From contig NZ_JAQSDZ010000011.1 in assembly GCF_029946165.1 (NCBI RefSeq), positions 62,001-126,000 on the forward strand: a stretch of DNA of 64,000 nucleotides, written 5' to 3'. A model generated the notes under the pieces. It searched no databases and was not told the DNA's origin. It saw nothing but the letters and a program-made list of their open reading frames with translations. Position numbers and translations under genes: made by a program. Below are positions 1 to 64,000 of the stretch, one piece after another. This DNA comes from Methylotenera sp. Lineage in GTDB: Bacteria > Pseudomonadota > Gammaproteobacteria > Burkholderiales > Methylophilaceae. Position 1 is the stretch's first letter; the number at the start of each line of letters is the position of its first letter.

Positions 1-1568
1 TACAGAATTCCTAATGTGCCTCCATCACTTAACAACACAACCTCAATTTGACGAACATCTTTATTTGCTAATACAAGTACCTTTTGACCAATTAGATTCC
101 CATGTAATGATAAGCCAGCACCAAAGTATCTTGCATTCTTCCACCTTACGACTGGTTTCCCCCTATCTTGACCAATTACAGCCTCATCAAAAATAGAGTA
201 TTGAATACACTTATCCCTATTTTTAATAGGGATCCTCCGATAAATATCAGTTTCTCGCATCACTGCACGCCTCAAAACTTCATTTCTGCTAATCGTAGTA
301 CCTGGAGCTATGCTGGTGTTATATCGCACAATAAGTAGATCTATCAAATCAAGTAATGTTTCTAACTTTAGCGCATACTTTGCATCCTTTGCTCTTCGAA
401 GGTCTTTTGAATTTGAGCCTGTAGTACCATCTAAACAATGAATTCCTGCTTCTTCTAACAAATCAAATAGAAGTTCAATTTTTGGCCTAACATTTGGCGA
501 TGCTTTTGGACCAAAAACTGGTACGGCATTTACTGTTCTTTCAAGCATCGTCATGAATAAGGCGCTTAAGTGACTTTTTGCATTATCAATCCATAATTCT
601 TCGTAACACATGTACGCTAGCTCTGGAATTAATGCATTTGGTAAGCACTCATCCGGCTTATAGGAAATGGTTGTAATTGATAGGTTTCTAGGTTCCCAAG
701 GGACAAGACTACTTCTAACAGCTTCTGCTAAATCTGACGCGTTGTAATTCTTACCTAAGGAAATACTGTAACCCAACACAGCACCACTTTTATCCTCAAG
801 TAATGCAAGCAGCCATAATCTCGAAACTTTGCAATAAATAGACCCCTCTCCATTTAAACCAGGTACCTCTAATGTCCAATTCACGTCTAGAAAGTGACCA
901 TCGGCTTCAACTCTTTGATAGCATTTGGAAGGAGCCCTTGTTAGGTTGAAATCAACATTGGCACTATATCTATTCGCACTGTCTGCCTCTTTTCGCTCCA
1001 GTAGACGCTTACCCCATGTTACGAGCGAAGATTTTCCTTTAGATTCACTGCAAAATGGATAGGATGGTGATCTAATATTTTGAGTTTCACATTCATCAAG
1101 AAAAATCCTGTGAATGTGATCCCAAGTAAGTCGTGAATTTTTATTTTTAGATTGCGGCAAAACCCCTTCAATAATTAACTTTTTCATTGTTATCTTAAGA
1201 TCAGGGTATTTTAAGAATAAAGCTTGAAGTGAACCTGCGGTGGGTTTTCCTGAATTTAAATTGAAAGTTGATACCACTCTTGAACCGACTTGCTTACCTT
1301 TAATTAATCCGAAATAGCCTACTATTTCACCCTTTTCATCCATCTGAGTACATCTTTTTAAAAGATACGAGATTAATTGACGGTTAATTCCTGTGTTTTT
1401 GAGTATTTCAGAATTTTTAACACCATTCATGTATTGGTCAATGGCACTTTTTCTAGTCTCAAAATTTGCCCGTTTTTGAGCATCTAGGGCATAGATATTT
1501 GGAAATGGCCAAGAGTCATAATTTTCAAAGCCTGGTTGAATACGACGATTATTTTTTAGAGAATTCAT
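1..1568 (-). CDS. TnsB-like DDE transposase (partial, runs off left edge)
   Basis: The frame is open from an ATG at 1568 to the left edge, at least 522 residues without a stop. It has the retroviral-integrase (rve) core of TnsB/TniA/MuA transposases. I read the acidic triad as D223 (in EADGH), D328 (in WIDNAK) and E365 (in PKIELLF), with 37 residues between the second D and the E. Enzymes of this family cut the 3' ends of the element and join them to target DNA. The start overlaps the 3' end of the TnsA-like gene by 20 bases, so the two are translationally coupled as tnsA-tnsB are in Tn7. A TnsC/TniB-type ATPase would be expected next, to the left and outside the window. The C-terminal region is not visible. 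Family assignment is firm; the exact Tn7-like subgroup is not. Confidence 0.9.
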   Translation of the reverse strand, partial: MNSLKNNRRIQPGFENYDSWPFPNIYALDAQKRANFETRKSAIDQYMNGVKNSEILKNTGINRQLISYLLKRCTQMDEKGEIVGYFGLIKGKQVGSRVVSTFNLNSGKPTAGSLQALFLKYPDLKITMKKLIIEGVLPQSKNKNSRLTWDHIHRIFLDECETQNIRSPSYPFCSESKGKSSLVTWGKRLLERKEADSANRYSANVDFNLTRAPSKCYQRVEADGHFLDVNWTLEVPGLNGEGSIYCKVSRLWLLALLEDKSGAVLGYSISLGKNYNASDLAEAVRSSLVPWEPRNLSITTISYKPDECLPNALIPELAYMCYEELWIDNAKSHLSALFMTMLERTVNAVPVFGPKASPNVRPKIELLFDLLEEAGIHCLDGTTGSNSKDLRRAKDAKYALKLETLLDLIDLLIVRYNTSIAPGTTISRNEVLRRAVMRETDIYRRIPIKNRDKCIQYSIFDEAVIGQDRGKPVVRWKNARYFGAGLSLHGNLIGQKVLVLANKDVRQIEVVLLSDGGTLGIL

Positions 1569-2253
1569 GATAAACCGAAACCTCAGTTAACATGCTTAAA
1601 GGCGACAAACTAATGTCTGAAAAAATTTTGCGATTAATGATTAGTCTTGATAAAGCAACTTTTATTAGTTCAGGATCGCTTTGTGGAAAGTACTCAATTA
1701 CTTTTAAGTAAATAGTTTTTTTAACATTTCTTAGCTCATCAAGAATTGAATTTTCAATGTCGTTATTGACTTCCAATCCAGCAAAACTAGTGAATCTTAA
1801 CAATCTCTTTAAATTAGCTAATTCAATAGCATTGGCATTGATTTTTTTTGAATTCCATAACTGATGTTTAAAATTATTATTAGAACAATACTTTCCCCAT
1901 GCTTCTATTTTTAGATTTGTTCCAGTCTCAGATTCCGACTCATCAGTATTTATAATATTATGAATAACAACTGATTTATCAAAACCTAATGTAACAAAGC
2001 TTGGAGTTGCATTGAATGCTTGGCCATTAACAGACGCAATTGGGACTTTAGCAACTCTTTCGTTAAATTTGGAAACTTCAGTATCTGTTTCCAAAAGTAC
2101 CCACAAATCATATCGATGATGACTAAATAGGTTTACTTGACGATGAAGTTTAATTGAATAAGGTCTATATAGATGGGCAGTATAATCTTCCCGCTTAAAT
2201 GGAAGTGGAGTAAGTAAATCATTGACAGACATAGCTATATCAATAGTATCCAT
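1549..2253 (-). CDS. TnsA-like heteromeric transposase endonuclease subunit, degenerate active site
   Basis: A 234-residue protein directly upstream of, and overlapping, the TnsB-like gene. It has the TnsA N-terminal pattern: a basic segment, then SHHRYDLWVLLETDTEV followed by F-x-E, which matches the 'fLLefDpdV..fe.QP' region of TnsA. Later, AIELANLKRLLRF fits the linker helix before the C-terminal part. TnsA makes the 5' cuts that convert replicative into cut-and-paste transposition. Where TnsA has the catalytic P-D-F and (E/Q)-x-K residues, this protein reads P-S-F and IHNI, so the nuclease centre looks lost. The assignment rests on position and pattern; a profile search would settle it. 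Confidence 0.65.
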   Translation of the reverse strand: MDTIDIAMSVNDLLTPLPFKREDYTAHLYRPYSIKLHRQVNLFSHHRYDLWVLLETDTEVSKFNERVAKVPIASVNGQAFNATPSFVTLGFDKSVVIHNIINTDESESETGTNLKIEAWGKYCSNNNFKHQLWNSKKINANAIELANLKRLLRFTSFAGLEVNNDIENSILDELRNVKKTIYLKVIEYFPQSDPELIKVALSRLIINRKIFSDISLSPLSMLTEVSVYHEFSKK

Positions 2254-2290
2254 AATTACATACTGAACCTAAATTGAATTCAGTGCAATA

Positions 2291-2366
2291 TGTCAGGACT
2301 TATCTTATTGAATTTACATAGATGTCAGGACTTACCCTGTTAAAAAGCTATAGATAAGTCCTGACG
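2291..2366. repeat. Tn7-like element end: three TnsB-site-like repeats
   Basis: Three copies of a 13-14 base sequence lie just outside the transposase genes: TGTCAGGACTTATC at 2291-2304, TGTCAGGACTTACC at 2323-2336, and an inverted copy (GTCAGGACTTATC read on the minus strand) at 2353-2365. Multiple transposase-binding repeats behind a TGT terminus are characteristic of Tn7/Tn5053-type ends, so this probably marks the right boundary of the element. The outermost copy begins CGTC rather than TGTC when read inward, so the exact terminus is uncertain or decayed. Two copies are direct and one inverted, which is not the simple Tn7 arrangement. Confidence 0.6.
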
Positions 2367-2449
2367 GATTATTTAATAATTTAAAAAATTCAAATACTTA
2401 TAAATTTAAATTGTAATAAGGTTATCTTACCCACGCGGCGGTTCTTTTA

Positions 2450-2728
2450 TTAATCACCAGTCCACACATGCTTAGACATGGTTTCCTCATCTGCGACCTT
2501 TTCACGCTTAGTTTTCTTTATTAAATATATATTCCAATCAGCTCGGTCCTTTAAAATATTTCGAGCTAGTTTGACGAAAATGTAAGAAAGTAAAAGCATT
2601 GCCGTTAGGAAACAAATACCCCAAAATCTAGCACAACCTATAGTTTGCAATGGCTTGGCGTAACAAAATGCAGATGTTACAAAAAGACTATTTAAGTATT
2701 CAAGAAATTCCGTAAAAGTCTTTAACAT
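2450..2728 (-). CDS. Small membrane protein of unknown function
   Basis: A 92-residue protein not recognised as a named family. One clear hydrophobic segment (about residues 35-55, FWGICFLTAMLLLSYIFV) is followed by a basic, charged C-terminal tail, which suggests a single-pass inner-membrane protein. A hydrophobic stretch near residues 12-25 could be a second, weaker segment. The ATG at 2728 is preceded by a strong GGGGG Shine-Dalgarno at about five bases' spacing, the best evidence that the gene is real. It stands alone between the transposon end and the diguanylate-signalling gene, so context says nothing about function. Confidence 0.6.
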   Translation of the reverse strand: MLKTFTEFLEYLNSLFVTSAFCYAKPLQTIGCARFWGICFLTAMLLLSYIFVKLARNILKDRADWNIYLIKKTKREKVADEETMSKHVWTGD

Positions 2729-2943
2729 GAATCCCCCATTATTTTAAATATTAATCAGATTTATAGAACATTTAAAAGCTTTAGTGACATCTAATATTAC
2801 AATCATAAGTTGTCTTATATCGATGTTCAAGGTCAGATTTTTAATATTTCTAAAGCATGCAAACAAAATCAAAATCCTTATTTGTATTTTAATTTCCTTA
2901 GGGAAAAAGTGTTTGATTTGATAATGGTTTAAATTGCATCAAT

Positions 2944-5349
2944 TTACTTTTCTGTAGCAGCTGCCATGGTACTGCTAAGCATTGCCATAGCAGCAATACT
3001 GATATCAGCAACAAGGATTGATTCTAACCCTCCCATCTGGTTGAGAATAGGCAACGATACCGTCAAACAAAAGTCTTCAGTCGCTGTCGAGAGGTAAATA
3101 TTTGATATATATGGCTTAAGCGTTTCATACGCGGCATAGTAATAAGCTTGTGGACTGCGATCAACGCCCCCTCCTCCTGCTTTAATTTTGCCGTACATGT
3201 TTGGATTAATCCAGTTAGGATATCGTTGTATACCGTTGGCATTAAGTTCAAATATCACCTCAAAGAATGGATAGTCATTGAAGCAGCTATCCATGCAATG
3301 TGAGCCTTCGGAGCGACGATATTTAAGTAGGGATTGCAACGCCTCTAGTGCGCGCGCTTGCCAATCGGAATGAACTTCATGTACCGGTAGTACAAGTCTA
3401 GGAGTAGTATCTTCCACCACAATGATGCTGCCAATATTGGATTTACCTATCTTTTTCAGGTAAGCCGCACGTTCAGCTGCGGCCACACTATTGGATAATA
3501 CGCCTTGGCTGCCATTGACGATTGCGATTGAAATACTGGCAACGGGATGTTCGCCGCCATCTTCTGTGGTAAAGAACCCTCGTTCTAGGTCTGATGCGTC
3601 ATATAAGTGGCTGGCGAGGTCTTGAAAACGATAAATCACATCCAGCAACTTGTCTTCAAGATAGGTATTGATATGATCTAGTATCAATACAAAATCATCA
3701 CCTCCAATGTGGCCAACCAATATCCCTGCGGCGCCAAGAAATTCCTGCCTAACAATTTCTGATAACAGGCGAATCATGGCATCGCCACGTATGAATCCGT
3801 ACCGGTCGTTATAGGCTTTAAAGTGGTCAAGGTCGATATAGACCAATATCGTGTTGGGGTTATTGCGCAAGCTGACATCCAAGGATTGCCGTAATGTTGG
3901 CCCAGTGGTCAACTGACTCAGAGGGTGAAGACTGCCAGTACTCATCTTGCGGCTGATTAACTGTGCCATAATTTCAACCGGCTGTAAAATTCCTATATAG
4001 ATACCATCATCGCCCACCATGACCCAGGGCTCAGCATCGCCACGCTCTAGGTAGAGACCACGTGCCAATAATGATGATGGAGTACGACTGGTAATCATCT
4101 TTGGCAATGCATCGCAATAAGCGCCAAGGGAGTTACTACGTTGGGTAAATACCTTGCCGCGCTTGAGCAAACCGATAGGTCGCAAATTATCCAATACCAC
4201 TGCAACTTCTGTATCAAGGTTCTTCTTAAAAATCGCTCGTGCCTCTTCAATAGAAGTATTCACCTCAATCGTAACCCCGCGCATCACAAATTCTCCAATT
4301 CGGAACTCATCAGGAACATGTGAGCGATGCGCCTCATCCTGCTTAGGCAATTCTGTCACCGAACGTGTCGGCTTTCTTTCAGGTTTTGCAAAATAGTAGC
4401 CCTGTGCATATGCAAGCCCCATATCTAAGCAGAAATTGATGTCTTCTACACGTTCCAAGCCCTCTGCCACAACCGTGCAGCCAAGTCTTTGCGCCATTGA
4501 AATAATCGCTTCCAGCAATACGGTGCGTACACGGCTACCTTGTGCTTCGTGGACAATCGCACGATCTATTTTGATATAGTCTGCACGAACAGCAGCCAAG
4601 GTACGCAAACCATTAAATCCTGAGCCCATGTCATCAAGTGCTATACGCAGGCCCTGAGCACGAATTTGATCACAGCATTCAGCTAAAAGCTCGGGTGATA
4701 CTTTTTCACTCTCAATAATTTCAATGACGACTTCACGTGGCTCAATACCATATTTGCCGATAGTATCCAGCATAAAATTAAGCCAGCGTTTTTTCATGAT
4801 GGTTTGAGGCAGTACATTAATGAAAATGGGCGTTCCTGGTGCAATCGAATTCGCTTTCCCAACCAACGCGCTTTGCTGACAGGCGATATCCAATTCTTCG
4901 CTACATTTAAGCTGACTAGCCAGCTTAAATGACTCCTCGCCATCCAATAATCTTCCAGATGGATTCTCTATTCGGCACAAGGCCTCATACCCAAAAATTT
5001 TGCCGTTTTGTGTGAAATCGACAATAGGCTGGAAATATATCTGCACGTGGGAACTAATATCTTTTAACAACCATGAATGCAGACGTCTGGCATAAAAAGT
5101 GTTGAATGGCATAGTGCCCGCAATCGTCTCTGCAGGATCCATTGCGTTAGTATCTTTTGTGACCGTCACATAAGACTCATCAAGAAGCTGTTCTGGCAAT
5201 AGCTCCGCGAGTCGGTTGAGTATATGAGTCAACGATTTTTCATCATCAAAGTCGAAAATAAAAACAGATTTTTCGGGGTTATGCACATGCTTCAGATCAA
5301 TACTGGAAAACGCAAATGTCTGATCTAATGTATTTAAATATAATTTCAT
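2944..5349 (-). CDS. EAL-CBS-GGDEF-Cache cyclic-di-GMP signalling protein
   Basis: An 801-residue protein from the preferred ATG at 5349, which has GAGAAG upstream; a further in-frame ATG at 5427 lacks a ribosome site. The EAL phosphodiesterase domain comes first (about 75-345), with E122 of the EAL motif, FINV, the EVVIEIIE stretch, DDMGSG, KID and VVAEGLE, so most catalytic residues are present. A CBS pair follows (about 365-480; VMRGVTIEV, AVVLDNLRPIGLL). The GGDEF domain reads GGDDF at 549-553, with D in place of the usual metal-binding E, and has no RxxD inhibitory site, so cyclase activity is doubtful. The C-terminus (about 680-800) resembles a Cache/PDC sensor with a DRS-Q-A-Y-Y-Y pattern, yet I see no membrane segments. 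It probably degrades c-di-GMP in response to a cytosolic ligand. Confidence 0.85.
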   Translation of the reverse strand: MKLYLNTLDQTFAFSSIDLKHVHNPEKSVFIFDFDDEKSLTHILNRLAELLPEQLLDESYVTVTKDTNAMDPAETIAGTMPFNTFYARRLHSWLLKDISSHVQIYFQPIVDFTQNGKIFGYEALCRIENPSGRLLDGEESFKLASQLKCSEELDIACQQSALVGKANSIAPGTPIFINVLPQTIMKKRWLNFMLDTIGKYGIEPREVVIEIIESEKVSPELLAECCDQIRAQGLRIALDDMGSGFNGLRTLAAVRADYIKIDRAIVHEAQGSRVRTVLLEAIISMAQRLGCTVVAEGLERVEDINFCLDMGLAYAQGYYFAKPERKPTRSVTELPKQDEAHRSHVPDEFRIGEFVMRGVTIEVNTSIEEARAIFKKNLDTEVAVVLDNLRPIGLLKRGKVFTQRSNSLGAYCDALPKMITSRTPSSLLARGLYLERGDAEPWVMVGDDGIYIGILQPVEIMAQLISRKMSTGSLHPLSQLTTGPTLRQSLDVSLRNNPNTILVYIDLDHFKAYNDRYGFIRGDAMIRLLSEIVRQEFLGAAGILVGHIGGDDFVLILDHINTYLEDKLLDVIYRFQDLASHLYDASDLERGFFTTEDGGEHPVASISIAIVNGSQGVLSNSVAAAERAAYLKKIGKSNIGSIIVVEDTTPRLVLPVHEVHSDWQARALEALQSLLKYRRSEGSHCMDSCFNDYPFFEVIFELNANGIQRYPNWINPNMYGKIKAGGGGVDRSPQAYYYAAYETLKPYISNIYLSTATEDFCLTVSLPILNQMGGLESILVADISIAAMAMLSSTMAAATEK

Positions 5350-5457
5350 ATGCTGGTTTTTCTTCTCTATTGAAATATAGTCTAAGCAGAACCAAGCAAG
5401 ACCTATGCCAATATTGATAGAGAGCATATAAAATTTAAGCCAGTGAATCTAGTGTAA

Positions 5458-5485
5458 GCACTTTCCCTTAAGTACTTTCCCTTAA
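5458..5485. repeat. 14-base tandem repeat between signalling genes
   Basis: GCACTTTCCCTTAA (5458-5471) is followed immediately by GTACTTTCCCTTAA (5472-5485), a one-mismatch tandem duplication in the gap between the EAL-GGDEF gene and the REC-GGDEF-EAL gene. It is probably a replication-slippage product; no function is apparent. Confidence 0.6.
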
Positions 5486-5503
5486 TAAGTTTAGTAACAC
5501 CAA

Positions 5504-7243
5504 TCATTCAAGAGTGTTTAGCTTATATGTTTCTGGGTTGTGTGCTTTTAAAAATTTTGCAAAGTCATGGGGCGATAATGATTGGGAAAACAGAAAGCCT
5601 TGCAACATATCAGCACCATACTCTTGACACAATCTAGCCTGTTCAGCAGTTTCCACACCTTCGACAATTACCTCGAGACCAAGGCTTTTCGCCATAATAA
5701 TGATTGCCTTTAATACGCGACAATCTGCTTGGCTTTCTGGCACATTTTGCACAAAAGAGCGGTCAACTTTTAATATAGTCGCTGGTAGCCATTTCAAATA
5801 GGCCATTGATGAGTATCCTGTACCAAAATCATCAATCGCGACTTTCACTCCAAATGCTTTTATACGATTCAAGAATGCGGATGTTTTCTCGAAATCTGAA
5901 ACTAGTACACTTTCAGTCACCTCTATTGATAGACATTCGCCAGGAAGGCCTGCAGCAGCCATATCCTTCTGAATCTCATTAGGCACATTTTCTTGCCGCA
6001 ATAACGATTCACTTACATTGACTCCTAATACGAACTGATCATCTACAAGGCCTATGCTGCGCCAAAGTGCTAGCTGATTACATGCTAGTTGCCTATTTTT
6101 TGTATCAATGGCATCTAAAAACCCAAGCTCCTCTACAACCCCAATAAATTCACCTGGGAGTAGTAGCCCTCTTGTTGGATGATCCCAGCGCATGAGCATT
6201 TCGGCCCCGCAAACCTGAAGATTTTTTGCGTTAATGATAGGTTGATAATGTTGCACTATCTGACTTTGCAAGCGCTGTGAGCGCAGCTCATCCTCAAGCA
6301 TAATCCTATGTAGAACCTGCTCCTTTAGTGCTCCAGTAAAGAAATGAAACCCATCTCGCCCTTCACGTTTTACTTGATACATGGCGAGATCTGCATTTTT
6401 AAGCATATCCTCCGCCGTCATAGCGCATCTAGGGTAAGTGGCAATTCCTATACTGCAAGTCACAAAATGCTCTGTATTATTGATAGTGATGGGCAAGCGC
6501 AGGTTTTCGATAATTCGCTGCGCCAAAATTCCAGATGAAGTCTCAGCATCTAAACCGTGAACAATGATTGCAAATTCATCGCCCCCAAGGCGACAAACAA
6601 CATCACCCTCTCTAACCACCTCCAACAATCGTTGTGCGATCTTTTGCAGCAATTGATCACCTGAATCGTGGCCTTTACTGTCATTAACTAACTTAAAGTT
6701 GTCTATATCCAGATAAATTAAGCCAAGTTGAATATTGAAACGTTGAGCGCGCTGAATGGACCCATGCAAATGCTCTTCAAAATAGTAACGATTTGATAAC
6801 CCTGTCATGGGGTCATTTTCAGCCAGATATTTTAAACGCTTATGTGTTTCAAGAAGCTGGTTATTAAGCTCATGTCGAGCTTGCGCATGTACCAAAGCCT
6901 TAGTCAAGTGTCGTTCTGAAAGCTCTTTCTTAAGTAAAAAGTCCTGCGCCCCTGCGACTATGCAGGTTCTTTCTATGACCGCATTATCTTCCATGCCAGT
7001 TAAGATCACTACGGCTGCATGTTTCTCTGTATGTTGTGTTAATTGGCTTAATACATCGAGACATTCCATATCAGGTAAAAGATAATCAAGAAGCACAATA
7101 TCAAATGTACTTTCATCATAAAGTTTTAGGGCACTGACAGCGGTACTTGCATGCACAATGTCTTTGACCAGATTGGGATTATGCAAGACGCGAACCACGG
7201 CCATTCGATCTAGTTCATCATCATCAACAAGTAGCAGTCGCAT
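5504..7243 (-). CDS. Response regulator with REC, GGDEF and EAL domains
   Basis: A 579-residue protein. The N-terminal receiver has VDDDELD and FDIVLLDYLLPDM with the phosphoacceptor Asp near residue 51. The diguanylate cyclase domain carries a canonical GGDEF at 220-224 and an RxxD (REGD) inhibitory site five residues upstream, so it should be an active, feedback-inhibited cyclase. The EAL domain starts with E348 (in GAEMLMRW) and retains IEVTES, DDFGTGYSS, KVDRSF, VEGVE and LQGF, so it should also be active. It is the last gene of a three-gene operon: two bases separate it from the receiver gene, itself overlapping the PAS kinase gene. It is the likely output of that kinase, coupling its signal to c-di-GMP turnover. 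Confidence 0.92.
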   Translation of the reverse strand: MRLLLVDDDELDRMAVVRVLHNPNLVKDIVHASTAVSALKLYDESTFDIVLLDYLLPDMECLDVLSQLTQHTEKHAAVVILTGMEDNAVIERTCIVAGAQDFLLKKELSERHLTKALVHAQARHELNNQLLETHKRLKYLAENDPMTGLSNRYYFEEHLHGSIQRAQRFNIQLGLIYLDIDNFKLVNDSKGHDSGDQLLQKIAQRLLEVVREGDVVCRLGGDEFAIIVHGLDAETSSGILAQRIIENLRLPITINNTEHFVTCSIGIATYPRCAMTAEDMLKNADLAMYQVKREGRDGFHFFTGALKEQVLHRIMLEDELRSQRLQSQIVQHYQPIINAKNLQVCGAEMLMRWDHPTRGLLLPGEFIGVVEELGFLDAIDTKNRQLACNQLALWRSIGLVDDQFVLGVNVSESLLRQENVPNEIQKDMAAAGLPGECLSIEVTESVLVSDFEKTSAFLNRIKAFGVKVAIDDFGTGYSSMAYLKWLPATILKVDRSFVQNVPESQADCRVLKAIIIMAKSLGLEVIVEGVETAEQARLCQEYGADMLQGFLFSQSLSPHDFAKFLKAHNPETYKLNTLE

Positions 7244-7245
7244 AT

Positions 7246-7689
7246 TTACTCCTTTGTTACTGGCAGCTCAACCAGTCTCCAATAATGTTCAACCAAACCA
7301 ATAACTTCTAGGAAGTCCCTATCCATATGTTGCTTAAATACATACCCGGCGACATGCTTGCGATATGCCGCAACCAAATCTTCATCAGATTTTGAGGTAG
7401 TCAGAACAAATACAACAGCATGTGTCAGCATAGGGTCAATACGTAGTGCTTCTAAAAACTCCAATCCATTCATGCGTGGCATATTAAGATCTAGCAAGAT
7501 GATGAAAGGGGCTGGAATCTCACCTGCGCGCAACAAGTCCAATGCCTCCTGCCCATCACGAGCGCGACGCACAGTATTAAGCAGTCGAAGTTTCCGTAGC
7601 GCTCGTTCCAAAGCGATGGCGTCAATATCATCATCATCGACTATAAACAAAGTCACTTCTTTATAGCTTTGCTTATCAGGTGTTTGCAA
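7246..7689 (-). CDS. Single-domain response regulator (Rcp1-like)
   Basis: A 147-residue stand-alone receiver. Acidic pocket VDDDDID, phosphoacceptor D67 in LLDLNMPRMNG, TTS switch residues and the conserved Lys in FKQ are all present, with the longer alpha4-beta5 region typical of phytochrome-type (Rcp1) receivers. There is no DNA-binding output. The start is unusual: the frame begins with TTG at 7689, preceded by a strong GGAAGGG, and there is no ATG before the receiver core. It overlaps the upstream PAS kinase by 14 bases and ends two bases before the REC-GGDEF-EAL gene, which suggests a phosphotransfer shuttle between kinase and c-di-GMP effector. Confidence 0.9.
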   Translation of the reverse strand: MQTPDKQSYKEVTLFIVDDDDIDAIALERALRKLRLLNTVRRARDGQEALDLLRAGEIPAPFIILLDLNMPRMNGLEFLEALRIDPMLTHAVVFVLTTSKSDEDLVAAYRKHVAGYVFKQHMDRDFLEVIGLVEHYWRLVELPVTKE

Positions 7690-9172
7690 TTTGAACCCTT
7701 CCCTCCATTCTTATAGGCCAAGTAAAGCTAATACTTGAGCCACGCGAGCCATCGGACACTATATTGACGCTACCTCCATAGGTTTCAACGATCTTTTTAA
7801 CCAACGCCAATCCCATGCCACTACCCTCTACCTCATCACGCGGCCTCAGTGTTTGAAACATAATAAAAACGCGATCGTGGTACTTTTGAGGAATGCCTGG
7901 GCCATCATCGGTAACGCTAAATTCGTAATAATCTTTATTGGTGGTAGACCAATTCAGTTTTATGCAACCTGTATCACGGTCGTGGTGTTTAATTGCATTG
8001 CTAAATAAGTTTCTGAGTACTTGTTCCAAAGGTGTAGCGAGCGTTGTAAAAGTCGGTAAGTCGTCAGCTACTTCAAGGGTAAAGCCATCGGGAGGGGCTT
8101 GCATCTCAAATATATTTTTGGCAAGCGTCCCAAGCTCTATCTGACTGATACTGCCCTCGTGCCGCCCAGCACGCGAATAAGCCAGCAAATCATCGAGCAG
8201 ATGCTCCATGCGGCGAAGGCGCCCACGCAATAGCTCCATGTGCTTTGGAATGGATAAAGTATCGCCGCTCTGTAGATCTTCTTCAATCCATTGTGATATC
8301 TGGAAAATACCACGTAATGGCGATTTCAGGTCATGCGACGCCACATAAGCAAATGTTGCTAATTCTTTATTACTACGCTCTAATTCATTACGGTGTTCAG
8401 CCAGCCTTTCGCTAGCTTTTACTCGCGCTGAAATATCAGTAATTGCCGACAAGACCTTAACGCCCTCCTCGGTTTCGATTGGGTTAAGCCCCACCTCAAC
8501 TGGAAACTCGCTACCATCTTTGCGGCGACCATACAAATCACGGCCAGCGCCCATAGCACGTGGGTGAAGATCAGAAAAAAATGAGTCCCTATGTTGTGGA
8601 TGCTGATGATGAAATCGCGTCGGCAACAACATATCTACCGTGTTTCCTAGCAATTCAGCTCTGGAATAACCAAAAATATTCTCAGCCTGAGTATTAACCA
8701 TTTCAATAATGCCGGCTTTATCTACCATCACCATTGCGTTGGGGGCGGCTTCTACAACTTGGCGAAAGCGCTCTTCCATTCGTTTACGCGCTGAAATATC
8801 AGTAATTGCCGACAAGACCTTGATGCCATCCTCGGTTTCGATTGGATTAAGCCCCACCTCAACTGGAAATTCGCTACCGTCTTTACGACGACCAAACAAG
8901 TCACGGCCTGTTCCCATAGCGCGCGGATGTAAATCAGAGAAAAATGAGGCTCGATGATGTGGATGTTGGTGACGGAATCGCTCAGGTAAGAGTATATCGA
9001 TGGACTGACCTAAGAGTTCGGTGCGACTATAGCCGAAAATTTTCTCTGCCTGAGTATTCACCATTTCAATGGTGCCAGTTTTATTGACCATTACCATTGC
9101 GTTTGGAGCAGCCTCTACTACTTGGCGGAAGCGTTGATTCGCTCGATCAATGTCTCCAGTATAGTCACCCAT
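7676..9172 (-). CDS. Tandem-PAS soluble sensor histidine kinase
   Basis: A 498-residue kinase without membrane segments. Two nearly identical PAS domains (about 14-131 and 135-252, each with NAMVMV, EMVNTQAE, IFGYSR and VEVGLNPIET) are followed by a HisKA dimerisation helix with H280 (SHDLKSPL) and an HATPase_c domain (DDGPGIP, GSGMGLAL). It autophosphorylates and should donate phosphate to the co-encoded receivers. ATG 9172 has AAAGGA upstream. It is the first gene of the kinase, receiver, REC-GGDEF-EAL operon and is divergent from relA across 248 bases. The PAS ligand is unknown; no flavin or haem residue pattern was recognised with confidence. Confidence 0.9.
   Translation of the reverse strand: MGDYTGDIDRANQRFRQVVEAAPNAMVMVNKTGTIEMVNTQAEKIFGYSRTELLGQSIDILLPERFRHQHPHHRASFFSDLHPRAMGTGRDLFGRRKDGSEFPVEVGLNPIETEDGIKVLSAITDISARKRMEERFRQVVEAAPNAMVMVDKAGIIEMVNTQAENIFGYSRAELLGNTVDMLLPTRFHHQHPQHRDSFFSDLHPRAMGAGRDLYGRRKDGSEFPVEVGLNPIETEEGVKVLSAITDISARVKASERLAEHRNELERSNKELATFAYVASHDLKSPLRGIFQISQWIEEDLQSGDTLSIPKHMELLRGRLRRMEHLLDDLLAYSRAGRHEGSISQIELGTLAKNIFEMQAPPDGFTLEVADDLPTFTTLATPLEQVLRNLFSNAIKHHDRDTGCIKLNWSTTNKDYYEFSVTDDGPGIPQKYHDRVFIMFQTLRPRDEVEGSGMGLALVKKIVETYGGSVNIVSDGSRGSSISFTWPIRMEGRVQIANT
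8417..9133 (-). repeat. Intragenic tandem duplication of a PAS-coding unit (363-base period)
   Basis: The two PAS units of the kinase gene repeat at an exact offset of 363 bases (121 codons), with most differences at synonymous positions. For example, the aaatatcagtaattgccgac block occurs at 8431 and again at 8794. The length and nucleotide identity indicate a recent in-frame duplication inside the gene. Confidence 0.9.
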
Positions 9173-9420
9173 TGAAGCATCCTTTTTGACCAGACAGAAC
9201 TTGTCGGGTAATAAATATTCAAAAAAATTATAACCTTTTTTATACTTTTTAATTAGTAATTACTTAATCTAATACTCTTTTAAATAGTCACAAAAGTTAT
9301 TGAACTTTTACATAAAAATCTTAGGTTGCCACTCTTTAGGAAACGGAAATAATCAATTGGTGAGAAGTTTGCAGAAATATTTAAGCTGCATAAGCTCGCA
9401 TCTTGATGCGATAATATTCC

Positions 9421-11640
9421 ATGGTTTCTATAAACAACTCAGCTTCTGCTTTACTCGCCTCAAGTGAGAGTGACGTTTCTTCATGGATTGAATCTTTAGG
9501 GAAGCATTTCTCGCCCACTGATGTGGAGTTAGTCCGTCAAGCCTGCGATTTAGCTGCCCCACTGTATGCTGGTCACACTCAACTGGCGAGCACACCATTG
9601 TTGCAGCATGCGTTAGGTGCGGCGACAATCTTAATCGATATGAACATGGATGTAGACACGATTGCAGCTACAATATTGCATGCAGTGCCAGAGCACCTTG
9701 TTGATTGGCGTACAACGCTAGAAACTCATTTCGGTACCAATATTGTTGGTTTAGTCGAAGGTATTTCACGTATGGAGCAAATCCAAGCATTCAGTGAAAT
9801 TGAAGGCATGCACGACCCCGACCTGAAAAATACCGACCATACACAGCAGGTAGAGAGTTTGCGCAAAATGCTCTTGGCTATGGTGCAAGACATCCGCGTG
9901 GTGTTAATCAAGCTTGCCGAGCGTACGCAAACCTTACGTTGCTTGTCTGGCGCTAGTCTTAGTCAGCAAAAACGAATTGCACAGGAAAGTAAGGGAATCT
10001 TTGCGCCGCTGGCTAACCGTCTTGGCGTATGGCAGATTAAATGGGAGTTGGAAGACCTCTCGCTGCGTTATCTAGAGCCGCAACTCTACAAAGATGTTGC
10101 AAAAATGTTGGACGAGCGCCGTGTCGATCGTGAGCAATACATCATTGATGTGGTTAACCAACTTAAATATGAGTTAACCCAAGCTGAAATCAAGGGGGAC
10201 GTCACTGGACGCCCTAAACACATTTATAGCATCATCAAGAAGATGAAGAGTAAACACCTTGATTTTAATGAACTTTATGACGTGCGTGCGGTGCGAATTT
10301 TGGTTGATGACATTAAGGACTGTTACACCGCGCTTGGTCTGATTCATAATCTATGGCAACCAATCCCTGGTGAATTTGATGATTATATCGCCCGACCTAA
10401 GAGCAATAATTACCGTTCGTTGCATACTGCCGTTATTGGACCACGTGGTTTAGCGTTAGAGGTTCAGATTCGTACTGTTGAAATGCATCAACACTCTGAA
10501 CTAGGCGTAGCAGCACATTGGCGCTATAAAGAAGGTGGTAAATCTGATGCGAAATTCGATGAAAAAGTCGCGTGGCTGCGTCAGATATTGGCATGGAAGG
10601 ACGAAGTTGCAGACAGCGGCGATCTTCTCGAGCAATTTAAAAGTGAACTGTTTCAAGATAAAGTTTACGTACTCACGCCGCAGGGAAAAGTGATTGACTT
10701 ACCTACAGGCGCCACCCCTATTGATTTTGCTTATACATTGCATACTGATTTGGGGCATCGCACACGCGGAGCAAAGGTGGATGGAAGCATAGTGCCTCTC
10801 AATACCAAATTGCAAAATGGTCAGCGTGTGGAAATTCTAACGTCGAAAATTGGCTCGCCTAGTCGCGACTGGCTCAACGCCACGCTTGGTTACTTGCAAA
10901 GCCCAGGCGCTCGTGCCAAAGTTAGGCATTGGTTCAAATATCAACATTTCGAGGAAAACGTAGCTCAAGGTCGTGCAAAGCTGGATCGCGAGCTACATCG
11001 TGCCGGCGTTGGTGCAATCAATCAGGAAAAAATTGCGCATAAGCTTCAATTTCAGAAACTTGAGGATTTTCTAGCAGCTATTGGGCGCGGAGATATTAGT
11101 GAGCATCAAATTGCTCTGACTATTCAAGATGAAGTGGCCCCAAAACAAGAGCAAGCTGCCAAACCAGTCACCACAAAACGCGCCACCACTCTAAAATCTC
11201 AGACTGAGGTGGTAATTGAAGGCATAGGCAACCTGCAAACCAGCACAGCCAAATGCTGCAAACCGATGCCGCAAGATACAATTGTTGGCTACCTCACGCG
11301 TGATCATGGGGTGACGATTCACCGCAAAACCTGCACTTTCATCGCTCGTTTGCCTGATGAACGGCGGGATCGCGTTCTTAACGCTCAGTGGGGTGAATAT
11401 CAAAGCGTCCGTGCTGAAGTAGATATCGAAATAGAAGCGCACGACCGCCAAGGTCTGTTACGAGATATTAGCGACTTATTTGTACGCGAAAAGGTGAATG
11501 CTACTAAAGCCAATACCATGAGTAGGAGTAACTTAGCGTTAATGCAATTTTCGATTGAGTTATCAGACTTAGAACAACTCGGCCGACTCTTGGCATTGAT
11601 ACAGAAAGTGCCAAATGTGATTGAAGCACGTCGTCGATAA
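9421..11640 (+). CDS. relA: RelA, (p)ppGpp synthetase I
   Basis: A 739-residue long RSH protein that makes the alarmone pppGpp/ppGpp from ATP and GTP/GDP on stalled ribosomes. The N-terminal hydrolase-like domain lacks the catalytic His-Asp pair (ILHAVPEH instead of HD), so hydrolysis is not expected. The synthetase domain has NNYRSLHT, the EFDD motif diagnostic of RelA rather than SpoT, and EVQIRT. TGS (DKVYVLTPQGKVIDLPTGA), a Cys/His zinc-finger region (AKCCKP...HRKTC) and an ACT domain follow. The ATG at 9421 has no strong Shine-Dalgarno. It converges on the LuxR-type regulator, sharing a terminator-like inverted repeat. Confidence 0.95.
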   Translation: MVSINNSASALLASSESDVSSWIESLGKHFSPTDVELVRQACDLAAPLYAGHTQLASTPLLQHALGAATILIDMNMDVDTIAATILHAVPEHLVDWRTTLETHFGTNIVGLVEGISRMEQIQAFSEIEGMHDPDLKNTDHTQQVESLRKMLLAMVQDIRVVLIKLAERTQTLRCLSGASLSQQKRIAQESKGIFAPLANRLGVWQIKWELEDLSLRYLEPQLYKDVAKMLDERRVDREQYIIDVVNQLKYELTQAEIKGDVTGRPKHIYSIIKKMKSKHLDFNELYDVRAVRILVDDIKDCYTALGLIHNLWQPIPGEFDDYIARPKSNNYRSLHTAVIGPRGLALEVQIRTVEMHQHSELGVAAHWRYKEGGKSDAKFDEKVAWLRQILAWKDEVADSGDLLEQFKSELFQDKVYVLTPQGKVIDLPTGATPIDFAYTLHTDLGHRTRGAKVDGSIVPLNTKLQNGQRVEILTSKIGSPSRDWLNATLGYLQSPGARAKVRHWFKYQHFEENVAQGRAKLDRELHRAGVGAINQEKIAHKLQFQKLEDFLAAIGRGDISEHQIALTIQDEVAPKQEQAAKPVTTKRATTLKSQTEVVIEGIGNLQTSTAKCCKPMPQDTIVGYLTRDHGVTIHRKTCTFIARLPDERRDRVLNAQWGEYQSVRAEVDIEIEAHDRQGLLRDISDLFVREKVNATKANTMSRSNLALMQFSIELSDLEQLGRLLALIQKVPNVIEARRR

Positions 11641-11686
11641 TCAATATTGAGTTTATATTTTCAACATTATTAGCTCAATATTGATT
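11639..11686. terminator. Shared inverted repeat between convergent relA and response regulator gene
   Basis: AATCAATATTGAG (11639-11651) and its exact complement (11674-11686) form 13-base arms around a 22-base loop. Each arm overlaps a stop codon: relA on one side, the minus-strand regulator on the other. AT-rich and without a long U tract, so at best a weak bidirectional terminator. Confidence 0.45.
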
Positions 11687-12632
11687 ACTTTATAGTACGA
11701 ATCTTACTAGAAGCTAAAGCCGCAGCGGCCGTTCTTGTTTCTACGCCCAATTTAACAAACACATGCTCTAAGTGTTTATTTACGGTGCGGGGACTTGAAC
11801 CAAGTATGTCACCAATATCGCGACTGGTTTTACCCTTGGTGGCCCAGTACAACACTTCTGATTCGCGTATGGTTAATTTAAATATGGTCATCAATGCTTC
11901 TATCTGAGCGGCATCAGACTCTTCCCGGAGTAATATTACCCACTGCTCACTGTCATTAAGTTCTGCGGGAATAAAGTTTAAACGCCCTCTTCCTGAAACA
12001 ATCATCAAAGTGGATATGTCAGATTGTACTTCGTGAGCAAGTTTAACTTTTTCAATCCAAGATAATACTTGTGGCGGCGTTTTTGATTGAATTTGTGCGT
12101 AATGTTCAGGGAAGTAGCGCTGCATCCATTCCCTTGCAAGAGGTGTTTGCCAAACAATTTTTCCATTATGCGGTGTTATGGCAATTGCCGCTTGGCCAAA
12201 GGCATCTAAGGCACCACGCGCCTGATGCATTAAGCGCGAAGTTTGCATGTGTGCATCTATTCTCGCCAGCACTTCTATAGCTCGTATGGGCTTAGTAACA
12301 TAATCGGTTCCACCCGCCTGAAACGCTGCTACCACATGCTCTGACTCAGTCAAACCCGTCATAAAAATAATTGGAATATGACGCGTATTAATATCTGCTT
12401 TTAGCTTTCTACATACTTCAAAACCATCCATGCCAGGCATGATGGCATCGAGTAAAATAATCCCAGGCTGCGCTTCTAATGCGGCCACTAAGGCAGCTTC
12501 ACCATTATTAGCGACTAACACAGTAAAACCTGATTCATCCAATGCGTCATGTAGTACCGCCAAATTATCGGGCACATCATCGACAATCAGGACAATAGAA
12601 GCATCCTCTCGGCTTGGTTTTAAATTACTCAT
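11685..12632 (-). CDS. LuxR/NarL-type response regulator, partner of the NCS1 sensor kinase
   Basis: A 315-residue regulator from ATG 12632, chosen over an upstream in-frame start at 12653 because GGAAGAGA lies at good spacing. The N-terminal receiver has VDDVPDN, D62 in LLDAIMPGMDG and the conserved TKP lysine. A central PAS-like region follows (about 140-235). The C-terminal LuxR helix-turn-helix (about 250-310) reads LTIRESEVLYWATKGKTSRD then SSPRTVNKHLEHVFVKLGV. The start overlaps the kinase stop by eight bases (ATGAGTAA), so kinase and regulator are one translational unit. I infer it binds the palindromes found upstream of fmdA and fmdC; such dyads suit a dimeric LuxR-type protein. It ends the amide/urea gene array. 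Confidence 0.9.
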   Translation of the reverse strand: MSNLKPSREDASIVLIVDDVPDNLAVLHDALDESGFTVLVANNGEAALVAALEAQPGIILLDAIMPGMDGFEVCRKLKADINTRHIPIIFMTGLTESEHVVAAFQAGGTDYVTKPIRAIEVLARIDAHMQTSRLMHQARGALDAFGQAAIAITPHNGKIVWQTPLAREWMQRYFPEHYAQIQSKTPPQVLSWIEKVKLAHEVQSDISTLMIVSGRGRLNFIPAELNDSEQWVILLREESDAAQIEALMTIFKLTIRESEVLYWATKGKTSRDIGDILGSSPRTVNKHLEHVFVKLGVETRTAAAALASSKIRTIK

Positions 12633-15600
12633 CAGTATTAATCTCTTCCACAAACTTCTTCATGGCAGCTAGCTGAAATTGCTGTGCGAACTTTCTCATA
12701 GCGATAGCAAATACTTTATATTCAACATCTAAGCTTTCTATTTCATCTATTTTTTTAGAAATACCACGTACATATCCAATTTTCATTAGCGCTAACAACT
12801 CATCCAAATAAACTTTGGGTGGCGCAACTAAAATGGGTAAGAGGCTGGACTCTTCGGTTGGCAACGGCAGATTTTCTGACCCGGTAATCCATTCTAGATT
12901 AAGCTGTTTACCCAGCCAATCCAGCAATTCAGACAGCTCTACAGGTTTTAATATAAAGTCCGCCGCACCTATGCCTGCTGTATTTTCTAAGCCTTTATCG
13001 AAAGCATTTGCCGATACAATACCAATCGGCACATCAGATTGCCGCACCTTACGTATGACATAACTAGCCTCCCAGCCATCCATCATAGGCATCGCAAGAT
13101 CCATTAAAATTAGATCAGGATTGAATAATGTATGTTGTTCAAGACACTCTAGACCATTGGCGGCTTCAGCCATTTCAAACCCAAGCGGCTGAAGAAGGGT
13201 AACTAACATTTCCCTATCAATATATTCATTATCTACCACTAGTATTTTTTTTCTTGCGCCAATATAGCCAATACGCTGGGCAGCTAACACGGCTTCTATT
13301 TCTTGAGTTTTATGAATTTGTGGTAAAAATAATTTAATTTTGAATAGGGTTCCCTTCCCTACTACGCTGCTTACACTAATCTCGCCACCCATTAATTGCG
13401 TTAACAATTTACTAATGGTGAGGCCTAACCCCGTGCCGCCTATTCTATCGTTAGCTGCTGCGCTTCCTCTTGCAAATGGCTCAAATACCGTATCAATTTC
13501 ACTGGCTTGTATCCCAGGGCCCGTATCTTCAATCTCAATTTGCACAAGCTCACGTGCATATTGCACCCGAAAAACCACGCCTCCATGCTGGGTAAACTTG
13601 ACGGCGTTACCCAATATATTAATGAGTATTTGGCTTAAGCGCTTTTGGTCAGCGCGCACCATTTTTGGTAATTCACTCGTCACTTCATAGGCAAAATTAA
13701 TTCCTTTATTGCGCGCCTGCAACTCAAACATACTCACAATTTGCTTAATAAATTCTGGAAATCTTAACGGTTTGATATCAAAAGTGAGTTTGCCGCCTTC
13801 AATACGTGCAATATCGAGTGTGCCCTCAATGAGTGAGAGCAGGTGTTCCCCGCTACGCCGTATTACACGAATCGCTTGTAAACGACTATCTGGAATAGAC
13901 GTATCGTTATCTAATAATTGTGCATAACCTAAAATGCTATTTAATGGTGTACGCAGTTCGTGACTAATGCCAGTAATATAGCGGCTTTTGGCTTGGTTAG
14001 CTTGCTCTGCAATTTTACGTGCAAGCTGGAGCTCTGCATCGGTTTTCTGATGAAGCTCGATTTCACGTTGTAATAAACCTGTCTGACGATTAGATTCCTC
14101 TTGCGCTACTCGCCTGCTTTGCCCCGTTAATACCAACCACCAAGCAATAATAGCGCTTGCAAATACAAGTGCAGAAAATATCTTCAGATAGCCAGAACGT
14201 AATTGTGGCAATAAGCTGGCGGCGGTTTGCGCCAGCACTTGACTTTCATGGTAGTAAATTAACCATAGTAATGTACCTAAAAAAGTTAAGGTGACACTCA
14301 TCAGCAGTAAATAGGCACTTAAGCCCGAGTTTAAATACACCCATAAAGTTTTAGGCAATAGCTTTTTTAACGTAGTTTCCCATTGAACGGAAAACTTAGC
14401 GTCTGGTTTACAGGCATCGTTACAACGAGCGTCCAAACAACAACACAGCGAACAAATAAAGCCTTGATAAGCTGGGCAATGCGCCATATCTGGCGTTTCG
14501 TACTCACGCTCACAAACTGTGCATTTAGCGACTCGAGTTGTTGGACTGAATTTAATTGCCTGGCGGGCAATATAATATTTACCTTTAGTGAGCCAAGCAA
14601 TAATAGGCGAAGCGATCAATGCAGTAAATAATGCGATAAAAGCCGAAAACGCCTGTGGAACAGCGCCTAAAACGCCAGAAAATGCTGTGATAGAAAGCAT
14701 AGAAGCCAATAACATGGCACCCACGCCAACGGGGTTGATGTCATATAAATATGCGCGTCTAAACTCAATGCCTTTAGGGCTTAAACCAAGAGGCTTATTG
14801 ATGACTAAATCGGCCACAACGGCAGCAATCCATGCAATAGCTATATTTGAATATAAAGCCAATACCTGCTCTAAGGCTTTAAATACATCTAGCTCCATTA
14901 AAATCATTGCGATGCTGGCATTGAATACCACCCAAACCACGCGTCCAGGGTGGCTATGTGTTAACCGAGCAAAAAAGTTAGACCATGCCAATGAACCTGC
15001 ATAAGCATTTGTCATATTGATTTTAACTTGCGAGATGACAACAAATAACGCTGTCATGCCCAAGGCTAATTCTTTTGAGCTAAATAAATATTGATAGCCC
15101 ACTAAATACATTTGCGTGGGGTTGGTCGCCTGCAAAAATGACATATCACTTTGAATCACCAGATACGCCAATAAAACGCCTGCTGACATTTTTATCATGC
15201 CTAAAAATACCCAACCAGGGCCTGCAGTTAGTACGCCTAAGTTCCATCGCCAACGATTTTCAGGTGTCTTTTCTGGCATAAAGCGAAGAAAGTCGACTTG
15301 TTCACCAATTTGGGGAATTAAGGCCACACCAACCGCAGTTGCAGCACCAAAAAGAAGCAGGTTGAACTCACCCCGCTCGCCAGATGCACCTGCAAACAGC
15401 ATCATGCGTGAGATTATTTCTGGGTCTTGATGCAAGATAGCAAGAAAAGGCATGCACATGAGGATCAACCAAACAGGTTGTGTATACATCTGAATTCGAT
15501 TAATTAATGTAACGCCATGAATTACAAAAGGAATGACGATCAGAGCACTTACTAAGTAACCAATGTAAAGAGGTAGGTGAAAATACAGCTCTAACGCATA

Positions 15601-16071
15601 CGCCATAATGGCGGCTTCTAAGGCAAATAAAATAAATGTGAAAGAGGCGTAAATAAAAGATGAAATAGTAGAGCCTATATAGCCAAAGCTTGCGCCACGA
15701 GTGAGCAAATCCATGTCTAAGCCATACTTAGCCGCATAAAAGCTAATGGGCAGTGCGGTCAGAAAAATAATAACGCCCACAGCCAAAATTGCCCATAGCG
15801 CATTAATTGCCCCGTAATTCACCGCGATTGTGCCACCGATAGCTTCTAAAACTAGGAAAGAGATGGCACTTAAAGCGGTATTTGAAACACGGAAAATTGA
15901 CCACTTACGAAATGATCTGGGGGTGAAGCGTAGCGCGAAATCCTCAATAGATTCATTCGCCACCCACGTGTTGTAGTCACGGCGTATTTTAATGATACTC
16001 TGAGTTGGCTTGGCGTTTTCCAATAGCGCCAATGACAAATGATTAGGGTTCAATTCAACATCCGATTGCAT
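12625..16071 (-). CDS. NCS1 permease-histidine kinase-receiver fusion (sensor transporter)
   Basis: A 1148-residue protein from ATG 16071. Residues about 40-500 are a complete NCS1 (cytosine/purine/hydantoin-type) permease with roughly twelve membrane segments. It is followed by a nine-cysteine cluster at about 514-557 (CTVC...HCP...CSLCCC), two further membrane segments (about 570-660), a coiled linker, HisKA with H704 (SHELRTPL), HATPase_c (DTGPGI, GGTGLGL), and a receiver with D991 (LMDLAMPMMDG). The helical C-terminus is not a recognisable HPt. The architecture parallels CbrA/CrbS, where an SLC5 transporter is fused to a kinase, but uses a different transporter family. Lying after ureJ and overlapping its LuxR-type partner, it probably senses a nitrogen compound (urea, amide or pyrimidine/purine product). 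The ligand is inferred, not shown. Confidence 0.9.
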   Translation of the reverse strand: MQSDVELNPNHLSLALLENAKPTQSIIKIRRDYNTWVANESIEDFALRFTPRSFRKWSIFRVSNTALSAISFLVLEAIGGTIAVNYGAINALWAILAVGVIIFLTALPISFYAAKYGLDMDLLTRGASFGYIGSTISSFIYASFTFILFALEAAIMAYALELYFHLPLYIGYLVSALIVIPFVIHGVTLINRIQMYTQPVWLILMCMPFLAILHQDPEIISRMMLFAGASGERGEFNLLLFGAATAVGVALIPQIGEQVDFLRFMPEKTPENRWRWNLGVLTAGPGWVFLGMIKMSAGVLLAYLVIQSDMSFLQATNPTQMYLVGYQYLFSSKELALGMTALFVVISQVKINMTNAYAGSLAWSNFFARLTHSHPGRVVWVVFNASIAMILMELDVFKALEQVLALYSNIAIAWIAAVVADLVINKPLGLSPKGIEFRRAYLYDINPVGVGAMLLASMLSITAFSGVLGAVPQAFSAFIALFTALIASPIIAWLTKGKYYIARQAIKFSPTTRVAKCTVCEREYETPDMAHCPAYQGFICSLCCCLDARCNDACKPDAKFSVQWETTLKKLLPKTLWVYLNSGLSAYLLLMSVTLTFLGTLLWLIYYHESQVLAQTAASLLPQLRSGYLKIFSALVFASAIIAWWLVLTGQSRRVAQEESNRQTGLLQREIELHQKTDAELQLARKIAEQANQAKSRYITGISHELRTPLNSILGYAQLLDNDTSIPDSRLQAIRVIRRSGEHLLSLIEGTLDIARIEGGKLTFDIKPLRFPEFIKQIVSMFELQARNKGINFAYEVTSELPKMVRADQKRLSQILINILGNAVKFTQHGGVVFRVQYARELVQIEIEDTGPGIQASEIDTVFEPFARGSAAANDRIGGTGLGLTISKLLTQLMGGEISVSSVVGKGTLFKIKLFLPQIHKTQEIEAVLAAQRIGYIGARKKILVVDNEYIDREMLVTLLQPLGFEMAEAANGLECLEQHTLFNPDLILMDLAMPMMDGWEASYVIRKVRQSDVPIGIVSANAFDKGLENTAGIGAADFILKPVELSELLDWLGKQLNLEWITGSENLPLPTEESSLLPILVAPPKVYLDELLALMKIGYVRGISKKIDEIESLDVEYKVFAIAMRKFAQQFQLAAMKKFVEEINTDE

Positions 16072-16172
16072 CAATATTTATCAAGTATATTGTTGTAAGC
16101 AACAAACGTACCTTGAGCCAATGAAACTTAAGAATTTTAAATTCTATAAATTTATTTCCGATAAATATCCGA

Positions 16173-16739
16173 CTAACTCAATAATAAGTAGCTACCCGCA
16201 AGCACCAGTAGCCAAGCAAAAGAGTTGTTAATCCAGCAACCAATTTTAATGCGTTGACTAGCCATCATAAAACCTACGCCATGCAGCATAGTCGTTGCGA
16301 AAAGCATCCCTCCAAGGATAGCGAAGTTGGATTGTGACTGAAGTTCTACACCATGCGCCAACCCGTGAAATAAAGCGAATACTGCGGTAAGGCTCAACTG
16401 CATAACCTTATTTATAGGTAAACTAATCATCAATAGGACACCCATCGCCATTACGCTGGCAGTAACAGCCATTTCTACACTTGGTAAATTTAAGCCTAAG
16501 AAACCTAACGCAGCGCCTATCGTCATGATGACAATAAAAGTTGCAGGTAACTGCCAACGCGCTTTGCCACCTAGCTTAGCGGCCCAAAAGCCAATTGCCA
16601 GCATCACCATTAAATGATCCCAACCTGTGAGAGGGTGCATAAAACCTGCATATGCATTACCTAAACCATGCCCAGGATGAGCAATAGCCATACTGGAAAA
16701 CAGTGAAAATAAAGTTGCTAATGTGATTTGTTTTTTCAT
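16173..16739 (-). CDS. ureJ: HupE/UreJ family membrane protein
   Basis: A 188-residue protein with a signal peptide ending near residue 20 (SSMAIA), the HPGHG motif at the mature N-terminus, and about six membrane segments with the conserved HPLTGWDHL and FHGLAHG histidine motifs. HupE/UreJ proteins are thought to move nickel for hydrogenase or urease. The position ten bases after ureG makes a urease nickel-supply role most likely. Some family members have been proposed as urea or cobalt permeases, so the substrate is inferred from context. Confidence 0.88.
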   Translation of the reverse strand: MKKQITLATLFSLFSSMAIAHPGHGLGNAYAGFMHPLTGWDHLMVMLAIGFWAAKLGGKARWQLPATFIVIMTIGAALGFLGLNLPSVEMAVTASVMAMGVLLMISLPINKVMQLSLTAVFALFHGLAHGVELQSQSNFAILGGMLFATTMLHGVGFMMASQRIKIGCWINNSFAWLLVLAGSYLLLS

Positions 16740-16749
16740 ATCTTTGCTC

Positions 16750-17385
16750 CTAAAGCATCAAGCCTTGTTTTTCAATAAATTTAACAATTTCTTCTAAGCC
16801 TTGCCCAATTTTTAGGTTTGTAAAAATAAATGGGCGTTCGCCACGCATACGTTTGGCATCTCTATCCATTACTTCCAAGGATGCACCTACCATTGGCGCT
16901 AAATCTATTTTATTGATTATAAGTAAGTCAGATTTAGTAATGCCTGGTCCGCCCTTGCGAGGAATCTTTTCACCTGCAGCAACATCAATCACATAGATAG
17001 TTAAGTCTGAAAGTTCTGGGCTAAAAGTTGCGGCAAGATTATCGCCACCGCTTTCAATAAAGACAATATCTAAGGCCTCAAAACGGGCGCATAGCTGCGA
17101 AACGGCCTCGAGGTTCATCGATGCATCTTCTCTAATTGCCGTATGCGGGCATCCACCAGTTTCCACCCCAATAATACGGTCTGGTGTCAGTGCTTCATTA
17201 CGTGTTAAAAACTCGGCATCCTCTTTGGTATAAATATCATTGGTCACTACCGCAATGTTATAGACCTCGCGCAAACGCAGACAAAGCGCCAAGGTTAAGG
17301 CTGTTTTACCCGAGCCGACCGGCCCGCCGATGCCGACACGTAAGGGTTCTGTTTGAGTATTAGGCTTTAGCTTTGTAGAATTCAT
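16750..17385 (-). CDS. ureG: Urease accessory GTPase UreG
   Basis: A 211-residue SIMIBI GTPase that drives nickel insertion into urease together with UreD, UreF and UreE. The P-loop ([11 protein letters not shown]), the metal-binding CPH motif ([14 protein letters not shown]) and the NKIDLA base-recognition motif are all present. Its ATG overlaps the ureF stop by four bases, so the two are translationally coupled. Confidence 0.97.
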
Positions 17386-18071
17386 GATCTAAATAATCGA
17401 CTATATTGGGTTTCATGGCGACACCCAGCAACGCTGAGGCCAGGGACAAAATTACTAATGGCAACATTTTCTATACGCATTGCCTGTGCTACACAACTTG
17501 GCAAACTTTCACCTATTTCCAATAAGATTTTTTGACCTGCAACTTGACCAAGTGGAACAGCTTTCATAGCTGCGCTGACTTGGTTTTCTACCCAAGACCA
17601 AGCATAGGCATGCAACATATCTTGAACAGGAATTTCCCACTCATGGGCGATACCTGCGTAAACCGTAGGAAAAGCAGGCGCTTCAAGCGCATTCATTTTA
17701 GCCATAAACTCTGCTGGCAACGTACCAACGTCATTGAGTAAACGTCGGAGTGAATAGCCCATCTGACGGCTTTCTGCTAAAGACTCCGCAGTATCACGCC
17801 CTGCTTGAAACTTTACATCCCAATCAATGATCGTGTCCATGTCTCCGACTTGCCAGGCTTGAAACATGCGATAAAGTATCGGCAGCTCGTAACGTCCTTG
17901 ATAAAGGTCTAGCACGTCAATTATCCAATTTTTAGCGCTCGCTTGATGATGCACATCGCCGCATTCAATAGCCCATTCTAAACCTTGAGAATAACTATAT
18001 GCACCGACAGGCAACATCGGGCTAGCAAGTTGCAATAATCGACTGAGCGCGATGTTAGATTGCTTGAGCAT
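17382..18071 (-). CDS. ureF: Urease accessory protein UreF
   Basis: A 229-residue all-helical UreF. Family landmarks are the N-terminal [21 protein letters not shown], here spanning about residues 12-32, and the conserved C-terminal tail ending in YSRLFRS. UreF bridges UreD and UreG in the urease activation complex and gates GTPase-driven nickel delivery. It overlaps ureE by 17 bases upstream and ureG by four bases downstream. Confidence 0.95.
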
Positions 18072-18561
18072 GCGGCATTAACCTTTTAGATGGCAGTTTA
18101 TGATAATTGTCGTCATCGCCACCATGTCGATGACCACCGCCATAGGCACCGGCTTCTGGCTCGAAAGGTGCACTTTGGTTAATGGTAGTCATGCCTAGAC
18201 CAATTAGCATTTCATTTAATACGTGATCTTGCTCTAATCGCAACCAGCCATCGCCGACTTGCAAAGGTACATGACGATTACCTAGGTGATAAGCGGCACA
18301 CATGAGCGCCTGCGATGTTTTTGCGGTCACGTCAGTGACAGCTTGTGGCGCAGCAATAATCTCAACAATTCGACCATCATCAGCTTCAAGTAGGTCACCA
18401 CCGCGTAATATTGTGCCACGTTCAAGCATTAAGGCCGCTTCCAGCCCAGATTCCAGAGTCACACGCAGGCGACTTTTTTGCCGTAAATCAAAGGGTAGTA
18501 CCAATTGGTCACTTACTTTAATTTGAGAAGATGGGTCAAGACGCTTGTTAATATTAATCAT
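18055..18561 (-). CDS. ureE: Urease accessory nickel metallochaperone UreE
   Basis: A 168-residue UreE with the N-terminal peptide-binding-like domain and C-terminal metal-binding domain (AYHLGNRHVPLQV, with the conserved His). The tail carries a short histidine-rich stretch (GGGHRHGGDDD) rather than the long poly-His of some orthologues. It binds nickel and passes it to UreG. It starts 12 bases after ureC and overlaps ureF by 17 bases. Confidence 0.95.
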   Translation of the reverse strand: MININKRLDPSSQIKVSDQLVLPFDLRQKSRLRVTLESGLEAALMLERGTILRGGDLLEADDGRIVEIIAAPQAVTDVTAKTSQALMCAAYHLGNRHVPLQVGDGWLRLEQDHVLNEMLIGLGMTTINQSAPFEPEAGAYGGGHRHGGDDDNYHKLPSKRLMPHAQAI

Positions 18562-18573
18562 ATAAGTTCATGC

Positions 18574-20277
18574 CTAAAACAAGAAGTAACGTTGTGCCAT
18601 TGGCAATACACTCGCTGGCTCACAGGCTAATAAAATTCCGTCTGCACGCACAATATAAGTTTCAGGGTCTACATCAATTTTAGGCATATATCCGTTATGA
18701 ATCATGTCTGCTTTTCTGACGATGCGAGTGCCACGAACAGGCACTAGGGTTTTATTTAAATTAAGCGCCGCCACAGCAGGATTATGCAAAGCTGCTTGTG
18801 AAACAAACGTGACTGAAGTTTTAAGTCCGCCCCCATAAGCGCCAAACATATGGCGATAATGCACTGGTTGCGGTGTTGGAATAGAGGCGTTTGGGTCGCC
18901 CATTGCGGCTGCGGCAATCATGCCGCCTTTTAGAATAGTCGATGGTTTCACGCCAAAGAATGCTGGTCGCCATATCACTAAGTCAGCTAATTTTCCTACC
19001 TCAATTGAACCTACTGTATCAGCAATGCCATGTGTTAGCGCAGGGTTAATTGTATATTTGGAAATATACCGTTTCACGCGAAAGTTATCATTGTTAGCAG
19101 AATCTTCAGCTAAAGCGCCACGTTGCACTTTCATTTTATGCGCGGTTTGCCATGTGCGGATAATTACTTCACCTACGCGCCCCATCGCTTGCGAGTCAGA
19201 TGACATCATAGAAAATGCGCCTAAATCATGCAAAATATCTTCTGCGGCAATGGTTTCGCGACGAATGCGGCTTTCAGCAAAAGCAATGTCTTCCGCAATT
19301 GCAGGGTCTAGGTGATGGCAAACCATGAGCATATCCAAATGCTCATCGATAGTATTGACGGTAAATGGACGTGTAGGATTTGTCGATGATGGCAATACAT
19401 TGGCGTAACCTGCCGCTTTAATAATGTCTGGCGCGTGCCCGCCGCCCGCACCTTCGGTATGAAAGGTATGAATAGTACGGTCTTTGAATGCTGCAATCGT
19501 TGTTTCTACAAAGCCAGATTCATTCAAAGTGTCAGAGTGAATCGCCACTTGAATGTCCATTTCCTCGGCTACATTCAAACAATTATCAATGGCGGCAGGC
19601 GTTGTACCCCAGTCTTCGTGTAGCTTTAATCCAATCGCGCCCGCTTCAACTTGCTCACGCAAAGGCTCAGGTAGACTCACATTACCTTTACCTAGAAAAC
19701 CTAAGTTCATTGGGAATGCATCAGCCGATTGCAACATACGATGAATATGCCAAGGACCTGGCGTGCAAGTGGTCGCAAATGTGCCCGTGGCTGGCCCAGT
19801 GCCGCCGCCTAGCATAGTTGTCACGCCAGACATCAGTGCTTCTTCTATCTGTTGCGGGCAAATAAAATGGATATGCGTATCAACCCCCCCAGCGGTCACT
19901 ATCATGCCTTCACCTGCAATAATCTCGGTACCTGCACCAATCGCAATGGTTATCGCAGGTTGAATATCAGGGTTGCCTGCTTTACCAATGGCAGAAATAC
20001 GTCCGTTTTTAATCCCAATATCCGCTTTAACAATTCCCCAGTGGTCAATAATTAGGGTATTCGTAATCACCGTATCAGCGACATCTTTAGCACATAACTG
20101 GCCTTGACCCATGCCATCACGAATCACTTTGCCGCCGCCGAATTTAACTTCCTCACCATATAGCGTGTAGTCTTTTTCTACTTCAATCCAAAGCTCGGTA
20201 TCGGCTAAACGCACTTTGTCGCCAACGGTTGGGCCAAACATCTCTGCGTAGGCTTGCTTGTCTATTTTCACGCTCAT
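18574..20277 (-). CDS. ureC: Urease alpha subunit UreC (catalytic)
   Basis: A 567-residue urease large subunit that hydrolyses urea to ammonia and carbamate at a dinuclear nickel site. Visible nickel ligands are the HIH pair in [12 protein letters not shown], the lysine to be carbamylated at K218 (GLKLHEDWG), and the following histidines in [12 protein letters not shown] and [14 protein letters not shown]. The mobile flap histidine region (MVCHHLDP) and the arginine in [12 protein letters not shown] are also present. Length is standard. It overlaps ureB by four bases. All catalytic residues I can check are intact, so it should be active. Confidence 0.98.
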
Positions 20278-20582
20278 TTGAGTGCTCCCATGACCTTGCC
20301 CGCAAAGCCATATACTTTCCTATCGCCAGCCAGCGCTACCAACTCTACGGTACGTGTTTGACCGGGCTCAAAACGCACAGCAGTGCCTGATGCAATATTT
20401 AACCTAAATCCATAAGCCGCTTGCCTATCAAAACTTAAAGCTTCATTAGTTTCAAAAAAGTGATAATGCGAACCTATTTGTATTGGGCGGTCACCTTTGT
20501 TTGATACATCTATAGTCACTGTGGCTCTTCCGACGTTAAGGCTAATATCACCCTTTGCTATTTTCATTTCACCTGGAATCAT
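20274..20582 (-). CDS. ureB: Urease beta subunit UreB
   Basis: A 102-residue beta subunit from ATG 20582, which gives the family-typical MIPGE start with AAAGG at five bases' spacing; a TTG start 18 bases upstream is unlikely. Conserved motifs are [13 protein letters not shown] and [24 protein letters not shown]. It is a structural subunit of the urease heterotrimer, fused to UreA in some bacteria but separate here. It overlaps ureC by four bases. The gap to ureA is unusually long for this operon and filled by a repeat-like element. Confidence 0.97.
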
Positions 20583-20598
20583 AACTACCTTTCTGAGC

Positions 20599-20720
20599 AA
20601 AAATGGTCAGCATTAAGCCAGACAAGGCGCGCGTAAAAAAAGTACATCGCGGCGTATAACAAATATGTAAGGAGTGTTTTTTTATAAGCAACGCAGTATG
20701 GCAACATGGCGATCATTTTT
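20599..20720. repeat. Putative 122-base miniature inverted-repeat element between ureA and ureB
   Basis: The ureA-ureB gap is bounded by imperfect inverted repeats: AAAAATGGTC at 20599-20608 and the complement of AAAAATGATC at 20711-20720. Partial complementarity continues inward (14 of the first 21 positions match), and both halves contain A7/T7 tracts. The GC-rich blocks acaaggcgcgcg and gcaacgcagtatggc contrast with the neighbouring spacers. There is no ORF. The layout resembles a MITE or long REP-like palindrome that could fold in the operon mRNA. The outer repeat touches the ureA stop codon. Confidence 0.45.
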
Positions 20721-21022
20721 TATGGAATTGGGTGGTGAACAGTGACAAGCTTTGTCCCATCGGGAAAGGTTGCCTCAATCTGAATATCAGGGATCATTTC
20801 TGCAATGCCTTCCATGACATCATCACGCGTCAGCAAAGTTGTACCGTAGCTCATAAGTTCAGCCACTGTTCTACCGTCACGCGCACCTTCCATAATGGCG
20901 GCTGAAATAAGCGCGATAGATTCTGGATAATTAAGCTTTAAACCACGCGCCTTGCGACGTTCTGCAAGTAAGCCAGCAGTAAAAATAAGTAGCTTATCTT
21001 TCTCTCTAGGGGTTAATTCCAT
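20720..21022 (-). CDS. ureA: Urease gamma subunit UreA
   Basis: A 100-residue gamma subunit. The start is set at ATG 21022 because this gives the canonical [12 protein letters not shown]; the frame extends 18 bases further to a TTG that would add a non-family sequence. Conserved [21 protein letters not shown] and VHHPIP are present, the former at about residues 35-55. It is a structural subunit of urease. It follows ureD by 43 bases. Confidence 0.97.
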
Positions 21023-21065
21023 ACAGTTAATTCCATTCAAACACTTTCTTTTAAATTTTAACTAT

Positions 21066-21956
21066 TTACGTGTTCCAGATTCTAGGTCTTGTGACTTCTA
21101 GCCCTGCATACCAAGGGCGCAAAATTTGCCATAACAACTCAAAATATTGTCGTGCACATTGCGCAGATTGACCAATATATCTTGCAGAAAATATCTCTGG
21201 CATCGCAGTCACACCATATTTAGCCTGCATATCCAAGGCTAATTTTGGCTGTATTTCTCTACATGCCGCTAATACTTCATCTGGCACTTTACCAGCAGCA
21301 ATTACAAAACTTGCTGAGACTGCATTGCCATGTAAACCCACTATCGACTGCATCACTTTATGATCTGGCTCCAAAAATCCCAGCTCATTCCATATCAGCT
21401 TATTATTTCGCCGAATACTCAAACCTTGATGCAAGCTACCTGTTTGCCAAAGCTCTTTTTGCGCTTGGCGACCAAAACAAAGCACTTCCCATCCCGCATA
21501 TTTGGCCTCTGCTTCCAAATTTACTTCTGAGCTAAACTTAACTTGGGCACCATCAAACAAAATATTTTCTTGTGGCAACCACTCAAAACAAGTATTTTTC
21601 CCCAAATTAAATTTCAAGTACTGGCAGGCTTGCTGACCATTAGCTTTATACCATTTACCTGCACCTGGCGTAGTGAGCAAGGCATATGCGTTCTGATTAA
21701 GACTCACATTAAGTGTGAGTGAATCTCCACCCGCTACGCCACCAGGTGGATGCACCACAACCCCATGACAAACCGCATCACCTTCTGGGTGAAGTGATTT
21801 CTGCAACACCAAAGGACCTATATGCACATTTTTCGCTAAATAACTCCGCTGAAGTCGTTTTGAAAAATTCAAATTTAAGCATGCTTCCCAGCGCTTAAGT
21901 GCAGGTGTGTCCTGAGCTACAGGGCTGTTGCTTGGTCGTGTGCTTGAATCATCCAT
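21066..21956 (-). CDS. ureD: Urease accessory protein UreD
   Basis: A 296-residue UreD/UreH with the family landmarks GPLVLQKSLHPEG, VVHPPGGVAGGDSL, TTPGAGKWYK and LPQENILFDGA. UreD binds the urease apoprotein and recruits UreF-UreG for nickel loading. ATG 21956 is preferred to the GTG one codon upstream. It lies 37 bases after urtE, so transporter and enzyme genes appear to be one transcript. Confidence 0.95.
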   Translation of the reverse strand: MDDSSTRPSNSPVAQDTPALKRWEACLNLNFSKRLQRSYLAKNVHIGPLVLQKSLHPEGDAVCHGVVVHPPGGVAGGDSLTLNVSLNQNAYALLTTPGAGKWYKANGQQACQYLKFNLGKNTCFEWLPQENILFDGAQVKFSSEVNLEAEAKYAGWEVLCFGRQAQKELWQTGSLHQGLSIRRNNKLIWNELGFLEPDHKVMQSIVGLHGNAVSASFVIAAGKVPDEVLAACREIQPKLALDMQAKYGVTAMPEIFSARYIGQSAQCARQYFELLWQILRPWYAGLEVTRPRIWNT

Positions 21957-21993
21957 CACTCCATGATTCCATAAATCTTTTGCATACTAAATT

Positions 21994-22683
21994 TCAAACT
22001 GATAAATAACCTTTAATTTTCGCAGCGTCTACATTTTCTCGTGTATCTTCATGAATGAACTTGCCTTTATCAATGACAATAATCCGATCTGCAATTTCCA
22101 TGGTAAAACTCAACACTTGCTCTGAAACAATAATGGTAATTTCTCGCATTTTGCGAATCTCATTTAATACTTTAGCAATATCTTTGATGATAGATGGCTG
22201 AATACCTTCTGTTGGTTCATCTAGTAACAAGACCTTAGGGTTAGTCACTAACGCACGAGCAATGGCGAGTTGCTGCTGTTGACCGCCAGATAAGTTACCA
22301 CCCTTGCGTTTACGCATGTCGTACAACACAGGAAAAAGTGCATAAATATCTTCTGGGATTTCACGTGTTTTAGATTTTTCCAAGCCTGTTTCTATGTTTT
22401 CCTGTACGGTCATATTTGGAAAAATCATACGACCTTGCGGCACATAGGCTAAACCTTTTGCTACACGTTGATAGCTATCATCACCTTCTAAACTAACGCC
22501 ATCAACAACGGCTTTTGTCGTTTTGCTGGGCAAAATACCCATGAGTGATTTAAATAGCGTGGTTTTACCCATGCCGTTACGACCCATGATTGCAAGCGTC
22601 TCATTTTTATTAGCTGTAAAGTTAAGCCCTTGTATCACTTGGCTTTGACCATAACTTACTTGCAGATTTTCAATTTCAAACAT
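21994..22683 (-). CDS. urtE: Urea/amide ABC transporter ATP-binding protein UrtE
   Basis: A 229-residue LivF-type ATPase: Walker A GRNGMGKTT, signature LSGGQQQQ, Walker B VLLLDEP and the downstream EGIQPSII motif typical of UrtE. It pairs with UrtD to energise uptake. An AGGAG precedes ATG 22683. Confidence 0.95.
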   Translation of the reverse strand: MFEIENLQVSYGQSQVIQGLNFTANKNETLAIMGRNGMGKTTLFKSLMGILPSKTTKAVVDGVSLEGDDSYQRVAKGLAYVPQGRMIFPNMTVQENIETGLEKSKTREIPEDIYALFPVLYDMRKRKGGNLSGGQQQQLAIARALVTNPKVLLLDEPTEGIQPSIIKDIAKVLNEIRKMREITIIVSEQVLSFTMEIADRIIVIDKGKFIHEDTRENVDAAKIKGYLSV

Positions 22684-22718
22684 ATCAAGTCTCCTAATGG
22701 GCGGGTTATTGGTTGAAC

Positions 22719-23462
22719 TTAATGTCCAAGATAAACCTCAATTACTTTTTCATCTTCTTGCACTTGGTCCATAGGCCCTTCAGCTAAGATTTTTCCTTGG
22801 TGCAATACGGTAACTTTGTGAGCAATTTTCTTTACAAATTCCATATCATGCTCAATCACCAGTACTGAACGATTATTACTTATTTTGTTGAGCAACTCAG
22901 CTGTTTGATCGCGCTCTTTTGCACTCATCCCAGCCACAGGCTCATCAAGCATTAATAGCTGAGGGTCTTGCATCAGTAGCATACCAATCTCTAACCATTG
23001 CTTTTGACCATGGCTCAATAAGGCAGCTTCCATGTCTAAGAAATTAGTTAACATGATTTCTTCGGCGATTTTTAACACTTGCTCTTTCACTTCTGCCGTA
23101 CGCTTAAAGAATAAGCTCCCCCAAACACTGCGACCTTTAGGGTAAGAGACTTCTAAATTTTGATACACCGAAAGGTTTTCATAAATTGACGGTGTTTGAA
23201 ATTTACGCCCCACGCCTTCGCGCACAATTTCATGTTCTGAAAGTTTAGTGAGTTCATGGTTCATAAACTTAATCGAGCCGTTTGTCGATTTAGTTTTGCC
23301 ACAGATTAAATCTAATACGGTGGTTTTGCCTGCGCCATTTGGGCCAATGACAACCCTCAACTCATTTTTATCGATATACATTGTCAGGTTATCTACGGCC
23401 TTAAATCCATCAAACGAAACCGTTAAATCTTCAATGGCTAGCACAAAGTCTGTATTACTCAT
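22719..23462 (-). CDS. urtD: Urea/amide ABC transporter ATP-binding protein UrtD
   Basis: A 247-residue LivG-type ATPase: Walker A GPNGAGKTT, a variant signature LSHGQKQW typical of UrtD, and Walker B LLMLDEP followed by VAGM. It overlaps urtC by four bases and has GGAG before ATG 23462. Partner of UrtE in the heterodimeric ATPase. Confidence 0.95.
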   Translation of the reverse strand: MSNTDFVLAIEDLTVSFDGFKAVDNLTMYIDKNELRVVIGPNGAGKTTVLDLICGKTKSTNGSIKFMNHELTKLSEHEIVREGVGRKFQTPSIYENLSVYQNLEVSYPKGRSVWGSLFFKRTAEVKEQVLKIAEEIMLTNFLDMEAALLSHGQKQWLEIGMLLMQDPQLLMLDEPVAGMSAKERDQTAELLNKISNNRSVLVIEHDMEFVKKIAHKVTVLHQGKILAEGPMDQVQEDEKVIEVYLGH

Positions 23463-24652
23463 GCTTTCGCTCCTTCAATGTTAGTCACACCAATATCATT
23501 TGCCATTTTTTTATCAGCGTCTTTCTTAGTAATATCACTTGGCATTTCAGCTACTATCACACTAGACTTTTTTTTAAAGAAGTTAAGTTTATGGCTGTAT
23601 TTAGCCCAAATGCCAGCTAGTCCGTCAGGAAAGAACATCACAACAGCAATAAACAACCCACCCATAATGAAAAGCCAGAGCTCTGGGTAACTTTCTGAAA
23701 AAAATGTTTTACCGAAATTAACAAATAGGGTACCGTACACCGCACCAATTAAGGAAGCGCGACCACCCACTGCACAGAAAATGACCATTTCAATGGATGG
23801 CACAATACCTACAAAAGATGGCGACATGAAACCAACTTGTAGTGTAAACATGGCACCACCAACTGCTGAAATCATGGCTGCTAGACAGAAAATGAAAATC
23901 TTGAAATTTGATACGTCATAGCCAGAAAAACGCACGCGTTCTTCTTTATCACGCATCGCTAGTAACAACATACCGAACTTACTATTCAACACATATTTAG
24001 AAAGTAAGATTGCACCAAACAATAGAAAGCCATTGAGATAGTACAAAATGTATTTCGCGCTGTCGTTACGTGTATCCCATCCCCACACTGTTTTAAGGTC
24101 GGTAATTCCGTTAACACCACCTGTAAAACCTTGTTGACCCACAATCAAAATACTTAATATCAGTGCAATGGCTTGCGTGATAATTGCGAAGTAAACACCG
24201 CCTACACGACGTTTAAACATGGCAAAGCCAATTAAGTAAGCAAATAAAGCGGGGATTGTTAATATGATTAATATTGTTAAAGGCAAACTCTTGAACGGCT
24301 CCCAGAACCAAGGTAATGAGGTGATTTGGTTCCAGTCCATAAAGTCTGGAATGCCAGGCGTGGTTTGTATTTTGGTGGTTATAGGATCTGAGGCTTCAAG
24401 CTTCATAAACATTGCCATGCCATAACCGCCTAAACCAAAGAATATACCCTGCCCTAAGCTTAAAATACCGCCATTACCCCATAACAATACCAAGCTCACG
24501 GCTACAAATGCGTAAGTGAGGTATTTTCCAACCAAATTTAATCTAAAAATATCAACACCTAGCGGCAACACTACAAAGATAATCGCGGCAAGTACAGCTA
24601 AGCCAACCAACCCCTCTTTGCCACCAACCAATTTACTTAAGGATGTGTTCAT
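23459..24652 (-). CDS. urtC: Urea/amide ABC transporter permease UrtC
   Basis: A 397-residue LivM-type permease with about ten membrane segments and the conserved WGNGGILSLGQG and GGVYFAIITQA motifs. The hydrophilic, lysine-rich C-terminal tail (about 355-397) is cytoplasmic and longer than in amino-acid LivM proteins. In M. methylotrophus the corresponding genes (fmdDEF region) were described as short-chain amide/urea uptake. AGGAG precedes the ATG. Confidence 0.94.
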   Translation of the reverse strand: MNTSLSKLVGGKEGLVGLAVLAAIIFVVLPLGVDIFRLNLVGKYLTYAFVAVSLVLLWGNGGILSLGQGIFFGLGGYGMAMFMKLEASDPITTKIQTTPGIPDFMDWNQITSLPWFWEPFKSLPLTILIILTIPALFAYLIGFAMFKRRVGGVYFAIITQAIALILSILIVGQQGFTGGVNGITDLKTVWGWDTRNDSAKYILYYLNGFLLFGAILLSKYVLNSKFGMLLLAMRDKEERVRFSGYDVSNFKIFIFCLAAMISAVGGAMFTLQVGFMSPSFVGIVPSIEMVIFCAVGGRASLIGAVYGTLFVNFGKTFFSESYPELWLFIMGGLFIAVVMFFPDGLAGIWAKYSHKLNFFKKKSSVIVAEMPSDITKKDADKKMANDIGVTNIEGAKA

Positions 24653-24699
24653 GCGTATTCTCCTGTCTGTTTACTTAAACTATCTATATGCCAAATCAT

Positions 24700-25617
24700 T
24701 TACTTACGAAGTTTTGAAGCAAACAAGCCTTCTGGTTTCATCATTAAGATGCCAACAATGACCAACAACGTAGAGACCTTACCCATAGAGCTAGTCATAA
24801 AGAACTGCAAGATAGATTGAGCTTGTGCGATACCAAAAGCCGAGGCAATCGTACCCATCAAACTAGCAGCACCACCAAACACCACCACCATAAAGCTATC
24901 TACAATATAAAGCGTACCTGTGGTTGGCCCAGTAGAGGCAATCGTGGTAAATGCAGCTCCTGCAATCCCAGCAATTCCACAACCTAAGGCAAACGTTACA
25001 CGGTCCACTTTTTGCGTATTGATACCAACAGCGCCAGCCATCACACGATTTTGTACCGTTGCGCGTACTCTTAAGCCCCAGCGTGAGCGGTACATAAACA
25101 TGTAAACACCAGCAGTCACTAACAAGGCAAGTATCATCACAAATACACCGTTAATCGGTATGTCGATATCGGGTGTTGGTTTGAATGAACCCAACATCCA
25201 TTCAGGTAATTCAGCACTAACTTCTTTTGCGCCAAAAGTCGAACGAAATGATTGCTGCATCACTAAACTCAACCCCCATGTCGCTAATAGCGTGTCTAAG
25301 GGGCGTTTATAGAGATGCCGAATCATAATAAATTCAATAAAATATCCCAACGCGAACGCTAGAATAAAGGCCAAAATAATGGCAAAAACAAAGTAATAAT
25401 TAACAAAACCATAAGTCGTTGCAACTTTAGAAAGCATCACTGTGGTGTAAGCACCGATGGTCATAAACTCACCGTGCGCCATATTGATTACGCCCATTTG
25501 CCCAAAAATAATGGCTAGGCCAAGTGCCATTAGCAACAATACGGTAAACATACTCAGGCCTGAAAAGCCTTGCATTACCATGATATTGCCTATATCTGCC
25601 ATCGAATATCCAAACAT
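24700..25617 (-). CDS. urtB: Urea/amide ABC transporter permease UrtB
   Basis: A 305-residue LivH-type permease with about eight membrane segments and the family motifs GLAIIFGQMGVINMAHGEF and LYKRPLDTLLATWGLSL. It forms the translocation channel with UrtC. TAGGAGG precedes ATG 25617. It is separated from urtA by 99 bases containing a strong hairpin. Confidence 0.94.
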   Translation of the reverse strand: MFGYSMADIGNIMVMQGFSGLSMFTVLLLMALGLAIIFGQMGVINMAHGEFMTIGAYTTVMLSKVATTYGFVNYYFVFAIILAFILAFALGYFIEFIMIRHLYKRPLDTLLATWGLSLVMQQSFRSTFGAKEVSAELPEWMLGSFKPTPDIDIPINGVFVMILALLVTAGVYMFMYRSRWGLRVRATVQNRVMAGAVGINTQKVDRVTFALGCGIAGIAGAAFTTIASTGPTTGTLYIVDSFMVVVFGGAASLMGTIASAFGIAQAQSILQFFMTSSMGKVSTLLVIVGILMMKPEGLFASKLRK

Positions 25618-25670
25618 ACGGCCTCCTACATAATCGCTACTAAAAATAAAAACTTATTTATGCTTAGATT

Positions 25671-25696
25671 GCAGCAACTTATTGCTAAGTTGCTGC
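25671..25696 (-). other. Strong RNA hairpin downstream of urtA
   Basis: GCAGCAACTT (25671-25680) and AAGTTGCTGC (25687-25696) form a perfect ten-base stem with a six-base loop just after the urtA stop. No U tract follows on the minus strand, so it is not a typical intrinsic terminator. Hairpins at this place commonly protect binding-protein mRNA and lower expression of the downstream permease genes; that role is inferred. Confidence 0.75.
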
Positions 25697-25716
25697 ATCT
25701 TCAAACTAAGCTAATA

Positions 25717-26961
25717 CTATTGATAACCTTTTGGGAATGGATCTGGTTTGATGTAGCCAGAGGTGTATACCACTTTTGCTTGACCATCTTTGCCCCATTG
25801 ACCAATACGTAACTTGGTTGTTAAGTGATGGTTTTTCTCAACAGTCACAGAACCTTCTGGTGCGTCTTTGAACACATAACCTGGTAATGCTGCTTGTACT
25901 TTATCTACATCAAAGCTACCAGCACGTTCAACTGCTGCTTTATATAACCATGGGCCTAAATACGCGGCTTGTGTTACATCGCCAATCACGGATTTTTCGC
26001 CGTATTTTGCTTTGAATGCAGTTACAAATTTCTTGTTTTCTGGATTATCCTGAGATTGAAAGTACTTCATGGCTGAGTAGAAACCAGCTAAGTTTTCACC
26101 ACCAATACCTAATACCTCGTCCTCTGTGACAGAAATCGTTAACATTGTTTGTTTCGTTGAATTTAAGCCTGCTGCATTCAACTGTTTAAACCATGCAACG
26201 TTACTACCACCCACCACAGCCGCGTAAATGACGTCTGGTTTTTTAAGTTTGATTTTGTTAATCACAGAACCAAATTGTGTATCCCCCAAAGCAATGTACT
26301 CTTCACCAACTACTGAGCCATGCAAATGCTGCTCAATATGTTTACGTGCGATTTTCATTGAAGTACGTGGCCAAATATAGTCAGAACCAATGAGGTAGAA
26401 AGTTTTAGCTTTTTTCTCTTTAGCAATCCAGTCCAAACCAGCTAGAATTTGCTGTGTTGCTTCTTGGCCTGTGTAGAACACGTTTTTAGATTGCTCTAAA
26501 CCTTCATAGAACGTTGGGTAAAAAAGCAAACCATTTTCTTTTTCAAATACTGGAAGTGCCGCTTTACGTGATGCTGATGTCCAGCAACCCATCACCGCTG
26601 CCACTTTATCTGAGGCAAGTAATTTTTTTGCTTTTTCAGCAAAAGTTGGCCAGTCTGACGCGCCATCTTCTTGAATCACTTCAATCTTACGACCCAAAAT
26701 ACCACCCATGGCGTTAATTTGCTCAATCGCTAATTTCTCAGCCTGAATAGAGCCAGTTTCACTGATTGCCATCGTGCCTGTAGCTGAATGTAAGATACCA
26801 ACTTTAACAGTTGTGTCTGTTACAGCTAGACCTGTAGTCATTACCTTAGCTGTTGAGGTGTCAGCAGCAAAAGCAGTATTAGTTAAAATACCGGCCGAAA
26901 GAAGTGCAGCAGCTAAAGCGCCACCAACTCTCATAAAGTTACGCCTATTTAAATTACTCAT
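25717..26961 (-). CDS. urtA: Urea/short-chain amide ABC transporter substrate-binding protein UrtA (FmdD-like)
   Basis: A 414-residue binding protein of the Leu/Ile/Val-binding fold. The start is ATG 26961, with AGGAG at good spacing; a longer frame to 27000 adds no signal. The N-terminus has a twin-arginine-type signal (NRRNFMRVGG followed by a hydrophobic stretch to TAFA, about residue 32), as cyanobacterial UrtA also has. Mature motifs include KVGILHSATGTMAISE and GCWTSASRKAALP, the latter part of the ligand cleft. In Methylophilus the corresponding protein binds urea and short amides. The ligand range cannot be read from sequence alone. Confidence 0.94.
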   Translation of the reverse strand: MSNLNRRNFMRVGGALAAALLSAGILTNTAFAADTSTAKVMTTGLAVTDTTVKVGILHSATGTMAISETGSIQAEKLAIEQINAMGGILGRKIEVIQEDGASDWPTFAEKAKKLLASDKVAAVMGCWTSASRKAALPVFEKENGLLFYPTFYEGLEQSKNVFYTGQEATQQILAGLDWIAKEKKAKTFYLIGSDYIWPRTSMKIARKHIEQHLHGSVVGEEYIALGDTQFGSVINKIKLKKPDVIYAAVVGGSNVAWFKQLNAAGLNSTKQTMLTISVTEDEVLGIGGENLAGFYSAMKYFQSQDNPENKKFVTAFKAKYGEKSVIGDVTQAAYLGPWLYKAAVERAGSFDVDKVQAALPGYVFKDAPEGSVTVEKNHHLTTKLRIGQWGKDGQAKVVYTSGYIKPDPFPKGYQ

Positions 26962-27046
26962 CACTCTGTCTCCTAAATTTAAAAAATAAAAAAACCACAA
27001 CTAAACTCATTTACTTCTTCTAACATTTACATCATTTTTTAGTGCT

Positions 27047-27385
27047 TTAATGCGATAACATCCAAGGTCTTGCTGTCTTTTTGGTTTGCATTTGCAACGC
27101 CGCTTTGCCTGTTTCTGGGTTTACCTTTGTGCTTGTTTTGCACGTGTGTGAACCAGCACAGCCACAGCTTGAACGTTTTGCTACTTTCGGATCATGCGCA
27201 GATTTTTCATTCCGTTCATGTGCTACACGCTGCGTTCTATCCATGACGGATAAGCGAGGTGCTGAAAGAATGCGCGGACTTTCGCAACCGCATTCATCAC
27301 ATAACGCAGGCTCACTAGATTCGCTCATTTTTCTAAGTGCAGTAAAAACGCCGCAGGTATCACATTCATATTCATAAACTGGCAT
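27047..27385 (-). CDS. fmdB: FmdB-family zinc-ribbon protein
   Basis: A 112-residue protein with the FmdB zinc ribbon at the N-terminus (MPVYEYECDTCG, then CDECGCESP) and further cysteines in a C-terminal CGCAGSHTC segment. The family was named from the formamidase locus of M. methylotrophus and is suspected to regulate it, but the mechanism is unproven. Adjacent to fmdA (27 bases) and ahead of urtA (85 bases). Confidence 0.93.
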   Translation of the reverse strand: MPVYEYECDTCGVFTALRKMSESSEPALCDECGCESPRILSAPRLSVMDRTQRVAHERNEKSAHDPKVAKRSSCGCAGSHTCKTSTKVNPETGKAALQMQTKKTARPWMLSH

Positions 27386-27412
27386 GCAAATACTCCTTAT
27401 TCGGTCTTTGGC

Positions 27413-28636
27413 TTAGCTGGTTTTAGCAGTATCAATGCCTTGTTTCACCATCACTTTTGGCCCATCCGCATTTGGCTTCATATCGAAATCAAAAATCTCA
27501 GTTGGTAACCATAAAGTAGCGCAGGCATTAGGAATATCTACAATGCCGCTGATATGACCTTCGATAGGTGCTGTGCCTAAAATAGAGAGCGCTTGCGCAC
27601 CGGTGTAACCAAATTTCTTCATATACTCAATGGCATTCAAACAAGCTTGGCGATAAGCTTCATTCACATCTAAGTAGAGCTGCTTGCCTTGCTCATTGAC
27701 CGAAATACCTTCAAAAATGATGTAGTCTTTATAAGTTGGCGTGAGCACACTTGGTTCAAAAATAGGGTTTTTAATGCCGTATTTCTTCACGCCGTCTTTG
27801 ATTAAGCTGACTTTGATGTCTAAATAACCAGCCATTTCAATAGCACCACAGAAAGTGATTTCGCCATCGCCTTGTGAGAAGTGAAGGTCACCCATAGAGA
27901 GACCGCCATCTTTCACATACACAGGGAAATAAACCTTTGAACCTTTGGTTAGATTTTTAATATCGCAGTTGCCACCATGTTCACGTGGCGGCACTGTACG
28001 TGCGCCTTCCATAGAAGCTTTTTTCGCAGCCTCACCAGTTAATTTACCCATGACTGCAGAAGATGGGTTAGGTGGCAATGCCAGCGCAGGAACACGGTCA
28101 GGTTCTGTAGCAATCAAATCACCTTCACGTTGATTCCATTTCTCCAATAACTCTTTTGAAGGTAAGCAGCCGATTAAACCTGGGTGCATAATGCCGGCGA
28201 ATCTAACGTTTGGCACGTGGCGTGATGTGGTATAAATGCCATGAAAATCCCAAATAGATTTACGTGCTTCAGGATATTGATCAACTAAAAATCCGCCGCC
28301 ATTTTCCTTAGCGAAAATGCCGTTGAAACCCCACTGACTATCTTCAAAAGTGCCTACATCTAAAATTTCAACCACCATTAAATCGCCAGGTTCAGCACCT
28401 TCTACGCCAATTGGGCCACTTAAGTAATGTACTTGTGTTAAATCTACATCGCGTACGTCATTGGCGCTGTCATTGTTGCCAATTTGGCCGCCTGTCCAGT
28501 CCATGCACTCAACACGAAACTCATCGCCAGGTTTAACCATGGCAATCATAGGTAAATCAGGATGCCAACGATTATGAATTTGGCCTTCCTGCTCCCAAGG
28601 TTTTTTGTCTAAATCTAATTTAACTAACGTTTTCAT
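27413..28636 (-). CDS. fmdA: Formamidase FmdA
   Basis: A 407-residue acetamidase/formamidase-family enzyme that hydrolyses formamide to formate and ammonia. ATG 28636 is chosen because GGAGG lies seven bases upstream; the ATG six bases earlier overlaps that site. Family motifs are MDWTGGQIGNNDS, HYLSGPIGVEGAEPGD, GDLHFSQGDGEITFCGA with its conserved Glu and Cys, and VDIPNA. It is the first gene of the amide/urea array and lies behind a palindromic promoter module shared with the fmdC porin. Formate produced would feed methylotrophic C1 oxidation and ammonia would feed assimilation. Confidence 0.96.
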   Translation of the reverse strand: MKTLVKLDLDKKPWEQEGQIHNRWHPDLPMIAMVKPGDEFRVECMDWTGGQIGNNDSANDVRDVDLTQVHYLSGPIGVEGAEPGDLMVVEILDVGTFEDSQWGFNGIFAKENGGGFLVDQYPEARKSIWDFHGIYTTSRHVPNVRFAGIMHPGLIGCLPSKELLEKWNQREGDLIATEPDRVPALALPPNPSSAVMGKLTGEAAKKASMEGARTVPPREHGGNCDIKNLTKGSKVYFPVYVKDGGLSMGDLHFSQGDGEITFCGAIEMAGYLDIKVSLIKDGVKKYGIKNPIFEPSVLTPTYKDYIIFEGISVNEQGKQLYLDVNEAYRQACLNAIEYMKKFGYTGAQALSILGTAPIEGHISGIVDIPNACATLWLPTEIFDFDMKPNADGPKVMVKQGIDTAKTS

Positions 28637-28750
28637 TGGCATCCTCCAGCTTATATTTCAGATAAACTCACAAGTAAAAATCAACAAAATATGCATGTTT
28701 GCATGCATCAATCAATACCAACTTGCAGAGATATAGCGTTTTGCAATGGT

Positions 28751-28834
28751 GTTAGATTAAGGGCTTGGATGATGGAATGAAATACGTCAAATTGCGTAGG
28801 TGATAAACACTTTTAAAAGAGATTTTTGTGCTAA
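28751..28834. promoter_or_regulatory. Conserved divergent promoter module upstream of fmdA
   Basis: Palindrome TACGTCAAATTGCGTA (28783-28798, imperfect) sits between minus-strand fmdA and a plus-strand exported-protein gene. On the minus strand TTAATCTAAC (28751-28760), a -10-like block, would put the palindrome centre near -42 to -44, the class II activator position. On the plus strand TGTGCTAA (28827-28834) lies 27 bases after GCGTAGG. All blocks recur with identical spacing upstream of fmdC. This suggests one activator dimer serving both directions. No transcript data support the start sites. Confidence 0.7.
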
Positions 28835-28872
28835 TTTAATACCAATACTTTAGTGCGGAATGATTCAACTCT

Positions 28873-29289
28873 ATGATTAAAAAACAACTTCTAATGGGTG
28901 CTGTTTTACTCACAATATCCATCAATGTAATGGCAGTGGAATGGGATTCCATTATTAAGAAAGCCGATTATGAAATTTTTGTCGACATTGATTCTTACAA
29001 TGTTGCAAATGGCTTTCCCTATTTTTTAACTAAAACTATATTTAAGAAAAGTCAGTCATTGACTAACAAGAAAAAATTAATGACTTATCAATATGTAGTA
29101 AAAAATACGCAGTTCAATTGCAATCAACCTCTGTATAAAGTCACGTCATTGGATTTTTATAGCACGACAAATAAATTATTGATGTCGGAAAAATTAATGA
29201 ATGATTTCACAGCTTTAAAATCAGGCACAGATGAATACTCAATCGCCCAACTTGCTTGCCAAGTTCATAAAATGTTAGGTGGTAAATAA
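28873..29289 (+). CDS. Exported protein resembling surface-adhesin protein E, unknown role
   Basis: A 138-residue protein with a signal peptide (cleavage probably after VMA, residue 21), then a compact domain resembling the 'surface-adhesin protein E' family: WDSIIKKADYEIFVDIDSY, a central YQYVVKNTQFNC, and a final LACQVHKML. Two cysteines in the mature part could form a disulfide. Proteins of this kind are small periplasmic or envelope proteins without known biochemical role. It is divergent from fmdA and shares the conserved promoter module, so it is probably co-regulated with amide use. Confidence 0.75.
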   Translation: MIKKQLLMGAVLLTISINVMAVEWDSIIKKADYEIFVDIDSYNVANGFPYFLTKTIFKKSQSLTNKKKLMTYQYVVKNTQFNCNQPLYKVTSLDFYSTTNKLLMSEKLMNDFTALKSGTDEYSIAQLACQVHKMLGGK

Positions 29290-29325
29290 ATCGAATTTTT
29301 TAAGATTCATTAACATTAACTTGAC

Positions 29326-29362
29326 AAAAAAAGGCGCAGCAACATTTAAATGTTACTGCGCC
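29326..29362 (-). terminator. Rho-independent terminator of fmdC
   Basis: GGCGCAG (29333-29339) pairs with CTGCGCC (29356-29362), and the intervening AACATTT/AAATGTT extends the stem across one mismatch. On the minus strand the stem is followed by seven U residues (29326-29332). Ideal for ending fmdC transcription. Confidence 0.92.
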
Positions 29363-29392
29363 AAAGTGTTATCTTAGGAGATAAATACTGGT

Positions 29393-30538
29393 TTAGAACT
29401 GGAATTGCATTGAAACATTAATGGCATTGTTACTGTCTGAGCCAGACACTTTAGTATCTGAATAAGCCGCTGTCAGTAACGCATTGTAAGGAGCAATCAC
29501 GTAGTTAGTACCAATTTCCCATTTTTTGGTTGTATCAGCAGTTGTTGCATCAGACTCAAACTTTTGATAGCGTGCAAATGGCATAAACTTGCCCCAACCG
29601 ACAGCTTGGTTAAATAAATAAGCCGCACCTGCTGAATATGCTTTACCTTGCTCGCTTAAAAAGACATCATCGGTATCATAATCATAGTAAGCAGCCTCTG
29701 CGGAAACCGTACCTAGCCCAACGTCTTTTTTCTCCATTAAGAAATCTACGCTGTATGAGCTGTAGTCACCTGCTTTAGTTAAGCTAATAGCACCATCAGA
29801 CTTTTGTCTGCCCGCAATACCAATAGCTAAAATATCTGCTGCTCCAAAGTAATTGCCCGTACCATAGTAGCCTGGCTCTGCGTCCCAAAAGTCAACTTGA
29901 AGTCTGCCTGCGTACATTAATTTATCATCTGCATTCGTGGCTTTTGCAGCAGTGCTAGATTGTGATTGTGCATTTACACCACTAAATCTGAAAATGTTTT
30001 GGCCTTCAAATGCACCAAATGAATAACCAATTTTGTTATCCATTGCGCTACCAACAATTGCTACACCTTCATCGCGACCAATAATACCGCCATTCCAGCC
30101 GTAACGTGATGCGATATTAGACCAATACCCACCACCCATTGAGTAGTATGGGCCAGCCATGTTTGCGCGATCACTTGGAGATAAGAATCTACCTGCCCAA
30201 ATAGCGATTTCTGGTGTCATTTGCAATTGCACGTTAGCATCAATAATTTCCCAGCTTTCGCCATTACTTTTTTCTGTATTCAACATACCCTTGATGTATT
30301 TATTAAATGAACCTGATAGATACAGCCGCGCACTTTCCAAAGCAAAGTCGTTTGATCTACTTCCATCAGCAGCAGCATCTTCAACTGAGCTATAACCCCC
30401 ACGCATGCCAAAACCAACACTCACTGACTTATCATCTCCAAATGAAATTGTTCCGCCTGCCTGTGCACTCATTGCCGGTAACAACAGCATAGAACTTACA
30501 GCAGTTGCTAATAGGCTTTTCTTAAGTTTAAATGTCAT
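29393..30538 (-). CDS. fmdC: FmdC-type outer-membrane porin for short-chain amides/urea
   Basis: A 381-residue porin with a signal peptide ending near SAQA (about residue 27) and a beta-barrel pattern ending in aromatic Phe (SMQFQF), as required for BAM insertion. It resembles the phosphate-selective porin O/P superfamily, to which M. methylotrophus FmdC belongs; FmdC is induced by amides and urea. Single-gene unit with its own terminator. GGAG precedes ATG 30538. Its promoter region carries the perfect copy of the palindrome also seen at fmdA, supporting joint regulation with the uptake and hydrolysis genes. Confidence 0.88.
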   Translation of the reverse strand: MTFKLKKSLLATAVSSMLLLPAMSAQAGGTISFGDDKSVSVGFGMRGGYSSVEDAAADGSRSNDFALESARLYLSGSFNKYIKGMLNTEKSNGESWEIIDANVQLQMTPEIAIWAGRFLSPSDRANMAGPYYSMGGGYWSNIASRYGWNGGIIGRDEGVAIVGSAMDNKIGYSFGAFEGQNIFRFSGVNAQSQSSTAAKATNADDKLMYAGRLQVDFWDAEPGYYGTGNYFGAADILAIGIAGRQKSDGAISLTKAGDYSSYSVDFLMEKKDVGLGTVSAEAAYYDYDTDDVFLSEQGKAYSAGAAYLFNQAVGWGKFMPFARYQKFESDATTADTTKKWEIGTNYVIAPYNALLTAAYSDTKVSGSDSNNAINVSMQFQF

Positions 30539-30642
30539 TACAACTCTCCATTAATAAAAATATTGTCAGTCATACAAAAAAATCATTTGTTTTTATTTGT
30601 AGTTTTGGTGGAATAATTCAACATCACCTTTAAAAACATGTT

Positions 30643-30726
30643 GCTAGATTAACGAGACTCTAGTGACTGTGAAATACGCAATATTGCGTAGGCATAAACT
30701 AAGTGTTTCTTGGAAAAATGTGCTAA
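30643..30726. promoter_or_regulatory. Conserved divergent promoter module upstream of fmdC (perfect palindrome)
   Basis: A perfect 16-base palindrome TACGCAATATTGCGTA occupies 30675-30690. The minus-strand block TTAATCTAGC (30643-30652) lies at the same distance as at fmdA (17 bases from the common TGAAATACG), and TGTGCTAA (30719-30726) lies 27 bases beyond GCGTAGG on the plus strand, again exactly as at fmdA. Conserved blocks with variable bases between them point to protein-binding sites and promoter elements rather than a simple duplication. Confidence 0.75.
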
Positions 30727-30780
30727 CTTTGCAAACAATTAAAGTTGTTCAAATTGTTTATCAGTGAGGGTTTAGCAGAG

Positions 30781-31335
30781 ATGAAACATAATGAGGCAAG
30801 CAGATGGATTCAGACGAGTGTTCTACTGACCGCGTTACTACTGAGTGCTTGTAGCGAGATTGCCTATAAAAGAGGCGCTACAGCCAGTGATTTAGCCGCC
30901 ATGAAAAAAAATTGTACAGCGAAAGACTCTACAAAAGAGGCTATTGCAAAATGTATGGCTGATAACGGGTGGACTATTCAAAACTTAGACGGCGAAGAAA
31001 CTATAGCTTCAATGCAAAATGAGCCTGACCCTGTAATAGAAGCAACTGAAAATGCTGATAATCGGCAAATAGGAAAACCTGTGGTTGCAACTAAAACGAC
31101 CTCTACAGAGAAATCCTTTTCACAAAAGAAACTCACTGACCCTATGGACATGTTCCAAATAAGTTCGTGGTGGAAGTTAGGCGGTAGCCCTGATAATCTA
31201 AAGAGCTCAATCCAAGAATGCGTCAACTCACTAGGGGAGGCTCATGAGCCCGGTATACAAAGCAAAAAGGTGACTAGAGGCTTATTGCTATGTATGCAAA
31301 AAAAAGACTGGCACGGCTTACGCGAAAAACCATAA
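30781..31335 (+). CDS. Putative lipoprotein of unknown function
   Basis: A 184-residue protein from ATG 30781 (a TTG 36 bases earlier is in frame but gives no sensible signal peptide). The lipobox LLLSAC places the lipidated Cys at residue 24. The mature part has two similar short helical segments each containing a K/Q-x-C-M pattern (AIAKCMADNGW and LLLCMQKKDW) separated by a Ser/Thr-rich linker, which hints at a duplicated motif. No family was recognised. It is divergent from fmdC and downstream of the shared promoter module, so it may belong to the amide/urea regulon. A good terminator follows. Confidence 0.75.
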   Translation: MKHNEASRWIQTSVLLTALLLSACSEIAYKRGATASDLAAMKKNCTAKDSTKEAIAKCMADNGWTIQNLDGEETIASMQNEPDPVIEATENADNRQIGKPVVATKTTSTEKSFSQKKLTDPMDMFQISSWWKLGGSPDNLKSSIQECVNSLGEAHEPGIQSKKVTRGLLLCMQKKDWHGLREKP

Positions 31336-31344
31336 TTAAAAACG

Positions 31345-31374
31345 AATAAAGCCGAGAATTATCTCGGCTTTATT
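31345..31374. terminator. Bidirectional terminator between lipoprotein gene and secreted protein gene
   Basis: A perfect 12-base stem, AATAAAGCCGAG (31345-31356) with CTCGGCTTTATT (31363-31374), and a six-base loop. The A/T ends provide U-rich tails in both directions, fitting its place between two convergent genes. Confidence 0.9.
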
Positions 31375-31415
31375 TAAAAATAACCCTAGGCAATAATTTA
31401 TATATTTACTTGCTG

Positions 31416-31802
31416 TTATCTATTATTAAAAAAAGCAATATTCATGACCTTGTCATTTACGAAAGTAATTTCTGTTTCTTTGTAAGTATGTTTTGGATCA
31501 TATTTTACTATGTTTTTGTAGTACCACATCTCTACGTTAACACGTTTTGACCCTTTGTCATCAGCACCTACTTTGCCTAGAAAACCTGAAGCCCCAGCTG
31601 GTTTAACTGATAGTTCTTTTTTAAACGGCGCACCTAACTTTTCAGAAATCACCTTTTTTGTTTTACCGCTGAATGAATTAAGAAATTGATCTTCGGTATA
31701 TGTTTTGCCAGCAGATGCTGCATTAACTTGACTGAAACTTACTGCAACTAACATTGCAGCAGATAGTAATACTTTTACAGTTTTATTGATGGTGAATTGC
31801 AT
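31416..31802 (-). CDS. Small secreted protein with BamE/SmpA-like fold features
   Basis: A 128-residue protein with a signal peptide (cleavage after VNA, about residue 28). The mature part, FSGKTKKVISEKLGAPFKKE followed by VEMWYYKNIVKYDP and TEITFVNDKVMNIAFF, follows the helix-then-strands pattern of the SmpA/OmlA (BamE-like) fold, in which G-x-P is a conserved turn. It lacks a lipobox. GGAG precedes the ATG. Single-gene unit; function unknown. Confidence 0.7.
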   Translation of the reverse strand: MQFTINKTVKVLLSAAMLVAVSFSQVNAASAGKTYTEDQFLNSFSGKTKKVISEKLGAPFKKELSVKPAGASGFLGKVGADDKGSKRVNVEMWYYKNIVKYDPKHTYKETEITFVNDKVMNIAFFNNR

Positions 31803-31902
31803 TGATTAAATCTCCTAAACGACTTTTAATTATCTCACTTATAGCATTTTTACGCACTAATTGAACATTAATGTTTAACGTGCGATAAAGACTTTCGCTG
31901 AC

Positions 31903-32667
31903 TCAAGCAGCAAATACTTTTAATCCATCGTAACCAACAAACACATTTTTTGGCAATTGCTCGCTTAAAGCACTGTATTCAAGCTCATGCGTCATATGAA
32001 TTAAATAGGTAGATTCAGCTTGAATCAGACTGGCGTAGTGCAAACTTTGTTCCAGATTAATGTGTGTATAGTGCGTTGTATATCTTAGACAATCTAATAA
32101 AAGAACTTTTAAACCTTGTAATAACGTCAGCGAAGTTTCAGGAATACTCGAAACGTCCGTCAGATAGGCAATGTCACCAATTCTATAGCCATAAATATCA
32201 CTGTTTCCGTGCTTGAGTGGAATTGGTGTAACGGTCTGCTCGAAAAGCTGAAATGGTGCGTTGATTACATGCGTTTTTAATACGGGTAAATCCCAAAAAT
32301 TACTGGGTTCACGCAAGGTATAGCCGAATTTATCGGCGATATGTTGCATAGCCTCTTGGCTACCATACAGAGGGATTTGCTTACGCTGAATTTGACAAAA
32401 CGCGCGCAAATCATCAATACCATGCAGGTGGTCAGCATGGGTATGCGTATATAGTACGGCATCAATGCTCGTTAACCCTTCTCTAAGTGCTTGCTGACGT
32501 AAATCAGGCCCTGTATCGATTATCACGGATTTACCGTTATTCAAATGAATAATGCTGGAGCAGCGTGTGCGATTGTTGCGCAGGTCGGTTGAGGCGCATG
32601 CAGCACATTTGCAACCTATCATAGGCGTTCCAGCGCTTGAACCTACTCCTAACATTGTTAACTGCAT
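31903..32667 (-). CDS. MBL-fold metal-dependent hydrolase, PhnP-like
   Basis: A 254-residue metallo-beta-lactamase-fold protein with HTHADHLHG metal ligands, the N-terminal GVGSSAGTPMIGC signature and the Cys cluster GCKCAAC that binds structural zinc in PhnP. PhnP is a cyclic ribose phosphodiesterase in phosphonate use, but no phn genes are nearby, so the substrate may differ. It follows tatD by 16 bases in the tmk-holB-pilZ-tatD row. Confidence 0.88.
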   Translation of the reverse strand: MQLTMLGVGSSAGTPMIGCKCAACASTDLRNNRTRCSSIIHLNNGKSVIIDTGPDLRQQALREGLTSIDAVLYTHTHADHLHGIDDLRAFCQIQRKQIPLYGSQEAMQHIADKFGYTLREPSNFWDLPVLKTHVINAPFQLFEQTVTPIPLKHGNSDIYGYRIGDIAYLTDVSSIPETSLTLLQGLKVLLLDCLRYTTHYTHINLEQSLHYASLIQAESTYLIHMTHELEYSALSEQLPKNVFVGYDGLKVFAA

Positions 32668-32683
32668 AGAAAGTTACGCATAG

Positions 32684-33457
32684 CTAGTTGGCTACAGCAT
32701 GCCTAAATAAACGGAAGAAGTTATTAGTGGTTGCTTCTGAAACTTCTTCCAAAGTAATGCCGCGCAAGCGAGCAATCTCTTCTGCCACATGTTTTACGTA
32801 ACTTGGCTGATTAGTTTTGCCACGATATGGCATAGGAGCTAAGTATGGGGAATCTGTTTCTACTAACATTTTATCTAAGGGAACTTGCATTGCAACTTCT
32901 TTAATCGTGAGCGCGTTTTTAAAAGTCACAATGCCTGAAAATGAAATGTAAAAGCCCAATTCAATGGCTTGGCGTGCCACATCTAGGTTTTCAGTAAAAC
33001 AGTGCATTACCCCGCCCACTTGTTGGGCATTTTCCTCACGCATAATACGTAAAGTGTCTTCAGCTGAACTACGGGTATGGATGACTAAGGGCTTGCCACA
33101 AGCAATAGCCGCACGAATATGCGTACGAAAACGTGTGCGCTGCCATTCTAAATCCCCTGTTAATCTAAAGTAATCCAGACCAGTTTCGCCTATAGCAATA
33201 ATTTTCGGATGGTCTGCGAGCCTCAAAAGTTCGTCAACGCTAGGTTCGTCGATATCTTCGTAATCAGGATGTACACCTACGGAGGCATAGAAATTATCAT
33301 TAGTTTCAGCTAAGGCGAGTACTTGTGGGAAGTCTGGCAGCGTGACGGATATGCATAATGCATGCCCTACTTTATTATCTTGCATGGCTTGCTTGATAGC
33401 AGGCAAGTTTTCAAAGAGTTCCGGAAAGTTAAGGTGGCAGTGAGAGTCAACGAGCAT
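32684..33457 (-). CDS. TatD-family metal-dependent deoxyribonuclease (YcfH type)
   Basis: A 257-residue TIM-barrel hydrolase with all metal ligands: DSHCHL, the E in GETGLDY, H in VIHTRS, H in GVMHCF and D in VETDSPYLAP. Members act as 3'-5' exonucleases or D-Tyr-tRNA-type processing enzymes; the exact role here is open. The position next to pilZ, holB and tmk matches the conserved ycfH locus of proteobacteria. Confidence 0.93.
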   Translation of the reverse strand: MLVDSHCHLNFPELFENLPAIKQAMQDNKVGHALCISVTLPDFPQVLALAETNDNFYASVGVHPDYEDIDEPSVDELLRLADHPKIIAIGETGLDYFRLTGDLEWQRTRFRTHIRAAIACGKPLVIHTRSSAEDTLRIMREENAQQVGGVMHCFTENLDVARQAIELGFYISFSGIVTFKNALTIKEVAMQVPLDKMLVETDSPYLAPMPYRGKTNQPSYVKHVAEEIARLRGITLEEVSEATTNNFFRLFRHAVAN

Positions 33458-33513
33458 GTTTAGTTTTTAAGATTACTTCAGGAATTAAGACACAAATTAC
33501 TCATAACATTTAA

Positions 33514-33885
33514 TTACATTGTATGCGTAGCACGGGATGATTTTAAAGCGCTTCCGAGCAGCCCTTCAATCTTATTTTTAGCTTCAATGCCGCCATCTTT
33601 TTCGCTAAATTGCACACCAACCCCTTGTGGTCTGCCAGCTTGAGTAGCTGGAGTTACCCATACCACGTGACCTACAACTTTTAGTTTCATTGGGTCATCA
33701 ATCAAGCTTAATAGCATAAAAACTTCTTCACCAATTTTAAAAGGTTTGTTAGTGGGAATAAATAAACCGCCACCTTTAACATAGGGCATATATGCCGAAT
33801 ATAGCGCAACCTTTTCTTTAATGGCGAGGGATAAAACCCCTGGTTTTGGAGGGTTAATAGTATTTTCTGCTAATTCTTCAGCCAT
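33514..33885 (-). CDS. pilZ: Type IV pilus assembly protein PilZ
   Basis: A 123-residue PilZ-domain protein of the original pilus-assembly type: MPYVKGGGLFIP, a central VFMLLSLIDDP and GRPQGVGVQF. It lacks the RxxxR and DxSxxG c-di-GMP-binding residues, as genuine PilZ does, so it probably works by protein contact with PilB/FimX-type partners rather than as a c-di-GMP receptor. The position beside holB-tmk is conserved. Confidence 0.92.
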   Translation of the reverse strand: MAEELAENTINPPKPGVLSLAIKEKVALYSAYMPYVKGGGLFIPTNKPFKIGEEVFMLLSLIDDPMKLKVVGHVVWVTPATQAGRPQGVGVQFSEKDGGIEAKNKIEGLLGSALKSSRATHTM

Positions 33886-33949
33886 ATATTGATCTTTATA
33901 AATTTAAATACTGGTGACAAATGTCATGTTATTAAGCTTAAATGAAAAT

Positions 33950-34954
33950 TTAGCTAAAAATTCGAGTGTACTCAAGAAGTAAACTTTCCATCTGCAATTC
34001 ATGGTTTAAAGGATGCAGGGCTAATTTACGCAACGCTTCTATTTTTTTTTGTAGCTGAAATAAGCTGCTCAAGTTTACCTTGTCTGCTAACGCTTGCAAA
34101 GCTTTGCTATGCATAGCATGGTAACGCACTTGGCCTGATAACCGCATTGCAACAATATCATATATCCATTTTTGCAAAGCAACGATGCCAGCTTCTACTG
34201 AATTAGCGATTAGTTTAGGTGCGGCAACATGTGGTTGTAATTTGCTACCAAGGGCTAATAGTCGCCATATTTCAGTTAGTTGTGAGAATTGCATCTGCTC
34301 ATTAAATACCTTAATTGGCGAACCATCTAAGTATGCAAGCTGCTCTTTAGCATTTTGCACACCTTGCTCTCTAAGCCATGCTAATGCCTGTGCATCAGTA
34401 GGAATGGGCATGTTTATTTTTTGACAACGACTAATAATAGTGGGTAATAAACGTTGCAGTTGATGTGCCACCAAAATAAAAATAACGCCTTCTGCAGGCT
34501 CTTCAAGCATTTTAAGTAATGCATTAGCAGAAGCTAAGTTGAGCGCCTCTGCGGGGTGAATAAGCACAATACGCGCCCCATCACTACGGTGGCTAGACAT
34601 GCTTAAAAAGTCACTTAAATCACGAATCTGCGCGACAGAAATTTGTGTTTTTTTCTTAGTTTTTTTTGTTGCGCCCTCTTCGTCCGCATCAGACTCTTGC
34701 TCTGGACTCAACAGACGAAAATCTGGATGACTCTCTTCCTTAAACCAATTACAACTGGAGCAATTTCCGCAAGCGTGACCTGAGCTATCTTGATGTGCAC
34801 ATAAAAGCGACCGGCTGAACTCAAGGGCAAAATCATATTTACCAGTACCAGCTCGACCATGTAATAACATGGCATGCGCTCTTCGTTTGTCTTCTTGGTT
34901 AACAAGTTGCCAAACCTTAGATTGCCACGGATAAATTCTCATGTTACCAGCCAT
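33950..34954 (-). CDS. holB: DNA polymerase III delta' subunit HolB
   Basis: A 334-residue clamp-loader subunit. AAA+ fold with GRAGTGKYD in the P-loop position, a zinc module (CGNCSSCNWF) and the SRC sensor/arginine-finger motif (ISRCQ). With delta and tau/gamma it opens the beta clamp. It follows tmk by 15 bases. Confidence 0.95.
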   Translation of the reverse strand: MAGNMRIYPWQSKVWQLVNQEDKRRAHAMLLHGRAGTGKYDFALEFSRSLLCAHQDSSGHACGNCSSCNWFKEESHPDFRLLSPEQESDADEEGATKKTKKKTQISVAQIRDLSDFLSMSSHRSDGARIVLIHPAEALNLASANALLKMLEEPAEGVIFILVAHQLQRLLPTIISRCQKINMPIPTDAQALAWLREQGVQNAKEQLAYLDGSPIKVFNEQMQFSQLTEIWRLLALGSKLQPHVAAPKLIANSVEAGIVALQKWIYDIVAMRLSGQVRYHAMHSKALQALADKVNLSSLFQLQKKIEALRKLALHPLNHELQMESLLLEYTRIFS

Positions 34955-34969
34955 TAATACATAGATTAA

Positions 34970-35590
34970 TCATAGTGTTGAGATAATATCTTCAACTGAT
35001 TGTTTAACTAAATCTAAAGGCCTATTTGCATCAACCACTCTAAATCTAGCTGGGTTTTCTTTAGCTCGCTGTAAATAAGCATTTCTAATACGTGTGAAGA
35101 AATCTGCATTTTCACGCTCAAATTTATCTGGCTCGCGTGCATTAGCTAGCCTTTGTATGCTCACTTCAACAGGTACATCAAACAGAATTGTTACATCAGG
35201 CTGTAAATCTCCTTGCACCCATTGTTCTAACTGTTGCACCTTACTGGCTTCAATTCCTTTTGCACCACATTGGTAAGCATACGTGGCATCGGTAAATCGG
35301 TCAGAAAGCACATATATACCTCGCGCAAGCGCAGGCTTAATCACACATGCTATATGTTCACTTCTGGCAGCAAACATTAATAAAGTTTCTGTTTCAACAT
35401 GCATATTTTCATGCAGTAAAAGCTCACGTAGTCGTTCACCTAAAGCGGTTCCGCCTGGTTCTCTAGTAGACACAACTTCATGCCCACGACCTTGCAGTGC
35501 AGCAATAATACTGGCGATATGAGTGCTTTTACCTGCGCCATCCATGCCTTCTAGAGTTATAAATTTAGCATTAGTTTGTTGATTGGTCAT
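34970..35590 (-). CDS. tmk: Thymidylate kinase
   Basis: A 206-residue dTMP kinase: P-loop EGMDGAGKST, REPGGT, the DRFTDATYAYQ nucleotide-binding motif and a Lid region. It converts dTMP to dTDP. It sits between mltG (nine bases) and holB in a conserved order. Confidence 0.96.
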   Translation of the reverse strand: MTNQQTNAKFITLEGMDGAGKSTHIASIIAALQGRGHEVVSTREPGGTALGERLRELLLHENMHVETETLLMFAARSEHIACVIKPALARGIYVLSDRFTDATYAYQCGAKGIEASKVQQLEQWVQGDLQPDVTILFDVPVEVSIQRLANAREPDKFERENADFFTRIRNAYLQRAKENPARFRVVDANRPLDLVKQSVEDIISTL

Positions 35591-35599
35591 AAGTAATGG

Positions 35600-36595
35600 T
35601 TATTTTTTTAATTGATACTTCACAACGGCTCGGTTATGTTCTTCTAAGCTGCTTGAAAATGCATGGCTACCATCGCCTTTACCTACAAAATACAAGGCTT
35701 TAGTACTCGCTGGATGCAAAGCTGCTTCAATAGAAGCTATGCCGGGCATTGCTATGGGCGTTGGAGGCAAGCCGTTTCGCGTGTAAGTATTATAAGGCGT
35801 GTCGGCTATTAAATCTTTCTTACGAATGTTGCCGTTATATTGGGCACGCATGCCATAGATCACCGTCGGGTCAGTTTGTAGACGCATACCTATGCGCATT
35901 CTATTGATAAATACCCCTGCAATCATTGGTCGCTCAGAAGCCTTGCCCGTTTCTTTTTCAACAATAGAGGCCATAATCAAAGCTTGATAGCTATTTTTAT
36001 ATGGCAGGCCATTATCACGCTTATTCCATGCGTCATCCAGCTTGGTTTTCATAGCATCATAACTGCGTTGCAGTATCACGATATCAGCCGTGTTGCGATC
36101 AAAATAATAGGTGTCTGGAAAGAATAAACCTTCAGCCACGGAATATTCAGATCCAATTTTTCTTAATATTTCAGATTCAGAGAGTATGCTAACAGTTTGT
36201 TTTACAGCATCATTTTTCTCAAGTTTATTTCGCATTTGCGAAAATGTGCGCCCCTCAATAAACGTCACGCTGCCTTGAGTTGTCTTACCATGATTTAAGG
36301 AAAGCAATAACTGATATGGCGTAATGTTTCTGTTTAAAGTGTAGTCACCCGCTTGCAGATATGATTCTTTATGTAAAACCTTGGCAATGATAATAAATCG
36401 CCAAGGCTCCTTTAATACACCTTGTTGAACTAGCTGATTCGCGATACTTCTTAAGCCGCTTTTGGGTTGAATAGTAATTTCTTGACTGCTTGGCTGTAAC
36501 TTTAGTGATGAAGCTGCATAATATGCCAGCCAGCCAGCTAATCCGAAAGTAACCAAAAAACTCAAAAATAGCCACTTCTTTATTCTTTTAATCAT
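35600..36595 (-). CDS. mltG: Endolytic murein transglycosylase MltG
   Basis: A 331-residue YceG/MltG protein with one N-terminal membrane anchor (about 9-28), a LysM-like region and the catalytic domain with the essential Glu in SIVEKETG, followed by LQTDPTVIYG and YNTYTRNGLPPTPI. It cleaves nascent glycan strands. Its ATG overlaps the pabC stop by four bases. Confidence 0.96.
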   Translation of the reverse strand: MIKRIKKWLFLSFLVTFGLAGWLAYYAASSLKLQPSSQEITIQPKSGLRSIANQLVQQGVLKEPWRFIIIAKVLHKESYLQAGDYTLNRNITPYQLLLSLNHGKTTQGSVTFIEGRTFSQMRNKLEKNDAVKQTVSILSESEILRKIGSEYSVAEGLFFPDTYYFDRNTADIVILQRSYDAMKTKLDDAWNKRDNGLPYKNSYQALIMASIVEKETGKASERPMIAGVFINRMRIGMRLQTDPTVIYGMRAQYNGNIRKKDLIADTPYNTYTRNGLPPTPIAMPGIASIEAALHPASTKALYFVGKGDGSHAFSSSLEEHNRAVVKYQLKK

Positions 36596-37413
36596 GCTTT
36601 CAATGCATCTCTAATATTTTTGGCTAAATTCTGTACTGGGAATTTTTTATGACCTATTTTTTTTACTGATAAGGCACCGTATAAGCTATTGCAAATAATA
36701 ACTTCATCCGCTAAAGCCATTTTAGTAAAGGATAATGGTTTAATTTCAATCTTTAAATTAAGCATGCTAGCAAGCCAAATAATACGTTGCCGCGTGATTC
36801 CAGCAACTCCACAATCGCTTAGGTCAGGCGTGATTAAGATATCATCGAAACGTGCAAAAACATTACTCATCGTACATTCAATAACATTGCTTTGTAGGTC
36901 TAACATTAGGCCGTCGAATAAGTTTTCATCATTCCATTCCATACGCGCTAAAACATTCTCTAATCGATTAAGATGTTTAATGCCAGCAAGCTTCTTTTGT
37001 TCAGGTAAGCGAATTTCACATTCATGCAGATCCACACCTTTTATGAAAATATCCGGTCTATATTTAGGCATGGCCGATTTAATGATAACGCGAGTTGGAT
37101 TGGTAATTGCAGGCGGAGCATAGCCACGCGCGCCCTCGCCTCTGGTGATGATGATTTTTGCTACCTCTGGCTGATCAGTCACCGAGAATAACTGTTGCAT
37201 ATCGCTTATTAGTAAATCTGCACTTGGGCAAACGATACCAATCACAGCGCAATCGGCCACAAGTTTTTGATAATGTAGCGGCCAATTATCTGGTTGACCG
37301 TTACGCATTAACATAGTGCGAAATATGCCATCGCCATATGCAAAACCGCGATCTAATGGCGAAATTGTTTGTGTAAAATCACCATTAATCAAATAAATAT
37401 TTTTCTGATTCAT
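36592..37413 (-). CDS. pabC: Aminodeoxychorismate lyase
   Basis: A 273-residue PLP-dependent fold-type IV enzyme that forms p-aminobenzoate for folate. The N-terminal DRGFAYGDGIFRT and the PLP lysine in GIKHLNRLENVLAR are typical of PabC rather than of branched-chain aminotransferases. It heads the pabC-mltG-tmk-holB-pilZ-tatD row, following a fabF terminator. Confidence 0.94.
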   Translation of the reverse strand: MNQKNIYLINGDFTQTISPLDRGFAYGDGIFRTMLMRNGQPDNWPLHYQKLVADCAVIGIVCPSADLLISDMQQLFSVTDQPEVAKIIITRGEGARGYAPPAITNPTRVIIKSAMPKYRPDIFIKGVDLHECEIRLPEQKKLAGIKHLNRLENVLARMEWNDENLFDGLMLDLQSNVIECTMSNVFARFDDILITPDLSDCGVAGITRQRIIWLASMLNLKIEIKPLSFTKMALADEVIICNSLYGALSVKKIGHKKFPVQNLAKNIRDALKA

Positions 37414-37484
37414 AAGCTGTAATTAAACCATAGCAGCCGCTATTTACATAGCAGAAGCTCTCTCACCGAAGACCTGTTAAATAT

Positions 37485-37515
37485 AAAAAAGCCTGCGAAA
37501 CTAGTGTCGCAGGCT
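37485..37515 (-). terminator. Terminator of the fab operon after fabF
   Basis: AGCCTGCGA (37490-37498) pairs with TCGCAGGCT (37507-37515); on the minus strand the stem is followed by six U residues (37485-37490). It separates the fatty-acid genes from pabC. Confidence 0.92.
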
Positions 37516-37556
37516 CATTCATTTTTCGAAAATATCGAAATGCTTAAAAGCTGTAG

Positions 37557-38801
37557 TTATATCTTTTTAAATACCAAGCTACCATTTGTACCGCCAAAGC
37601 CAAAATTGTTCTTTAATGCATAAGTGATTTTCATATCGCGTGCGGTATTGGCGCAATAATCTAAGTCACATTCTGGATCTTGATTAAAGATATTGATAGT
37701 GGGCGGAGATACTTGGTTGTAGATTGAAAGTACGGTAAATACTGACTCTAACCCCCCTGCACCACCAAGCAAATGACCCGTCATTGATTTAGTTGAGTTG
37801 ACAACTAGATTGCTTGAGTGGTCACCAAATGCTGCTTTAATCGCATTAGTTTCGTTAGAATCGCCCAAGGGAGTAGAAGTGCCATGGGCATTAATAAATT
37901 GAACTTCACTAGGGTCAATACCAGCATTATTCATCGCATTACGCATAGATCTGCGTGGCCCATCCATGTTGGGTGCAGTCATATGATAAGCGTCAGCACT
38001 CATACCATAACCACTTAGTTCAGCATAGATTCTAGCGCCACGTGCTTTAGCATGTTCATATTCTTCAAGCACTAATACTCCCGCACCCTCACCGATAACA
38101 AAGCCGTCACGGTCTTTATCCCAAGGACGACTAGCTGTTGCAGGATCGTCATTGCGCGTAGATAAAGCACGTGAAGCTGCAAAGCCACCAACACTTAAAC
38201 GTGTAATAGCGGCTTCTGCACCGCCAGCAATCATGACGTCAGCATCACCATACTCAATCATGCGGGATGCATCGCCAATTGAGTGCGTACCGGTGGTACA
38301 AGCAGTGACAATAGCAACATTAGGCCCTTTTAAGCCAAACATAATCGATAAATTACCTGAAATCATGTTAATAATGGTGCCAGGAATAAAGAATGGTGAG
38401 ATTTTGCGTGGGCCTGATTCTTGATAAAGGATGTCTGTATCTTCAATAAACTGCATACCACCAATGCCAGAGCCAATAGAAACGCCGATACGCTCAGCGT
38501 TTTCTTCTGTCACTTCAAGACCTGAATCTTTAAATGCCTCAATGCCAGCGGCTAAGCCGAATTGAATGAATGTATCCATGCGTCTAGCGTCTTTCGCAGA
38601 GATGAAGTCCTCAGCGTTAAAGTTTTTAACTTCACCAGCTATGGTTGAAGAAAAAGCGCTAGCATCAAATTTGGTAATTTGAGTAATGCCAGATTTACCA
38701 GCAGTAATGTTATCCCAAGCAGTTTTAACACCAATACCCACAGGTGAAACCACACCAAGACCAGTGACAACGACGCGACGTTTATTTGTAACAATAGACA
38801 T
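37557..38801 (-). CDS. fabF: 3-oxoacyl-ACP synthase II
   Basis: A 414-residue condensing enzyme with the Cys-His-His triad in [19 protein letters not shown] and [12 protein letters not shown]. It elongates acyl-ACP with malonyl-ACP in the cytosol. Last gene of the fab cluster, 128 bases after acpP across a long hairpin. Confidence 0.97.
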
Positions 38802-38825
38802 TAGAAAAGTCTCTTAAAAATGATT

Positions 38826-38871
38826 AACCCAGAAATCATTTTACAATTAATTGTAAAGTGGTTTCTGGGTT
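38826..38871 (-). other. Long inverted repeat in the acpP-fabF spacer
   Basis: AACCCAGAAA (38826-38835) pairs with TTTCTGGGTT (38862-38871) and the interior TTACAATTAATTGTAA extends the stem to nearly the whole 46 bases. No U tract follows on the minus strand. It probably acts as an attenuator or 3' stabiliser that lets the abundant ACP be made in excess over FabF. Confidence 0.75.
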
Positions 38872-38929
38872 TTGCAGCAATTGCAAGGCGTTAGCCACTA
38901 GTAGCAGTGGGCATAACGTCTATGGGAAT

Positions 38930-39166
38930 TTATTTTAAGTTCGTATTGATGTAATCAATAGCTAGTTGAACTGTAGTGATTTTTTCTGCTTCTTCATCAG
39001 GAATTTCACAGTCAAACTCTTCTTCTAGTGCCATTACAAGCTCAACGGTATCGAGCGAATCTGCACCTAAATCATCAACAAATGATGATGAGTTTTTTAC
39101 ATCAGCTTCATTTGCACCAAGTTGCTCAGTAACAATTTTTTTAACACGTTGTTCGATGTCAGACAT
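38930..39166 (-). CDS. acpP: Acyl carrier protein
   Basis: A 78-residue acidic ACP with the phosphopantetheine serine in [12 protein letters not shown] and the conserved [16 protein letters not shown] helix. It carries acyl chains for FabD, FabH, FabG, FabF, FabZ, PlsX and the Lpx acyltransferases, all encoded in this window. Confidence 0.98.
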
Positions 39167-39193
39167 CTAAATACCCCTTTAATTAAAAAATAG

Positions 39194-39238
39194 CTATATA
39201 TAGAATCTATATATAGAAATATAGTACAGCTAAGACAA
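39194..39238 (-). promoter_or_regulatory. Possible acpP promoter containing a CTATATATAG tandem repeat
   Basis: CTATATATAGAAT is repeated in tandem at 39194-39206 and 39207-39219; each unit is itself palindromic. On the minus strand TTGTCT is followed after 17 bases by TATATA inside this repeat, a plausible sigma70 pair about 30-40 bases upstream of acpP. The repeat offers several -10-like sequences, so the exact start is uncertain. Confidence 0.4.
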
Positions 39239-39275
39239 TATTCTACCAAAACTCGAGCAGAATATAAAAAAACTT

Positions 39276-40016
39276 TTACACCATTAACATGCCACCATTC
39301 ACATGAATTGTTTCACCAGTAATATAAGCTGCATTTGGTGAAGCAAGAAATGCTACGGTAGCGGCAATCTCTTTAACATTACCTAGTCGCCCTGCTGGAA
39401 TACGTGCAAGCATTTTAGCAGTCGCTTCTTCAGGTAATTCAGCCGTCATGTCAGTATCAATAAAGCCTGGTGCTACACAGTTTACCGTAATACCTCGGCT
39501 ACCAACTTCTGCGGCCAAAGACTTGGTAAAGCCCGTCATACCCGCTTTTGCAGCTGCGTAATTCGTTTGGCCAGCGTTACCCATATGACCTACTACAGAC
39601 GAAATACTGATAATCCTTCCAGTACGCGCCTTCATCATTGGGCGCAATACAGCTTGGCTCATGCGGAAAACTGAAGTTAGGTTAGTGCTAATAACGTCAT
39701 CCCAATCTTCATCTTTCATGCGCATTAATAGCGTATCACGAGTAATACCAGCATTATTCACTAAAATGCTTACATCGCCATATTTTTCACTAATAGTTTT
39801 TAAGGTAGCAGCTACCTGTTCAGCATCATTCACATTGAGCGCCATGCCTTCGCCTTTGATATTGGCGCTAGTAAAAGTATTGCTGATGGAAGTTGCACCA
39901 TTTTCTGAAGTTGCGGTTCCAATAACAATCGCACCCTGTTCGCCAAGTGCCTGTGCTATAGCAGCACCAATGCCACGACTTGCGCCCGTAACTAAAGCAA
40001 TTTGTCCAGTTAACAT
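39276..40016 (-). CDS. fabG: 3-oxoacyl-ACP reductase
   Basis: A 246-residue short-chain dehydrogenase: NADPH motif TGASRGIG, NNAG, catalytic Ser in ISISSVVG and YAAAK. It reduces 3-oxoacyl-ACP. It lies between fabD and acpP in the standard order. Confidence 0.97.
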   Translation of the reverse strand: MLTGQIALVTGASRGIGAAIAQALGEQGAIVIGTATSENGATSISNTFTSANIKGEGMALNVNDAEQVAATLKTISEKYGDVSILVNNAGITRDTLLMRMKDEDWDDVISTNLTSVFRMSQAVLRPMMKARTGRIISISSVVGHMGNAGQTNYAAAKAGMTGFTKSLAAEVGSRGITVNCVAPGFIDTDMTAELPEEATAKMLARIPAGRLGNVKEIAATVAFLASPNAAYITGETIHVNGGMLMV

Positions 40017-40060
40017 GTTAACCCCTTGTATAAATTATATTATTCTGAAATCAATCTATC

Positions 40061-40987
40061 TTAAAGTTGGCTTTGAAACTCTTTTAAAGCTTCATTATTG
40101 GTCAGTGCTACGCATGGCAGTTCGGCTACGATACGCTTGGTTAAACCTGCCAATACTTTGCCTGGACCACACTCAGCAGCTTGGGTAACACCTTGCGCAT
40201 GAATAGCTTGCACTGTTTCGACCCAGCGCACTGGACTGTATAACTGACGCACTAACGCATCTTTTATTTTTTCAGCTTCTTGATAGGCGGTAACGTCTGC
40301 ATTTTGGATTACCGAGATTTGTGGCACATTGACCGTTACATTTTTCAAGTATTCTGAAAATTTTACTGCGGCTGGCTTCATTAGCGCACAATGAGATGGC
40401 ACGCTGACTGGCAATGGTAAAGCGCGTTTAGCGCCCTTCGCTTTTGCTAACTCCATGCCACGCTCTACAGCTGCTTTATTGCCTGCAATCACTACCTGAC
40501 CAGGTGAGTTAAAGTTTACCGCTTCAAGCACTTCATTTTGTGCGGCTTCTGCGCACACTTCACGCACAATATTATCATCTAAACCTAGTATTGCCGCCAT
40601 TGCACCAACCCCAGCTGGAACTGCGCTTTGCATCACCTCGGCACGATAACGAACTAAAGGAAGCGCATCAGTAAATGATATTGCGCCAGAAGCTACCAAA
40701 GCTGTGAACTCACCAAGGCTATGACCAGCCAAAACAGTTGGAAGTTTGTCGGTAGAAGCTTGCCAAGCGCGCCATGTGGCAACTCCAGCAATCAACATGA
40801 TAGGTTGGGTATTAGTCGTTTCGTTGATGGCTTCATTCGGTTCCGTAGCCATAGCCCAGAAATCAAGACCTAGAATATCAGAAGCTTCAGTAAAGGTTTC
40901 GCGGATAATGGCTGATTCGCCAAAACCATTCATCATACCAACTGATTGAGAACCTTGGCCAGGAAATAGAAATGCAAATTTATTCAT
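40061..40987 (-). CDS. fabD: Malonyl-CoA:ACP transacylase
   Basis: A 308-residue acyltransferase with FLFPGQGSQ at the N-terminus, the nucleophilic Ser in GHSLGE and the catalytic His in PVSVPSHCALM. It loads malonate onto ACP for FabH and FabF. Confidence 0.97.
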   Translation of the reverse strand: MNKFAFLFPGQGSQSVGMMNGFGESAIIRETFTEASDILGLDFWAMATEPNEAINETTNTQPIMLIAGVATWRAWQASTDKLPTVLAGHSLGEFTALVASGAISFTDALPLVRYRAEVMQSAVPAGVGAMAAILGLDDNIVREVCAEAAQNEVLEAVNFNSPGQVVIAGNKAAVERGMELAKAKGAKRALPLPVSVPSHCALMKPAAVKFSEYLKNVTVNVPQISVIQNADVTAYQEAEKIKDALVRQLYSPVRWVETVQAIHAQGVTQAAECGPGKVLAGLTKRIVAELPCVALTNNEALKEFQSQL

Positions 40988-41062
40988 AGATTTTTATTGC
41001 TAATTATTTATATCGTTAATTGTATAGTGATGACTTGAGTCAATATTGCTTATGACATTAAG

Positions 41063-42010
41063 TTAATACTTAATTAATGCTGAACCCCAAGTAAAACCGC
41101 CGCCAAAAGCTTCCATCAAGATTATTTCGCCGCGTTTAATACGGCCATCACGAACAGCTGTGTCTAAAGCTAATGGTATAGAGGCAGCCGAGGTATTGCC
41201 ATGTTTATCCACGGTAACGACTACATTATCCATGCTCATATCTAGTTTTTTGGCAGTCGCTTGCAAAATGCGAATGTTTGCTTGATGCGGCACTAACCAA
41301 TCAATATCAGATTTTTGCATGCCATTTGCTTCTAGCGTTTCATCCACAATGGCATCTAAAGTATTGACTGCAACTTTAAACACGCCATTGCCTTCCATCA
41401 CAACGGTATCGCGACCATTCGGGTCCTCGCTACGAGGCACGTGCAACATTTTTTCATAACTTCCATCTGCATGCAAATGCGTAGAAATAATACCCTGTTC
41501 GTCGCTTGCTTGCAGAATCACAGCACCAGCGCCATCACCCCACAAAATGCAATTACCGCGATTTGTCCAGTCAACAATCCGTGAGAATGATTCAGCGCCA
41601 ATGACTAAAGCGCATTTAGCCGCACCAGATTTTATAAAGTTATCAGCTGTTGCGATTGCATAAACAAACCCACTGCAAACAGCTTGAATGTCAAATGCAG
41701 GGCAACCCGCAATGCCAAGTTTTCTTTGCAATATGACAGCAGTACTAGGGAAAATCTTATCTGGCGTTGTGGTTGCGACGATAATCAAATCAATATCGTT
41801 AACCTGAATACCTGCCGCCTCAATCGCATTAAGTGAAGCATGCAATGCTAAATCACTTGTAGCTTCATCATCAGCCACAATATGGCGCTCACGGATACCT
41901 GTACGTGAGAAAATCCACTCGTCAGTAGTATCAACCATGCTTTCTAAATCAGCATTTGTGAGTATTTTTTCGGGGAGATAGCTCCCTGTTCCTGCAATTC
42001 TGGAATTCAT
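41063..42010 (-). CDS. fabH: 3-oxoacyl-ACP synthase III
   Basis: A 315-residue initiation condensing enzyme with the catalytic Cys in QAVCSGF, His in VPHQANIRI and Asn in KHGNTSAAS. It condenses acetyl-CoA with malonyl-ACP. Its ATG overlaps the plsX stop by four bases. Confidence 0.97.
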
Positions 42011-43065
42011 TGTTCGTTATCCGAGCTGTTTGTATTAGCCATAGCAATCTGCTGTGATTGTATATGCTCTATTTCTAATTGTTCTGTAATGCGCTTAAGA
42101 ACGCCACTACGAGACTCCTCAACGGCAGTATGAATAGCATTTAAAAATGCAATGCTATCTGCACCACCGTGACTTTTCACCACAATACCACGTAAACCTA
42201 AAAAACTTGCGCCGTTATAATTGCGCGGATCCATGCGATTCTTAAAAGCTTTTAATACGGGCATTGCAACCAAACCCATTAACTTAGTTAGCCAGTTACG
42301 TTTAAACTCTTGAGAAAGAAAGCGTCCCATCATTTGCGCCAAGCCTTCGGCAGCTTTTAACGTGATATTACCGACAAAGCCATCACAAACAACTACATCA
42401 GTCGTGCCTTTGAAAATATCGTTACCTTCAACGTTGCCGTAAAAATTAAGGTGACTTTTGCGCAGTAACTCACCCGTTTGCTTGACAACTTCATTACCTT
42501 TGATATCTTCTGAGCCAATATTTAACAAGCCTACTGTAGGTTTATCTTTATGCTCCACACATGAAACCAACATACTTCCCATGACAGCAAATTGTAGCAA
42601 TTGTTCAGGCGTGCAATCGGCATTTGCGCCTAAATCCAGTATATACGTTTTACCTTTTTGACTAGGGAATATACCTGCAATCGCAGGCCTATCAATCCCG
42701 GGTAAGGTTTTTAACACAAAACGTGCCGTTGCCATTAATGCGCCAGTATTGCCGGCGCTTACGCAAGCTGAGGCTTCGCCACTTTTAACTAGATTAATGG
42801 CAACTCGCATAGAAGAGTCTTTTTTATTTTTTAGAGCGCTCTGCGGCTGCTCATCCATTGAAATGACTTCGCTAGCATGATGAATACGTAAACGTGAATT
42901 TGTTGTTGCTTTACGTGCCTTCAACTCAGCTTCAATAGCATCTTGCAAACCAACTAATACGATATTTAGCTGATCATCATCTTTAAGCGCTTTAAGCGCT
43001 GCAGGAATGGTTACGTGCGGGCCGTGATCCCCACCCATTGCGTCAATTGCGACAGTTATATCCAT
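42007..43065 (-). CDS. plsX: Phosphate acyltransferase PlsX
   Basis: A 352-residue PlsX with the N-terminal DAMGGDHGP and the conserved [10 protein letters not shown] and [11 protein letters not shown] motifs. It makes acyl-phosphate from acyl-ACP for phospholipid synthesis at the membrane. Situated between rpmF and fabH as in most proteobacteria. Confidence 0.97.
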
Positions 43066-43139
43066 AGCTTTACTCAGTTTATAAGAGAATAAATGCGTTA
43101 TACATTGAATTAAAATTCATTTGCGCCACACATACACCA

Positions 43140-43165
43140 ACGCCGCACCAGTTCTGGAGCGGCGT
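43140..43165 (-). other. GC-rich hairpin between rpmF and plsX
   Basis: ACGCCGC (43140-43146) pairs with GCGGCGT (43159-43165), and CCAG/CTGG continues the stem inside. The lack of a following U run argues against a standard terminator. It may reduce read-through from the highly expressed ribosomal-protein gene into plsX, or mark a processing site. Confidence 0.65.
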
Positions 43166-43245
43166 CAATGATATTAATGCACTATTTAACAAATTTATCT
43201 TTTATTTAATCTAAATCGAGACTAAACAAAAATCAAATAGTGTAA

Positions 43246-43425
43246 TTATTCGCCTTTTGATGGCATAACTTTACGACCACGATAGTAGCCGTTTGGGCTG
43301 ATGTGATGACGTAAATGAGCTTCACCTGTTGTAGGCTCTACTGCTAATGCTGGGTTAGTTAGAAAGTCATGTGAACGGTGCATACCGCGTTTAGATGGTG
43401 ACTTTTTGTTTTGCTGAACTGCCAT
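43246..43425 (-). CDS. rpmF: Ribosomal protein bL32
   Basis: A 59-residue protein beginning [20 protein letters not shown], with the typical [18 protein letters not shown]-terminal region. It contains no cysteines, so it is the zinc-free form. It lies between yceD and plsX, the conserved proteobacterial order, and behind a strong promoter-like sequence. Confidence 0.97.
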
Positions 43426-43536
43426 AATAAAACTCCAATAAAATGATTAAAACATCATCTCAATTACATACAAACTGATGCACGAATAATTACTTTACAT
43501 CACTAATTTAAGATTACGTAAAACTTCAAGCCCGCT

Positions 43537-43565
43537 ACTATAATATAAAACCTAGCTTTTGTCAG
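43537..43565 (-). promoter_or_regulatory. Sigma70-type promoter of rpmF
   Basis: On the minus strand CTGACA (43560-43565) and TATAGT (43537-43542) are separated by exactly 17 bases; each hexamer matches consensus at five of six positions. It lies between yceD and rpmF and would drive rpmF and the fatty-acid genes. Confidence 0.75.
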
Positions 43566-43591
43566 CTTTTAATATGTGTTTATATGCAGCC

Positions 43592-44119
43592 TTAGGGCTT
43601 AATTAAGCCCTTAAGCACAGCAAATGGATTTGGTTTCTCACCACTTTGCGTTGTTAGCTCGGTACAGCCCTCTTCATGCATGGGCGCAATTGGCATTGCC
43701 ATGATGATTTCATCTTCAATCAACGCGATTAAATCCATCGCTTTATTCGCCTGCTGCAAGTCGTAATCATCACTATTATCAATATCAACCGCTTCCACAT
43801 CCGTATCACTCACTTCGCCGATTAAATAATTAAAATTTAAACTTAGATTAAGCGGCATTGCATTTAAGCAACGCTGACATGCTGTAGTCAGACTGCAAGC
43901 TACCGTTAATTGCAAAATATGTTGACCAACTGCGTCAGTCTTGCCTTGCAGTACGTAGCTAATCAACCCTGTGTAGTTTATTTTTGTAGGGTTTGTTAAG
44001 TTTGAAGAATGCATTAACTCCTCTAACCTAGGAAAGTCTGGAAGAGATAACTCACCTTCTATACGTTCATTTTTTTTAGAAAAAGCAATGTTGTCTATTA
44101 ATAATATATTCTTACTCAT
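43592..44119 (-). CDS. yceD: YceD/DUF177 23S rRNA accumulation protein
   Basis: A 175-residue protein from ATG 44119; an in-frame TTG 30 bases upstream lies in a small repeat and is less likely. The family features are the cysteine pair in SLTTACQRCLNAM and the C-terminal NPFAVLKGL. YceD is linked to 23S rRNA accumulation and sits before rpmF in most Gram-negative bacteria. It is divergent from accC. Confidence 0.92.
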   Translation of the reverse strand: MSKNILLIDNIAFSKKNERIEGELSLPDFPRLEELMHSSNLTNPTKINYTGLISYVLQGKTDAVGQHILQLTVACSLTTACQRCLNAMPLNLSLNFNYLIGEVSDTDVEAVDIDNSDDYDLQQANKAMDLIALIEDEIIMAMPIAPMHEEGCTELTTQSGEKPNPFAVLKGLIKP

Positions 44120-44181
44120 TTTACTGGTGCTCAAATTATTGGTGCTCAAAATTTATAGTACTCAAAATTTAGTGTTGGGGA

Positions 44182-44210
44182 TTTAGCTCTAACGATACAC
44201 ATGTTACAAT
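44182..44210 (+). promoter_or_regulatory. Possible promoter of the biotin carboxylase operon
   Basis: TACAAT (44205-44210) is a good -10; a weak TTTAGC-like -35 lies 17 bases upstream. The start would give a leader of about 30 bases before the GTG at 44246. The neighbouring 44125-44175 stretch holds three degenerate copies of a TTGAGCACC-type repeat of no known role. Confidence 0.4.
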
Positions 44211-44245
44211 TGCTGGGTTTGAGTATCAAATTTAAGGGCTGTAAC

Positions 44246-45664
44246 GTGTTCAAAAAAATTCTTGTAGCTAACCGTGGTGAAATCGCAGTGCGTATTGTAC
44301 GCGCTTGCTCAGAAATGGGCATTAAGTCTGTCGCGATTTATGCGGATGCAGATCGCCAAGCTTTGCATGTTAAAAAGGCAGACGAGGCCTATAACATAGG
44401 TGCAGATCCAGTTGCAGGCTATCTGAACGCGCATAATATTGTTAATCTTGCAGTAGCTTCCGGCTGTGATGCGCTACATCCTGGTTATGGATTTTTATCA
44501 GAAAATCCAGAATTGGCAGAAATATGCGCGCGCCGTGGCATTAAATTTATTGGGCCAAATGCCGCAGTCATTCGCCAAATGGGCGATAAAATCCAAGCTA
44601 GAAATGCCATGACAGGCGCTGGCATTCCCTGCACTCCAGGTAGTGATGGCAATTTAAAAGACTTAAATGAAGCGGTAGCTTTAGCAGCAAAAATTGGCTA
44701 CCCAGTGATGCTAAAAGCCACTAACGGTGGCGGTGGGCGCGGTATTCGTCGCTGCGATAGTGAAAAAGAATTATTAGGTAATTATGACCGCGTGATTTCA
44801 GAGGCAAGCAAGGCTTTTGGTAAGCCTGAAGTATTTTTAGAAAAATGTGTTGTTTCACCACGCCATATTGAAGTACAAATTTTAGCTGACTCACAAGGTA
44901 ACGTGATTCACTTGTTCGAGCGTGACTGTTCAATTCAGCGTCGCAATCAAAAGCTAATTGAAATTGCACCTTCACCACAACTCACTCAAGCGCAACGTGA
45001 ATATATCGGCGGCTTGGCAGTTAAAGCGGCTAAAGCTGTTGGCTATGAAAATGCAGGAACGGTGGAGTTTTTATTAGACTCGGATAACACCTTCTATTTC
45101 ATGGAAATGAACACGCGCTTGCAAGTTGAGCATACTGTGACTGAAACCATTACTGGTATTGATATTGTACAAGAGCAAATTCGTGTTGCTTTCGGCCTGC
45201 CACTTCAATACGAGCAAAAAGAAGTGCAATTTAGAGGTTATGCGATGGAGTTCCGCATCAACGCAGAAGATCCTAAAAATGACTTCCTGCCTAGCTTTGG
45301 TAAAATTACACGCTACTATGCACCCGGTGGGCCTGGTGTGCGTATGGATGCTGCAATATATAGCGGTTATATTATTCCGCCCTATTATGATTCCATGTGC
45401 GCCAAGCTTACTGTTTGGGCGCTAGACTGGGAGAGCGTCATTGAACGCGGCCGTCGTGCGCTGGATGATATGTTGATTTACGGTGTAAAAACGACGATTC
45501 CATATTATCAAGAGATTTTAAAGCATCAAGATTTTAGGGATGCTAACTTTAATACTAGCTTTGTTGAGTCACACCCAGAACTCACAAATTACAAGAATGA
45601 AATTCCACCTGAGATGATTGCTGCAGCAATTTCAGCCGCAATCGCTGCGCATGAAGGTATTTAG
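44246..45664 (+). CDS. Biotin carboxylase subunit (pyruvate carboxylase subunit A / AccC-like)
   Basis: A 472-residue biotin carboxylase. GTG 44246 is chosen because AAGGG lies eight bases upstream and it yields the standard FKKILVANRGEIAVRI N-terminus; a frame extension to 44201 is unlikely. ATP-grasp motifs GGGGRGIRR, HIEVQILAD and FMEMNTRLQVEHTVTE are intact. It carboxylates a biotinylated partner with ATP and bicarbonate. The next gene encodes a pyruvate/oxaloacetate carboxyltransferase with its own biotinyl domain, so the pair is probably a two-subunit pyruvate carboxylase rather than the acetyl-CoA carboxylase AccC. Confidence 0.92.
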   Translation: MFKKILVANRGEIAVRIVRACSEMGIKSVAIYADADRQALHVKKADEAYNIGADPVAGYLNAHNIVNLAVASGCDALHPGYGFLSENPELAEICARRGIKFIGPNAAVIRQMGDKIQARNAMTGAGIPCTPGSDGNLKDLNEAVALAAKIGYPVMLKATNGGGGRGIRRCDSEKELLGNYDRVISEASKAFGKPEVFLEKCVVSPRHIEVQILADSQGNVIHLFERDCSIQRRNQKLIEIAPSPQLTQAQREYIGGLAVKAAKAVGYENAGTVEFLLDSDNTFYFMEMNTRLQVEHTVTETITGIDIVQEQIRVAFGLPLQYEQKEVQFRGYAMEFRINAEDPKNDFLPSFGKITRYYAPGGPGVRMDAAIYSGYIIPPYYDSMCAKLTVWALDWESVIERGRRALDDMLIYGVKTTIPYYQEILKHQDFRDANFNTSFVESHPELTNYKNEIPPEMIAAAISAAIAAHEGI

Positions 45665-45763
45665 TTGATTGATTCCTAATTATTTATAAAACAGGAATGT
45701 TTCATAAAAATACAATCATAAAAACATATAGTTAAACGTATTAATTAAAGTAAAGAGTTAAAT

Positions 45764-47620
45764 ATGAGCCAAACACCAAAAGTATACGTCACCGAGCTTG
45801 TTTTACGCGATGGGCATCAATGCCACATTGCAACGCGCATGCGCACAGAAGATATGTTGCCCATTTGCAGTAAGTTAGATGCGATTGGCTTTTGGTCGCT
45901 AGAGGCATGGGGCGGCGCTACTTTTGATGCCTGCGTACGTTATTTAAAAGAAGATCCTTGGGAGCGCTTACAAAAACTACGTAAAGCACTGCCAAACTCG
46001 CGCATTCAAATGCTTTTGCGTGGTCAAAATTTGCTTGGTTATCGCCATTATTCTGATGATGTAGTACAAGCTTTCGTACAGAAATCTGCTGATAACGGGG
46101 TTGATGTATTCCGCGTTTTTGATGCACTTAACGACACACGTAATTTAGCTGTATCTATACAAGCTGTTAAAAAAGCAGGTAAACATGCTGAAGGTACTAT
46201 TAGCTACACAACAAGCCCTGTGCATGATGTGGCACATTTTGTCGGTATTGCTCAAGAACTTGAAGCGATGGGCTCAGATACCATTGCCATTAAAGATATG
46301 GCTGGACTACTTACGCCACAAGCCACTGTTGATTTGGTAAAAGCGCTGCGTGCGAATGTAAATTTACCGATTCACATCCATAGCCATTCAACAAGCGGCT
46401 TAGCGAGCATGAATATGCTACGTGCACTCGAAAATGGTGCTGTCATGATGGACACCTGTAGTGCAGCATTTTCAGAAGGTGCTAGCCACCCAACAACAGA
46501 AAGCATGATTGCAGCTTTGCAAGGCACTGAGTTTGATACTGGTTTGGATATTGCCGCAGTGCAAGAAGTCACGGCTTATTTCCGTGAAGTACGTAAGAAA
46601 TACTGGCAGTTTGAAAGTGAATTCTCAGGCGTGGATACCCGCGTACTATTGAATCAAGTGCCAGGCGGCATGATTTCAAACTTGAGCAATCAATTAAAAG
46701 AGCAAGGTGCGCTAGACCGCATGGATGCTGTATTGGCCGAAATTCCATTAGTACGTAAAGACCTTGGCTACATTCCATTAGTAACGCCAACTTCACAAAT
46801 TGTAGGTACGCAAGCGGTACTTAACGTAATGACGGGACAACGTTACAAATCCATTACCAATGAAATTAAAAATTACTTCTTAGGGCAATACGGTAAAGCG
46901 CCAAGTGCTGTGAATGAAGAAGTTAAAAAATTGGCCATTGGCGATGCGCAGCCGATTACCTGTAGACCTGCTGATTTGTTAACACCTGAAATGGCGAAAC
47001 TCACCAGTGAATCTGAACGTTTTGCACAGTCTGAAGAGGACGTGCTCACATTCGCAATGTTCCCAGATATCGGCAAAACATTCTTGCAAGAACGTATGGC
47101 TGGCTCGCTAGAACCGGAAGCCTTGCTTGATAAAGATGCAGTAAATGCTTCGGCATCTCGCTTTGCACCAAGTGAATTTAAAGTCACGCTGCATGGTGAA
47201 ACCTTCCATATAAACCTCACAGGCAGTGGTCATGCGGGTGAAGAAAAACGTCCATTTTATGTTTCTATTGATGGGATTGCCGAAGAAGTCATTGTTGAAA
47301 CCTTGAGTGAGATTGAAGTTTCCAGTGGCATTAACAATGGTAATGGCAAGAAAAAAACGACTTCTGACACAGCAAAAAGTGGTCGTCCACGCCCTTCTCA
47401 TGCGGGTCATGTCACTACTTCTATGCCAGGCACAGTAGTTGCTGTTAAGGTTAAAGCTGGCGATAAAGTCAAAGCAGGTGACGGCGTATTGGTGATTGAA
47501 GCCATGAAAATGGAGAATGAAATTCAAGCTGCCGCTACTGGTATAGTGGTTGCAGTACATGTGGTAAAAGGCGATACAGTAACGCCTGATGAGTCATTGC
47601 TTGAAATTCAGCCTGAATAA
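45764..47620 (+). CDS. Carboxyltransferase-biotinyl subunit (pyruvate carboxylase subunit B / OadA-like)
   Basis: A 618-residue protein: an HMGL-like TIM barrel (ELVLRDGHQ, IHIHSHSTSG metal ligands, KDMAG with the conserved Lys), a PYC_OADA domain (about 290-500) and a C-terminal biotinyl domain with the biotinylation site EAMKMEN after a Lys/Thr-rich linker. Family members transfer CO2 between biotin and pyruvate/oxaloacetate. The beta and gamma subunits of the sodium-pumping decarboxylase are absent and a biotin carboxylase gene precedes it by 100 bases, so the forward, anaplerotic direction is most likely. Such a step replenishes C4 acids in RuMP-pathway methylotrophs. Confidence 0.92.
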   Translation: MSQTPKVYVTELVLRDGHQCHIATRMRTEDMLPICSKLDAIGFWSLEAWGGATFDACVRYLKEDPWERLQKLRKALPNSRIQMLLRGQNLLGYRHYSDDVVQAFVQKSADNGVDVFRVFDALNDTRNLAVSIQAVKKAGKHAEGTISYTTSPVHDVAHFVGIAQELEAMGSDTIAIKDMAGLLTPQATVDLVKALRANVNLPIHIHSHSTSGLASMNMLRALENGAVMMDTCSAAFSEGASHPTTESMIAALQGTEFDTGLDIAAVQEVTAYFREVRKKYWQFESEFSGVDTRVLLNQVPGGMISNLSNQLKEQGALDRMDAVLAEIPLVRKDLGYIPLVTPTSQIVGTQAVLNVMTGQRYKSITNEIKNYFLGQYGKAPSAVNEEVKKLAIGDAQPITCRPADLLTPEMAKLTSESERFAQSEEDVLTFAMFPDIGKTFLQERMAGSLEPEALLDKDAVNASASRFAPSEFKVTLHGETFHINLTGSGHAGEEKRPFYVSIDGIAEEVIVETLSEIEVSSGINNGNGKKKTTSDTAKSGRPRPSHAGHVTTSMPGTVVAVKVKAGDKVKAGDGVLVIEAMKMENEIQAAATGIVVAVHVVKGDTVTPDESLLEIQPE

Positions 47621-47640
47621 ATGCTTTAATATTTAAACTA

Positions 47641-47676
47641 AAGCCGACAGCGTAACTCTGTCGGCTTTTTATTTTT
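47641..47676 (+). terminator. Terminator of the pyruvate carboxylase operon
   Basis: AAAGCCGACAG pairs with CTGTCGGCTTT around a seven-base loop and is followed by TTATTTTT on the plus strand. Confidence 0.93.
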
Positions 47677-47732
47677 CTCGTTACTTAAACCCGAGTCAAT
47701 CATCCATAAAGATCATTTAACACGAATATGCT

Positions 47733-48326
47733 ATGAAAAAAACTTTGAAACAAGCACTGATATTAGCTTCCTCTTCGGAGTTCAGACGCGAGCTTCTGCA
47801 AAAGCTACAAATTCCATTTAGTAGCATTTCACCACGTGTGGATGAAACACCATTGGAAAACGAAAAGCCATATGAAACAGCGTTAAGATTAGCGCAAGAT
47901 AAGGCTAGAAAAATTGGAGCTGAATATCCTCATGCTTTAGTGATTGGTTGCGATCAAGTTGCTACGTTGGATGGCGAGCAACTTGGCAAACCTCTGAATC
48001 ATGTCAATGCCACTAAACAGTTAAAATCCATGCGTGGGCGCGAAGTCACTTTTCACAGTGCACTTTGCTTATACAATGCAGCTACAGATAACATGCAAGC
48101 TGAAGTTGTGCCTTACATAGTGCGTTTCAGGCAATTAAGTGATGAGCAAATCGAAAACTACCTAAACAAGGAACAACCCTACCAATGTGCGGGTAGTGCA
48201 AAATCTGAGGGCTTGGGCATTGCACTGATGGAACGCATGATAGGTGAAGATCCGAATGCGTTAATAGGCTTACCTCTCATCAAGTTGATTAATATGTTAG
48301 AAAATGAAAATATTTCGGTTTTATAA
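47733..48326 (+). CDS. Maf/YceF-type nucleotide pyrophosphatase
   Basis: A 197-residue Maf-family protein: N-terminal [31 protein letters not shown] and GLPLIKL. Sequence features are of the YceF subgroup, which hydrolyses 7-methyl-GTP, rather than the dTTP/UTP-cleaving YhdE group; that assignment is from pattern only. It is near, though not directly beside, the yceD-rpmF genes it often accompanies. Confidence 0.88.
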
Positions 48327-48423
48327 GTAATTTAAGCCCTTTTGTTACTTGCCGCGTTGTATGACTTATAGCCTTGAACATTAAGTTCACGCTTATTATT
48401 TAACTGATTTTGGAGATTGAAAC

Positions 48424-49887
48424 ATGTCGCTTAAACGCCACCCAATCAAGTACAAGCTTACACTGCTAGCTACGTTATCTACAATTTATACTGTTGCTTT
48501 TGCTACGGAGTTAGATGAAACACGTAGCACCTTAAACGACCAGAAAAATGTAGCTGTCACCATCTACAACGGTGATTTAGCATTGGTCAAAGACACGCGA
48601 CAAGTTAAGCTCAAAACGGGCTTAAATGCCTTAGCATTGCGAGATGTAAGTGCACAAATCCGCCCAGAAACAGCGCTATTACGCAGCATCAACGTCCCTG
48701 GCAGCCTGACTTTGCTTGAGCAAAACTTTGATTTTGATTTATTAACACCGCAAAAACTACTTGAGAAGTATGTAGGTAAATCTGTGAGCGTAGTGAAAAC
48801 TCACCCAACGACAGGTGTGGAAACTACGGAGAAAGCCACCGTGCTTTCTGCCAACAACGGCATAGTGCTGCAAATTGGCAATCGTATTGAAACGGGCATT
48901 CCTGGAAGAATTGTTTATGATGACGTTCCCGAAAACTTACGTGATAGACCAACGCTAGTCACGCAAATCAGTAATAAAGGGGCAACTGACCAAACAGTTG
49001 AGTTAAGTTATCTAACTGGCGGGCTTGGCTGGAAGGCCGATTATGTTGCAGAGTTAAGTCCGAAAGAAGACAGTATTGATTTATCTGGCTGGGTGACGCT
49101 CACCAACACAAGTGGTGCAAGTTACAAAAATGCTAAATTGCAATTAGTGGCTGGCGATGTAAACAGAATCCAACCTCAACAAATATTCCCTATGGCTAAA
49201 TCGATGCGTGGCGATGTGAGGATGGATGAAGCTGCAGCACCGATGGCTGAAGAGTCCTTACTCGAATATCACCTCTATACCTTAGATCGTCCAACCACCA
49301 TTGCTGAGAATCAAACCAAGCAAGTCGCCCTACTCTCTGCTTCGAATGTTCCAGCGCGTAAAGAATTAGTCTTACGGGGTGCAGATTACTACTATCAAAG
49401 TCGTTATGGCGACCTTGGTACTAAAATGAAAGTCGGCGTATTTGTTGAGTTTGAAAATAAAGAAGCATCTAAGCTAGGAATGCCATTGCCCAAAGGCATA
49501 TTGCGTGTTTATAAAAAAGATAACTCAGGCAATGCCCAATTCATAGGTGAAGATAGCATTGACCACACCTCTAAAAATGAAGTCGTACGCTTAAAATTAG
49601 GTGAGTCTTTTGACGTGACTGCCGATAAAAAACAAACGAACTTCAAAGTGCTACCTAATCCACAAAAAGGACATAATGCCTATGAAAGCACTTATGAAAT
49701 TGTATTAAAAAATGCGAAGAAAGAAAAAATGACGGTTATTGTGCAAGAACCTATTTCTGGTGACTGGAGCATTACTTCTGAAAGTCAGCCGCACAAAAAG
49801 GTAAATAGCCAATTAGCGGTTTGGAAAGTTGAAATTCCTGCTGAAAGCAATGTGACCTTGAGCTATAAAGCGGTTGTTAAATACTAA
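48424..49887 (+). CDS. Exported DUF4139-domain protein
   Basis: A 487-residue protein with a signal peptide (hydrophobic 12-28, cleavage near AFA) and a C-terminal DUF4139-type beta-rich domain. Recognisable stretches are VAVTIYNGDLALVKDTR, LSYLTGGLGWKADY, and the terminal ESNVTLSYKAVVKY. Function is unknown; related proteins are periplasmic or surface-associated. It is a single-gene unit. Confidence 0.85.
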   Translation: MSLKRHPIKYKLTLLATLSTIYTVAFATELDETRSTLNDQKNVAVTIYNGDLALVKDTRQVKLKTGLNALALRDVSAQIRPETALLRSINVPGSLTLLEQNFDFDLLTPQKLLEKYVGKSVSVVKTHPTTGVETTEKATVLSANNGIVLQIGNRIETGIPGRIVYDDVPENLRDRPTLVTQISNKGATDQTVELSYLTGGLGWKADYVAELSPKEDSIDLSGWVTLTNTSGASYKNAKLQLVAGDVNRIQPQQIFPMAKSMRGDVRMDEAAAPMAEESLLEYHLYTLDRPTTIAENQTKQVALLSASNVPARKELVLRGADYYYQSRYGDLGTKMKVGVFVEFENKEASKLGMPLPKGILRVYKKDNSGNAQFIGEDSIDHTSKNEVVRLKLGESFDVTADKKQTNFKVLPNPQKGHNAYESTYEIVLKNAKKEKMTVIVQEPISGDWSITSESQPHKKVNSQLAVWKVEIPAESNVTLSYKAVVKY

Positions 49888-49904
49888 ATTAATCTACAAA
49901 GTAA

Positions 49905-49937
49905 AACTTCCTTCCCCGATATAGGCGGGAGGGAGTT
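49905..49937. other. Hairpin after the DUF4139 gene
   Basis: AACTTCCTTCCC and GGGAGGGAGTT form an 11-pair stem with one G-U pair and one bulge. No U tract follows on the plus strand, so termination would be imperfect and read-through into the methyltransferase gene is possible. Confidence 0.5.
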
Positions 49938-49986
49938 AAATCATAGAAGCAACACTAACCCAAAGAATCACTGTGAAACCAATAAC

Positions 49987-50700
49987 ATGCTAAAACTAGG
50001 AACACTCTACTTAATCCCAGTCACACTCGGGGAAGACAATATCTCTAAAGTATTGCCGCCCGATGTTATTAGCATTGCTCAACAATTAGATACTTTTGTT
50101 GTGGAAAGTGAAAAATCTGCACGGCATTTTTTAAGTACCATTAAAACGGTTAAACCAGTACGTGAGCTCAAGTTAAATCTGCTCAATGAGCATACTGAAG
50201 ACAAAAACTTACCCGATTTATTAAAACCATTATTAGCCGGTAAAGATGTAGGCTTAATGAGCGATGCGGGCTGCCCAGGCGTAGCAGATCCAGGCGCAAA
50301 ATTGGTGGAATTAGCCCATCAAAAAGGTATACGCGTTGTACCATTTGTGGGACCAAGCTCAATTTTATTAAGCATGATGGCTTCAGGTCTTAATGGTCAG
50401 CAGTTTGCGTTTTTAGGTTACTTACCTGTAGACAAAACTCAGCGTAACCAAAAATTAAAAGAAATTGAAAAGCGCTCACTGTCACATAAAGAAACACAAT
50501 TATTTATAGAAACACCCTATCGCAACCAGCACATGCTTGAGGCTATACTTAGTGTCTGCCAGCCAAACACAAGGCTTTGTGTAGCGTGTGATATTAGTTT
50601 AGAAACCGAGATGATAGTGACGAAATCGATAGCTAGCTGGAAAAAATCACCCTTGCCAGATTTGCATAAACGACCAACGGTATTTTTATTATTGGCTTAA
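49987..50700 (+). CDS. RsmI-like SAM-dependent methyltransferase (short form)
   Basis: A 237-residue tetrapyrrole-methylase-fold protein. [11 protein letters not shown], the SAM-binding [21 protein letters not shown] segment, [17 protein letters not shown] and [12 protein letters not shown] all match the RsmI family, which 2'-O-methylates C1402 of 16S rRNA. It is about 45 residues shorter than typical RsmI and lacks the C-terminal extension, so it may be a paralogue with another substrate. Its 3' end overlaps convergent rnhB by 12 bases. Confidence 0.85.
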
Positions 50701-51273
50701 GCGCCGTACAGGGGCATAGCTAAGTCTGTGTACTGGCGTAATCCCGTGTGCATCCAACATTTCCAAATGAAATGCCGTTGGGTAGCCTTTATGCTTTGCA
50801 AAACCGTATTGCGGATAGATTTTATCTAGTCCATATAACTCAGCATCTCGTGCCACTTTTGCAAGTATTGACGCAGCTGAAATAGCCTGTACTTTGCTAT
50901 CGCCTTTCACTATAGCTTCGCATGGCAGGCTGATTTTTGGACATTTATTACCGTCAACTTGTACTAAATCAGGGGTGATGCCAAACTGTGCTTGCATAGC
51001 CTCAATGGCGCGTTTCATCGCTAATAAGCTAGCTTGTAGGATATTAATTTCATCAATTTCTTGCGCGCTGCAACTGGCTATTGCCCAAGCCAGCGCGTGT
51101 TGCTTGATTTCAACGCTAAGTAAATCTCGTTTTTTTTCAGAGAGTTTTTTAGAGTCAGCCAGTCCAATGATTGGGCGGTTAGGATTTAAGATAACGGCTG
51201 CGGCATAAACTGCACCAGCTAAAGGGCCTCGCCCCGCCTCATCTGCTCCACAAATTAATTGTGTAGTTAACAT
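50689..51273 (-). CDS. rnhB: Ribonuclease HII
   Basis: A 194-residue RNase HII with [12 protein letters not shown] (catalytic Asp-Glu), [11 protein letters not shown], and the later Asp ligands in VQVDGNK and AKVARD. It removes ribonucleotides from DNA. Last gene of the long lpx/bam row, directly abutting lpxB. Confidence 0.96.
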
Positions 51274-52407
51274 TTAAGGGAAATAGGCTAGAATAGCATT
51301 TGCCGCTTTTTCCGCCGTGTTTTGTTTTAAACTGTGATGAATTTTTGTGAACTCAGCTTTAATCTCTGCAATGTTATCAGCATCACTTAATAATTTCATC
51401 GTGACTGCTGCAAGTTTTTCAGGCGTAGATTCGTCTTGTAACAATTCTGGCACTACAAATTTCTCAGCTAATACATTCGGCAAACCTACATAAGGTTGTA
51501 AACGCATGCGCTTAAGAATTTGCCAGCTAAGCTTAGACATTCGGTAAGTAATCACCATTGGTTTTTTTAACAGAGCCGCCTCTAGCGTCGCTGTGCCTGA
51601 AGCGACAATTACAACATCTGCGGCTTCCATAGCATCATGCGCATGACCGAATAGTATTTGTATGGGTAGGCTTTCATTTTCATGAAATATGGCTAACTCA
51701 AAAATCTGTCTAGTTTCTCGCGTAATGAGTGGCACTAGAAATATGGCATTAGGGAAATCTGCGTAGATGAGTTTTGCCGTCTTAACAAACAATTCTGCAT
51801 GTTGCTGCACCTCACTTTGGCGGCTACCAGGTAACATCGCAACAACCAAGGCTGAAGGCTTTAACTTTAAGACTTCACGTGCAGCGGCAGTATCTGGTTC
51901 CATCGGTAATATATCGGCTAACGGGTGGCCAACATAAGTAACAGGTATACCAGCATGCTGATATAACGCAGGTTCAAATGGAAAGAGTGCCAAGATATGT
52001 GACACAGCATGTTTAATTTTCTTAATTCTATTTTTACGCCAAGCCCACACGGATGGACTTACATAATGAATAGCGGTAATACCTTTATTCTTTAATTTCT
52101 TTTCAAGCCAAAAGTTAAAGTCGGGTGCGTCAATCCCTATGAATAAATCAATGCGATTAGCGAGCAGATGATTCAGTAATTGACGACGTAATCTAAGTAG
52201 TCCCCAAAGATGCTTAATGACCTCCACATAACCACGCACGGATAGTCGTTCGATAGGAAAGAGCGATTGAGCGCCCTCACCCATCATTTTTGGTCCTGCT
52301 ATGCCTACAAATTCAATGTCTGAACGTTTTAACTTTAATGCTTGCATAAGATGGCTGCCAAGCAAATCACCTGAAGCTTCTCCAGCTACAATACCTATTC
52401 TCACCAT
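51274..52407 (-). CDS. lpxB: Lipid-A-disaccharide synthase
   Basis: A 377-residue GT19 glycosyltransferase with GEASGDLLG at the N-terminus and HYVSPSVWAWRKNR and LPGSRQSEV motifs. It joins UDP-diacylglucosamine to lipid X to form the lipid A disaccharide. It lies between lpxA and rnhB. Confidence 0.97.
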   Translation of the reverse strand: MVRIGIVAGEASGDLLGSHLMQALKLKRSDIEFVGIAGPKMMGEGAQSLFPIERLSVRGYVEVIKHLWGLLRLRRQLLNHLLANRIDLFIGIDAPDFNFWLEKKLKNKGITAIHYVSPSVWAWRKNRIKKIKHAVSHILALFPFEPALYQHAGIPVTYVGHPLADILPMEPDTAAAREVLKLKPSALVVAMLPGSRQSEVQQHAELFVKTAKLIYADFPNAIFLVPLITRETRQIFELAIFHENESLPIQILFGHAHDAMEAADVVIVASGTATLEAALLKKPMVITYRMSKLSWQILKRMRLQPYVGLPNVLAEKFVVPELLQDESTPEKLAAVTMKLLSDADNIAEIKAEFTKIHHSLKQNTAEKAANAILAYFP

Positions 52408-52415
52408 GATAATAA

Positions 52416-53198
52416 TTAACGGACGATGCCGCGCGTTGAGACATTCAAGAAATCAGTCAGCAAGCTGATTTCGGGAGTTGTTGCTTGCATTGTAGCTAGT
52501 TCAATTTTTGCTTCATCTAAAGTAAGACCATTGCGATATAAAGCTTTATACGCACGTTTGATTTGCAAGATGCTGTCGGCACTAAAGCCGCGACGCTTCA
52601 AGCCCTCAGCATTAATGCCGTGTGGCTTAGCGTCATAACCTGCCGCTGTGACGTAAGGAGGAATATCTTTGAACACAACCGAACCGACAGCAGTAATTAC
52701 ATGCGAGCCAACTTTACAAAATTGGTGAATCAGTGTGAAGCCACCCAATATTGCATGGTCGTGAATATCTACGTGGCCAGCCAGTGATGAGTTGTTCGCG
52801 AGGATCGTGTGATTGCCAACATCACAGTCATGCGCAATATGCACGTAGGCCATAATCCAATTGTCACTGCCAATTTTAGTTGTGCCTTTATCTTGAATTG
52901 TGCCGCGATTAAACGTGCAAAATTCGCGAATAGTGTTGTTATCACCAATCTCTAATAAGGTTGGCTCATCTCGATATTTTTTATCTTGTGGTGCTTCACC
53001 TAGCGATGAGTATTGAAATATGTGATTGTTTTTTCCAATGGTTGTTGGGCCATTAATAATCACATGACCAGCTACACGCGTACCCGAATCAATTCTGACT
53101 TTCGCGCCAATAATAGAATATGGGCCAATTTCTACACTAGAATCAAGTTCTGCCGTGGCATCAATAATAGCCGTTGGATGGATTTTTAATACTGACAT
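52416..53198 (-). CDS. lpxA: UDP-N-acetylglucosamine acyltransferase
   Basis: A 260-residue left-handed beta-helix with hexapeptide repeats through about residue 190; the catalytic His is in MAYVHIAHDCDVG. First step of lipid A synthesis. It follows fabZ by three bases in the standard lpxD-fabZ-lpxA-lpxB order. Confidence 0.97.
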   Translation of the reverse strand: MSVLKIHPTAIIDATAELDSSVEIGPYSIIGAKVRIDSGTRVAGHVIINGPTTIGKNNHIFQYSSLGEAPQDKKYRDEPTLLEIGDNNTIREFCTFNRGTIQDKGTTKIGSDNWIMAYVHIAHDCDVGNHTILANNSSLAGHVDIHDHAILGGFTLIHQFCKVGSHVITAVGSVVFKDIPPYVTAAGYDAKPHGINAEGLKRRGFSADSILQIKRAYKALYRNGLTLDEAKIELATMQATTPEISLLTDFLNVSTRGIVR

Positions 53199-53201
53199 CG
53201 C

Positions 53202-53678
53202 TTATTTTTCTTTTTTCTCTATTGCTTTTAAGATACACATCATTTGTGCTTCGGCAACCACTTCACCATCTACACGTGCTACTCCAGAGTACTTCCAAAT
53301 GCCTTTTAATATACGGTCAATCTTAACGTTTAAAATGATTTGGTCACCAGGTGATACTGGCTTTTTAAAGCGCGCACTATCAATACCCGCAAAATAATAA
53401 ACTGAATCATCACTCGGTTTTGCACCCATTGTCTTGAAAGATAATACTGCAGCAGCTTGCGCCATCGCCTCTACGATTAACACGCCGGGCATAACAGGAT
53501 GGTGCGGAAAATGTCCAGGAAAGAAAGGCTCGTTAATAGTCACATTCTTTAACGCGGTGATTTCTTTACCCAATTCCATTGAAACAATACGATCAATTAA
53601 TACAAAAGGATAACGGTGAGGCAGATGTTCAAGGATTTCATGGATATCCATGCTGGTAGATTCGATATTAATTGTCAT
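53202..53678 (-). CDS. fabZ: 3-hydroxyacyl-ACP dehydratase FabZ
   Basis: A 158-residue hotdog-fold dehydratase with the [13 protein letters not shown] motif and the catalytic His and Glu in [22 protein letters not shown], here spanning about residues 50-71. It removes water from 3-hydroxyacyl-ACP and competes with LpxA/LpxD for substrate, hence its place among lpx genes. Confidence 0.97.
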
Positions 53679-53744
53679 TATTGTCTCAACTTACTTCTGA
53701 TGGATTATGCTTCTTAAGAATGAAGATTATATTTCTTATAGTGG

Positions 53745-54782
53745 TTAATTGTTAGATTTTAACAGAGCTAGGGCTTTTTCAAGCTGTTTAATTTTATCTG
53801 ATAGGTCATCTAAATGACGAATTTTTGCTGCCGTATTAAGCCATGCTTTGTGTGTTTGGAATGGCATCAGCGCTGTGTAGGTATCCGCCGTAGTCAATGA
53901 ACGTGTAATCATACTGCCAGGGGAGATTGTGACATGATCTGCAATATCCAAATGTCCCAAAATCATTGCAGCACCGCCAATCTTACAATGCTTACCAATT
54001 TTTGCACTACCAGCGATACCCGTACATCCAGCAATGACCGTGTGTGCACCAATCACGCAGTTGTGGCCAATTTGAATGAGGTTGTCGATCTTAACTCCCT
54101 CTTCAATAACCGTATCATCTAATGCACCACGGTCAATCGTAGTATTGGCGCCTATATCAACATAATCATGAATGATGACCCGCCCAACTTGTGGAATTTT
54201 TAGCCAACGACCAGCTTCTTCTGCATATCCAAACCCATCTGACCCAATCACTGCGCCAGAAAAAATATGACAGTTTTTTCCAATATTACAATGGTGTTTA
54301 ACCGTGACGTTAGGCTCCAAGCGGGTATTATCGGCAATTTTTACGTCATTTTCAATTACGCAACCAATGCCAATGAAAACATTTTCCCCTAGCACCACAT
54401 TGGCACCAATCGCAACTAATGCAGAAACACTACAAGAATCTGGAACAGTAGAACTTGCATCAACAACAGCAGTTGGTGCGATGCCCAATAAGTATTTTAC
54501 AGGTGGATTTAAAAAAGCAGATACCTTAGCAAAGTATGCATAAGGATTTTCCACGATAATTCTTGGCAGTGAAGTTAACTCAGCGTCGTTTTCCCTTAAA
54601 ATAAATGCACTGGCTTGGCTGGCTGCCAGCACTTTTAAATATTTAGCATCATTAATGAAGCAAATATCACCAGAACTGGCATTTTGTAGAGAGGAGACAC
54701 GTGAAATAATGGTCGAATTATCACCGATAATCCGACCACCTAACTCATCAACGATATCACTAAGAGTGTAATTTTTACCCAT
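53745..54782 (-). CDS. lpxD: UDP-3-O-acylglucosamine N-acyltransferase
   Basis: A 345-residue protein with the N-terminal uridine-binding domain (about 1-100), the hexapeptide-repeat beta-helix with the catalytic His near [13 protein letters not shown], and a C-terminal coiled helix ([16 protein letters not shown]). It adds the second 3-hydroxyacyl chain in lipid A synthesis. Confidence 0.97.
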
Positions 54783-54829
54783 AACTATTGCCCTAAAAAT
54801 TACTTATAGTGATCAAAAATTTGATTAAT

Positions 54830-55333
54830 TTATTTTTTACCTAACATCTTTAAAACCTTATCAGTAATGTCAATTTTATCTGCAGCATAAGCCACGCCAC
54901 TGTACATGACTAAATCATAGTTCTCAGCTTTAGCGACTGATTGTACAGCCTTGTTTATGCGATCTTGTAAGCTGCCTAACTCTTCGTTTTTACGTAAATT
55001 GATGTCTTCGCGTAACTCACGTTGCTTACGTTGGAACTCTGTTTTAATGTTTTGCACGTCGCGCTCTTTACTGCGACGATCAGCTTCTGTAATGGTTAAT
55101 CCATCTTTATCAAGTGCAGATTCTAAATCTTTGATTTGTTTAGCCATGCGGTCTAACTCTTGTGAACGCGGACTAAACTCCCTCTCCAACTTTTTACCAC
55201 TTTCAGCTGTTTGTGGTGCCTCTTGTAGAATTTTGTCAACTTGCACATAACCTACCTTTAACTCGGCAGCTTCTACACTCAAAGCAATAGTCATTAGACT
55301 TGCTATCAATAATTTTTTTAAGATACTACTCAC
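54830..55333 (-). CDS. skp: Periplasmic chaperone Skp/OmpH
   Basis: A 167-residue OmpH-family protein starting with GTG at 55333 behind GGAGATTTAA. It has a signal peptide (cleavage after VEA, about 22), KVGYVQVDKILQEAPQ, and a long charged coiled-coil (about 45-120) forming the tentacles of the trimeric chaperone. It escorts unfolded outer-membrane proteins to BamA, encoded upstream. Confidence 0.94.
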   Translation of the reverse strand: MSSILKKLLIASLMTIALSVEAAELKVGYVQVDKILQEAPQTAESGKKLEREFSPRSQELDRMAKQIKDLESALDKDGLTITEADRRSKERDVQNIKTEFQRKQRELREDINLRKNEELGSLQDRINKAVQSVAKAENYDLVMYSGVAYAADKIDITDKVLKMLGKK

Positions 55334-55439
55334 TTAAATCTCCTAAAACTGCCACTTTTATTTATTATTAATATTATGCCACAAGGCCTAACAACACTAC
55401 ATCACGATTTTCCAGACTGATAGCTAGAATTCTAATAAC

Positions 55440-57785
55440 TTAGAATTGAGAGCCCAATTGGAACTGTATGCTTTGAGTTGTATCAGTTGGTTTACTGTTC
55501 AATGGTTTAGCATAAATAAGTTTTAGAGGTCCAAATGGTGACAGCCAGCTAATTCCAAGACCAGTTGAATAACGTAAATCGCCCAGATCATAAGCTGTAT
55601 CTGATCCCCATACATTACCACCATCAAAGAAAGCACTTAATCTAAATTGTTTAGAATCTTTTAAACCAGGCACTGGTAGAAACAATTCAGCATTACCTAA
55701 AAGACGTTTCGTGCCACCAAGTGAGAAGTCGCTGCCTGATGTATCAACACCTTTAGGCCCAAGTGATCCATTGTCATAGCCGCGAACTGAATTCACACCA
55801 CCTAAGAAATAATTCTTGAAGAATGGGTAGTTTTTATTACCGTATGAATCAGCATATCCAATTTCACCATTCAACATAAAAGTATAGTCTTTATACACAT
55901 TTTTGAACCATGCTTGTTTATAGTCAAGCTTGTAGTAATTCAAATCTAATACTGGTAATGAAATTTCTGCGGTTAGTTTTTGTAAAACACCATTATTGGT
56001 AAACAAAATACTGTCACGTGTATCGTGCGCCCATCCGCCAGAGGCTACGATGGAGTTGCTCGTACAGCCAGAAGCAGTGCCACAAAAATCTATGTATTGC
56101 TGCGGGCTCTCTGACGTTAAATCAATTTTTGTAAAATCTGCAGCTAATCCAAAGTTAATACCATCACGTTCATTTAATGGAATACCGAATCGAACACCAC
56201 CGCCATAGGATGACGTATTATAAGTTGCGACACTTAACGAACTAGTATTAACGTCTCGGCGATAAATATCGAAGCCTCGACTCACACCATCTGGCGTGAA
56301 ATATGGGTCAGTATAAGAGAGTGAATAGGTAGTATTGACCTTACCTGTATTAACTTGTGCACTTACACGGTTACCTGTGCCCAGAAAGTTATTCTGATTA
56401 ACAGTAATGCCAAATACAACACCTTCATTACTTGATAAGCCAGCACCAAACTGAATGCTACCTGTAGACTTTTCGGTAACGCTAATATTCAAATCGACTT
56501 GATCTGTAGTGCCTGCTACGGCAGGTGTTTCAACATTTACGTCAGAAAAGTAATCTGTACGCACTAAACGCTCTTTTGAACGATTAATCTTATCAGAAGC
56601 ATACCATGCAGACTCTAGCTGACGCACTTCACGACGTAGTACTTCATCACGAGTTCTAATATTGCCAGCGATATTAATACGTCGAACATACACTCGTTTA
56701 CCAGGATCTACGAAAAAGGTAAATGCGGCAGTATGTTCTTCTTTATTGACCTCAGGCACAGGGTTAACATTTGAAAATGCATAACCATCATTGCTTAATC
56801 TATCGCTGATTGCTTTGCTGGATTCTGTAATTTTTTCACGGCTGAATGTATCGCCCTTTTTAACTGTGATTAATTGCTGTATTTCAGTATCAGGCACAAT
56901 GGTATCACCAGCGAGTTTCACTTCTGAAATCGTATACTTTTCGCCTTCAGTCACATTAACTGTAATGTAAATATCTTTTTTGTCTGGGGTAATTGAAACC
57001 TGTGTGGAGTCGATATTAAATTCAAGATAACCGCGATTTAAATAAAAAGAACGAAGTGCTTCAAGGTCTGCGTTAAGCTTTTGTTTGGAATACTGGTCAT
57101 CTTTATTCCACCAACTCATCCAGTTAGGCGTAGTTAGTAAAAACTCAGCGCGTAAATCATCCATGCTAAAAGCTTGATTGCCGATAATATTGATGCTACG
57201 AATCTTAGAAACTGCGCCCTCTTCAATGTCAAAACGCACAGCTACGCGATTACGTTCTAATGGTGAGACAACCGCTTTAACCGTTGCTCCATATTTACCT
57301 TGAGAAAGATATTGACGCTTAATTTCTTGCTCGGCTCGATCTAATTGTGATTTATCAAAAATTTGACCTTCAGCAATACCAATTTGCTTCAAGCCTTCTT
57401 TCATTTTGTCTGTAGGGAATGATTTATTACCACTTAAATCGATTTGTGCAATGGAAGAGCGTTCTTGCACAGTCACAACTAGAACATCACCTTCAGCCTC
57501 AATACGGACATCCTTAAAAAAACCAGTGTTATATAGGGATTTGATCGCCTGTGAAGCAAGGTCATCATCCATAGTTTCGCCAACTTTAACTGGCAGATAA
57601 GTAAATACTGTACCAGCGTCGGTACGTTGCAAACCTTCTACGCGGATATCTTTTACAACAAAGGGTTCAAGTGCCAATGCTGAATTTGCAAACAATCCAG
57701 AAACTAACATTAGAATAGACTTAACTTTAATACTTTTGAAAGTATGGTCTAATTTTTTTGAGTTTTTTAATTTTTTTAATGCCAT
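55440..57785 (-). CDS. bamA: Outer-membrane assembly factor BamA
   Basis: A 781-residue Omp85 protein: signal peptide (about 1-38), five POTRA domains (about 40-440) and a C-terminal 16-strand barrel with the conserved [11 protein letters not shown] loop-6 motif and a terminal Phe (QLGSQF). It inserts beta-barrel proteins including the FmdC porin. It starts four bases after rseP. Confidence 0.97.
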
Positions 57786-57789
57786 GCAA

Positions 57790-59178
57790 TCAGCCTGTTA
57801 TTAATCTGGTTATGTCGTTATAAAATGCTAAGATCATCATACAGCCTAGCAGAAAAAAACCAACTCTTTGCCCAATATTCAAGGCGAAATCAGAAGTCGG
57901 TTTTCCAGTAAAAATTTCAACTATATAATACATCAAATGTCCGCCATCTAATACTGGTATAGGCAATAGATTCAATACCCCAATACTAATGCTAATTAGC
58001 GCTAAAAACCCTAAAAACACATTCAATCCCATTTGAGCACTCTGTCCAGCGTAACTGGCAATTGTTAATGGTCCGCTTACACCTTTTAGTGAGATTTTTC
58101 CTGTGATCATTTGCCCTAACATTTTCAATGTAAACAATGAGATATCCCAAGTTTTTTGAGTGGCTTTAATCAGCGCAGCAGATACACTGTAATGAGTAGT
58201 AACAAAAAGTTTATCCTTTTCAGCTTGATCCAAGCTGAATGCAACTCCGATGCGACCCAGTGTTTTACCCTTTTCAGTAAATGATTCTGGTTCAAGCGAA
58301 AGATTTATCACATTTGCATTTCTTAGAACCTCAACCTCTAATTTTTTATTAGGATTATTCCTTACTACTTGTACAAAATCTTCCCACACGCTGATTTTGG
58401 TTTTATTAACCCTTAACACCAGGTCATCCGCCTTTAAACCAGCCAAATCGGCGATACCGCCTTTAATGACTTCACCTATTTTTGCCGGAATATTTGGTTG
58501 ACTAATCGTGAAGCCGGATGTAGTTAACATATCATTAGCCGCAGCCTCTTGATTAACACCAGATAAATCAAGTAAATGCGTAACAGTTTCTTGACTGCTA
58601 TTTAATGTGGTAACTTCTACAATATTATTTTTCAGAGACTCATTTAAAAGTATCCAGCTGGCGTCTTGCCAAGAAACGACATTTTTTTCATTAATCTTTT
58701 GTATAGTTTCACCATATTGAAATTTTGCAACTGCCGCAGGACTTTCTGCAATCACTTCCCCTAGCGTCGGCTTTATGCCAACGATACCCATCATAAACAA
58801 TATCCAATATAAACTAATGGCTAGCAATAAATTAGCCATTGGCCCAGCCAGCACTATGGCGATTCGCTTAGCTACTGATTGTCGATTGAATGCATGTTTC
58901 AACTCTGCTTCTGAATAGTTTATCGCTGGTGACTCTAAAGTTGACTCGGCAGCCATCTCTCGTTCATCTAACATTTTCACATAACCGCCTAATGGAATTG
59001 CGGCGATCACAAACTCGGTTTTATCTTTTCCAAACGGCTTAGTCCATAGTGGCTTACCAAAACCGACTGAAAATTTTATTATTCTCACACCGCACCACTT
59101 AGCCATTTGATAATGACCGTACTCATGAACCGTCACCAATATACTCATGGTTAACAAAAAGGTAAGCGCCATTATCAT
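57790..59178 (-). CDS. rseP: Site-2 protease RseP
   Basis: A 462-residue intramembrane zinc protease: HEYGH in the first membrane segment, PDZ domains in the middle (about 120-300, with [13 protein letters not shown]), and [10 protein letters not shown] near the C-terminus. It cleaves anti-sigma factor RseA in the envelope stress response. It overlaps dxr by four bases. Confidence 0.96.
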
Positions 59179-60392
59179 AATGTGCTAATTTGCTTCCTAG
59201 TTGCCAATCGCGCCAGCGCATCGACAGCCACCAACTGCTCAATCGATTCAACTTGTTCAATACTAGAGGCTGTCAAAACGGCTTCAATGGTGTTAGGAAT
59301 ATCCATAAAGCCAATTTTTTCAGCAAGAAAAGCTTCAACCGCAATTTCATTGGCCGCATTCAAAATTGCTGGCGCAGTGCCGCCCAGATTTAAAGCTTCA
59401 TAGGCGACGCGTAGGCATGGAAACCGAATTAAATCCGGCGCACAGAAATCTAATCTAGCCGTTGTTAACAAATCTAAACTACTCACACCGCTAACAAGTC
59501 GTTCTGGGTAGCCTAAGCCATAGGCAATGGGTGTGCGCATATCAGGATTACCGAGTTGTGCCAGAACACTTCCGTCAACATATTCAACCATAGAATGAAT
59601 CACGCTTTGTGGATGCACCACCACGTCTATTTGATTTGGTAATGCATTGAATAGCCAATGAGCTTCAATTACTTCCAAACCCTTGTTCATCATAGTGGCC
59701 GAATCAATGGAAATCTTAGGCCCCATGACCCAGTTCGGATGATTTAACGCTTGCGCACGAGTCACATTTTTTAGCTCTTGTAAACTCGCATTGCGGAAAG
59801 GTCCGCCAGATGCGGTTAACAAAACACGTTTCACACCTAAGCTGTTTAACGATGCATTTGACAAGTTTTTTGTACGCTGTTGTGGCATTACCTGAAATAT
59901 TGCGTTATGTTCACTATCAATAGGTAATAAACTAGCGCCGCCATCAATCACCGCTTGCATAAATAAATTGCCAGCCATGACTAAGGTCTCTTTATTAGCA
60001 AGCAAAATGCGTTTACCAGCTTTTGCCGCAGCCATCGCTGGGTGCAGGCCTGCCGCGCCTACAATGGCCGCCATGACGATATCTACTTGCTCATGCGCGG
60101 AGATTTCATTTAAAGCAGTTTCACCATGTCTTACAACAGTTTTAGAGTCTATATTTTTTAGTTCTATACTTAACTCTATTGCAGCAGTTTCTTGCAACAT
60201 CACCGCATATTTTGGGGCATATTTATTACATAACGCCAACATTGACTTAACGTTGCTATTAGCAGCTAAAGCAAATACGCTAAACCGTTCTGGATGTTGG
60301 GAAATTACATTTAACGTTTGCAAACCAATCGTGCCAGTCGCTCCTAATATCGTTACATTTTGCATTTGGTGAATTACAGTTTTAGCGTGCAT
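59175..60392 (-). CDS. dxr: 1-deoxy-D-xylulose 5-phosphate reductoisomerase
   Basis: A 405-residue DXR of the MEP isoprenoid pathway: NADPH motif LGATGTIG, LANKETLV, metal-binding DSEHNAIFQ and SIDSATMMNKGLE. The start may be ATG 60392, which overlaps the cdsA stop and suits coupling, or ATG 60365 just before LGATG; neither has a good Shine-Dalgarno. Confidence 0.95.
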   Translation of the reverse strand: MHAKTVIHQMQNVTILGATGTIGLQTLNVISQHPERFSVFALAANSNVKSMLALCNKYAPKYAVMLQETAAIELSIELKNIDSKTVVRHGETALNEISAHEQVDIVMAAIVGAAGLHPAMAAAKAGKRILLANKETLVMAGNLFMQAVIDGGASLLPIDSEHNAIFQVMPQQRTKNLSNASLNSLGVKRVLLTASGGPFRNASLQELKNVTRAQALNHPNWVMGPKISIDSATMMNKGLEVIEAHWLFNALPNQIDVVVHPQSVIHSMVEYVDGSVLAQLGNPDMRTPIAYGLGYPERLVSGVSSLDLLTTARLDFCAPDLIRFPCLRVAYEALNLGGTAPAILNAANEIAVEAFLAEKIGFMDIPNTIEAVLTASSIEQVESIEQLVAVDALARLATRKQISTL

Positions 60393-61209
60393 GAAGTTGT
60401 AGGTTTGAAAACAAAGGGTAATAAATATAGAGCAACACTAATGGCAAGGTTGGGATTAAGCCGTCAATTCTATCGAGAACGCCGCCATGGCCTGGTAATA
60501 AATGACTACTATCTTTAACTCCAGCTTGGCGCTTTAATAGGGATTCGAATAAATCACCCATAACGCTCAGCACGACAATTAACCATAAACCAACTATTAG
60601 CCAGCGACTATAATGCAGGTAATAACAAAGTGCTAAACCGTAAATCGTTGCCGCAAGCACTGCGCCTGCAACGCCTTCCCAAGTTTTCCCTGGGCTAATT
60701 TCAGGAGCTAGTTTATGACGTCCGAAACGTTTACCTGAGAAGTATGCAGCAATGTCTGCTAACCAAACAATTGCTAGTACACCAAGTAACAACCGAGGAT
60801 TGATACTATGTAATCCAATTAATGCCCGCCAAGTCGCCAATAAAAGCACTAAACCTAAAAATGCCATCAATATTTTTTGATTGATCTTTTTTCGTGTAAT
60901 CAACAACATGGGTGAAAATACAATCCAAAATAAAGCAGACAAACTCAATATGCTTAATTCAGTCACATCGTGATACAAAGCGAAAGGTGTATCGATAGTG
61001 AAAATCCACATCAAACCTATTGCTAAAACTGAAACTACATAAATATGCACTTGTTGCTTATTGAGCTTAATGAGTTTAGCCCACTCCCAAACGCCCACTA
61101 GTGTTGCGGCAAGGGTTAAAAAAGTCCAAACCATTTTAGAGGCTAAAAACAATACCATTAAGAAACCAATGGCTAAAATGACTGCTGTGATAACTCTAGT
61201 TTTTAACAT
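60382..61209 (-). CDS. cdsA: Phosphatidate cytidylyltransferase
   Basis: A 275-residue membrane enzyme with about eight segments and the CDS signature near the C-terminus (KDSSHLLPGHGGVLDRIDGL at about 240-260). It makes CDP-diacylglycerol. Located between uppS and dxr in the standard order. Confidence 0.96.
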   Translation of the reverse strand: MLKTRVITAVILAIGFLMVLFLASKMVWTFLTLAATLVGVWEWAKLIKLNKQQVHIYVVSVLAIGLMWIFTIDTPFALYHDVTELSILSLSALFWIVFSPMLLITRKKINQKILMAFLGLVLLLATWRALIGLHSINPRLLLGVLAIVWLADIAAYFSGKRFGRHKLAPEISPGKTWEGVAGAVLAATIYGLALCYYLHYSRWLIVGLWLIVVLSVMGDLFESLLKRQAGVKDSSHLLPGHGGVLDRIDGLIPTLPLVLLYIYYPLFSNLQLHAR

Positions 61210-61271
61210 AAGGAAAGTTTTGATGGTTGGAATTAGCGCGTTATGGTTTTTTGAAGTTAGATTTGCGTAAC

Positions 61272-62030
61272 TTAAGTTTTAGGTTCAATCAATTGTTCGC
61301 TAGTGCGGCCAAATCGACGTTCACGATTTTGATAAGATTGGATAGCTAAATTGAAAGCCTCTTCATTGAAGTCAGGCCATAATGTATCCGTAAAATATAA
61401 CTCGGTATAAGCTAGTTGCCATAAAAGAAAATTACTAATGCGCGTTTCCCCGCCAGTACGTATAAACAAATCTGGTTCTGGCGCGTAACTCAAGGAAAGA
61501 TACGGAGTAAGGTGGTCTTCTCTATAAAAGCCCGTAAGTTGTGGTGCCGCTAATTGCATCTTGTTAACAGCCTGCAAAACATCCCACCGGCCGCCATAGT
61601 TAGCGGCAATTGTTAATACTAGTCCTGTATTATTTGCAGTTAATTGTTCAGATGCTTCAATTTGAGTAACTAGCTCCGCATCAAAACGACTGCGATCACC
61701 AATCATAATAAGCTTGATATTATTTTGATGTAATTTTGCAACCTCACGCTTAATAGCGTGCATGAACAGCTCCATCAAGTATGAGACTTCTTCTGTTGGT
61801 CTGCGCCAATTCTCGCTACTAAATGCAAAAAGTGTTAAGTATTCAACTTTTAGTGAGATGCAATATTTCACAAGGTCGCGTACTGTTTCTACCCCTCGCT
61901 TATGACCTGCGACTCTAGGTAAAAAACGCTTACGAGCCCAACGACCATTACCATCCATAATAACGGCTATGTGCTTAGGAATTTCACCAGCAGTCGGGAT
62001 AGTTTGTGTCGCGCTAGTAAAAAACCCCAC
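61272..62030 (-). CDS. uppS: Undecaprenyl diphosphate synthase
   Basis: A 252-residue cis-prenyltransferase: [11 protein letters not shown] with the catalytic Asp, FAFSSENW, and [18 protein letters not shown]. It starts with GTG at 62030 behind AGGAG. It makes the C55 lipid carrier for cell-wall synthesis. Confidence 0.97.
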
Positions 62031-62099
62031 GGAGGCTCCTGTCGATTCGAGCTAATATCTTAAATTGTAAAGTAGTTTGCAAGGGTATATTCGCTATTC

Positions 62100-62657
62100 T
62101 TAAACAGCCATCAATTCAACTTCTTTTACTTGCAGCATTTTATCAATTTCTGACACAGCTTTATCTGTCGCTTTTTGCACATCATCTTGCGCACGACGCT
62201 CATCATCTTCAGAAATTTCTTTGTCTTTTAGTAACTTTTTCAAAGTGTCATTGGCTTCACGACGAGCATTACGTACAGAAACTTTCGCACTTTCTGCTTC
62301 AGAACGCACAATTTTTGTCATGTCTCGACGGCGCTCTTCCGTAAGCATAGGCATAGGCACACGAATTAAATCGCCATTGGTAGCTGGATTTAAACCTAAA
62401 TCACAATCACGAATGGCTTTTTCAACCTTACCAATCATACTTTTTTCAAAAGGCTGAACGTGAATTGTGCGCGAGTCACCTAAATTCACATTTGCCACTT
62501 GATTGACCGCAACCATAGAGCCGTAATACTCAACCATCACATGATCTAGCAAGCCTGTATGCGCTCTGCCTGTACGTACTTTAGCTAAATCAGTTTTCAA
62601 TGCCTCTAAGGATCTTAGCATTTTCTGATCTACTGTTTTTTTTATATCGTCTAACAT
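62100..62657 (-). CDS. frr: Ribosome recycling factor
   Basis: A 185-residue RRF from ATG 62657, which has GGAG at seven bases and gives the family length; a longer frame to 62702 is rejected. Motifs are [23 protein letters not shown] and the central [10 protein letters not shown]. It splits post-termination ribosomes with EF-G. Confidence 0.97.
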
Positions 62658-62748
62658 TTCTTTCTCCAACTTAATACTTATAATTTTTTGTACATTAGCC
62701 ACTATTTCGTAGCTTCAAATCTTTAATAATGCCTGCTGATGTAATGAG

Positions 62749-63465
62749 CTATGGAGTCACCATTGTGCCTTCATCTTCACCCATTACCACTTTTTTAAGC
62801 GCACCTTGCTTGAATATACTAAATACTGATATTGGTAACTTTTGATCGCGGCATAAAGTCAGCGCAGTTGCATCCATCACTTTTAGGTTTTTGTTAATGG
62901 CTTCATCAAAAGTGATGGTTTTATAACGCATTGCCTCTGGATTGGTTTTTGGGTCATCGGTATAAATACCATCAACTTTCGTGGCTTTAATAACGATTTC
63001 TGCATTTATTTCCATACCACGTAAAGCAGCTGCCGTATCAGTAGTGAAGAATGGGTTACCTGTACCGGCACCGAATATCACCACTCGCCCTTCTTCCAAA
63101 TAACGAATAGCTTTACCGCGGATGTAGGGTTCGGCAACTTGTGCAATATTTAATGCACTCTGGACGCGTGCATTTAAACCAATATTTTTCATGGCATCTT
63201 GCAGGGCCATTGCATTCATTACCGTTGCTAGCATCCCCATGTAATCAGCTGTCGCTCGATCCATTCCTTCAGCCGCAGGAGCAACGCCGCGGAATATATT
63301 TCCGCCACCAATCACCACCGCAACCTGAACACCTAAATCAACAACTTCTTTCACTTCCGTTACAATTCGAGTAATGGTGGCACGATTGATACCATATGCA
63401 TCATCGCCCATTAAAGCTTCGCCTGATAGTTTAAGTAAGATGCGTTTGTAGGCTGGTGCGGCCAT
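62749..63465 (-). CDS. pyrH: Uridylate kinase
   Basis: A 238-residue UMP kinase: [37 protein letters not shown] and [13 protein letters not shown]. It forms UDP for RNA and cell-wall nucleotide sugars. It lies between tsf and frr. Confidence 0.97.
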
Positions 63466-63552
63466 AATATTCCTCTTTTTAAAGTTTGCTTATTTAAGCA
63501 TAAAAACTACTTATATTGCGCAATTTAAGCGCAATTATTCTTAATTTTTTGC

Positions 63553-63586
63553 TAAAAAAAATGGACTAAGCCATTCGCTTAGTCCA
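63553..63586 (-). terminator. Terminator of tsf
   Basis: TGGACTAAG (63562-63570) pairs with CTTAGTCCA (63578-63586) around seven bases; on the minus strand eight U residues follow. It separates tsf from pyrH. Confidence 0.93.
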
Positions 63587-63646
63587 CTATTTTTGAATCT
63601 ACTCATCAATCAAACAGCGTTCTGCAGCTTGATATCATAGGTGGAT

Positions 63647-64000
63647 TTATACTTTTGCAGCCGCTGCAACTTCTGCTGCGTAATCAACAACAGCCTTCTC
63701 AATGCCCTCGCCTACTGTGAACATTGTGAATGATGCGACTGTAGCACCTTTAGACTTAAGTAATTGCTCAATCGTCATTTTGTCATCTTTAACAAAAACT
63801 TGGCTTAACAAAGTCACTTCTTTCAAGAATTTCGCTACTGTACCATCAGCAATTTTTTCTAGCATCGCTTCTGGTTTGCCTGCTTCTTTTGCTTTTTCAA
63901 TCGCAACACGACGTTCCGCTTCAATCAAGCTAGCATCAATACCTGAAGCGTCTAATGATTTTGGTTTAGCTGCAGCAATATGCATTGCAATATCTTTAGC
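63647..64000 (-). CDS. tsf: Elongation factor Ts, C-terminal part (runs off right edge)
   Basis: The frame stays open to the right edge, so only the last 117 or so residues are present. It matches the EF-Ts dimerisation and C-terminal region: [39 protein letters not shown] and [17 protein letters not shown]-Ts recycles EF-Tu-GDP. rpsB would be expected beyond the window. Confidence 0.96.

Follow-up and report, generated by a model that had tools for sequence, protein, structure and literature searches.

The window, a 64,000-nt stretch of the genome of a methanol-consuming Methylotenera, contains two intergenic regions from which genes diverge, one between fmdA and a small gene for a secreted protein and the other between fmdC and a gene for an uncharacterised lipoprotein (Table 1). 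Downstream of fmdA follows a co-directional series with short gaps that comprises fmdB, urtABCDE, the urease genes, hupE, a hybrid kinase gene and a response regulator gene. The kinase (a HisKA/HATPase/receiver hybrid) is encoded by a gene that overlaps that of its cognate response regulator, and the helix-turn-helix of the latter is kept across families (LT.RE.EVL...RTVNKHLEH..KL.VETR). A strong terminator separates fmdC from fmdA in this Methylotenera genome. For the lipoprotein, searches of Pfam and NCBIfam gave no match, and its translation more probably begins with the ATG at 30781. The lipoprotein family is characterized by YKRGA near the N-terminus and by SSWWK and TRGLL.CM..KGW near the C-terminus, and in most of the genera examined its gene is divergent from fmdC.

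Table 1. Features of the fmd-urt locus and the associated regulatory genes in the window
Feature	Coordinates	Strand	Remarks
LuxR/NarL-type response regulator, candidate regulator	11685..12653	-	Receiver + GerE; Pfam PF00072 5.8e-26 (receiver), PF00196 2.3e-14 (GerE helix-turn-helix)
Hybrid sensor histidine kinase	12625..16074	-	~500-aa membrane N-terminal domain
urtA, urea ABC transporter binding protein	25717..27000	-	TIGR03407 4.8e-154; first urt gene, downstream of fmdAB
fmdA, formamidase	27413..28642	-	NCBIfam NF045496 FormamaseFmdA 5e-235; Pfam FmdA_AmdA
Predicted -10 of fmdA	28754..28759	-	TAATCT, 23 nt from dyad; position kept in 13/13 fmdA sites
Operator 1, fmdA // Adhesin_E-like gene	28783..28798	no strand	7-2-7 dyad TACGTCA-AA-TTGCGTA
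Predicted extended -10, Adhesin_E-like gene	28827..28837	+	TGTGC-TAATTT, 33 nt from dyad, centre near -53.5
Small secreted Adhesin_E-like protein, divergent from fmdA	28873..29289	+	Pfam PF16747 8.7e-11
Intrinsic terminator 3' of fmdC	29333..29362	-	13-bp stem, then T7
fmdC-like outer-membrane porin	29393..30538	-	Weak NCBIfam porin_ExtI match below cut-off; position beside fmdA/urt; kept in 53 family genomes
Predicted -10 of fmdC	30646..30651	-	TAATCT, 23 nt from dyad; position kept in 51/52 fmdC sites
Operator 2, fmdC // lipoprotein gene	30675..30690	no strand	Perfect palindrome TACGCAA-TA-TTGCGTA
Predicted extended -10, lipoprotein gene	30719..30729	+	TGTGC-TAACTT, 33 nt from dyad
Uncharacterised lipoprotein, divergent from fmdC	30745..31335	+	Kept beside fmdC across genera

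The two intergenic regions (28751-28834 and 30643-30726) align without gaps in a single register, at an offset of 1892, and are identical at 46/84 positions when compared with each other. Four blocks are common to both modules: G[T/C]TAGATTAA, 17 nt, TGAAATACG, 4 nt, ATTGCGTAGG, 27 nt, GTGCTAA. The initial annotation had placed these blocks correctly and had recognized their constant spacing, except that the gap between TGAAATACG and ATTGCGTAGG, which reads TCAA in one module and CAAT in the other, is 4 nt rather than 6 nt. Given that the spacers (2/17, 1/4 and 8/27; 11/48, or 23%, in total) and the 60-nt flanks (34/120) match only at the chance level, the blocks are kept amid unrelated sequence, which argues against a recent copy of one region. 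The core of both modules, present also at relatives, is a NarL-like 7-2-7 dyad, TACGYMA-NN-TKRCGTA, in which 2 bp separate two inverted heptamers; it reads TACGTCAAATTGCGTA in operator 1 and TACGCAATATTGCGTA in operator 2, where the central palindrome is perfect, as originally described. The likeness is not due to chance: even when as many as 3 mismatches are tolerated, the spaced pattern of 50 nt occurs in only two places in the 2.94-Mb genome, namely the two modules (controls gave 0 matches), and the exact dyad TACGYMANNTKRCGTA likewise has two sites, again those of the modules. The motif is thus rare in the genome, and the possibility raised with the initial annotation, that it might be common genome-wide, is not borne out. 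The 18-nt core taken alone, with 3 mismatches, was not significantly enriched within the window (7 observed vs. 4.5 expected). Two candidates for a third site in the genome are unsupported: the closest near-match, C16:185568, has one mismatch and falls within a reading frame resembling that of an ammonium transporter, and C5:15011 adjoins topoisomerase-like genes. A scan of positions 28600-30900 against Rfam yielded nothing above the gathering score.

The position of the dyad relative to the flanking promoters is highly constrained. At a distance of exactly 23 nt from the dyad, on the side of the gene, a TAnnnT hexamer is found in 91/93 sites, comprising 51/52 upstream of fmdC, 13/13 upstream of fmdA and 27/28 upstream of the kinase gene, compared to a background frequency of 0.7% at other offsets. 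With the -10 fixed at 23 nt, the dyad centre falls near -43.5 from the predicted transcription starts, and the sites accordingly fit the class II spacing (centre at about -41.5 to -44.5, at a fixed distance to the -10). A generic sigma-70 scan showed no excess over shuffled sequences, and the sites depart from the standard -35/-10 promoter; this is the result expected of activator-dependent promoters. On the divergent side, TAnnnT occurs at 23-25 or 33-34 nt from the dyad in 63/65 of the fmdC and fmdA sites vs. 3/28 of the kinase sites, which serve as an internal control. In the 33-nt class, which includes both modules of the window, the hexamer is usually preceded by TGTGn, matching an extended -10. 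The claims that these regions combine regulator sites with two promoters, that the regulator sits in a class II position toward fmdA and fmdC, and that a single operator controls both directions all find support in comparative genomics.

The position of the divergent promoter differs between genera, and in two of them (g4 and g5) none is found. In the fmdA operator of a relative (L116:3257-3272), an 11-bp insertion on the divergent side places the extended -10 at 44 nt instead of 33 nt and keeps the helical phase. The divergent -10 positions thus appear to step by approximately one helical turn, as if the bound regulator had to face the polymerase, and the same operator would activate transcription in both directions. 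The variable distance (23-25, 33-34 or 44 nt) could also be taken to mean that the operator controls only fmdA and fmdC and that the promoter of the divergent gene is independent or constitutive, with the GTGCTAA block as its -10, all the more so as an extended TGTGn element can act without a -35. This reading appears unlikely, albeit worth retaining, given that the distances fall on successive helical turns and that the divergent -10 is missing at 25/28 kinase sites.

Of 187 genomes of Methylophilaceae, 51 have the response regulator and 53 have the porin, and these are mostly the same genomes. The exact dyad is present in 50/51 genomes with the response regulator vs. 13/136 without it (p 5e-32), a value to be read with the inheritance of the cluster as a block in mind, so that related genomes are not independent and the association within the family is, taken alone, no proof of the regulator. 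The initial annotation had asked whether the motif might be absent upstream of orthologous genes; the dyad precedes fmdC orthologues at 52/54 porin loci from 13 genera, and it also precedes the kinase and response regulator genes in 28/42 family clusters, from 9 genera, and fmdA in 13 family clusters. The motif-bearing records with named contigs belong to Methylotenera, Methylobacillus and Pseudomethylobacillus, along with one bin labelled Geobacteraceae. A contig of the latter bin (L110:44-95) carries the dyad together with TGTGCTAA and may represent a binning error or a transfer.

Outside the family, a search of 399 genomes from the order detected the response regulator in 59. For the regions near the response regulator and those upstream of urtA, in genomes with and without it, the scan used a dyad consensus and a promoter spacing (22-24 nt allowed) that had been fixed from the family beforehand. 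A promoter-type dyad was detected upstream of urtA or fmdC in 33/47 genomes with the response regulator vs. 1/49 genomes without it (p 2e-13), the latter being the subset of regulator-less genomes with the best urtA matches, and shuffled upstream regions gave 0 sites at the score used. The sole positive genome without the response regulator is 64% complete and belongs to a genus in which the regulator is common; conversely, 14/47 genomes with the regulator have no promoter-type site at the urtA or fmdC copies examined. In several genomes with the regulator, urtA is distant from it or on another contig (1.65 Mb away in G386), and linkage is therefore no explanation of the association. The LuxR-type response regulator proposed in the initial annotation thus appears to be a well-supported candidate, the dyad tracking it both inside and outside the family. 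An alternative is that another nitrogen regulator, one that travels with the urea and amide genes, binds the dyad, the kinase-response regulator pair being one of its targets. The presence of the dyad before the kinase gene is as consistent with a target as with a source that regulates itself, and the Methylophilus fmd cluster is said, in passages of the report on it, to encode a putative positive regulator that by its position in the list would be FmdB (PMC10781810). Nevertheless, we consider this alternative improbable, given the near absence of the site from urtA in genomes without the response regulator, its retention in unlinked form in genomes with it, and the length and symmetry of the dyad, which suit a dimer of the NarL type, the class to which the response regulator belongs.

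The second operator at fmdA coincides with a split of the operon. In family clusters where fmdC and fmdA are separated by 37-121 bp, the fmdA operator is found in 0/32, compared to 13/13 (window included) where the gap exceeds 700 bp; the gene inserted in these 13 split clusters is of the Adhesin_E type. Thus, the split of the operon went together with the second operator. The description of the module as duplicated holds in the sense of a second, functionally matched operator but not in that of a recent copy: the regions are 1.9 kb apart in the same orientation and the second is found only beside the inserted gene, yet recent copying of one intergenic region is highly improbable, given identical blocks amid chance-level spacers and flanks and the distinct dyad variant that each region retains from species to species within the genus. 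An ancient copy of one region may have occurred.

Taken with the observed geometry, conservation and association with the response regulator (unlinked cases included), the sequences make it very likely that each intergenic region is a conserved class II operator-promoter of the kinase-response regulator pair (11685-16074) that activates urea and amide uptake as well as synthesis of the pair itself. We infer a mechanism in which the kinase phosphorylates the LuxR/NarL-type response regulator, a dimer of which would bind the 16-bp dyad as two inverted heptamers and, positioned near -43.5, would take the place of the -35 and recruit RNA polymerase to the -10 of fmdA or fmdC. A regulator bound at this dyad would also reach the extended -10 that serves the divergent gene for a secreted protein, at a distance greater by one helical turn (near -53.5). 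The fmdC gene would form a single-gene unit closed by the terminator, so that a second operator, that of fmdA, would drive the co-directional run fmdAB-urtABCDE-ureDABCEFG-hupE-kinase-response regulator; with the kinase and response regulator genes included in this run, the regulator would be under its own control. No dyad was found before the kinase gene or urtA in the Methylotenera genome of the window, and autoregulation in this genome would therefore depend on read-through. Binding and activation, rather than repression, are what we infer for the response regulator, and a repressing or mixed role may be equally compatible with the sequence.

Urea or a short amide probably serves as the signal, perhaps when nitrogen is limiting. 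The multi-spanning N-terminal membrane domain of the kinase (~500 aa) is highly conserved, and neither the single sequence nor a 17-sequence profile matched anything in Pfam or the PDB, NCS1 transporters included. Judging by its appearance, one might guess at a transporter-like sensor. It is conceivable, as a tentative extension of the model, that this domain reads urea or short amides directly and that the system represents a widespread, undescribed organic-nitrogen regulon in which a single operator serves two helically phased divergent promoters.

The architecture, a NarL-type operator in a class II promoter, is of a known kind. The heptamer consensus of Escherichia coli NarL and NarP is TACYYMT, to which the heptamer of the window, TACGYMA, with G at position 4 and A at position 7, does not conform. 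The likeness lies in a pair of heptamers in inverted orientation, 2 bp apart and with TAC...GTA at the ends, bound in E. coli by a dimer of a receiver-GerE response regulator. The 7-2-7 operators of E. coli are located at -40/-49 in napF and -38/-47 in yeaR, and the NarL site of ogt1052 is centred at -44.5, 32 bp from the -10 (PMC4549865; PMC9314961), close to the arrangement in the window, where the sites lie near -43.5, 31 bp from the -10; an engineered narG site reads TACCCCTAAAGGGGTA, with the heptamer TACCCCT (PMC4549865). The window system differs in its probable signal (urea or amide), in the use of one site for divergent promoters, in the long linker between the receiver and GerE domains of the response regulator and in the multi-spanning membrane domain of the kinase. 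As in class II promoters of the CRP-like type, the activator would overlap the -35 and only a -10 would be needed, but here the centre is near -43.5 and the same dyad would also serve a promoter one turn further out. The fmdCABDEF cluster of Methylophilus methylotrophus contains the same genes as the window (porin, formamidase, FmdB and amide/urea transporter) and, according to passages of the report that concern it, is induced by formamide and urea and repressed by ammonia; these passages name no operator or two-component regulator for the cluster (PMC10781810), and the window differs in that its operon is interrupted and carries two operators. In a literature search that covered subscription journals incompletely, we found no description of the regulator, the regulon, the operator sequence or its two-way use.

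For the induction of urea and formamide genes, a testable regulator, operator and promoter geometry can now be named, and the same circuit extends to numerous families of the order. As urea is a common nitrogen source in the environment, the operator could serve as a sequence marker of genomes with inducible urea and amide uptake. The shifting position of the divergent promoter provides a natural experiment on the action of a NarL-type activator over different distances. A genome of another family has a symmetric two-way version (L262:14032-14047), in which each flank of a single dyad carries a -10 at a distance of 23 nt, one facing urtA and the other the kinase gene.
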